From positions 1 to 34,710 of the forward strand of contig JAPKZQ010000020.1 in NCBI GenBank assembly GCA_026393675.1: a DNA stretch of 34,710 nt, read 5' to 3'. The notes under the pieces were generated by a model that was given only the letters and a program-made list of their open reading frames with translations, had not been told where the DNA came from and made no database searches. A program made the translations under genes and the position numbers. Origin of the DNA: Acidobacteriota bacterium (GTDB lineage: Bacteria; Acidobacteriota; Vicinamibacteria; Vicinamibacterales; JAKQTR01). Positions 1 to 34,710 of the stretch are shown here, piece by piece; within the stretch, counting starts at the first letter, position 1; every line of letters starts with the position of its first letter.

Positions 1-133
1 GCCCGGCATACAGGTCCCGCTTCTGCTGGAGGTCTCACGACCTCACGCAGGGGACCGCGCTACCCTACTGCTCAGCGGTTCATAGGGGTGGGCTCCTTTC
101 ATCCCACGAGGAACACGCCGCTTCACGGCGCAC
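1..133 (-). mobile_element. Group II intron, 5' end (domain I), running off the window
   Basis: Read on the minus strand, the sequence starts at 133 with GTGCG, the consensus 5' end of bacterial group II introns. It continues with a domain I-like pattern, including a 6-bp stem closed by a GTGA (GNRA) tetraloop (29-34 with 39-44). The rest of the intron, including any reverse transcriptase/maturase, lies beyond position 1. The upstream exon (from 134 rightward) ends in a TTTTG stretch on the arm of an inverted repeat, a setting reminiscent of class C introns, which insert after terminator-like hairpins. The exact boundary rests on the GTGCG match only. Confidence 0.55.
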
Positions 134-221
134 CAAAACGTGCCTTGCCGGGACTTGTCGCCGACCTTACGGACGGGGGCTCCTGGCCCCGGTCCTGTCT
201 TGGCCCTCACGGCACGTTTTG
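134..221. repeat. Structured inverted-repeat element at the intron insertion site
   Basis: CAAAACGTGCC at 134-144 is the exact reverse complement of GGCACGTTTTG at 211-221. The 66 nt between the arms contain further short GC-rich stems, for example GGGGGCTCCTGGCCCC near 175-190. Intron GTGCG begins directly beside the left arm. It could be an old terminator, a REP-like element, or the folded target recognised by the intron. No coding frame here looks genuine. Confidence 0.5.
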
Positions 222-230
222 CAGACTGCC

Positions 231-256
231 GCCCTTCGACTTCGCTCAGGACTTCG
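231..256. repeat. Interspersed short repeat with CTCAGGA core
   Basis: The motif CCCTTCGACTTCGCTCAGGA, followed by CTTCG, resembles a family of short palindromic intergenic repeats seen in many environmental genomes. A related cluster in the opposite sense (CCTGAGCGAAG, then GAAGGGC) lies at 29678-29741. No gene is associated. The family resemblance is from memory; the similarity between the two loci is visible in the sequence. Confidence 0.4.
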
Positions 257-359
257 CTGTCGGCTTGGTTCGAGGGGCCGCTACGGAAACCGTACGTCCG
301 CCAACATCAGCGGGTGCCACCGTGGAGAGCGGGCATCCTTGCAGGTTCTTCCCGAACCC

Positions 360-387
360 CGAATCTCGAATCCCGAATCCCGAATCC
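360..387. repeat. Heptamer tandem repeat CGAATCY x4
   Basis: Four consecutive heptamers read CGAATCT, then CGAATCC three times. A two-unit relative (CCAATCC CGAATCG) sits at 34543-34556, also between an intron end and a gene start. It is too short and too close-packed to be a CRISPR. The function is unknown. Confidence 0.5.
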
Positions 388-404
388 CGGCTACCGACGC
401 CCTA

Positions 405-434
405 TTCGACTCGCCGGTCGGTCTGCGCTACGAT
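405..434 (+). promoter_or_regulatory. Candidate promoter of the M1 peptidase gene
   Basis: TTCGAC (405-410) and TACGAT (429-434) are separated by 18 nt, each matching four or more positions of the sigma-70 consensus. The predicted transcript starts about 25-30 nt before the coding start at 467. It is weak by sequence alone. Confidence 0.3.
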
Positions 435-466
435 TTGCACGCAGTACCACATCAGAGGGGATGCTC

Positions 467-2566
467 ATGCGTGCTCATCTGTTGCCAATCGCGGTTCTGA
501 CGCTGGCCGTAGCGACATTAGCCGGGGCCGGCTCGGGACTCGCGCAAAGACCCAGGCGCCCTGCGCCGCCGGCAGCGGCCCGGCCCGCCGCGGTTCCGGT
601 CAAACCGACGGGAGCCTCTGTCGCGGGATCGGTTCAGCCTGGGGCGTTGTCGCCACGCAACGCGAACTACTCGATCGACGTCGCGCTCGATCATACCTCG
701 CGAACGTTGAACGGCCGCGCGGTCGTGACCTGGCGCAACATCACCAATACGAGCACGTCCGAACTGCGTTTCCACCTGTACTACAACGCCTGGAAGAACA
801 TGCAGTCGACCTGGCTGCGTGAGCGAACACTCTCCGGGCGCATGCCGAGCGGAATCGCGCAGGATGACTGGGGCTGGATCGAGGTCGGCGCGGTGCGACT
901 GCTCACCGGCGATTCGACGCCCATCGACCTGTCGTCGCGTCGGCGTTACATCAGTCCCGATGACGGCAATCCGAACGATCAGACCGTGCTCCAGGTACCG
1001 CTGCCCGCACCGGTTCAGCCCGGCGAGACGATCAACGTCGAGGTCACGTGGACATCGAAAGTCCCCCGCACCTTCTCGCGAACCGGCACGATAGGCAACT
1101 ACTACTTCATCGCCCAGTGGTTTCCCAAGCTCGGCGTGCTCGAGGAGACCGGCTGGAACTGCCACCAGTTCCACTCCGGCACGGAGTTCTTCTCGGACTA
1201 CGGGATCTATGACGTCCGGATGCAGGTGCCCGGACGCTGGGTGCTCGGCGCCAGCGGCCGCGAGCAGTCGCACACGGACAACGCCGACGGCACCACCACC
1301 TGGGTCTACCACGCCGAGGACGTCCACGATTTCGCGTGGACCACCAGCCCAGACTTCATCGAGCGCAAGGCGCGATTCGAGCACAAGAGGCTGCCGCCCG
1401 TCGAGATGCGCCTGCTGCTGCAACCGGAGCACGCAACCCAGGCGGAGCGCCATTTCGAAGCGACGCGGACGGCGCTACAATTCTACGGGGAGTGGTTTGG
1501 CCCGTACCCGTATCCCAACATCACGATCATCGATCCCGCCTGGCAGAGCGGCACCGGCGGAATGGAGTACCCGACGTTGTTTACGGCCGGGTCCCGATGG
1601 CTGGTACCGGCGCGGGTCACGCAGCCCGAAGGCGTCACGGTTCACGAAGCCGGCCACCAGTTCTGGTACGGCATCGTCGGCAACAACGAATTCGAGGACG
1701 CGTGGCTGGACGAAGGGTTCAATACGTACTCGACGGCGAGAGCCATCGAGGCCAACCCGCTGCTGAAGACGAACTACTACTCCAGGCGGTACTTCGGCGG
1801 CTTCATCCCGTATGTGTTTTCCGACATCGCCTTGTCGCGCGAGGTGGCGGGCAACGGCTTGAGCGGATATCGGAGTTCGGCAAGATCCGACGCACCGTCG
1901 ACGCCCAGCTACAAGTACTTCCCCGCCTCCGGCGGCGGACTCTCGTACAACAAGACGGCGCTGTGGCTGAACACGCTCGAGCGCTACCTCGGCTGGCCGA
2001 CGATGCAGCGCATCATGTCCACGTTTTTCGAACGCTGGAAGTTCCGCCACCCGTCCCCGCAGGATTTCTTTGCAGTGGTCAATGAGGTGTCGGGGCGAGA
2101 TATGACCTGGTTCTTTGATCAGGTGTATCGCAGTTCGAATGTATTCGACTATGGCGTGCAGGCCGTACGTAGCGAGCCGGTCCCGGGGCCGGGGTACGTG
2201 GACCGCAACGGCAAGGTGACCTTCGAAGCCGGCGCGGGTCAGGGCGGCCGTGTCCGCTCGACGGTTGTGGTCCGCCGGTACGGTGAGGCGATCTTCCCGG
2301 TCGACGTGCTGGTGAGTTTCGGCAATGGTGAGCAGGTGCGCGAGCAGTGGGACGGCCGCGAACGCTGGACATCGTTTGTCTACGAGCGCGGAACTGGGGT
2401 CGAGGCCGTCGTCGTGGATCCGGATCGCATCCTGCTGCTCGACATCAACCGGACCAACAACAGCTACCGGGCGCATCAGGCCTCGGCCGCTGCCGCGCAG
2501 AAGTGGATGCTGAAGTGGATGGTGTGGTTGCAGGACGCGTTGGCCACGTACGGATTCTTTATCTGA
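467..2566 (+). CDS. Secreted M1-family zinc metallopeptidase
   Basis: This is a zinc-dependent aminopeptidase-type protein of the M1 (gluzincin) family, predicted to be exported. Residues 1-27 form a signal peptide and a Pro/Ala-rich stretch follows. The zinc motif HEAGH is at 393-397 with the third ligand Glu416, giving the exact HExxH-x18-E spacing of M1 enzymes. The exopeptidase motif reads GGMEYP (364-369) in place of the classical GAMEN. Length (699 aa) is normal for bacterial secreted M1 peptidases. The ATG at 467 is preferred over the one at 461, because AGAGGGG directly abuts 461 but lies at proper spacing for 467; frames further upstream run through repeats. The gene for a membrane protein follows after 19 nt. 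The substrate is unknown; peptide scavenging is the usual role of secreted members. Confidence 0.93.
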   Translation: MRAHLLPIAVLTLAVATLAGAGSGLAQRPRRPAPPAAARPAAVPVKPTGASVAGSVQPGALSPRNANYSIDVALDHTSRTLNGRAVVTWRNITNTSTSELRFHLYYNAWKNMQSTWLRERTLSGRMPSGIAQDDWGWIEVGAVRLLTGDSTPIDLSSRRRYISPDDGNPNDQTVLQVPLPAPVQPGETINVEVTWTSKVPRTFSRTGTIGNYYFIAQWFPKLGVLEETGWNCHQFHSGTEFFSDYGIYDVRMQVPGRWVLGASGREQSHTDNADGTTTWVYHAEDVHDFAWTTSPDFIERKARFEHKRLPPVEMRLLLQPEHATQAERHFEATRTALQFYGEWFGPYPYPNITIIDPAWQSGTGGMEYPTLFTAGSRWLVPARVTQPEGVTVHEAGHQFWYGIVGNNEFEDAWLDEGFNTYSTARAIEANPLLKTNYYSRRYFGGFIPYVFSDIALSREVAGNGLSGYRSSARSDAPSTPSYKYFPASGGGLSYNKTALWLNTLERYLGWPTMQRIMSTFFERWKFRHPSPQDFFAVVNEVSGRDMTWFFDQVYRSSNVFDYGVQAVRSEPVPGPGYVDRNGKVTFEAGAGQGGRVRSTVVVRRYGEAIFPVDVLVSFGNGEQVREQWDGRERWTSFVYERGTGVEAVVVDPDRILLLDINRTNNSYRAHQASAAAAQKWMLKWMVWLQDALATYGFFI

Positions 2567-2585
2567 CGGCGCGGGGCGAATCGCT

Positions 2586-3611
2586 ATGACGAGCATCATC
2601 GCGGCATTCACGGACGGTGCGAGGCGCGTGTGGCGGGCACCGGCCATCCTGGCGGGCGTGTACCTGCTGATTCTCATCACGACGACACTCCCCGGGCTGG
2701 TCGTCCGGGAGGACATTGCCGCGTCCTTAGGCCCAAGCGCCGAAGCCGACACGATGTTGAAGGGCGTCAGCCTGGAGTGGTGGGACCAGTTCGGCGAGTC
2801 GGCATCCGGGCTCAGCAGGAGTTTCTCGCCGACCATCATCGGGTTCGGCGCGACGCTCGACAACCTGAGCCGTGTGCTCGACAACGGAACGCTGCCGGTT
2901 GCCGTCCTCGCCCTGGCCGGCGCGTACATGCTCGTCTGGCTGCTTCTTGCCGGCGGCATCCTGGACCGGTTCGCGCGCAACCGCGCCACCCGCCGCCAGG
3001 CGTTTTTTGGCGCGTGCGGCGTGTACTTTCCGCGCTTCCTTCGCCTCGGCATTCTCGGCCTGGTTGGGTACTGGCTGCTGTTTGCGTACGTCCACGGGTG
3101 GCTCTTCGAGCGGTTGTGGAATGCGGCCACCCACGATATGACCGTTGAGCGCACCGCCTTCCTGCTGCGTCTGGCACTGTATGCGGCATTCGGGGCGCTG
3201 CTCGTGTTCTGGAATGTCGTCCTCGACTACGCGAAGATCCGCGCGGTCGTCGAGGATCGGTACAGCATGCTGGGTGCGCTGCTGGCCGCGTGGCGGTTCG
3301 TGATCCGGAAGCCAGCGGCGGTCGGCGGGCTGTACCTGCTGAACGGGTCGTGCTTCGTCGTCGTCTTGCTCCTCTATGCGCTTGTGGCGCCTGGAGCGGG
3401 AGGCGGCGGCCTTCAGATCTGGACGGGGTTTGCGATTGGCCAGATCTTCATTCTGGCGCGCCTGTTCGTGAAACTGATGTTCTACGCATCACAGACGGCG
3501 CTGTTCCAGGAGTCGCTGGCCCACGCAGCGTACACCGCGGCGCCGGTTCCGGTGTGGCCCGACTCGCCTGGGGCCGAGGCCATCGTCAACGCGGCCGAGC
3601 GCCGCCCTTGA
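2586..3611 (+). CDS. Predicted six-span integral membrane protein
   Basis: I do not recognise a named family. The 341-residue protein has about six hydrophobic segments, roughly at residues 21-40, 103-123, 150-172, 188-210, 243-267 and 280-303. A larger loop (about 41-100) lies between the first two. There are no obvious catalytic motifs. The layout resembles generic multi-span proteins of the DUF4013/YciC kind, but I cannot assign it. It starts 19 nt after the M1 peptidase stop and ends 18 nt before nadE, so it is probably cotranscribed with the peptidase. The codon pattern matches its neighbours and the frame is free of breaks, so it is very likely a real gene of unknown function. Confidence 0.8.
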   Translation: MTSIIAAFTDGARRVWRAPAILAGVYLLILITTTLPGLVVREDIAASLGPSAEADTMLKGVSLEWWDQFGESASGLSRSFSPTIIGFGATLDNLSRVLDNGTLPVAVLALAGAYMLVWLLLAGGILDRFARNRATRRQAFFGACGVYFPRFLRLGILGLVGYWLLFAYVHGWLFERLWNAATHDMTVERTAFLLRLALYAAFGALLVFWNVVLDYAKIRAVVEDRYSMLGALLAAWRFVIRKPAAVGGLYLLNGSCFVVVLLLYALVAPGAGGGGLQIWTGFAIGQIFILARLFVKLMFYASQTALFQESLAHAAYTAAPVPVWPDSPGAEAIVNAAERRP

Positions 3612-3617
3612 ATAGGC

Positions 3618-3623
3618 TATAGT
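3618..3623 (+). promoter_or_regulatory. -10 box TATAGT directly before nadE
   Basis: TATAGT ends 6 nt before the ATG of nadE (3630), so transcription from it would begin at or next to the start codon, giving a leaderless message. No good -35 is visible at 16-18 nt, which makes this tentative. Confidence 0.3.
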
Positions 3624-3629
3624 CAAGGC

Positions 3630-4394
3630 ATGTCTATCGTTGTCGATCAGATGGCGGCCTGGCTGCGCCAGCAGGTCGAGGCCGCCGACGCGAAGGGCAT
3701 TGTCGTCGGGCTGAGCGGGGGCATCGACTCGGCCGTCGTGGCGCGCGTCGCGCAGCTGGCCATGGGAGATGCCGTCCTCGGCGTCATCATGCCGGCGCAC
3801 AGCGATCCCCAGGACGAACAGGATGCCCGGCTGGTCGCCGAGCGCTTCAAGCTCCCGGTTCTCGCCATCGATTTGACGGCCGGGTACGACGACCTGATCA
3901 GCAGCATCCAGCAGGCGCTGGCCAACCAGCTCAGCTGGGGCATGGCCGGGAACGGGACGCCGTCCAGGCTGGCGCTGGCGAACCTGAAACCCCGGTTGCG
4001 CATGACGACGCTGTATGCGGTGGCCAATCGCTTCGGCTACATTGTCGCGGGCACGGGCAACCGGAGCGAGATCGCGATCGGGTACTTCACGAAGTACGGT
4101 GACGGGGGCGTCGACGTGCTGCCACTGGGTGCGCTCGTCAAGAGCGAGGTGCAGGCGCTGGCGCGCGAGCTGGACGTGCCAAGCGGCATCATGGAGAAGG
4201 CACCGAGCGCCGGACTCTGGCTGGGTCAGACCGATGAGGGCGAGATGGGGTTCACGTACGCCGAACTCGAGCAGTTCCAGCGCGAGGGCCCCGCAGCGGT
4301 TGCGCCGGCGGTGGCGTCGAAGATTGAATCGCTGGTGCACGCCAGCGATCACAAGCGGCTGATGCCGCCCGTGTTCGAGCCCGTCCGGAGCTGA
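3630..4394 (+). CDS. nadE: NH3-dependent NAD(+) synthetase
   Basis: It catalyses the last step of NAD biosynthesis: ATP-dependent amidation of deamido-NAD through an adenylylated intermediate, using ammonia. The PP-loop SGGIDS is at 29-34. The deamido-NAD binding region GTGNRSE, followed by FTKYGDGG, is intact, as is the conserved PSAGLWLGQTDEGE stretch. At 254 aa it has only the synthetase domain, without the N-terminal nitrilase-type glutaminase of longer NadE proteins, so ammonia must come from free pools or a partner. It lies 18 nt after the membrane protein gene. The only ribosome-site candidate is AAGG almost touching the ATG, and a possible -10 box sits just ahead, consistent with a leaderless start. 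Confidence 0.95.
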   Translation: MSIVVDQMAAWLRQQVEAADAKGIVVGLSGGIDSAVVARVAQLAMGDAVLGVIMPAHSDPQDEQDARLVAERFKLPVLAIDLTAGYDDLISSIQQALANQLSWGMAGNGTPSRLALANLKPRLRMTTLYAVANRFGYIVAGTGNRSEIAIGYFTKYGDGGVDVLPLGALVKSEVQALARELDVPSGIMEKAPSAGLWLGQTDEGEMGFTYAELEQFQREGPAAVAPAVASKIESLVHASDHKRLMPPVFEPVRS

Positions 4395-4403
4395 CCCCCC
4401 CGG

Positions 4404-4432
4404 CTGACCTGCCCCCGCGAATCGCGCATAAT
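4404..4432 (+). promoter_or_regulatory. Candidate promoter of isocitrate dehydrogenase, near-leaderless
   Basis: CTGACC (4404-4409), a 17-nt spacer and CATAAT (4427-4432) precede the ATG at 4444 by only 11 nt. The transcript leader would be about 4 nt. No Shine-Dalgarno sequence is present before this gene, which agrees. Confidence 0.4.
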
Positions 4433-4443
4433 AGACGATTGCC

Positions 4444-5469
4444 ATGGCACATACGATTACGCTCATCCCTGGCGACGGCATCGGACCGGAAGTGTCCGCC
4501 GCGGTCGTGCGGATTCTCAAAGCGTCCGGGGTCGCGATTGACTGGGAGCGCCACGATGCGGGCATCGTCGCGCTCGAACGGCACGGCACCACGCTGCCCC
4601 ATCCGCTGCTCGACTCGGTGGAGCGCAACAAGGTTGCGCTCAAGGGACCGCTGACGACGCCGATCGGCACCGGATTCACGAGCGTGAACGTGGGACTGCG
4701 CAAGGCGCTCGACCTCTACGCGAACCTGAGGCCGGTCTACAACCTGCCGGGCGTGCAGTCACGGTTTCAGGGCGTCGATCTCATACTGGTTCGCGAGAAC
4801 ACCGAGGATCTCTACTCGGGGCTCGAGCACGAAGTGATTCCGGGCGTCGTCGAGAGTCTGAAGATCATTACCGAGCGGGCCTCGACCCGCGTGTCGCGGT
4901 TCGCCTTCGAGTACGCGCGCAAGAACGGGCGGAAGAAAGTCACGGCGGTGCACAAGGCCAACATCATGAAGCTCAGTGACGGCCTGTTCATCGATTGCGC
5001 CCGCAACGTGGCACGGGACTTTCTCGATCTGGTGTACGACGAACGGATTGTCGACGCCACCTGCATGCACCTGGTGATGACGCCCGAGAAGTTCGACGTG
5101 CTGCTCATGCCGAACCTGTACGGCGACATCCTGTCGGACTTGTGCGCGGGCCTGGTCGGCGGTCTTGGCGTGGTGGGCAGCGGAAATATGGGCACCAGCA
5201 CGGCCGTGTTCGAAGCCGTGCACGGCACGGCGCCAGATATTGCCGGCAAGAACCTCGCGAATCCGATGGCGCTCCTGCTGTCGGCGGTGATGATGCTCAG
5301 GCACATCGGGGAGATGGAGCGCGCCGACGCGGTGACGCAGGCCCTCACCAGGGTGGTCACTGATCCCCGCACGCGGACCCGCGATCTGGGCGGCACGGCC
5401 ACCACGACGGAGTTCACCGACGCGGTCTGCCGCGACATCGAGCACGCCGGCGATCACCTGCGAGCCTGA
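4444..5469 (+). CDS. NAD-dependent isocitrate dehydrogenase (isocitrate/isopropylmalate family)
   Basis: It oxidatively decarboxylates isocitrate to 2-oxoglutarate in the TCA cycle. The 341-residue protein shows the family start ITLIPGDGIGPEV, the substrate loop RENTEDLYSG (from 117), the catalytic-lysine region KANIMKLSDG (about 171-180), the metal-binding MPNLYGDILSD and the cofactor motif HGTAPDIAGKNLANP. RENTEDLYSG is the pattern of homo-oligomeric NAD-type isocitrate dehydrogenases rather than LeuB. No leuCD genes are nearby, and citrate synthase is encoded in this window, both supporting the TCA role. NAD specificity is inferred from similarity to NAD-type members. Homoisocitrate dehydrogenase is the main alternative. 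Confidence 0.88.
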   Translation: MAHTITLIPGDGIGPEVSAAVVRILKASGVAIDWERHDAGIVALERHGTTLPHPLLDSVERNKVALKGPLTTPIGTGFTSVNVGLRKALDLYANLRPVYNLPGVQSRFQGVDLILVRENTEDLYSGLEHEVIPGVVESLKIITERASTRVSRFAFEYARKNGRKKVTAVHKANIMKLSDGLFIDCARNVARDFLDLVYDERIVDATCMHLVMTPEKFDVLLMPNLYGDILSDLCAGLVGGLGVVGSGNMGTSTAVFEAVHGTAPDIAGKNLANPMALLLSAVMMLRHIGEMERADAVTQALTRVVTDPRTRTRDLGGTATTTEFTDAVCRDIEHAGDHLRA

Positions 5470-5486
5470 GCACGAGTCGAGGACCG

Positions 5487-6623
5487 ATGCCACATCCGGA
5501 ACTGCTCGACGACATCACGCGTGCGGTGCTGGCGCGCGACGAGATTGCCCGGCTGCTGCAGGGAACGCACGGCGACAGCGCGCCCGAGTCGAAAGAGCGC
5601 GTGCACGCGTATCTCGACGAACTGCACACGACGCAGCGGTACTTCCTGTACCACGCGCTGCGGCACCCGCTCTATCCCATCCTGCGGAAGATTAAACGGA
5701 TCGTGGAACACATCGACACGCTGCAGGCGACCCTCCAGACGAGCCGGGTGATCTACGCGTCGAACCACCGGAGCCATACCGACTATCTGGTGGAGCCGAT
5801 CATTCTCGACGACCATGGCATCCGGCCTCCGATCACCGCGGCCGGGATCAATCTGTTCGCGGGGCCCCTCGGCCTGCTGCACCGGCACGTGACCGGGGCC
5901 ATCCCCATCCGCCGCAACACGAAGGACCCGGTCTACCTGATCACGCTCAAGGCCTACGTCGCCGAACTGCTGCACCGGAGGGACCTCCTCTTCTACATCG
6001 AGGGTGGACGCTCGTACAGCGGCGAACTGAAGGCACCCAAGACGGGATTGCTTCACGCGGCCATGCAGGCCGAACTGCCGAATGTCGTCGTGGTGCCGGT
6101 CGCGATTGCGTACGATCTCGTGCTCGAGGACCGCATCGTCGCGCGCCAGGGCGTCAAGCGACGGCAGCGGCCGTTTGCCCGGGAATTGGCCGAGATGGCG
6201 ACGATGGCGGTGGGGTACCGATCGCGTGCGTTCGTCGTGTTCGGTGATCCGATTCCTCTCGACGGCTACAAGCACGAGTCGCGACGGGATGTGCTCGATC
6301 TGGCGCACCGCACGCGGGATGCGATTGGCCGTCTCTACAAGGTGCTGCCCACCGCGCTGGTGTCGGCGGCGATGAGGCCCTCGCTTACCCGCCGGGACCT
6401 TGAAGCCCGTGTGGGCACACTGCTCGACGGATTGGCGCGGAACCAGGCCAATATTGGCGTGCGTGACGCGCGGCAGGCGGTCGACGACGGCGTGGCCGCG
6501 CTCGACCGGCGCGGGATCCTGCACGCGGAGCGCAGCCGGATCCGCGTGCGCGATCGCGGTCTGCTTCGTTATTATGCCCGATCAATTCAACATCTTCTTC
6601 CGTCAGCCCCGGACAGGACCTGA
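5487..6623 (+). CDS. PlsB-like glycerol-3-phosphate acyltransferase
   Basis: It is a probable membrane-associated acyltransferase that places an acyl chain on glycerol-3-phosphate or a related acceptor at the start of phospholipid synthesis. The four acyltransferase blocks are present: NHRSHTDY (93-100, the HX4D catalytic pair), IPIRR (139-143), EGGRSYSG (172-179) and VPVAIAYD (about 205-212). This spacing and wording fit PlsB more than PlsC. At 378 aa it lacks the long N- and C-terminal arms of proteobacterial PlsB (about 800 aa), so it is a compact member. The start follows GAGG at good spacing, and the gene ends 2 nt before proline dehydrogenase. A second acyltransferase domain occurs in the fusion at 9141-11654. 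Confidence 0.85.
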   Translation: MPHPELLDDITRAVLARDEIARLLQGTHGDSAPESKERVHAYLDELHTTQRYFLYHALRHPLYPILRKIKRIVEHIDTLQATLQTSRVIYASNHRSHTDYLVEPIILDDHGIRPPITAAGINLFAGPLGLLHRHVTGAIPIRRNTKDPVYLITLKAYVAELLHRRDLLFYIEGGRSYSGELKAPKTGLLHAAMQAELPNVVVVPVAIAYDLVLEDRIVARQGVKRRQRPFARELAEMATMAVGYRSRAFVVFGDPIPLDGYKHESRRDVLDLAHRTRDAIGRLYKVLPTALVSAAMRPSLTRRDLEARVGTLLDGLARNQANIGVRDARQAVDDGVAALDRRGILHAERSRIRVRDRGLLRYYARSIQHLLPSAPDRT

Positions 6624-6625
6624 TC

Positions 6626-7561
6626 ATGCTGGACGCGCTGTCAAAATCGTTTTTCCACGCCCTCGCCCGCAGCAAATCCATTGAACAGCTCGCCTCACGT
6701 TACGGAATGGCCAAACCGACCAGCTTCGGCCGGCGCTTCATCGCCGGCGAAACCGTCGACGAGGCGATGGCGGCTGCCCGCGTCATCCAGGGCCAGGGTA
6801 TGTTGCTCACGCTCGATCAACTCGGCGAGAGCATCACCACCGTGGCCGAAGCCGACGCGGCCACAAGGGGATGCCTGAACCTGATCGAAAACGTGGTGGC
6901 AGCCGGCATTGATCGCAACATCTCGGTCAAGCTCACCCAGTTGGGTCTGGACATCGATGTCGCCGTCTGTGGCGACAACCTGCGGCGCATCCTCACGCTC
7001 GCCAGACAGCACGACGTCTTCGTGCGGGTCGATATCGAGAACACGCCGTACATCCAGAAGACGTTCGATGTCGTTGCCGTCATGTGGGGCGAAGGATTCC
7101 GGAATACGGGCGTGGCGCTCCAGTCCGCGGTCTTCCGCAGCGAAGATGATGCCCGGGCGATGTGCAAGGCCGGCATCCGGGTCCGGCTGGTGAAAGGCGC
7201 CTACAAGGAGCCGCCGAACCTGGCGCATCAGGCCAAGGCCGAGGTCGATGCGGCCTACGTGCGCATCATGAAGACGCTACTGACCGACGGCGTGTATCCG
7301 GCCATCGCGACGCACGATCCCGCCATGATTGAGGCGACCAAGGCCTTCGCGGCCGAGAAGCACATCGCGAAGGACAAGTACGAGTTCCAGATGCTCTATG
7401 GCATCCGACGTGATCTGCAGGCGGCACTCGTGCGAGACGGATATCGCATGCGGGTCTACGTCCCGTTCGGCAAACAATGGTTCCCCTACTTCATGCGCCG
7501 GCTGGGTGAGCGCCCGGCCAACGTGGGATTCGTCCTCAAGGGCATCTTCGGAGAACGCTGA
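6626..7561 (+). CDS. Proline dehydrogenase
   Basis: It is an FAD enzyme that oxidises L-proline to pyrroline-5-carboxylate, passing electrons to the quinone pool, usually at the inner membrane face. The 311-residue TIM barrel carries the monofunctional family motifs: VRVDIENTPY, RLVKGAYKE (187-195), the FAD-contacting QMLYGIR (255-261) and the substrate-binding C-terminal YFMRRLGERPAN. It is the stand-alone form, without the aldehyde dehydrogenase half of PutA, and no obvious P5C dehydrogenase is adjacent. The aldehyde dehydrogenase at 29827-31260 is not of that type. It begins 2 nt after the acyltransferase stop with AGGA upstream. Confidence 0.93.
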   Translation: MLDALSKSFFHALARSKSIEQLASRYGMAKPTSFGRRFIAGETVDEAMAAARVIQGQGMLLTLDQLGESITTVAEADAATRGCLNLIENVVAAGIDRNISVKLTQLGLDIDVAVCGDNLRRILTLARQHDVFVRVDIENTPYIQKTFDVVAVMWGEGFRNTGVALQSAVFRSEDDARAMCKAGIRVRLVKGAYKEPPNLAHQAKAEVDAAYVRIMKTLLTDGVYPAIATHDPAMIEATKAFAAEKHIAKDKYEFQMLYGIRRDLQAALVRDGYRMRVYVPFGKQWFPYFMRRLGERPANVGFVLKGIFGER

Positions 7562-7614
7562 CGGCTGACCCGTTCCGAGCATCGACCGCTTCGGCACCCC
7601 ATCTTCCTGAGGGC

Positions 7615-8979
7615 GTGCTGCAGATCGCTCGCGCCGTGCGTGATGCCGGCGGGCGTGCCCTCGTCGTCGGCGGGTGGGTGCGCGACCGCATCCTCGACCT
7701 CCCGTCCAGGGACATCGACGTCGAGGTCTATAGTCTGCCCGCGCCGGCGCTACGGGCCCTGCTCGAACGCTTCGGACGCGTCGATAGCGTCGGCGAACAG
7801 TTCACCGTCTTCAAAATAGATGACATCGATGTGGCCCTGCCGCGCCGGGAATCCAAAATGGGCCACGGCCACCGCGGCTTCGACGTGCAGGGCGATCCGT
7901 CGATGTCAATCGAGGAGGCCTCCCGGCGGCGCGACTTCACCATCAACGCCATTTCATGGGATCCACTGACCGGCGAGTACCTCGACCCATGCCATGGCCG
8001 TGACGACCTCGAGCGGCGCATTCTCCGCGCCGTTGATGCCTCCACGTTCGGCGACGACAGCCTGCGCGTCCTGCGCGCCCTCCAATTCGCGGCCAGATTC
8101 GAACTCGTGGTCGAAAACCAGACGCGCGATCTGTGCCGGTCCATCGCGCTGGACGATCTGCCGAGCGAACGGGTCTTTGGGGAGGTCGAAAAGCTGCTGC
8201 TCGGCGCCCCCCGGCCGTCCGTCGGGTTCGCGCTGGGCCTGGATCTCGGGGTCATCCCTCGACTGATGCCGGAGATGGCGGCGCTGGTCGGATGCCGGCA
8301 GGAACCCGAATGGCATCCTGAGGGCGACGTCTGGGTGCACACGCTCATGGTCGTCGACCATGCGCGCGCGGCCATCGACGATCTCGATCGGGCACGGGGT
8401 CTGACGATCATGCTGGGTGCCGTATGCCACGATTTCGGCAAGCCGGCGACCACGGCGTTTCTCGATGGCCGCATCCGTTCACCCAATCACGAACCTGTCG
8501 GGGTGGCGCTGACGCTGGCGTATCTCGACCGCCTCAACGTCCATTCCGTCGACGGCTTCGACGCGCGCCATCACATCGTCGGCCTGGTGGCGTATCACCT
8601 CGCCCCAGGCATGTGGCACAAGGCCGCGACACCGGTGGGAGATGGGGCCTTCAGACGGCTCGCGCAGAAGGTGGACCTCGAGTTGCTCGCGCGACTGGCC
8701 CGGGCGGATTGCCGGGGCCGCACGGGCGACTTCGACTGCTCGGCGATGGACTGGTTTGTCGAGCGAGCGCGGGCACTTGGCGTCGAGCACCGGCCGCCCG
8801 AACCGCTGCTCAAGGGCCGGCATGTCCTACTGATGGGCCTCGAGCCCGGGCCCCCGGTCGGCCGAATTGTGAAGGCCGTCTACGAGCGCCAATTGGATGG
8901 CTCGGTTGCCACGCTGGAGGATGGGCTCGCCGCCGCCCGCGAGATCCTCGCACACACAGAACCGCCTGTACAGAACTAG
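7615..8979 (+). CDS. cca: tRNA nucleotidyltransferase/poly(A) polymerase family protein with HD domain
   Basis: It is a class II nucleotidyltransferase, most likely adding or repairing the CCA end of tRNAs. The N-terminal domain has GGWVRD (19-24) and the metal-binding DID (33-35), followed by the RRRDFTINA block (104-112) and the neck motif with DDSLRVLRALQFAARF. A metal-dependent phosphohydrolase HD domain follows, with H272-D273 in AVCHDFGK and a later histidine cluster. HD-containing CCA enzymes can also remove 2',3'-cyclic phosphates. Poly(A) polymerase or an A-adding-only enzyme remains possible. The GTG at 7615 is the first usual start; the frame is open upstream back to a CTG (7558) overlapping the previous stop, so the true start may be earlier. 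Confidence 0.88.
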   Translation: MLQIARAVRDAGGRALVVGGWVRDRILDLPSRDIDVEVYSLPAPALRALLERFGRVDSVGEQFTVFKIDDIDVALPRRESKMGHGHRGFDVQGDPSMSIEEASRRRDFTINAISWDPLTGEYLDPCHGRDDLERRILRAVDASTFGDDSLRVLRALQFAARFELVVENQTRDLCRSIALDDLPSERVFGEVEKLLLGAPRPSVGFALGLDLGVIPRLMPEMAALVGCRQEPEWHPEGDVWVHTLMVVDHARAAIDDLDRARGLTIMLGAVCHDFGKPATTAFLDGRIRSPNHEPVGVALTLAYLDRLNVHSVDGFDARHHIVGLVAYHLAPGMWHKAATPVGDGAFRRLAQKVDLELLARLARADCRGRTGDFDCSAMDWFVERARALGVEHRPPEPLLKGRHVLLMGLEPGPPVGRIVKAVYERQLDGSVATLEDGLAAAREILAHTEPPVQN

Positions 8980-9019
8980 GCAAGGGCCTGGGGCCTCGCC
9001 TCTCTAACCGTCCTCCTAA

Positions 9020-9132
9020 GGTGTCAGCGGGCGCCGGTGTCAGGACGAAATGTTGCAGAAACTGCAACACGCGGTCGAAAAACGCCCCGGGAAAATGAGA
9101 CTGACATGAGAAAATGGGTCTGACCCAATTTT
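9020..9132. repeat. REP-like repeat cluster ahead of the ligase fusion gene
   Basis: The spacer 8980-9140 has no gene. It holds GGTGTCAG twice (9020-9027 and 9037-9044), a perfect hairpin TGTTGCAG-AAA-CTGCAACA (9051-9069), and a near-palindrome AAAATGGGTC-T-GACCCAATTTT (9111-9132, one bulged base). The last resembles palindromes that accompany REP-associated tyrosine transposases; that link is from memory. The element reaches to 9 nt before the start at 9141. Confidence 0.5.
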
Positions 9133-9140
9133 CCTTTATC

Positions 9141-11654
9141 ATGCGCCGCGACACTCTCGCCGACGTGTTTGCCGATCTGGCCGTAACCCGGGGCGAATTC
9201 CTCGTCTACGACGACGGCTACCGGATCAGGACCTGGACGTACGCCGATGTCGGGCGCGCGGCCCGCGCATCGGCGGCACGACTGGCCAGGGCCGGCCTCC
9301 GCAAAGGTGATCGGGTCCTGCTGTGGGGCGAGAATTCGCCCGAGTGGATCGCGGCGCTCTGGGGCGCCATCATCGCGGGCGTCGTGGTCGTTCCGGTCGA
9401 TTACCGAAGCTCTCTCGAGTTTGTCCGCCGGATTAGACGCGTCGTCGATGCGCCCGTGATGATGGTCGGCCGCGACGTCGCGTGGATCGAATCGCACGAG
9501 GCGAACGGGTCCGGGACGATTGACGGCGCGCAGGTCTGGCGACTGGCCGACATGGACTGGCGCGAGGTCGCCGAGCCACCACCTGTCGAACTGGCGGGCC
9601 AGGATACGGCCGAAATCCTGTTCACGTCAGGCGCGACGGCCGAGCCGAAGGGTGTCGTGCTGACGCACCGGAACATCCTGGCCAACATCATCCCTGTCGA
9701 ACGCGATCTTGCGCGGTTCCGCGCGTACTTCAGGCCGGCCGCCCCGCTCCGCTTCCTGAATCTCCTCCCGCTCAGCCACATGTTCGGGCAGGCCATGGCC
9801 ACATTCATCCCGCCGATGCTGGCCGGCACGACGATCTTCATGCGGAGCTACAACCCGGCCGACATCATTCGCCTGATTCACCGGCGGCGCGTCTCGGTGT
9901 TGGTGTCGGTCCCGAAGATGCTCGACGTCCTGCGCGAGCACGTGACGCGCGTCGCGCCATCAGTCAGTCGGCGAGCCAGACCGGATGTGCACTGGACCCG
10001 TCGCTGGTGGCAGCACCGGGATGTGCATCGCCTCTTCGGCCTCAAGTTCTGGAGCTGCGTGGTCGGCGCGGCTCCGCTCGATCCCGAACTCGAAGCGTTC
10101 TGGTCGAATCTGGGATTCCTTGTCGTCCAGGGCTACGGCCTCACCGAGACGGCGCCCATCGTGGCCTTCAATCACCCGTTCGCGGCGCACGGTGGATCGG
10201 TTGGAAAACCGCTCGACGGGCTCGACGTGAAGATTGCTCAGGACGGGGAAATCCTCGTCCGTGGCGACAGCGTGACCTCCGGCTACTTCAACGCACCAGG
10301 CGCCACGTCCGCGGCATTCGAGAACGGCTGGCTGCGAACCGGCGACATCGGCCAGCTCGACGATGAGGGTCGGCTGTACGTGCGTGGCCGCAAGAAGGAG
10401 TTAATCGTCCGGCCCGACGGCCTCAACGTGTTTCCCGATGATGTGGAGCGCGTGCTGAATGTGATCCCCGGCGTGCGTGAATCGGCGGTGGTCGGCGTCG
10501 ACGATGGAACCGGCGAGCGCGTGACCGCCGTGCTCGTCGTCGAGCCCGGTGCGGTGGCTGATGACGTGATCGCCAGGGCCAATGCGATACTTGCCGAACA
10601 CCAACGGGTCCGCACGGCGCTGGTGTGGACCGACGGCCCACTGCCGAGAACCGAGGGCACGCGGAAACTCAAGCGTGTCGAGATCAAGGCGTGGGCGCGA
10701 AGCGGCGAGCGAACCGCGAGCGCGGCGACATCGGGTGATCCGCTGGAGGATCTGCTCGTACGATTCGCGCCGGGTCGGAGCGTGGGCTCGGCCACCAAGA
10801 TTGACGATCTCGGCCTGAGCTCGCTCGATCGGATCGAACTGATGATCGCGATCGAACAGCGATTTCTGACCTCCGTTGACGAAGTGGCGTTCTCGCAGGC
10901 CCGCGATCTGGGCGATCTCCGCGCGCTGGTCGAGCAGGCACCGGCACCAACCGACGGTGCACGGGAGAGCGTGCCGTTTCCTTCGTGGAATCGATCGCGC
11001 GTGGCAAGGGTGGTCCGCAGAATCGTGCTCGACGTGCTGGTGTTGCCGCTGACCAGGTGGTTTGCCAGATTGACTATCGAGGGAGTCGAACATCTCACTG
11101 GCGTCGATGGCCCCGTTGTCTTTGCCTCGAACCATCAGAGCCACATGGATACTGCGGTGGTGCTCGCGGCTCTACCGGCACGGTGGAGGTACCGGGTCGC
11201 GCCGGCCATGCGCAAGGAATTCTTTGCGGCGCATTTCTTTCCGGCCAATGTCGGGCGGCGCGAACGCTGGGCGAGCAGTGCGTTCTACTACCTGGCTGCG
11301 CTGTGCTTCAACGGGTTCCCGCTGCCGCAGCGCGAGGTCGGCGCGCGCGACACGCTGCGCTACATCGGCGAACTCGCCGCGGCGGGGCAATCCGTGCTCC
11401 TCTTTCCGGAGGGTGAACGGGCCGAGACGGGATCAATCAAGGCGTTTCGCGGGGGCGTCGGGATGATTGGGAGCCGACTGGGACTGCCGGTGGTCCCGGT
11501 GCGACTGGATGGGGTTGACCGGGTCTTGCACGAATCGTGGCACATGGCCCGGCGCGGACCCGTCCGGGTGAGGTTTGGGCCCCAAATCGCCCTTCGTGGC
11601 GACGACTACGCCGCACTGGCCCGGAGGGTCGAAGCGGCGGTTCGGAGCCTGTAA
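9141..11654 (+). CDS. AMP-dependent acyl ligase - acyl carrier - PlsC acyltransferase fusion
   Basis: This three-domain protein has 837 residues. Residues 1 to about 515 are an adenylate-forming ligase: TSGATAEPKG (162-171), GYGLTET (331-337), GWLRTGD (396-402) and the C-terminal lysine region GTRKLKR (about 505-511). Residues about 530-605 look like an acyl-carrier domain with GLSSLD (558-563), where Ser561 sits at the phosphopantetheine position and the usual preceding Asp is Ser. Residues about 630-837 are a PlsC-type acyltransferase with NHQSHMD (664-670) and FPEGER (755-760). Inference: a fatty acid is activated, loaded onto the carrier and moved to a lysolipid-type acceptor, like E. coli Aas but with a built-in carrier. 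The ATG at 9114 is an alternative start inside a repeat palindrome; 9141 starts at the conserved domain edge. Confidence 0.9.
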   Translation: MRRDTLADVFADLAVTRGEFLVYDDGYRIRTWTYADVGRAARASAARLARAGLRKGDRVLLWGENSPEWIAALWGAIIAGVVVVPVDYRSSLEFVRRIRRVVDAPVMMVGRDVAWIESHEANGSGTIDGAQVWRLADMDWREVAEPPPVELAGQDTAEILFTSGATAEPKGVVLTHRNILANIIPVERDLARFRAYFRPAAPLRFLNLLPLSHMFGQAMATFIPPMLAGTTIFMRSYNPADIIRLIHRRRVSVLVSVPKMLDVLREHVTRVAPSVSRRARPDVHWTRRWWQHRDVHRLFGLKFWSCVVGAAPLDPELEAFWSNLGFLVVQGYGLTETAPIVAFNHPFAAHGGSVGKPLDGLDVKIAQDGEILVRGDSVTSGYFNAPGATSAAFENGWLRTGDIGQLDDEGRLYVRGRKKELIVRPDGLNVFPDDVERVLNVIPGVRESAVVGVDDGTGERVTAVLVVEPGAVADDVIARANAILAEHQRVRTALVWTDGPLPRTEGTRKLKRVEIKAWARSGERTASAATSGDPLEDLLVRFAPGRSVGSATKIDDLGLSSLDRIELMIAIEQRFLTSVDEVAFSQARDLGDLRALVEQAPAPTDGARESVPFPSWNRSRVARVVRRIVLDVLVLPLTRWFARLTIEGVEHLTGVDGPVVFASNHQSHMDTAVVLAALPARWRYRVAPAMRKEFFAAHFFPANVGRRERWASSAFYYLAALCFNGFPLPQREVGARDTLRYIGELAAAGQSVLLFPEGERAETGSIKAFRGGVGMIGSRLGLPVVPVRLDGVDRVLHESWHMARRGPVRVRFGPQIALRGDDYAALARRVEAAVRSL

Positions 11655-11688
11655 ATACGGGCCATTCCCAGCCAGCGGCACACCGTGA

Positions 11689-11791
11689 GGTGTCTCAGTT
11701 GCGACACAGCCACCGATGTGGCACAATCTTTGGATATGGCAGGTCCTGAGTTCGACCCCGTTGACGTGCCAGTGCCTCAACTTGAGACACC
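11689..11791. repeat. Inverted repeat spanning the promoter and start of the Cys-rich gene
   Basis: GGTGTCTCAGTTG (11689-11701) is mirrored by CAACTTGAGACACC (11778-11791), identical apart from one inserted T. The arms enclose the promoter, a GCCAC-CGAT-GTGGC hairpin (11709-11722) and the first codons of the small gene. It could fold in the transcript if that starts upstream, or form paired operator sites. Confidence 0.45.
11699..11727 (+). promoter_or_regulatory. Candidate promoter of the small Cys-rich gene, leaderless
   Basis: TTGCGA (11699-11704), exactly 17 nt, then CACAAT (11722-11727), four of six matches in each box. Initiation about 7 nt later falls at the ATG at 11736. The upstream GTG at 11685 would then lie before the transcript start. 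Confidence 0.4.
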
Positions 11792-12041
11792 AACTGCGGA
11801 CGCCGCCCCGGCGCCCGCGCCGGCGCTGTCGGCGGCCGTACAGCGGTTTCAATCGTGCCGTTGGCGCCAGGCGGCCGAGGATGGCGTGCCGGACCACTGC
11901 ACCCACAGAGACGTCCAGCCCATGGCCGGGACGACCGGGTTCGATCCGGAAGCCTGGTGTCCGGACTGCGCCTGCTACAAGGTTCGCCGTACGCCGCGCA
12001 AACGTCCACCGCAGACGCCGGAAGATCGGTACTACTACTAA
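11736..12041 (+). CDS. Small Cys-rich conserved-looking protein, possible zinc binder
   Basis: I do not recognise a named family. The 101-residue protein has an acidic, Pro/Ala-rich N-terminus (about 1-33). A compact C-terminal part follows with Cys/His residues in the order CRWRQ, DHCTHRDV, then WCPDCACY, and a basic KVRRTPRKRP tail ending in YYY. Five cysteines and a histidine within about 45 residues suggest a metal-binding or redox-structural fold; this is inference. The ATG at 11736 is chosen over a GTG at 11685 because a promoter-like pair places transcription start at the ATG. It stands alone between the ligase fusion and a repeat cluster, convergent with the TPR gene. Confidence 0.6.
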   Translation: MAGPEFDPVDVPVPQLETPTADAAPAPAPALSAAVQRFQSCRWRQAAEDGVPDHCTHRDVQPMAGTTGFDPEAWCPDCACYKVRRTPRKRPPQTPEDRYYY

Positions 12042-12056
12042 CCAGGGCGCGACCAC

Positions 12057-12264
12057 CTCCGCCAAGGCTACGGCGGTCCGCCGAAGCTTTGCGCGAAGGC
12101 GGATGAATCGCGCCTCTACGCCTGTCCCAACTGAATCCCAGCACCCCATGCAGCTAAGGGATGCGTCCGTCCGCACGATGAATCGCGCCCGTACGATGTT
12201 CTTCCATCGTCATTCCGGCGAAAGCCGGAATCCAAGACACGAACAATAAATCACGTCTCTACGG
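12057..12264. repeat. Intergenic repeat cluster with REP-like palindromes
   Basis: The spacer between convergent genes has no gene. It holds a GC-rich element with CCGCCAAGGCTACGGCGG and a mirrored GCGAAGGCGGA end (12057-12103). It also holds two near-identical 19-mers, GATGAATCGCGCCTCTACG (12102-12120) and GATGAATCGCGCCCGTACG (12178-12196), with a decayed third copy at 12245-12264. A perfect palindrome ATTCCGGC-GAAA-GCCGGAAT (12212-12231) lies between them. The last is a well-known kind of dispersed bacterial palindrome and may also act as a transcript end for both flanking genes. The third 19-mer copy overlaps the stop of the minus-strand gene. Confidence 0.6.
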
Positions 12265-13167
12265 TGTTTCGGAGAATTCGCGCGCGAGTTCGGCCCATTC
12301 GCCGTCCGGCGCGAGATTGCGGTAGCTCTGCCAATGGATGCGGGCATCGGCTTGGCGTTCGGTCTTCTCGAGCACGACCGCCAGATAGAGGTGCACTTCC
12401 GGGTAGCCCGGGCTGATCGACAGGGCGCGCTGATAGTAGCCCTCGGCTTCGCCAAACCGCCCAAGATCGTGATGGATGTTGCCCAGGTTGAAATACCCCT
12501 CGAACACCTCGGGATCGATGCCGATGGCGTGTTCGTAGAGCGCCTGCGCCTCAATCAATTCATCGCACGCGTAGTGGATGTTGGCCAGATTGATGATCGC
12601 GGGCACCAGACGTGGGTCTGACTCGAGCGCTCTCCGATACGCGCCTGCAGCCTTCTCCTGGTTTTCGATGGTCCCGTCATCGAGCGTCGATGCCAGACGG
12701 AAATACTGCTCGGCCAGAGTGGGATCGACTGACGCGGGTTCCGCCGAGGCGACCCCGGCGCGCTCCAACCTGGCACGGGCCTGCACCACCACCGGCGGCT
12801 GATTGAGCAGAACTACCTGTCCCGGGCTGGCGTCTTTCCGAAAATCCAGGGCGAGTTGCCCGGCGCGAGTGGTCTTGATGGCCCGAAGCACAGCTCTAAA
12901 CGAGGCTCCCCGCTGGAGCTCCCCATGGAGCCGACGCACCACCACCAGATCCTGGAACAGGATCGACCGCTCACCCGAGGCATCGGTCGCAATCCGGATG
13001 ATGTGGTGCTTCTGGAGTTCGCGGAGGAACTCCTCGCGGATCGATCCGTACATCGCCAGCACTTCGTCGACCTTGTAGGACTGTCCTGGCTGCGCTCGGT
13101 CGCCGGAGTCGTGCGCTGGCGCTCCAGGCGCCGGACCTTGAGGCTTATCCACCCGCGAAGATGACAA
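12259..13167 (-). CDS. MerR-like HTH and tetratricopeptide repeat protein
   Basis: The 302-residue protein begins with a polar tail (1-28). A region of about 30-100 follows that reads like a MerR-type winged helix (YKVDEVLAMYG, then a HHIIR wing, FQDLVVVRRLHGEL and FRAVLRAI). Residues about 145-290 hold four or five TPR units (AGAYRRALESDP, ALYEHAIGIDPEVFEGYFNLG, YYQRALSISPGYPEVH). It may be a DNA-binding protein with a partner-binding TPR platform instead of an effector domain; the DNA-binding role is inferred. The start is a TTG (13165-13167) supported by GGAGGG at normal spacing. It is divergent from the PEGA gene across 254 nt. Confidence 0.8.
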   Translation of the reverse strand: MSSSRVDKPQGPAPGAPAHDSGDRAQPGQSYKVDEVLAMYGSIREEFLRELQKHHIIRIATDASGERSILFQDLVVVRRLHGELQRGASFRAVLRAIKTTRAGQLALDFRKDASPGQVVLLNQPPVVVQARARLERAGVASAEPASVDPTLAEQYFRLASTLDDGTIENQEKAAGAYRRALESDPRLVPAIINLANIHYACDELIEAQALYEHAIGIDPEVFEGYFNLGNIHHDLGRFGEAEGYYQRALSISPGYPEVHLYLAVVLEKTERQADARIHWQSYRNLAPDGEWAELAREFSETP

Positions 13168-13302
13168 CGCGTCCCTCCGAAGGAACGGTAGTGGAGGGCC
13201 CCTGGCAAGTCAACCCGCCGCAGTCGTGCACGCAGCCGCTGGCGCGACCACCCCGGCGTCACCCATCGGCGACAGCCGGTCCCAAAACGACCACACCTGT
13301 GG

Positions 13303-13317
13303 CAGCCAGGCTGGCTG
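13303..13317. promoter_or_regulatory. Hyphenated palindrome CAGCCAG-G-CTGGCTG, operator candidate
   Basis: A perfect 7-1-7 palindrome lies between the divergent TPR and PEGA genes, with a second weaker one (CCACA-CC-TGTGG, 13291-13302) just before it. The MerR-like product next door could be the binder; this is inference. Apart from these and a CATAAA -10-like box near 13383, the 13168-13421 spacer shows nothing. Confidence 0.35.
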
Positions 13318-13421
13318 AAAGACCCTGCATTTCATCGTGTTCCGGCCACATCATTCCGGTGGGCAAGAGGTACCGACATTGCATAAATTGCTGGGATTGC
13401 CAGCGTCAAAGGAGAGTGAAT

Positions 13422-14366
13422 ATGCGACTCAAGAACGTCTTTCTTGCGGCCGCCTTGATCGGCAGCTTCATGGTGCTCGCGCCGGTCACCGCGGACGCTC
13501 AGCGCCGCGGCGGCGGGCGCGTCGTCGCGCGTCCACATTCGGGGCGTCCGTTCGTCGGGATTGGGATGTACCGGGGTGCTCCCTACTATGACAACTTCTC
13601 GTGGGGGTATTCGCGCTGGTGGTATCCGTTCGGCTACGGACCCTACTGGTATGGACCCTATTGGTACGGGTCGTACGGGTACCCCGGGGACGACGGTCAG
13701 AGCGGCTCCCTCAAGCTCGAGATCAAGCCGAAGAACGCGGACGTCTTCGTTGATGGCTACTTCGCGGGGATCGTCGACGATTTCGACGGATTCTTCCAGA
13801 GCCTCGACGTGTCTGCCGGCAACCATTCGATCGCGTTGTGGTGCCAGGGATATCGAACCGTCACGCAGGAAGTCCATGTGCAACGTGGCAACTCGTTGAA
13901 GCTGCGCTACCAGATGGTGCCTCTCGCGGCGGGTGAATCACAGGACCCCAGACCCGTGCCGCCGCCAGAGTCTCAGGCTCCCCGCGCGCGTCGCGATGGA
14001 CCTCCGCAGCCCTATCAGCCAGGGCCGCCAAGTCGTCGTGCCCCGCCTCGTCGGCCCGCACCTCCGCCACAGCCGGAAGAACCGCTGCTGCCCGCGCAGG
14101 CGACCCCGCCTGGAGCGGTCGGTGAGGCGCCCGACTACGCGCAGCTCGCGATCAAGGTGCAGCCGGCTGGCGCTCAGATCTTCATCGATGGCGAGGCGTG
14201 GCAAAGCTCGCAGGGAGCCGATCGCCTGGTCGTGCACCTGCCGGTTGGCGTGCATCACGTCGAAATCCGGAAGGACGGGTTCCGGACATTCAAGACGGAT
14301 GTGCAGATTCGAACCGGCGAGACCACAACGTTGAATGTGAGTTTGTCTGGCCAGGACGGCCAGTGA
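13422..14366 (+). CDS. Exported PEGA-domain protein with Tyr/Trp/Gly-rich segment
   Basis: It is predicted to be secreted or surface-attached. Residues 1-26 are a signal peptide ending VTADA. A low-complexity segment rich in Tyr, Trp, Gly and Pro (about 50-90) follows, with repeats of PYWYG. PEGA domain one spans about 95-165 (VFVDGYFAGIVDDFDG), a Pro/Arg-rich linker spans about 168-235, and PEGA domain two spans about 240-310 (IFIDGEAW, then HHVEIRKDGFRTFK). PEGA modules are small beta-sandwich surface domains with no known catalysis. The ATG at 13422 follows AAAGGAGAG at ideal spacing; the frame is open further upstream but without signal or ribosome site. The barrel-like protein gene follows after 13 nt, suggesting a two-gene envelope operon. 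Confidence 0.85.
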   Translation: MRLKNVFLAAALIGSFMVLAPVTADAQRRGGGRVVARPHSGRPFVGIGMYRGAPYYDNFSWGYSRWWYPFGYGPYWYGPYWYGSYGYPGDDGQSGSLKLEIKPKNADVFVDGYFAGIVDDFDGFFQSLDVSAGNHSIALWCQGYRTVTQEVHVQRGNSLKLRYQMVPLAAGESQDPRPVPPPESQAPRARRDGPPQPYQPGPPSRRAPPRRPAPPPQPEEPLLPAQATPPGAVGEAPDYAQLAIKVQPAGAQIFIDGEAWQSSQGADRLVVHLPVGVHHVEIRKDGFRTFKTDVQIRTGETTTLNVSLSGQDGQ

Positions 14367-14379
14367 GGAGGAGATCCAT

Positions 14380-15153
14380 ATGAAGACCATCTGCCTTCGT
14401 GCAAGTCTGCCAGCCTCGCTGCTGCTCGTCCTCCTGGCGGCCGCATCCACGGCCGCTCAAACCGCGACCGATGTCCCGACGGGGCCGACGCTGGCTTCGC
14501 AGGTGGCCCCGCTGGCGGGCGTGCGAACCGCTGAAAGATTCGTTCCGCTGGGATCCTCAGCGGCCGACGATGATCAGCGGCGGCCCGCCGATCCGCAGCC
14601 AGCCGGGCCGATGACGGTGGTGCCCGTTCGCCACGCGTTTGTCGTCGCTCCCGAAGTGAGATTCGGGAAGGTCAATCACCGGTCGGCGACGTTTGCTGGC
14701 GCAACAGCAGGCCTCCTAATGGATAACCGGCTCTTCCTTGGGGCCGGCGGCTACTGGCTCGCGAACAGCCGCCGCGGGTTCGAGATGGGGTACGTCGGTG
14801 CGGTCGCTGGCTGGTACTTGAGGGGCGACGGCCCGATCGACCTGCGCATCTCGGGCCTCGTTGGCGGCGGATGGTCGACGATGACCTGGGTCGGTGGGCC
14901 AGTGCCGCTTGGCATGGACGGCCGGATGCACCAGATCTACCCGCAGCCGCCGGGCGATTCGCTTGTGCGCGCCTGGTACGTGGGGAACGACTTCTTCATC
15001 GCGGAGCCGGAAGCGAACCTCTGTATCCGCATCAGCCGCAGTGTATGGCTCGACGCAGGGGTGGGCTACCGGTTCATATCCGGCGCCTATGGCCTGGACA
15101 ACGATATGCGAGGCGTCACCGGCAGCGTGGCCGTGACGTTTGGCCGCCGGTAG
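14380..15153 (+). CDS. Exported protein, probable outer-membrane beta-barrel
   Basis: I do not recognise a named family. The 257-residue product has a signal peptide (1-26, LLLVLLAAASTAAQ) and a disordered Pro/Asp-rich stretch to about residue 85. Alternating amphipathic strands then follow (FVVAPEVRFGKVNH, LFLGAGGYWLA, GFEMGYVGAVAGWYL, IDLRISGLVGGGWS). It ends in SVAVTFGRR, an aromatic-basic ending reminiscent of a barrel's last strand. A strong GAGGAGGAG ribosome site precedes the ATG. It is cotranscribed with the PEGA protein gene, and a hairpin follows the stop. A porin-like or OmpA-like fold is inferred; a soluble beta-rich periplasmic protein is the alternative. Confidence 0.72.
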   Translation: MKTICLRASLPASLLLVLLAAASTAAQTATDVPTGPTLASQVAPLAGVRTAERFVPLGSSAADDDQRRPADPQPAGPMTVVPVRHAFVVAPEVRFGKVNHRSATFAGATAGLLMDNRLFLGAGGYWLANSRRGFEMGYVGAVAGWYLRGDGPIDLRISGLVGGGWSTMTWVGGPVPLGMDGRMHQIYPQPPGDSLVRAWYVGNDFFIAEPEANLCIRISRSVWLDAGVGYRFISGAYGLDNDMRGVTGSVAVTFGRR

Positions 15154-15161
15154 GAAGGCAT

Positions 15162-15190
15162 CGACGCGGCGCCCCGAAGGCGCCGCGTCG
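15162..15190. terminator. Strong hairpin between convergent genes
   Basis: CGACGCGGCGCC, loop CCGAA, then GGCGCCGCGTCG form a perfect 12-bp stem with a 5-nt loop, 8 nt after the barrel gene and 17 nt from the mrp stop. There is no T-run, so it may be a bidirectional attenuating or Rho-assisted end. Confidence 0.6.
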
Positions 15191-15207
15191 CAGGTCACAC
15201 CGAAACC

Positions 15208-16290
15208 CTAGTTAACCTGGCGCAGCGGAATGAGCGGCGGCTTGCGGAAGCTCTGGATCGAGACCTGCGCGGCGGTGCGCTCGGCAGCCGCGATGAACGC
15301 AACGGCTGCGGCCGAGGTCGGATCGCTCAGGATGATCGGCACGCCCGTGTCGCCCCCCACGCGCAGCGGCTCTGAAATCGGGACGCGGCCCAGGAACGGT
15401 ACCTGCATCTCCTCGGCCAGTCTCTCTCCTCCTCCGCTGCCGAAGATGTCACTCTGGTGGCGGCACGACGGGCACACGAAGTGGCTCATGTTTTCGATGA
15501 GGCCGAGAATCGGGATGGTCAGCTTCTGGTACATCGCGATCGCACGCCTGGTATCAGCCAGCGATACCTGCTGAGGCGTGGTCACGACAATCGCACCAGC
15601 CACGAACACCGTTTGGCTCAGGCTGAGCACGACGTCGCCGGTGCCCGGTGGCAGATCGATCACGAGGTAGTCGAGGTTGTTCCACCGCACCTCGCGGAAG
15701 AACTGGCGGATGACGCCATGCAGCATCGGACCACGCCAGATCACCGGCGCATCGTCGGTCGCGAGGAAGCCCATCGACACGACCTGCAGATCGTATTTCT
15801 CGACAGGCACGATCTTCTCGCCGTCGGTCCCGAGTTGCGACTTGAGGCCCAGCATGATCGGCACGTTCGGCCCGTAGATGTCGCCGTCGATCATGCCGAC
15901 GCGGCTGCCGGTCTTCGCGAGCGCCAGCGCCAGATTCACCGCCACGGTGGTCTTGCCGACACCACCCTTGCCTGCCCCCACGGCGATCACGTTCTTGACG
16001 CCGGGAACGGGCTCCTTGCTCAGGTCCGGCGACACGGCGGCACGCACCTGCGCGGTCATCCTGATATCGACGTGGGTGACGCCCGGGATCTGCATCACGG
16101 CCACCCGGGCCTGCTCTTTCATCTGCTCCTTGACCGGACAGGCGGGCGTGGTGAGTTCAATGGTGAATGCCACGCGCCCGCCGTCGATCGAGACGTCCTT
16201 CACGAAGCCGAGTTTGACGATGTCCTTGTGGAGATCGGGGTCTTTGACGGATGAGAGCGCCTGGAGGATTTGTGTCTGTTCGAGTGCCAT
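15208..16290 (-). CDS. mrp: Mrp/NBP35-type Fe-S cluster carrier ATPase
   Basis: It binds and transfers iron-sulfur clusters to apoproteins in the cytoplasm using a P-loop ATPase fold. Residues 1 to about 85 are a MIP18/DUF59 domain (VKDPDLHKDIVKLG and TPACPVKEQM). Residues about 98-340 are the ATPase, with the deviant Walker A GKGGVGKTT (107-115), MIDGDIYGPN (133-142), Walker B VIDLPPGTGD (210-219) and the cluster-binding CPSC (273-276). Length 360 aa is typical of bacterial Mrp/ApbC. It lies 9 nt downstream of the small coiled-coil gene and shares its promoter. ErpA, encoded at 29195-29521, is a functional relative. Confidence 0.95.
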   Translation of the reverse strand: MALEQTQILQALSSVKDPDLHKDIVKLGFVKDVSIDGGRVAFTIELTTPACPVKEQMKEQARVAVMQIPGVTHVDIRMTAQVRAAVSPDLSKEPVPGVKNVIAVGAGKGGVGKTTVAVNLALALAKTGSRVGMIDGDIYGPNVPIMLGLKSQLGTDGEKIVPVEKYDLQVVSMGFLATDDAPVIWRGPMLHGVIRQFFREVRWNNLDYLVIDLPPGTGDVVLSLSQTVFVAGAIVVTTPQQVSLADTRRAIAMYQKLTIPILGLIENMSHFVCPSCRHQSDIFGSGGGERLAEEMQVPFLGRVPISEPLRVGGDTGVPIILSDPTSAAAVAFIAAAERTAAQVSIQSFRKPPLIPLRQVN

Positions 16291-16299
16291 GAACCCAGC

Positions 16300-16566
16300 C
16301 TATGCCGTCTGCTGGAGGTCGCTGAGGCGGCGGTTGATCTCGGCGAGCGCGTGTACCAGTTGCTGGCGCCGCGTCTCGTGTACGATGATGGCCAGCTGCC
16401 GTTCCATGTCGGTCTTGGCCAGGCGCAGCGACTCGATCTCCCGAACGCGCTCGGGATCGAGGCGCGGGCCTCCCTGCCTGGCCAGGCGGCGGCTTTCCTG
16501 GATCTCTTCCATCCGCTCTTCGAGCCGCGAGCTTGCGTCGACTAGTCCCTCACCAGCATCTGACAT
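16300..16566 (-). CDS. Small coiled-coil protein of unknown function
   Basis: This 88-residue, highly charged and almost wholly helical protein is probably a coiled coil from about residue 8 to 86 (SSRLEERMEEIQESRRL, LRLAKTDMERQLAII, LVHALAEINRRLSDL). It has no cysteines, no membrane segment and no recognised family. It precedes mrp by 9 nt and sits behind a promoter with a perfect -10 box, so the two are surely cotranscribed. A link to Fe-S assembly is suggested only by this position. Confidence 0.75.
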   Translation of the reverse strand: MSDAGEGLVDASSRLEERMEEIQESRRLARQGGPRLDPERVREIESLRLAKTDMERQLAIIVHETRRQQLVHALAEINRRLSDLQQTA

Positions 16567-16616
16567 GCGGTCTGCAGTCCTTTCTGCGCCGGGTCCGTCT
16601 GTGATACCCGTAGGTG

Positions 16617-16622
16617 ATTATA
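16617..16622 (-). promoter_or_regulatory. Perfect TATAAT -10 box for the coiled-coil/mrp operon
   Basis: TATAAT on the minus strand lies about 50 nt before the ATG at 16566. The best -35 candidates upstream (GTCGCA or TGTCGC) are poor, so the call rests on the -10 and position. Confidence 0.45.
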
Positions 16623-16677
16623 TCGTCACTGGCACCCATGTGCGACAGTCCGGGCAGGAACGGCTAGCGGGAACAGA

Positions 16678-16717
16678 CGACGGCCGGACCCGCCCGCGAG
16701 GGTGGATCCGGCCGTCG
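16678..16717 (-). terminator. Hairpin after citrate synthase
   Basis: CGACGGCCGGA (16678-16688) pairs perfectly with TCCGGCCGTCG (16707-16717), with an inner ACCC/GGGT stem. It lies 26 nt beyond the citrate synthase stop. There is no T-run. Confidence 0.55.
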
Positions 16718-16743
16718 GGATTGCGCCATCTGTGCGGGGAGAC

Positions 16744-18039
16744 CTAGGCCTTTACCGCCGCAGCCTTGGCGGCTTCGCCCTCGAGCCACTTCGTCGTCAC
16801 CGACTTGGGCCGCGTGATCGGCAGGCCCATCGCCCGCGCCACCACCGCCTGCGAGCACACGCCGAGCGCGCGCGACACGCTGAAGAGCACGGTGTAGTAC
16901 GCGAACTCGGTCAGGCCGTAATGATAGAGCAGCCCGCCAGACCCGGCGTCCACGTTGGGCCACGGATCCTTGATCTTCTGGATGGTCTTGAGGATATCCG
17001 GCACCGTGTCGAACACGTTCGACACGGTCTGGAACACCGGGTCGTCAGCCATGTACTTCTTGCCGAACGCCAGGAACGCGTCGAAGCGCGGATCGGTGAT
17101 GCGCAGCACCGCGTGCCCGTAACCCGGAATCACGCGGCCGGCCGCCAGCGTCTCTTCCGCGTACGCCTTGATCTGTGCCTTGGTCGGCTTGCCGCCGAAT
17201 TTCTTGTTGGTGTCGAGCACCCACGCCAGGCATTCCTGGTTCGCCAGCCCGTGCAGCGGGCCCGCCAGGCCGTTCAACCCGGCCGACAGCGAGTAGTAGA
17301 GATCCGACAGCGCCGAATTCACGGTAGCCGTCGTCATCGCGCTCACGTTGCCGCTCTCGTGATCGGAGTGCAGCACCATGTAGAGGCGCATCAGTTTCGC
17401 GAAGTTCCCGGTGGGATCCGGGATGCCGAGCATCGCGGTGTAGCCGGCCGCCCAGTCGAGCTTGGGATTCGAGGCAATGCGCGGGCCCTTGCCGAAGCGC
17501 ATGCGGTACACGCCAGCCGCGATTTCCGGCAGGACGGCGATGATCTTGAGCGCGTCTTCGAGCGTGGCCACCCAGTACTCGTCCTTCTTCATGCCTGCGT
17601 CGTAGCGCTGGCGGAAGACGGATTCTTTCTCCATGACGAGGATGGCGGTGTTCAGCATCACCATCGGGTGTGAATCGGCCGGCATCGCCGCGAGCACCGC
17701 CCAGATGTAGTCGGGCACCTTGGCGCGGGCGCGCAGGTCGGCCTGCAGATCGGCCAGTTCGTCGGCCTTGGGCTTCTCGCCGGTCATCAACAGCCACAGC
17801 GTCTCTTCCGGCAGCTGTTCGGTCAACTGCGACACGGGAATGCCGCGGATGATGAGCCCCTTGTCCGGCGGGACTTCCGACGTGTCGCACACGAGCGACT
17901 TCACGCCGCGCATGCCACCGTACGCCTGTTCAATCGTGCACTCGGAGATCTTGACGGCCCCGCTCTCCTTGGTGAGCTTCTTGACCGTCTCGCGCAGACC
18001 CGGGATTTGCTGCGCCAGTCTTGCCTGTAACTTCGACAT
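16744..18039 (-). CDS. Citrate synthase, mitochondrial (eukaryotic) type
   Basis: It condenses acetyl-CoA and oxaloacetate to citrate, the entry step of the TCA cycle. The 431-residue protein has the catalytic His regions HSDHE (224-228) and GPLHG (260-264, His263) and the catalytic Asp364 in PWPNVDAGSG. The C-terminal stretch (about 376-413: LTEFAYYTVLFSVSRALG, then RPKS) is strikingly like mitochondrial citrate synthases and unlike E. coli GltA. No NADH-binding N-terminal domain is present. The ATG at 18039 follows AGGAGG at good spacing; the open frame further upstream is leader. It follows the malic-fusion terminator and has its own promoter, with a 200-nt leader. Confidence 0.95.
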   Translation of the reverse strand: MSKLQARLAQQIPGLRETVKKLTKESGAVKISECTIEQAYGGMRGVKSLVCDTSEVPPDKGLIIRGIPVSQLTEQLPEETLWLLMTGEKPKADELADLQADLRARAKVPDYIWAVLAAMPADSHPMVMLNTAILVMEKESVFRQRYDAGMKKDEYWVATLEDALKIIAVLPEIAAGVYRMRFGKGPRIASNPKLDWAAGYTAMLGIPDPTGNFAKLMRLYMVLHSDHESGNVSAMTTATVNSALSDLYYSLSAGLNGLAGPLHGLANQECLAWVLDTNKKFGGKPTKAQIKAYAEETLAAGRVIPGYGHAVLRITDPRFDAFLAFGKKYMADDPVFQTVSNVFDTVPDILKTIQKIKDPWPNVDAGSGGLLYHYGLTEFAYYTVLFSVSRALGVCSQAVVARAMGLPITRPKSVTTKWLEGEAAKAAAVKA

Positions 18040-18250
18040 ACGAGTCCTCCTGTAACCCGCTTTCGGCGGGGGCGCACCACAAGAATGAGGAGCGAGGGTG
18101 CGCAAGATTAGGCCGGTATTCCGTGCTGCCAGGGGGGCGTGACGGGCGATACAGTCGCGCGGGAACCGCCGGGGGCCGTCGGGCGGATTCCGCGGGGGGC
18201 AACGGGCCGCGCCCGTCTCCCCGGGTAGCGACCATCCGTTGGATAATATA
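18040..18250 (-). promoter_or_regulatory. Citrate synthase promoter and long structured leader
   Basis: On the minus strand an AT-rich island TATATTAT (18243-18250) in GC-rich surroundings is the -10 candidate; no clear -35 is seen. The leader of about 200 nt is GC-rich and foldable, ending in a CCCGC-CGAAA-GCGGG hairpin (18056-18070) just before the AGGAGG ribosome site. No known riboswitch consensus was recognised. Confidence 0.35.
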
Positions 18251-18275
18251 CCCGACGCCGCCCTGAAAAACGGAC

Positions 18276-18318
18276 AAAAAAATGGGTGTGGGAACGCGGC
18301 GTGCCGCGCCCCCACACC
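18276..18318 (-). terminator. Rho-independent terminator of the malic enzyme fusion gene
   Basis: On the minus strand GGTGTGGG pairs with CCCACACC (18311-18318 with 18285-18292), with an inner GCGGC/GCCGC stem. A run of seven T (18276-18282) follows. It starts 7 nt after the gene's stop. Confidence 0.88.
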
Positions 18319-18324
18319 GTTGCC

Positions 18325-20625
<2,301 letters not shown>

Positions 20626-20946
20626 GACCGTGGCCTCACCTTGAACGTGATGAGCAATGAACGCATCCGTCGGGGGACGTTAAGAGGTTGTGTCGGCTGG
20701 TATACAAGCCCCCAGCCGAAGGATGGCCCTCTATAGATTATCCCATCTCGAGTGGATCGAACAAAGGAGCCCACCGGGACGGCCAGCCGCCCCGGTTCTT
20801 GACACGGCGATCGGCCTGGACACACGATGGGCATGGGCTGCCGCTCCCCGAGCCGCCGGCACCCGCCGCGAGACCGACTGGCCAACGCCCGTCGACACCA
20901 CTCCCCGGCTGAGATGATGTCGCCCCGATTCGTCGAAAGGCGCACG
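20626..20946. promoter_or_regulatory. Divergent control region between two malic enzyme genes
   Basis: This 321-nt region has no gene. For the plus-strand gene, a perfect -35 TTGACA (20799-20804) is followed after 18 nt by a weak CACGAT (20823-20828). For the minus-strand gene, GATAAT (20737-20742) with TTGTTC 16 nt away (20759-20764) is the best candidate. A CGGCTGG/CCAGCCG hairpin (20694-20700 with 20712-20718, loop containing GTATAC-like bases) lies in the maeB leader and could be an operator. Confidence 0.4.
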
Positions 20947-22674
20947 ATGAAGACGTTTGTGATCAAGGTCGATCCGCTGACCAACGAGGAATACTGGGAG
21001 GTCTTCCTGCGCGGCCAGCAACTGCTCAGCGATCCCCTGCTCAACAAGGCGTCGTCGTTCACCGAAGAGGAACGGATCGCGCTCGATCTGGTGGGCCTGC
21101 TCCGGTCCGGCGTCTCCGATCTCGACCTGCAGGAACAGCGCACGCTCGATGCGTACCGCCGGAAGCCCGAGGACGACCTCGAGAAGTACATCTACCTCCA
21201 GGGCCTGATGGATCGGAACGAGGTACTGTTCTATCGCCTGCTGGTCAACAACCTCGCCGAGATGGTCCCCATCGTCTATACGCCGACGGTCGGCCAGGCC
21301 TGCCTGCAGCTGAGCAAGATCACGCGGCGGTACCGCGGCGTCTACATCAGCCCCGACAGCGTCGGGCGCATCGATCAGATGCTGCAGAGCATCTCACTGC
21401 CGAGCGTCAACCTGATCGTCGTCACCGACGGCGAGCGGATCCTGGGGCTGGGCGATCTGGGGTCCGACGGCATGGGCATCCCGGTCGGCAAGGTCAAGCT
21501 CTACGTGGCCGCCGGGGGCCTGCATCCGGCCTGCTGCCTCCCCGTCTGCCTCGACGTGGGCACCAATAATGAAGCACTCCTGAAGGACCCGCTCTATCTC
21601 GGGTGGAAGCACCCGCGGCTCGATGGCGACCAGTACTGGGACTTCATCGAGAAGTTCGTCCTCGGCGTGAAGCGCAACTTGCCGGAGGCCCTGCTCCAGT
21701 GGGAAGACTTCGCGAAACACAAGGCGTTCACCCTGCTCGAGCGCTACCAGGAGCGCATTCTTTCGTTCGACGACGACATCCAGGGCACCGGCGCCGTGGC
21801 GATTGCGACGATCATGACGGCCATGCGCATCAAGAACAGCCGCATCAGTGACGAGCGATTCGTGATTGCCGGCATGGGTCAGGCCGGTGTCGGCATCAGT
21901 ATGAACATCCGCGCGCTGATGCGGTCCTCGGGACTGAACGACGAAGAAATCCGGCGGCGCATCTTCGCCATCGACATGCCGGGCTTGTTGATGCGGGACA
22001 CGCCGGGCCTCTCGAAGTGGCAACAGCCCTTCGCCCAAGGTCGCGAGACGGTCGCCGGATGGACGCTCCGCTCCCAGGACCGCATCGATCTGCTCGACGT
22101 GGTCACCAATGCGAATCCCAGTGTGCTGGTCGGCGTGACGGCCCAACCCGGCCTCTTCAGCCACGACATCCTGTCGGCGATCGCCCGGAAGGAGCAGCGG
22201 CCACTCGTGCTGGTGCTCTCCAACCCGACGAGCAAGTCGGAATGCACGCCGGACGACGTGGCCCGCGCCACGGATGGACGAGGCCTGATCGCGACGGGCA
22301 GCCCATTCCCCGAAAGTTCGTGGAATGGCCGGACCATCACGACGTCACAGTGCAACAACCTCTACATCTTCCCGGGCGTGGGTCTTGGTGCGCTGGTCGC
22401 GAAATCGCCCAAGGTGACCCACGCGATGTTTTTCGCGGCCAGCCGGGCGCTCTCCGCCATGGTGACGCCGGCGCAGGAACAGCAGGGCTGCCTGCTGCCG
22501 CCGATGGACGATATTCGCGCCGTATCGCGCGAGGTGGCGAAAGCTGTGGCCATCGAGGCGCGCGACGCCGGGCTGGGGCGGCTCATGGATGATCAGAAGA
22601 TCGCATCGGTGGTCGCGAAGGCGCAGTGGGAACCCCGCTACGCACCGTATCGTCCCGGCCGGCCGATCTCGTGA
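20947..22674 (+). CDS. maeA: NAD-type malic enzyme (MaeA/SfcA family)
   Basis: It oxidatively decarboxylates malate to pyruvate and CO2. The 575-residue protein shows the large-type malic enzyme signatures: IYTPTVGQAC (about 110), LGLGDLGSDGMGIPVGK, the metal-binding FDDDIQGTGAVA (about 273-284), the dinucleotide motif GMGQAGVG (about 308-315) and VLSNPTSKSECTPDD. It has no phosphotransacetylase tail and belongs to a different family branch from the divergent fusion enzyme. NAD rather than NADP use is inferred from the family. The ATG at 20947 is preferred because GAAAGG lies 6 nt ahead; ATGs at about 20914 and 20827 are in frame but lack a site and family alignment. Confidence 0.93.
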   Translation: MKTFVIKVDPLTNEEYWEVFLRGQQLLSDPLLNKASSFTEEERIALDLVGLLRSGVSDLDLQEQRTLDAYRRKPEDDLEKYIYLQGLMDRNEVLFYRLLVNNLAEMVPIVYTPTVGQACLQLSKITRRYRGVYISPDSVGRIDQMLQSISLPSVNLIVVTDGERILGLGDLGSDGMGIPVGKVKLYVAAGGLHPACCLPVCLDVGTNNEALLKDPLYLGWKHPRLDGDQYWDFIEKFVLGVKRNLPEALLQWEDFAKHKAFTLLERYQERILSFDDDIQGTGAVAIATIMTAMRIKNSRISDERFVIAGMGQAGVGISMNIRALMRSSGLNDEEIRRRIFAIDMPGLLMRDTPGLSKWQQPFAQGRETVAGWTLRSQDRIDLLDVVTNANPSVLVGVTAQPGLFSHDILSAIARKEQRPLVLVLSNPTSKSECTPDDVARATDGRGLIATGSPFPESSWNGRTITTSQCNNLYIFPGVGLGALVAKSPKVTHAMFFAASRALSAMVTPAQEQQGCLLPPMDDIRAVSREVAKAVAIEARDAGLGRLMDDQKIASVVAKAQWEPRYAPYRPGRPIS

Positions 22675-22716
22675 CGCACCCGGGTTTCTTCCGGTAGAAT
22701 CCCCGAGACTGTCTCG
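22671..22716 (+). promoter_or_regulatory. Promoter and operator-like palindrome of the glycosyltransferase operon
   Basis: GTGACG (22671-22676), 18 nt, then TAGAAT (22695-22700) predict a start near 22707. A palindrome CGAGAC-T-GTCTCG (22704-22716) covers exactly that site, as repressor operators often do. The -35 overlaps the stop codon of the malic enzyme gene. Confidence 0.45.
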
Positions 22717-22757
22717 AACACTGAACGTGCCCAGTCGATCTCGATGTCGCGCGCCCT

Positions 22758-23927
22758 ATGAAGATCTGCATCGTCACTGAGTACTACTATCCGCTCCTCG
22801 GGGGAATCAGCGAGCACGTCCACAATACGGGCCTGCAGTTGCTCCGCATGGGCCACGAGGTGTGGATCATCACCTCGAACCAGATCCGGCGCGAGGGCAA
22901 CGCCGAGTACTGGCCGGATAAGAGCCCGTTCACGATCGTGCGGATCGGGCGCAGTTGGGGCGCGCACTGGAACGGCTCGGTGACCAATGTGACACTGGGC
23001 TTCAAGAACCTATGGACGGACATGCGTGCGGTGATGCTGAGGGAGCGGTTCGACATCGTGCACGTCCACTCCCCCCTCGTCCCGACCCTGCCGCTGATCG
23101 GGATCCTCGCGACGCCGTGCCACAGGGTGGCGACGTTTCACAGCTACTTCGACCACAGCCTGTTCTACTGGGCCCTGCGGCACGTGGCCCAGCGCTACTT
23201 CATCGACAAGCTCGATGGGCAGATCGCGGTGTCGCAAAGCTGTCTGCGCGCGCTCGAGCCGTACTTCCGGATGAACGCCCGGATCATCCCGAACGGCATC
23301 GACCTCGACGCGTTCTCGCCGGACGCCCCGACGCTGTCGAAGTACGACGATGGCAAGCTGAATCTGTTGTTTCTGAGCAGGCTCGAGCCGCGCACCGGAT
23401 TGGACCTGATGCTTCAGGCCTTCGATATCGTCAAGCGCCAGCAACCGCAGGTCCGCCTCGTCGTTGTCGGCGACGGCCCGCGGCGCGCGGAGTATGAACT
23501 GATGGTGCCGCGGGAGTACGCGCACGACGTCGATTTTGTCGGGCCGGTGCTCGCCGAGCGGGCGTCGTACTATCGGACCGCCGACATCTACTGCGCGCCC
23601 ATCAGCAAGGCGTCGTTCGGCATGACGCTACTCGAGGCCATGGCGTCTGGCACGCCGATTGTCGCCACTGAGAACGACGGCTATCGCGACCTGCTGGGTC
23701 CCGAAGAAGGGGTCCTGGTGCCGCATGGCGACCCGCAGACATTCGCCGACGCGATTCTGACGTTGCTGGCCGACAAGGACCTCCGCGCGAGGATGGGCCG
23801 GGCCGGGCTCGCAAAGGCGGCGCACTATGCGTGGCCGAAGATCGCGGAGCAGTTAGTATCCTTCTACGAGGAGATCCTGAGCCGTCCTCGAGAAGCCCTG
23901 AGAGCCCTTGCAGACGGCCGCCGATGA
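22758..23927 (+). CDS. GT4-family glycosyltransferase (PimB/PimC-like)
   Basis: It probably transfers a sugar from a nucleotide donor to a lipid or lipid-linked acceptor at the cytoplasmic membrane. It has the two-Rossmann GT-B layout: YYYPLLGGISEHV at the N-terminus, FHSYFDHSLFY and VSQS mid-protein, PNGIDLDAFSP at the linker, then LLFLSRLEPRTGLD and VVGDGPRR. The donor-site EX7E motif reads A-SFGMTLL-E, so the first glutamate is replaced by alanine. I recall other GT4 members with the same ASFG form, so this is not necessarily inactivating. The stop overlaps the next ATG (ATGA), so it is translationally coupled to a deacetylase. The acceptor is unknown. Confidence 0.88.
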   Translation: MKICIVTEYYYPLLGGISEHVHNTGLQLLRMGHEVWIITSNQIRREGNAEYWPDKSPFTIVRIGRSWGAHWNGSVTNVTLGFKNLWTDMRAVMLRERFDIVHVHSPLVPTLPLIGILATPCHRVATFHSYFDHSLFYWALRHVAQRYFIDKLDGQIAVSQSCLRALEPYFRMNARIIPNGIDLDAFSPDAPTLSKYDDGKLNLLFLSRLEPRTGLDLMLQAFDIVKRQQPQVRLVVVGDGPRRAEYELMVPREYAHDVDFVGPVLAERASYYRTADIYCAPISKASFGMTLLEAMASGTPIVATENDGYRDLLGPEEGVLVPHGDPQTFADAILTLLADKDLRARMGRAGLAKAAHYAWPKIAEQLVSFYEEILSRPREALRALADGRR

Positions 23928-24736
23928 TCTACCGCGTCATCGGCCTCGTCACGCTGGCGCACGTCGGGGCGGCGCTTGTGGTCAGCCGCCTGGCGCGAGC
24001 CTTCTCGCTTTTCCCCGTGTGTGGTGTGGGCCGATGGATCGCGGCCTTTCTCGTCGTCGATGCCGTCGTGCTGTACGCCATGCTCGAGCGGCGGGCACCG
24101 GTGTTCGGACGCATCTGGTGGCAGGGACCGGCCCATCGCGCGGTCGTCTCGTTGACCTTTGATGACGGACCAAACGAACCCTACACGTCGCGCGTGCTCG
24201 ACGTGCTCCGGCAGGCCAACGTGAAGGCGACGTTCTTTCTGCTCGGGACCAATGCCGAACGCTATCCGGAGGCCGTGCGCCGCATCGTGGCCGACGGCCA
24301 CGAGCTCGGCAACCACACGGTTGACCATGCCGTGCTTCCATTGCGGGGACCAGGTCACATCCGGTCGACGATTCGCGCGGCATCCGACATCATCGAGAAG
24401 ATCTGCGGCGTGCGCCCACGCCTGTTCCGGGCTCCGCATGGCTGGCGAAATCCGTGGGTTGATTCGATCGCGCGCCAGGAAGGCTGCGAGCCAGTCGCGT
24501 GGACGCTGGGCGTGTACGACACGGACCGCCCTGGGGCGGACGCGATCCGCCAGCGTGTCGTCGACCGCCTCGCGAATGGATGCATCATCCTGCTGCACGA
24601 CGGCCGCGGCTCGGAGTGGCACGCGGACGCGAGCCAGGTTATCGACGCCCTGCCCGGCATCATTGACGAGGCCCACCGGCGCGGCTATCTCTTCGCGACG
24701 GTTGGCCAGTTGATCGCCGGGGAGCCTGCTCGATGA
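23924..24736 (+). CDS. Membrane-anchored polysaccharide deacetylase (NodB/CE4 domain)
   Basis: It probably removes N- or O-acetyl groups from a glycan outside or at the membrane. Two hydrophobic segments (about 5-22 and 37-55) anchor the N-terminus. The NodB domain begins with SLTFDDGPN (Asp80-Asp81, the catalytic base and metal ligand), followed by the HTVDH metal site (131-135), FRAPHGWRNP and, near the end, the catalytic-histidine motif ILLHDGRG. All key residues are intact. Length is 270 aa. It overlaps both neighbours by ATGA, so the three genes form one coupled unit. The precise substrate cannot be read from sequence. Confidence 0.9.
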   Translation: MIYRVIGLVTLAHVGAALVVSRLARAFSLFPVCGVGRWIAAFLVVDAVVLYAMLERRAPVFGRIWWQGPAHRAVVSLTFDDGPNEPYTSRVLDVLRQANVKATFFLLGTNAERYPEAVRRIVADGHELGNHTVDHAVLPLRGPGHIRSTIRAASDIIEKICGVRPRLFRAPHGWRNPWVDSIARQEGCEPVAWTLGVYDTDRPGADAIRQRVVDRLANGCIILLHDGRGSEWHADASQVIDALPGIIDEAHRRGYLFATVGQLIAGEPAR

Positions 24737-25683
24737 AAGCCCGAGCCAGCCTCATGGCACTGGTCATCGCCCTCACGGTGATGGCCGTGATCCTGTACCG
24801 TCTCGACTGGCAGGCCGTGATCTCAACATGGGCTCGCGTGATCTGGCCGTGGGTGGTCGCGACGGCCATCGTCAACATCGCCAACAGTTGGGTCGAAGGG
24901 CTGCGGTGGCGAACGGTGCTGGGCGCAAGCGATGTCGTCGTGGGCGCGAGTACGACATTCTGGGCCATGCTCGTCGGCACGGTTGGCAACGTCGTCCTGC
25001 CGTTCAAACTGGGAGAGGCGGCACGGGCGTGGGCCGTGGCGCGACTGGCCAAGGCGCCGATCAGCACCGTGGCGTCAACCGTCGTGCTGGATCGCCTGGT
25101 CGATCTGGCGGCCCTCGTCATCCTGCTGATTGTCATCCCGCCCATCGTCGGCCCGGTGGTTGGCGTCAAGCTGCCAAGTCCGCGCACGTTGTTGATCGCG
25201 GTCGGCGGGGCGTTTCTGTTCCTGGCGCTCGTGGCAGCCTGGTGGCGGCACCTTCGGCGCCGCCGCAAGGCCAACGGGGCCGGTGGGTTCGGGCCGCACG
25301 TCGAGTCGTTTGTTCGCGGTCTGAACGCGTTGAGGCAGCGGCGCATCCTGGCGCAGGCCCTCGCCTGGGCCGTCTGTTCATGGTGTACCCGCGTGGCGGT
25401 CGTGTGGGTGATGCTCCAGGCGTTCGGCCTCGACTGGCCGATGATGCGGGCGGCCATGAGCCTGCTCATCATCAATCTCAGCATCGCTGTGGTGGGCACG
25501 CCCGGCAATGTCGGGACGTTCGAACTGGCGGCGGCCGGGGCGCTCAGGTTATTTGGCGAGACGCCGGAAGTCGCGATGAGCTTCGCCGTCATCCTCCATC
25601 TGGCGGAAGTCGTGCCCACGGCCCTGCTTGGCGCGCTCGCCATCTGGAAGTTCGGGCTCAGGCTGCAGCGCCCCGACCAATAG
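24733..25683 (+). CDS. YbhN/UPF0104 (lysylphosphatidylglycerol synthase TM-like) membrane protein
   Basis: This 316-residue polytopic protein has about eight membrane segments. It carries the family landmarks: the arginine in LRWRTVLGA, the VGTVGNVVLPFKLGEAARAW block (about 76-96) and LDRLVDL. Near the C-terminus is VGTPGNVGTFELAAAGALRLFG. Members resemble the membrane half of MprF, a lipid flippase, and often sit beside glycosyltransferases. Inference: it moves the glycolipid made by the two upstream enzymes across the membrane. It is coupled to the deacetylase by a 4-nt overlap. It is convergent with the HAD gene 29 nt away, and no terminator hairpin was seen. Confidence 0.85.
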   Translation: MKARASLMALVIALTVMAVILYRLDWQAVISTWARVIWPWVVATAIVNIANSWVEGLRWRTVLGASDVVVGASTTFWAMLVGTVGNVVLPFKLGEAARAWAVARLAKAPISTVASTVVLDRLVDLAALVILLIVIPPIVGPVVGVKLPSPRTLLIAVGGAFLFLALVAAWWRHLRRRRKANGAGGFGPHVESFVRGLNALRQRRILAQALAWAVCSWCTRVAVVWVMLQAFGLDWPMMRAAMSLLIINLSIAVVGTPGNVGTFELAAAGALRLFGETPEVAMSFAVILHLAEVVPTALLGALAIWKFGLRLQRPDQ

Positions 25684-25712
25684 CGGGAGGCCTGATGCGC
25701 CGGTCTCGCGGC

Positions 25713-26426
25713 CTACCGCGTCAAAACGCGCACGACGGCGTCGGTGTCCAGCAGATTCTCGAACACGATGTCGGCGCCGGCCGCTCGGAGCGCCGCCTGG
25801 TCGGAGCCGCCGGTCGCGACGGCGACACAGTTGACGCCGGCCTTCCGCGCGGCGTCGACGTCGAGCGTCGTGTCGCCAATGATGATCACGTCGGACAATC
25901 CCCCCTTGGGGCAGCCCGCCTCGGCGGCACGCGCCATCGCGACTGGCACCAGTTCGTGCCGGAGGTTGGCATCCCCCCCGTACGCTCCACACCGGAAATG
26001 GCGCCAGAGATCAAAGTAGGCCAGCTTGATCCTGGCACCGTCCCGATAGTTCCCCGTCAACAACCCGAGATGCACCGTCTCAATGACCGCCAGGCGACCG
26101 ATCAACTCGGGGACACCGGGCAGCGCGCCTTTGAAAGAGCGGCGGGACGTGCCATCGATGGGCGTCGGCACTGGCGCATCAACCTCTTGCTTGAGCCGCG
26201 CGAAGTAGGCCGTCGTGAAATCGGCGAGGTGACCCGCGGATGGCTCAACGCCGAACTTCGCCAGGGCATCCGACAGAATCGCCGGATCGGTCCGTCCCGC
26301 CATCGGCACCCCACGGAATGCGTCGGGAATGCCAAAGACCGCTTCAAACGCCCGGTTCATGGCGCGCACGCCAGCGCCACCGGTCAGCACCAGGGTCCCG
26401 TCGACATCGAACAGCAGCAGTTTCAC
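25713..26426 (-). CDS. HAD-superfamily hydrolase (phosphoglycolate phosphatase-like)
   Basis: It is a probable small-metabolite phosphatase. Motif I FDVDGTLV (Asp7 nucleophile, Asp9) is at the very N-terminus. A helical cap follows (about 15-100), then the motif II threonine in LLTGNY, a lysine region for motif III, and motif IV IIIGDTTLDVDAA. The start is set at a GTG (26424-26426) with AAGAGG ahead. The frame is open to ATGs at 26456 and 26480, but those add residues before motif I without a ribosome site. It is the last gene of the minus-strand erpA-to-HAD group, 98 nt after the degenerate ABC gene. Phosphoglycolate or a nucleotide-like substrate is possible; no specificity residues were assigned. 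Confidence 0.85.
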   Translation of the reverse strand: MKLLLFDVDGTLVLTGGAGVRAMNRAFEAVFGIPDAFRGVPMAGRTDPAILSDALAKFGVEPSAGHLADFTTAYFARLKQEVDAPVPTPIDGTSRRSFKGALPGVPELIGRLAVIETVHLGLLTGNYRDGARIKLAYFDLWRHFRCGAYGGDANLRHELVPVAMARAAEAGCPKGGLSDVIIIGDTTLDVDAARKAGVNCVAVATGGSDQAALRAAGADIVFENLLDTDAVVRVLTR

Positions 26427-26524
26427 GGTGTGTGGCCTCTTAGCCCTTCGATTCATGAATCCGGCAACGAATCTATGCACTCAGGGCTTCGTGCTGAGCG
26501 ATCATTCTTCACCGAATCGCCTCG

Positions 26525-27265
26525 TTAGAATACGCAACGGTACTGGCGAGTCGAAGCACTCAGCCATCGCCGCCATCGGGAGTCGGCGAGCAGTTGACCG
26601 GTTGCCGGATCGAGCCTGAGCACGCGTCCGGCGACAACCCGCGCGAACCCCTGATCGGCAGTCAGGGCGAGCAGCGGGAGGCGCCGACTCCGCGCCACGC
26701 GCGCAATCACGCGGCCGAATGCGAGTGCGTGATCCGCGGCCAGCACGTTGGCATGTTCCAGCACGAGCACGCGCGGACCTGATGCGAGGGCTCGAGCCAG
26801 ATGGCATCGCGCCCGGAAGGCCGCATCCAGATCGCCAACCCGCGCGTCGAACCGATCGGCGGGCAGGTCCACCTCCGCCGCCAGTCGGCGCACATCGTCG
26901 AGCACGCGATCCGGAATCGGATCAATCGACAGCGTGAAGGCCGTCGCGATGTTGGCCCCCAGGCTGAGATCGTCAACCAGCACGGCCCGCGACGACACGA
27001 GCCCGAATCGGTCGAGTGTGGCCAACCAGTCGTCAGCGTTCACAATCGCTGATGTCGCCTGCCCGAACACCGTGATGTTTCCGGCATCGGGCAACGTCGC
27101 ACCGGTGACCAGGTTGACGAGTACCTCCGCGCCGGGACCATCGATGCCGGTGATGGCCACGCGTTGGTCCGCACGAAGCGAGAGGTTCGCGATCCGCAGC
27201 GGCCTCAGGCCGCCGAACTGTTTTTCCAGCCCGGCAATCCGGATGACGGGTTCCCGCGCACTCAT
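26525..27265 (-). CDS. ABC-type ATPase homologue with all catalytic motifs lost
   Basis: The 246-residue protein follows the ABC nucleotide-binding fold and resembles MlaF-type ATPases in layout (IRIAGLEKQFGGLRPL, then VAITGIDGPG, SLGANIATAF, CHLARALASGPRVLVLE). Walker A reads GIDGPGAE (40-47), with Ala and Glu where Lys and Ser/Thr are essential. The signature region is VGDLD (143-147) instead of LSGG. Walker B ends VLVLEH (166-171), without the Asp-Glu pair, and the H-loop histidine is Ala203 (TAD for THD). ATP hydrolysis is therefore very unlikely. The frame is intact and codon use matches neighbours, so it is probably a functional pseudo-enzyme, not a decaying gene. No permease gene is adjacent. 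It starts 6 nt after the PHP gene stop. Confidence 0.75.
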   Translation of the reverse strand: MSAREPVIRIAGLEKQFGGLRPLRIANLSLRADQRVAITGIDGPGAEVLVNLVTGATLPDAGNITVFGQATSAIVNADDWLATLDRFGLVSSRAVLVDDLSLGANIATAFTLSIDPIPDRVLDDVRRLAAEVDLPADRFDARVGDLDAAFRARCHLARALASGPRVLVLEHANVLAADHALAFGRVIARVARSRRLPLLALTADQGFARVVAGRVLRLDPATGQLLADSRWRRWLSASTRQYRCVF

Positions 27266-27271
27266 CGCTGC

Positions 27272-28144
27272 TTACCAGGAGGGGCGACGCCCGGCCCGGC
27301 GGCACAGGTCGTCGAAATCGTCACCGGGCACGACGAAGCGGCCGAGACCGCCCGGGTGGTGCGACTGGTCACCGTGATAGTCGGATCCGCCAGTGATGCC
27401 GAGATCCAACCGGCGAGCCAGCGCCAGATAGCGATTGGTGTCGGCGTCGGCATGATCGGGGTGGTAGACCTCGATCGCGCCAAGTCCGGCGTGGCCCAGG
27501 TCGGCGATGATGTCGTCGATCCGGGTGAGGCCCGGATGCGCGAGCGACGCGAGGCCCCCGGACTTCTTGATGATCTGAATGGCGTCCTCGATGGTCACGC
27601 CGGCCCGAGGCGCAAACGCCGGGCACCCCTCGCCGAGGTATCGCTCAAAGGCTTCCCGCCAATTCTTGACATGGCCCGCGTCGACAAGCGCCCGCGCGAT
27701 GAACGGCCGCGACACGGGTTTTCCGCCGGCGGATGCAATCACCTGCTCGATATCGATCGGCACGCCCATCGCCGCCAACCGCCGACCGATCACCCGCGCG
27801 CGCCGGATGCGGTCCTTTCGCTGGTCCGTCAGAAACGCCATCAGGGCCGGCGCGCGATGGTCGAGAAAGTACCCCAGCACGTGCACGTCCTTCTGCTGCC
27901 ACACCGCCGTGATCTCGATGCCGGGCACGAAGCGAAGCCCCGAATCTCGTGCGGCCGCTTCGACGGCAGGGACCGCGTCGATCGTGTCGTGGTCGGTGAC
28001 GGCGATGACCGACAGGCCGGCCGCCGCGCAGTTCGCCACGAGGGCCTCGGGCGCATCCACGCCGTCGGAGGCCGTCGTATGGAGGTGCAGATCGATCAAT
28101 GGAGACGGGCGACCCGGAGTCGGGGATGCGTCTGGTGTCAGCAC
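27272..28144 (-). CDS. PHP-domain phosphoesterase (YciV/RNase AM-like)
   Basis: It is a metal-dependent phosphoesterase of the stand-alone PHP family. Characterised relatives hydrolyse 3',5'-nucleoside bisphosphates (pAp) or trim RNA 5' ends. Metal ligands are visible in DLHLHT (18-23), VTDHDT (His52), PGIEITA (about 75-81), SLAHPG and GSDYHG near the C-terminus. Length of 290 aa fits. The start is a GTG (28144) three nucleotides after the stop of the Fur fusion gene, and the degenerate ABC gene follows after 6 nt. Tight packing implies cotranscription. Confidence 0.88.
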   Translation of the reverse strand: MLTPDASPTPGRPSPLIDLHLHTTASDGVDAPEALVANCAAAGLSVIAVTDHDTIDAVPAVEAAARDSGLRFVPGIEITAVWQQKDVHVLGYFLDHRAPALMAFLTDQRKDRIRRARVIGRRLAAMGVPIDIEQVIASAGGKPVSRPFIARALVDAGHVKNWREAFERYLGEGCPAFAPRAGVTIEDAIQIIKKSGGLASLAHPGLTRIDDIIADLGHAGLGAIEVYHPDHADADTNRYLALARRLDLGITGGSDYHGDQSHHPGGLGRFVVPGDDFDDLCRRAGRRPSW

Positions 28145-28147
28145 GGA

Positions 28148-29134
28148 TTACGCCCGACGTCGGGCGGAGCGGGCGCGTCGCGCTGCGCGGGCCTGGCTCT
28201 CGCGCTTGGTCAGGGCGATGTACTCGCGAAGCAGGAGATCGAGGTGCCCGCGTTCCTCGTCGGCGAACTCCAGGAAGATCTGCTTGCCGGTCGAATCCTC
28301 GAATCGCTCGCCGTATCGCTTGAAGAAGCGGTGCGATGTCCGCTCGCATCGGATGCCGATCTTGAGCGCCTGTCGATCGTCCACGCCCCGCGCCACTTCT
28401 TCGGCCGCCGCCGCGAACAACCCGTTGGCGGCTCCCTTGAAGAACAGGAACGTCGGCCGCGACTCGAGTTGCGGATCCTGCTGAAGCAGTATCTGATAGC
28501 GCGACTCGAGCGCGGACAGATGGTCGCGCTCTTCGTCGGCCAGTTTCTGGAACACCCGCCGGCCGCGCGCGTCTCTCGTCATCCTCGCGGCCCGCGTGTA
28601 GAACTCGAGGCCGCTGCGCTCGGTGGCGATCGCGATGCGCAGTGCGTCGCGGGCAAACACCATCTCGCTCGTGTCGCCATCGGCCACGGCGGGTTTGCCC
28701 GTGCGGCACTCATCGCAGGTGCCGTAGATCTGCAGCACGCTCTGGCGGGCCGAAAAATTCCGGGCGACCGCCACTTCCTCAATCAGCGCTTCGATGTCGG
28801 AACTGAGGAACTCGAGCGATCGATTGCAGGTCTTGCAGATGAGATGGAAGTGGCGCGGATGCCGATACGAGTGTTCAAACCGGAACCGGCCTTCGCCGAA
28901 ATCCACTTTGCGCGCGATGCCGGCATCCACCATCCACTGCAGCGTTCGGTAGACGGTCGCCCGGCTGATGCGCGCGTCCTCCCGGCGGATCAGATCCACC
29001 AGGTCGTCGGCGGAGAGATGGCCTTCGTGCTTGAGAAAGACCCCGAGGATCCGCTCGCGCTTGGTCGAGCGCTTCCCGCCTGGCGGGGCGAGGCTGGCGA
29101 CGTCCGGCACGACGAGATCAGCTGGTGTTGACAT
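28148..29134 (-). CDS. Fur-family regulator fused to a rubrerythrin-like diiron domain
   Basis: Residues about 22-145 are a Fur/PerR-type repressor: winged helix with SRATVYRTLQWMVDAG (57-72), a His-rich metal region with HFHLIC (95-100), and the zinc-binding CxxC pairs Cys100/Cys103 and Cys140/Cys143. Residues about 157-305 are a ferritin-like four-helix domain with a complete diiron set: Glu172, E202-R-D-H205, Glu264 and E294-R-G-H297. The tail is Arg/Ala-rich. No rubredoxin domain is present. A peroxide- or iron-sensing repressor whose diiron centre is part of the sensor, or a self-regulated peroxidase, are both plausible; this is inference. It follows erpA by 60 nt and precedes the PHP gene. 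Confidence 0.88.
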   Translation of the reverse strand: MSTPADLVVPDVASLAPPGGKRSTKRERILGVFLKHEGHLSADDLVDLIRREDARISRATVYRTLQWMVDAGIARKVDFGEGRFRFEHSYRHPRHFHLICKTCNRSLEFLSSDIEALIEEVAVARNFSARQSVLQIYGTCDECRTGKPAVADGDTSEMVFARDALRIAIATERSGLEFYTRAARMTRDARGRRVFQKLADEERDHLSALESRYQILLQQDPQLESRPTFLFFKGAANGLFAAAAEEVARGVDDRQALKIGIRCERTSHRFFKRYGERFEDSTGKQIFLEFADEERGHLDLLLREYIALTKRESQARAARRARSARRRA

Positions 29135-29163
29135 CGAACGTGCCCGCCCTGAGATGATGGGCC

Positions 29164-29190
29164 GACGTCCGGCTTCATCAGCCGGGCGTC
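29164..29190 (-). terminator. Hairpin after erpA
   Basis: GACGTCCGGC and GCCGGGCGTC form a 10-bp stem (one T-G pair) with loop TTCATCA, starting 4 nt after the erpA stop. There is no T-run, so it may only attenuate readthrough into the Fur fusion gene. Confidence 0.4.
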
Positions 29191-29194
29191 AGAT

Positions 29195-29521
29195 CTATTC
29201 CGTCCTGAACGACGATCCGCACCCGCAGGTCGACTTCGCGTTGGGGTTGCGGATGGTAAACCCGCCGCCCGTCACGCTGTCGACGAAATCCACTTCCGCG
29301 CCCGTGAGGTATCGGGCGCTGATCGGATCGATGAACAGCTTCACGCCGTTCGACTCGAAGGACTGGTCGCTCGGTCCCGGACTGTCTTCGATCATCAGAC
29401 CGTACTGAAACCCGGAGCAGCCGCCTCCCTGCACGAACACGCGAAGGCCGCTCTGTACCTTCTGCTCTTCGGCCAGCAACTCGTTGATCTTGGTGGCGGC
29501 CGATGTCGAAACGTTCACCAT
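29195..29521 (-). CDS. erpA: A-type iron-sulfur cluster insertion protein
   Basis: It is a small carrier that inserts Fe-S clusters into target proteins. The 108 residues carry the three conserved cysteines: Cys35 in GGGCSGFQY, and Cys99 and Cys101 in STCGCGSSF. The KINELLAEE helix and the GLRVFVQGGG strand are typical of ErpA/IscA. The ATG at 29521 follows AGGGAG at good spacing; a longer frame to 29617 has no support. Its promoter has a perfect -10. Being first in line before a Fur/rubrerythrin regulator suggests iron- or oxidant-dependent control. IscA or SufA would be equivalent names. Confidence 0.94.
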   Translation of the reverse strand: MVNVSTSAATKINELLAEEQKVQSGLRVFVQGGGCSGFQYGLMIEDSPGPSDQSFESNGVKLFIDPISARYLTGAEVDFVDSVTGGGFTIRNPNAKSTCGCGSSFRTE

Positions 29522-29558
29522 ATGGGGCTCCCTGTCGATAGTCGATTCACCTGCTGTA

Positions 29559-29564
29559 ATTATA
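29559..29564 (-). promoter_or_regulatory. Perfect TATAAT -10 box for erpA
   Basis: On the minus strand TATAAT would give a leader of about 31 nt to the ATG at 29521, including the AGGGAG site. The -35 region is GC-rich (CGCGTG) and poor, which could fit an activator- or repressor-controlled promoter. Confidence 0.5.
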
Positions 29565-29677
29565 GCGTGACCGACGCGCGCCACGCGACTGCCCCGCCGC
29601 TTTGCGCGGGCCGACACTCACCATATCATGTTATCTTACAGCGAGTTAGCCCGTTCGACGCGGCGCTCGCGCGCCTT

Positions 29678-29741
29678 GCTCAGGGCTAATCCTGAGCGAA
29701 GGTCCTGAGTCCCGCCTGAGCCGAAGCCCGAAGGGCGGACT
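29678..29741. repeat. Interspersed palindromic repeat cluster
   Basis: GCTCAGG-GCTAAT-CCTGAGC forms a 7-bp hairpin (29678-29697), followed by GAAGGTCCTGAG, GCCTGAGCCGAAG and GCCCGAAGGGC. The CCTGAGCGAAG and GAAGGGC words are shared, in reverse sense, with 231-256. The spacer 29590-29780 between divergent genes has no coding. Confidence 0.45.
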
Positions 29742-29826
29742 ATTCAGAGCCGTCAGGAATAGGCCGGGTTAGACGCCGTCAATGACGTTCAGGATCCCCT
29801 CCGCCCCGCACCCTGGAGTCGCCAGC

Positions 29827-31260
29827 ATGGCCCACGAATACCCCTTCTACCTGGCAGGCCTTTGGGACAAGTCCTCCCACCAGCTCGCCGTCATCAACCC
29901 TTACGACGACTCGATGGTTGCGACCACGTGGCTTGCCGGGGAATCCGAGGTCGAACGTGCGACGGTGGCGGCCGTCGAGGCGGCATCCATCATGCGTCAC
30001 CTGCCACTGTACCGGCGCGCGGAAATCCTGGCCCAGGCGTCGGTCGTCTTGACGAGCCGGCGCGATGAGATCGGGCGGGCACTCGCGGGTGAAGCCGGCA
30101 AACCCATCCGGGACGCGCTCACCGAAGTCGATCGCGCCGCGATGACCTTCCACGTCGCGAGCGAGGAGGCCCGCCGGCTGGGTGGCGAGGTCATCCCGCT
30201 CGACCTGGCCGCGCACGGCAAGGGCCGCATCGCCATCCTGCGCCGTTTTCCATTGGGACCAGTCGCGGGGATCTCGCCGTTCAACTTCCCGCTGAACCTG
30301 TCGGCGCACAAGATCGCACCCGCCGTGGCGGCCGGCAACACAATGGTGCTCAAGCCCGCTTCCAAGACGCCGCTGTCGGCGCTCTTCCTGGCGGCGGCGC
30401 TCGACGAGGCCGGCCTCCCCAAAGGCGCGCTCAGCGTCCTGCCGATGTCGCGCGAACTCGGCGACCGGCTGGTGACTGACGATCGGTTCAAGCTGCTGAC
30501 TTTCACCGGCTCGTCGCCGGTCGGCTGGGCGATGAAGGCGCGGGCCGGCAAGAAGAAGGTCGTACTCGAGCTTGGCGGCAATGCCGGCGTCATCGTCGAT
30601 GCCAGCGCCAACCTGCCGTACGCCGCGCAGCGCGTCGTCACGGGCGGGTTCGCCTATGCGGGCCAGAGCTGCATCTCGGTGCAGCGCGTCTTCGTGCACG
30701 CGAGCGTTTACGACACGTTCGCGAAGATGTTGGTCGACAAGCTCGCCACGCTGGTTATCGGCAACCCGCTCGACCCGGCCACCGACCTCGGACCGATGAT
30801 CGATGCGAGCGAAGTGGATCGGATCGAGGGGTGGGTCAATGAGGCCGTCGCGCAGGGCGCACGCGTGCTGACGGGCGGGTCGCGCATCAGCCGGTCGATC
30901 TACGCCCCAACCATCCTGGAGCACGTTCCCGAAGCGTCGAAGGTGTGCGCGCAGGAAGTATTCGCGCCGGTCATCGGCTTGTACCGGTTCACCGACTTCA
31001 ATGACGCCATGGCCGCCGTCAACCGGTCGACCTTCGGCCTCCAGGCCGGCGTCTTCACCAACGATCTTCTGCACATGCTGGCGGCCTACGACACCATCGA
31101 GGCGGGCGGCATCATCGTCAACGATGTGCCCACGTGGCGGATCGACCACATGCCGTACGGGGGCGTCAAGGACTCGGGCACGGGCCGCGAAGGTCCACGC
31201 TACACGATCGAAGAGATGACCGAGCCCAGGCTGCTCGTGATCAACCAGGAGATGGCGTAG
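29827..31260 (+). CDS. NAD(P)-dependent aldehyde dehydrogenase
   Basis: It oxidises an aldehyde to a carboxylic acid. The 477-residue protein has the catalytic Cys282 (AGQSCISVQR), the general base Glu248 in VLELGGNAG, the oxyanion-hole Asn153 in SPFNFPLN, and the late motif YGGVKDSGTGREG. Substrate class is unclear. Overall wording resembles lactaldehyde or non-phosphorylating glyceraldehyde-3-phosphate dehydrogenase-like members more than P5C dehydrogenase, so it is not an obvious partner for the proline dehydrogenase. The ATG at 29827 has GGAG about 9 nt ahead; an in-frame ATG at 29782 has none. It is convergent with the glycoside hydrolase gene. Confidence 0.92.
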   Translation: MAHEYPFYLAGLWDKSSHQLAVINPYDDSMVATTWLAGESEVERATVAAVEAASIMRHLPLYRRAEILAQASVVLTSRRDEIGRALAGEAGKPIRDALTEVDRAAMTFHVASEEARRLGGEVIPLDLAAHGKGRIAILRRFPLGPVAGISPFNFPLNLSAHKIAPAVAAGNTMVLKPASKTPLSALFLAAALDEAGLPKGALSVLPMSRELGDRLVTDDRFKLLTFTGSSPVGWAMKARAGKKKVVLELGGNAGVIVDASANLPYAAQRVVTGGFAYAGQSCISVQRVFVHASVYDTFAKMLVDKLATLVIGNPLDPATDLGPMIDASEVDRIEGWVNEAVAQGARVLTGGSRISRSIYAPTILEHVPEASKVCAQEVFAPVIGLYRFTDFNDAMAAVNRSTFGLQAGVFTNDLLHMLAAYDTIEAGGIIVNDVPTWRIDHMPYGGVKDSGTGREGPRYTIEEMTEPRLLVINQEMA

Positions 31261-31313
31261 CGGCTACTCCGGTTCGAACCGCCCACCGGCGCGAAGCTTG
31301 AAGAAGCGTGACG

Positions 31314-34300
31314 TCACGGCTGCAGTGACCTCGCGGCCGATCCGTGCGGATAGTCGGCGATGACGGCGTGGGTGCGCCGATCCACCAACACGAGTGCCGC
31401 GCGGCCAGCGCCAAAACTGATGGAGACACAGGGCCGCTCGGACGGGTCGCAGAAACTCACCCGCTGCGGTTCCCTCCGCGTTTCGGACACGATGGTGTAG
31501 AGCACGGCATCCCGGTAGCTGGCCGGGTAGATGAGCAGAGACGAGTCATCCGGAGTCGTGTTGACAATGACGCTGGTGATGCCCGCGGCCTGCAGAGCAA
31601 GGCGGTAGAACGTCACCGTCGGTTCACTGTTGTCCGCCAACTCGACCGGCGCCGCGACCCAGAGCAGTTTCCCTTTTCCCATCGCCACTTCGCGGTAGCC
31701 CTTGACGCTGCTCGGCGGGCCCTCTACCACCGTTTCGACACGATGGAGCCTCTCGCCCCGATAGTGCAGCCCGACCTCGCCGGCCTGGCCGGCGACGAAC
31801 TCCTCGGGCATCACCGGGCGGACCATGGTCGGCAGCCCGATCTCCTGCATCCGCCCGGTCGGGATCCAATGCTCGTCCTCATCAAACGGCCCAGTCACCA
31901 GCAGCGTCGTCCCCTGCTCCAGCCACACGCGTAACTGCGCCCACGCCTTCCTGGTGAGGATCCGGGGACACGGGAGGATGGCGAGTTTCGGCGGAACCGG
32001 CCAGGTGTCGAGATTGAACTCGCCGACCGCCGCCATCGGCACACGGCAGTGGTAGTGCATGACACGCACGGCTCGCTTGGTCGCCTCGATCGCGCTTGTC
32101 CTCACGCTGAACTGATTCGCCTGCGGAATGACGAGCAGCACCTGCTCGCGCTCGCGGCCCTCGAGGTGGGGCGCCGCTTCGCGGACAAACGCCGTGATCC
32201 CGCGCCAGGCATCGAATTCAGGTTTGATCGAACCATCAGGCCTGAGAAGGCCAATCGCCGCCTCGTTATCGGACGGCATGTAGGGATTCGTATTCCAGAT
32301 CCAGTTGATGTACCCGGCGCCGCCCACGCCAATGGCGAGCGCCAGTTTGCGCTCGAACAGATTGCGGACCTCCTCTTCGCTTCTCCAGGGACGGCCGTCC
32401 GCCGTCTCGTAGAACATCACGCCAGTTTCCTGGACGAGGTTGGGCTTCGCGGGGTGTTTCGAGACGACCATGTCCCACAGCAGGTCGTCGTTGTACCACC
32501 ACGTGTGAATGCTCGTCAGGTCCACCGACGGGCCGAAGAAGTGGTTGGACGGCCGCTCGCCCGTGCCGCCCTCATCCTGGCCCACCGTGATCAGCTGTCC
32601 AGGCGATCCCGCGGCGCGGATCGCCGTCGCCATCTCGTCCACCCATTCGCGGAACATGTCCTGTGCGAACAGGCGGTAGTCGACCGCCTTCAGTGGCCGG
32701 CGATGGCCAAAGAGATTTGTGTCGGTAAAATCCGCGATCTCAGGTAGTCCCAGACCTTCACCTACGGTCCCGCGCCACAGTTGCTGGATGGTCGCCTCAC
32801 GCTCGTCTGGCGTGGCCGCCGGATACCGGGACGCCAGCCACGCGGCCCACCGACGCCGCTCGTGTTCGTCGCCGTTCGGACGGGTCAACCACAACTGGTC
32901 AGGCGAGCAGAACGATGGCTCGTTGATCAAATCCCAGGTCACATGCGTCATCGCGCGGTACCGGCCGACGATCGCGGTGACGAATCGTTTCTGCGCCGCG
33001 ACCGCCCGCGGATCGAGATAGGCATTGCTGCCGCCCCACATCGGCGGCAGGAATGCGAAGAACGTGAAGACGATGCCGATGTCGTGACGCGTGGCCGTGA
33101 GCATAAAGGCATCGAGCGCCCGCAGCGCGGCCTCGTTCGTCACGCCATCGTCTCGCATGTAGCTGGTCCAGCCGGTCCACAGCCCGGTGCGCACGACATT
33201 GACGCCCGCGCGGCGCATCGCCGCGAAGTCGCGATCCCACACGTCGGGATTCGGCTCGAGCAGGAACCGGCGATGCACGTCGGACGCCATGTAGGTGGTG
33301 CCTGTCACCGGGAACGGCTTGCCATCACGGCGCAGGCTGACGGTGTCGGCGGTGACCGGCGTGCCTCGCGCGAGAGCCGCCTCGTCTACCACCCAGAAGC
33401 CGGAAGACGCCCGAAGCTCGGACTGTCCCGTGCGGGTCAGGCGGGCATCAACGCGGTACATGCCCGGCGGAAACACGCCAAACGTGTCGGTTCGCTCAAT
33501 CGACGGGCCGCGACCGGCCACGAGGCCGCCTCCATTCGCAACGACCTTCCCGCCGCTGTCGACGATCTCGATGGCGACGGTGCCGTCATTCGGCGCTTCG
33601 ACGCCCATCCCCGGACGGACCAGCTCGGTGGTGACGACCAGCGGTTCACGGTCGCGGTAGCACGCGAGCGATGGCCGCACCTGAAGCCGCTGGCATCCGG
33701 CGGCCGCAGCGGCCGTCAGCGCCCGAATCAGTTGGGCCGTCACCGATCCGGTGCTGGTCACCAGGACCCAGCGTCCGCCAGCTCGCTCCCCGCGCACCCG
33801 ATCGATGAGCACGACCGGAGCAGCGATGGGCCATCTGGACACCGCCTTGCCGGCCTCGGTGTCGATCCGCATCGCTGCCAGCAGCGGTTCGATCATCGCG
33901 TCGCGCGGGCCGTCTGATCCGTCTTCGTCGGGAAATTGCCTGGTCTCGCTGAACCGCACGTAGAACGCGAAGGCGCTTGGTGTGGAGATCTGCCCCAAAA
34001 GCGCGGCCGCGAACGGATGCCGCGCCGAGACTTCCCACTCAACCGCCGGAGGGATCGTGATGGGAAACGCCTGCGTGATGCCGAGGCTCTTGTGGTAAGC
34101 CGTCTGTCGCACTTCCGGCCGCCACGCACCGCTGCCGCCGACGACGGGGACGGCGAGCGGTACGCCACCGAGATTGACCCAATGGCCGCCGGCCGCGAGA
34201 AACGCGCGGATCGCGTTCCACGCGTGCTTGGGGAACGCGCTGCCGTACGGGGTCACCAGTACATCGAACCGATCGCGTGTGAGCTGGTTGGCGAGCGCGT

Positions 34301-34529
34301 CAACGCCGAGCCAGGCGGCATCGAATTCAGCGAGAGCCTCGCGAAGCTGCGGCTCGGGAACTGGCTGCGCATCGATCGAGGGAAAACCCGGCTCCAGCAG
34401 CACGGCGACGCGCCGCTTGTCGGCCGGCGTCGTCTGCAGCAGTTCCCCGACCGCCTCGAGACCGGACGCCTGCATGCCGCTCGCCACGGCGACGCCGCCC
34501 ACGGTGTTGAGGAATTCGCGTCGGTTCAT
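31314..34529 (-). CDS. Exported multidomain clan GH-A glycoside hydrolase
   Basis: This 1071-residue protein carries a twin-arginine-type leader (MNRREFLNTVGGVAVASG). Residues about 38-140 look like a glutaminase-type Rossmann domain, followed by mixed beta regions. The TIM-barrel catalytic part spans about 390-770, with the acid/base Glu537 in LINEPSF and the probable nucleophile Glu701 in VQETGVM. That is the clan GH-A arrangement (GH5/GH2/GH42-like). Residues about 840-960 resemble the Rossmann-like trimerisation domain of GH42 beta-galactosidases (LPCPRILTRKAWAQL, then WLEQGTTLLVTGPFDED). The family and sugar cannot be fixed by eye; beta-mannosidic or beta-galactosidic plant or microbial glycans are likely. 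A group II intron ends 46 nt upstream of the ATG. Confidence 0.85.
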   Translation of the reverse strand: MNRREFLNTVGGVAVASGMQASGLEAVGELLQTTPADKRRVAVLLEPGFPSIDAQPVPEPQLREALAEFDAAWLGVDALANQLTRDRFDVLVTPYGSAFPKHAWNAIRAFLAAGGHWVNLGGVPLAVPVVGGSGAWRPEVRQTAYHKSLGITQAFPITIPPAVEWEVSARHPFAAALLGQISTPSAFAFYVRFSETRQFPDEDGSDGPRDAMIEPLLAAMRIDTEAGKAVSRWPIAAPVVLIDRVRGERAGGRWVLVTSTGSVTAQLIRALTAAAAAGCQRLQVRPSLACYRDREPLVVTTELVRPGMGVEAPNDGTVAIEIVDSGGKVVANGGGLVAGRGPSIERTDTFGVFPPGMYRVDARLTRTGQSELRASSGFWVVDEAALARGTPVTADTVSLRRDGKPFPVTGTTYMASDVHRRFLLEPNPDVWDRDFAAMRRAGVNVVRTGLWTGWTSYMRDDGVTNEAALRALDAFMLTATRHDIGIVFTFFAFLPPMWGGSNAYLDPRAVAAQKRFVTAIVGRYRAMTHVTWDLINEPSFCSPDQLWLTRPNGDEHERRRWAAWLASRYPAATPDEREATIQQLWRGTVGEGLGLPEIADFTDTNLFGHRRPLKAVDYRLFAQDMFREWVDEMATAIRAAGSPGQLITVGQDEGGTGERPSNHFFGPSVDLTSIHTWWYNDDLLWDMVVSKHPAKPNLVQETGVMFYETADGRPWRSEEEVRNLFERKLALAIGVGGAGYINWIWNTNPYMPSDNEAAIGLLRPDGSIKPEFDAWRGITAFVREAAPHLEGREREQVLLVIPQANQFSVRTSAIEATKRAVRVMHYHCRVPMAAVGEFNLDTWPVPPKLAILPCPRILTRKAWAQLRVWLEQGTTLLVTGPFDEDEHWIPTGRMQEIGLPTMVRPVMPEEFVAGQAGEVGLHYRGERLHRVETVVEGPPSSVKGYREVAMGKGKLLWVAAPVELADNSEPTVTFYRLALQAAGITSVIVNTTPDDSSLLIYPASYRDAVLYTIVSETRREPQRVSFCDPSERPCVSISFGAGRAALVLVDRRTHAVIADYPHGSAARSLQP

Positions 34530-34575
34530 GTATCTCTAGTCCCCAATCCCGAATCGCAGGCTCTATCGGCCCCTG

Positions 34576-34710
34576 ATAGGGGTAGGGAGAGACGATTGTG
34601 TTCGTCCCCCCCTCCCTCCGAACTGGACGGGCGGTTCTCCCGCATCCAGCTCTCCAGTTGGTGGTGTCACCTCGATGAGGGGTGACGCGCAGCAGCGTAG
34701 GCGTCGACCA
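34576..34710 (-). mobile_element. Group II intron, 3' end with domains V and VI, running off the window
   Basis: On the minus strand 34652-34620 is a domain V: GAGC start with the AGC triad, GCGG-GAGAA-CCGC hairpin and GTTC end, matching the highly conserved 34-nt catalytic domain. Domain VI follows (34619-34576) with a long stem and CCCTACCCCTAT at the 3' end, where the A of CTAC is the expected bulged branch point. The intron ends at 34576. Its interior, with any reverse transcriptase, lies beyond the window. Only 46 nt separate it from the glycoside hydrolase start. Confidence 0.78.

Follow-up and report, generated by a model that had tools for sequence, protein, structure and literature searches.

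Introduction

What does an ABC-ATPase homologue do in a bacterial iron and stress gene group when the residues that handle ATP have been replaced and no permease is recognised beside it? ABC domains rank among the commonest ATPases, and degenerate ABC domains are known mainly as halves of transporters. The question is raised by a gene from a soil bacterium, a member of the Acidobacteriota (order Vicinamibacterales), which is called pABC here, for pseudo-ABC ATPase, and which lies in a window of 34,710 nucleotides, the whole stretch of DNA that was analysed. A sequence-only reading of the window had described the product as an intact but catalytically dead ABC-ATPase and had proposed three roles for it, namely a scaffold, a nucleotide sensor, or a partner of an active ATPase encoded elsewhere.

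Results

A full-length ABC domain without ATP motifs

The open frame of pABC starts with ATG and encodes 246 amino acids (Table 1; the coordinates include the stop codon). The Pfam model ABC_tran (PF00005) matches it with 40.1 bits versus a cut-off of 25, and pABC is a single-domain protein, one full-length ABC nucleotide-binding domain. The motif positions were set by alignment to 14 MlaF proteins, all of which have Ser at Walker A position 3 and Lys-Ser at positions 7-8. None of the motifs of a functional ABC ATPase is found in pABC: GIDGPGAE stands in place of the Walker A consensus GxxGxGK[ST], L146-D147-A148-A149-F150 aligns with the signature LSGGM of MlaF (consensus LSGGQ), and both the Walker B Asp-Glu pair and the H-loop His are lost. 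Walker A, Walker B (VLVLEH) and the Ala of the H-loop had been described in the same way from the sequence alone. The signature had been reported as lost and placed at VGDLD; it is absent on either reading, but this placement begins three residues early compared with the MlaF alignment. The loss of the Q-loop Gln, Ser (S92) in the window protein, is a further dead motif that was not on the earlier list. A scan for promoters and terminators found none and is uninformative.

Table 1. Coordinates of pABC, its parts and its neighbours in the window.
Feature	Residues	Position	Strand	Basis or remark
pABC		26525..27265	(-)	ORF, Pfam PF00005, AF2 model, census of 62 orthologues
ex-Walker A, GIDGPGAE	40-47	27125..27148	(-)	Lys to A46, Ser/Thr to E47, position 3 to D42
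ex-Q-loop, S-S-R	91-93	26987..26995	(-)	Gln lost (S92 here), R93 invariant
ABC signature position, LDAAF	146-150	26816..26830	(-)	motif missing
ex-Walker B, VLVLEH	166-171	26753..26770	(-)	Asp to E170, catalytic Glu to H171
ex-H-loop, A203-D204	203-204	26654..26659	(-)	census of 62 orthologues
C-terminal tail, SRWRRWLSA...	224-246	26528..26596	(-)	aromatic/basic composition
HAD phosphatase		25713..26480	(-)	downstream of pABC
PHP phosphoesterase		27272..28144	(-)	6 bases upstream of pABC
Fur domain and rubrerythrin-like domain fusion		28148..29134	(-)	PF01475 2.7e-26, PF02915 1.7e-10
ErpA/HesB-type iron-sulfur carrier		29195..29524	(-)	named from sequence, start codon uncertain

An AlphaFold2 model, for which the input was the window protein plus 31 orthologues, reached a mean pLDDT of 91 and a pTM of 0.87. 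Foldseek and VIA-align matched ABC nucleotide-binding domains to this model along its length, and therefore a complete ABC nucleotide-binding-domain fold is predicted to be kept despite the lost catalytic residues. Together with the Pfam match, the high-pLDDT model bears out the earlier description as an intact ABC-ATPase homologue in an open frame. The top structural match is MlaF (6xbd, Z 26.3, 222 residues, 2.4 A; 7ch7, Z 26.2), with a narrow lead, as other ABC proteins are nearly tied (e.g., 1f3o, Z 25.3).

The replacements are fixed in an orthologue family

Orthologues of pABC (E < 1e-28) were found in 38 of 60 genomes, the window genome counted in; the gene is missing from the other 22, some of which are incomplete. 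A pattern scan with one conserved stretch against 84,980 bacterial and archaeal genomes returned 31 loci. Their record titles mostly name Acidobacteria or Acidobacteriota, including Vicinamibacterales and a Luteitalea sp., while the remaining ones are metagenome bins, at least one of which (L131) matches, with identical sequence, a locus from the order to which the window belongs. Two other readings were considered and rejected: PADLOC gave no match to an anti-phage system, and a search for a phage origin yielded, among the matches listed, only weak generic ABC matches of 26-31% identity.

The motif census comprised 62 distinct orthologues, including the window protein. The Walker A Lys is replaced in all of them, by Ala in 61 and by Gly in one; D42 is found in 61 and E47, at the Ser/Thr position, in 57. 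At Walker B, E170 and H171 have taken the place of Asp-Glu in 62 of 62. The SGG of the signature and the H-loop His do not occur in any orthologue; position 203 is Ala in 38, and the adjacent D204 is kept in 61. At the Q-loop, Gln remains at position 92 in a single orthologue, whereas R93 is invariant (62/62). A sequencing error, which had already been judged unlikely, is excluded, as the same replacements recur in 61 other orthologues. Close relatives thus share the dead motifs of the window protein, and homologues with intact motifs were not found among the orthologues. Sixteen alignment columns are at least 90% conserved in the family but different in MlaF, including R21, P22, R24, D42, A46, E47, W80, R93, E170 and H171. 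Five of the sixteen lie in the former ATP site, a weak enrichment of conserved columns (hypergeometric P 0.07). Judged from the alignments, the changes at the ATP site are a fixed replacement pattern and not drift.

Most orthologues, as well as members from a second class of bacteria, have a short stretch past residue 223 that is rich in Trp/Phe and Arg/Lys. Trp makes up 8.0% of the tail versus 0.8% of the body, and Lys/Arg 23% versus 9.7%; at least one Trp is present in 45 of the 62 tails, and genus g5 has no tail. MlaF ends in a short hydrophobic helix (PMC7367683), and by analogy the tail of pABC may bind the membrane or a partner.

Relationship to MlaF

With a family profile that was run across 297 genomes, the best-ranked canonical matches are MlaF-like, a status that for several of them is given by MlaE-like and MlaD-like neighbouring ORFs recognised by eye. 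Of the 54 canonical proteins that best match the window protein, half adjoin an MlaE gene. The MlaF model NF008809 is outside the 25 best NCBIfam matches of pABC, all of which are far below their cut-offs. A search of the window genome for the permease MlaE found none; MlaE is present in 33 of the 38 pABC genomes, and pABC persists in the five that are MlaE-less, including the window genome. A descent from MlaF was considered, and profile and fold rank speak for it. It is not claimed, because the tree (see below), which places the dead clade beside MlaF and other ABC proteins and inside neither, does not resolve the parentage and because NCBIfam ranks other ABC models first.

Selection, age and loss

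Selection was assessed by pairwise Nei-Gojobori estimates, and synonymous divergence is high. The closest pABC pair has a dN/dS of 0.057, equal to that of the neighbouring HAD gene, pairs within another genus have 0.12-0.22, near the HAD neighbour, and looser pairs have 0.19-0.38, somewhat above HAD in genus g16. The nearest orthologues of the window protein are distant (54-55% identity); pN/pS is 0.50-0.53 for these comparisons, similar to the values of the window neighbours (HAD 0.51-0.52, PHP 0.55). As a family, pABC is under purifying selection.

The relatives in the second class are dead as well, with GMPEAEAE and GLSEEIAE at Walker A and F-Y or Y-E at Walker B, and with 21.1 and 22.2 bits they fall under the PF00005 cut-off of 25. 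A tree of 53 rows groups them with pABC in one clade (100/100) on a long branch, apart from all canonical ABC proteins. Therefore, the loss of the ATP motifs seems to be old and to predate both lineages, unless one of them acquired the gene by transfer. The loci of these relatives (L140:547-1338 and L097:1474-2220) differ from the pABC cluster: the neighbours of one are ORFs similar to selD and to NADH dehydrogenase subunits, those of the other are 2-oxoacid:ferredoxin oxidoreductase-like and NUDIX-like ORFs (all names from sequence).

The other species of the window's genus (G001, the sister species), with a Fur-rubrerythrin protein 96% identical to that of the window, has an intact cluster without pABC. 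At the junction (L150) the end of PHP joins the start of HAD directly, with a few bases shared. Because of this clean deletion, which leaves the rest of the operon intact, pABC is dispensable. Other relatives that seemingly lack the gene were also searched for a diverged copy: the family HMM matched none of the ORFs between Fur-rubrerythrin/PHP and HAD (best E 0.08), and the ORFs in the gap encode the 4-TM protein described below, a methyltransferase, a Cu/Zn superoxide dismutase or a cold-shock protein.

Gene cluster

In nearly all placeable orthologues the gene order is ErpA, Fur-rubrerythrin, (PHP), pABC, HAD; PHP is missing in some clusters, and the order is rearranged in one genome (L041). 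The iron/stress gene group with PHP and HAD neighbours and no adjoining permease had been recognised from the window alone; these neighbours are kept across the orthologue clusters, and no permease was recognised beside pABC in the cluster, in the window or in the relatives. The best NCBIfam match of PHP is 3',5'-nucleoside bisphosphate phosphatase (NF041577, E 2.7e-58), below the curated cut-off. The ErpA-type gene is kept in the cluster in nearly all relatives. The Fur-rubrerythrin fusion is one protein of 328 aa that is well conserved order-wide, with about 62-96% identity between the relatives and the window. In many relatives a gene named from its sequence as Cu/Zn superoxide dismutase occupies the space between pABC and HAD on the strand opposite to the operon (e.g., L042, L044, L055, L061, L069 and others), and cold-shock-type and methyltransferase genes (names from sequence) also recur. 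The window genome (G000), which is 98.6% complete, has neither SufB nor SufD and no SufC over the cut-off.

A small 4-TM protein

In some relatives the cluster also contains a gene for a 4-TM protein of about 155 aa with the motif HSMxMFYLIGKG(K/R)A, for which neither Pfam nor NCBIfam has a family. It was seen at L121:5525-5986, L111, L113, L119, L122-L124, L127, L129 and G049:C64:28073-28537. In most genomes that hold both genes it lies 12-27 bases upstream of pABC, a spacing that suggests translational coupling. Its model is a four-helix bundle, and a fold search gave no significant PDB match. Only four of the 60 genomes contain both genes, 14 have the 4-TM gene without pABC, and 34 of the 38 pABC genomes, the window genome among them, have no 4-TM gene anywhere; this co-occurrence is below chance (Fisher p 3e-5, 60 genomes, relatedness ignored). 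The family also occurs more widely in the phylum. Because it is absent here, is found without pABC in 14 relatives and exists elsewhere in the phylum, the 4-TM protein is at most a candidate partner that is specific to certain lineages.

Discussion

The explanation that we favour, at about even chances, is that pABC is a non-catalytic adaptor or scaffold of an iron and oxidative-stress operon, built from an ABC domain. Because the dead form has been kept by selection throughout the order beside the same stress genes, it is probably a reused adaptor and not a broken gene. The usual ATP binding is unlikely, because Ala has taken the place of the Lys and Glu that of the Mg-binding Ser/Thr, and we infer that pABC forms no ATP-sandwich dimer. 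A partner would dock on the former ATP site in its altered state and on the other surfaces that are conserved in this family only, i.e., GLRPLR (residues 19-24), W80, R93 and R194. The short Trp/Phe-Arg/Lys tail at the C-terminus would, in most lineages, anchor pABC to the membrane or to a partner. For one set of lineages the 4-TM protein, whose gene lies 12-27 bases upstream, is a candidate partner. Another partner must then exist in the window genome, because the 4-TM gene is absent there. Points against this explanation are the patchy presence of pABC and its clean loss in the sister species, which make its role dispensable, the tail-less genus g5, the below-chance pairing with the 4-TM gene, and the high synonymous divergence behind the pairwise dN/dS values. 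Among the three roles proposed by the sequence-only reading, the scaffold is the best. The nucleotide sensor has become unlikely, with the P-loop Lys changed to Ala and the Mg-binding Ser/Thr to Glu in nearly all members, and a pairing with an active ATPase of the kind known from asymmetric transporters is unsupported, because the signature of pABC is also lost, so that the partner's site could not form and neither composite site could work.

Several other explanations have to be weighed. The former Mg-ATP site could have been rebuilt as a carboxylate/histidine pocket for Fe2+, Mn2+ or another cation, formed by D42, E47, E170 and H171 near D204; pABC would then sense or store iron for the Fur-rubrerythrin operon. 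E47, E170 and H171 replace the residues that in ABC proteins hold Mg2+ and activate water, all five pocket residues are conserved in 57 to 62 of the 62 orthologues, and the neighbours are iron/peroxide genes. However, conserved columns are only weakly enriched at the site, the conserved residues could be purely structural, and in the relatives from the second class E47 is retained while Walker B reads F-Y or Y-E, so that no metal site is common to both classes. We regard a metal pocket as unlikely, and quite unlikely the broader proposal of a new class of stand-alone pseudo-ATPases whose conserved acidic/histidine pocket would hold iron or a different metal and have a regulatory or scaffolding role in the Fur-rubrerythrin operon. 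It is likewise doubtful that pABC is a peripheral subunit of the 4-TM protein, forming with it a permease-like or sensor pair and docking by the coupling-helix groove of the pseudo-nucleotide-binding domain. The close spacing of the two genes and the invariant R93 and W80, which by alignment adjoin the Q-loop/coupling-helix groove, would fit such a pair; its weakness is that the two genes mostly occur in different genomes, that the 4-TM family is wider in the phylum and that its fold has no significant PDB match.

An inactive half of an asymmetric ABC transporter, paired with an active domain from elsewhere such as that of MlaF, is distinctly improbable. Degenerate nucleotide-binding domains are common in transporters (PMC7756269), the profile places MlaF-type proteins nearest among the canonical ABCs, the best fold match is MlaF, and most pABC genomes (33 of 38) contain MlaE. 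Yet with the signature lost the ATP site of the partner could not form, and pABC occurs in five MlaE-less genomes, the window genome included, with no adjoining permease recognised. A decaying relic without function would explain why pABC is missing from several lineages and has been precisely deleted in the sister species, but it is very unlikely and already contradicted at the family level: the same replacements are found in 62 orthologues with open frames and conserved synteny, dN/dS is 0.06-0.2 in close pairs, and the dead clade spans two classes. This agrees with the earlier expectation of a selected pseudo-ATPase instead of a decaying gene. Finally, a role like that of SufC, the scaffold ATPase of the SUF iron-sulfur machine, was rejected as extremely improbable. 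SufC itself is an active ATPase, no SufB or SufD was detected in the window genome by a search that found both in 14 of 14 control genomes, no SufC exceeded the cut-off there (TIGR01978), and pABC is not among the 54 matches of the SufC model. What had spoken for this role was the ErpA-type iron-sulfur carrier gene in the cluster and the description of SufBCD as a pseudo-ABC transporter (PMC6956336).

A literature search, largely without subscription papers, found no stand-alone ABC domain that is dead in every motif and conserved throughout an order. Degenerate nucleotide-binding domains inside transporters are already well known. pABC is a stand-alone domain that selection has kept without any ATP motif, the signature included, across an order, and dead relatives exist in a second class. 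If confirmed biochemically, this would show an ABC fold put to a use that needs no ATP, as happens in other pseudoenzymes. pABC also provides an entry point to an iron/oxidative-stress cluster of the Acidobacteriota that is so far uncharacterised. The name that automatic annotation would probably assign, ABC transporter ATP-binding protein, is misleading.

Among known systems, MlaF is the closest canonical relative by profile and the top fold match, and both proteins have a short C-terminal extension. However, the ATP motifs are complete in MlaF, whose partners are MlaE, MlaD and MlaB, whereas pABC has no ATP motif. The tail of MlaF forms a domain-swapped 'handshake' of about 25 aa with a short hydrophobic end helix (PMC7367683), compared to which that of pABC is shorter and Trp/Arg-rich. 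NBD1 of Pdr5 and other degenerate domains of exporters resemble pABC in the replacement of the Walker A Lys, the Walker B Glu and the H-loop His (PMC7756269). In Pdr5 the degenerate domain still supplies an intact signature to the site of its partner: the altered signature of the NBD1 site sits in NBD2, and NBD1's own signature serves the active site (PMC7756269). It is thus a domain within a full transporter, in contrast to the stand-alone pABC with its dead signature. SufC shares with pABC an ABC domain, in its case in the cytosolic, non-transport scaffold SufBCD, but it is active, and the window genome is devoid of SufB/D. ABC-F proteins likewise have ABC domains without a permease; they consist, however, of two active nucleotide-binding domains joined by a linker, while pABC is one dead domain.
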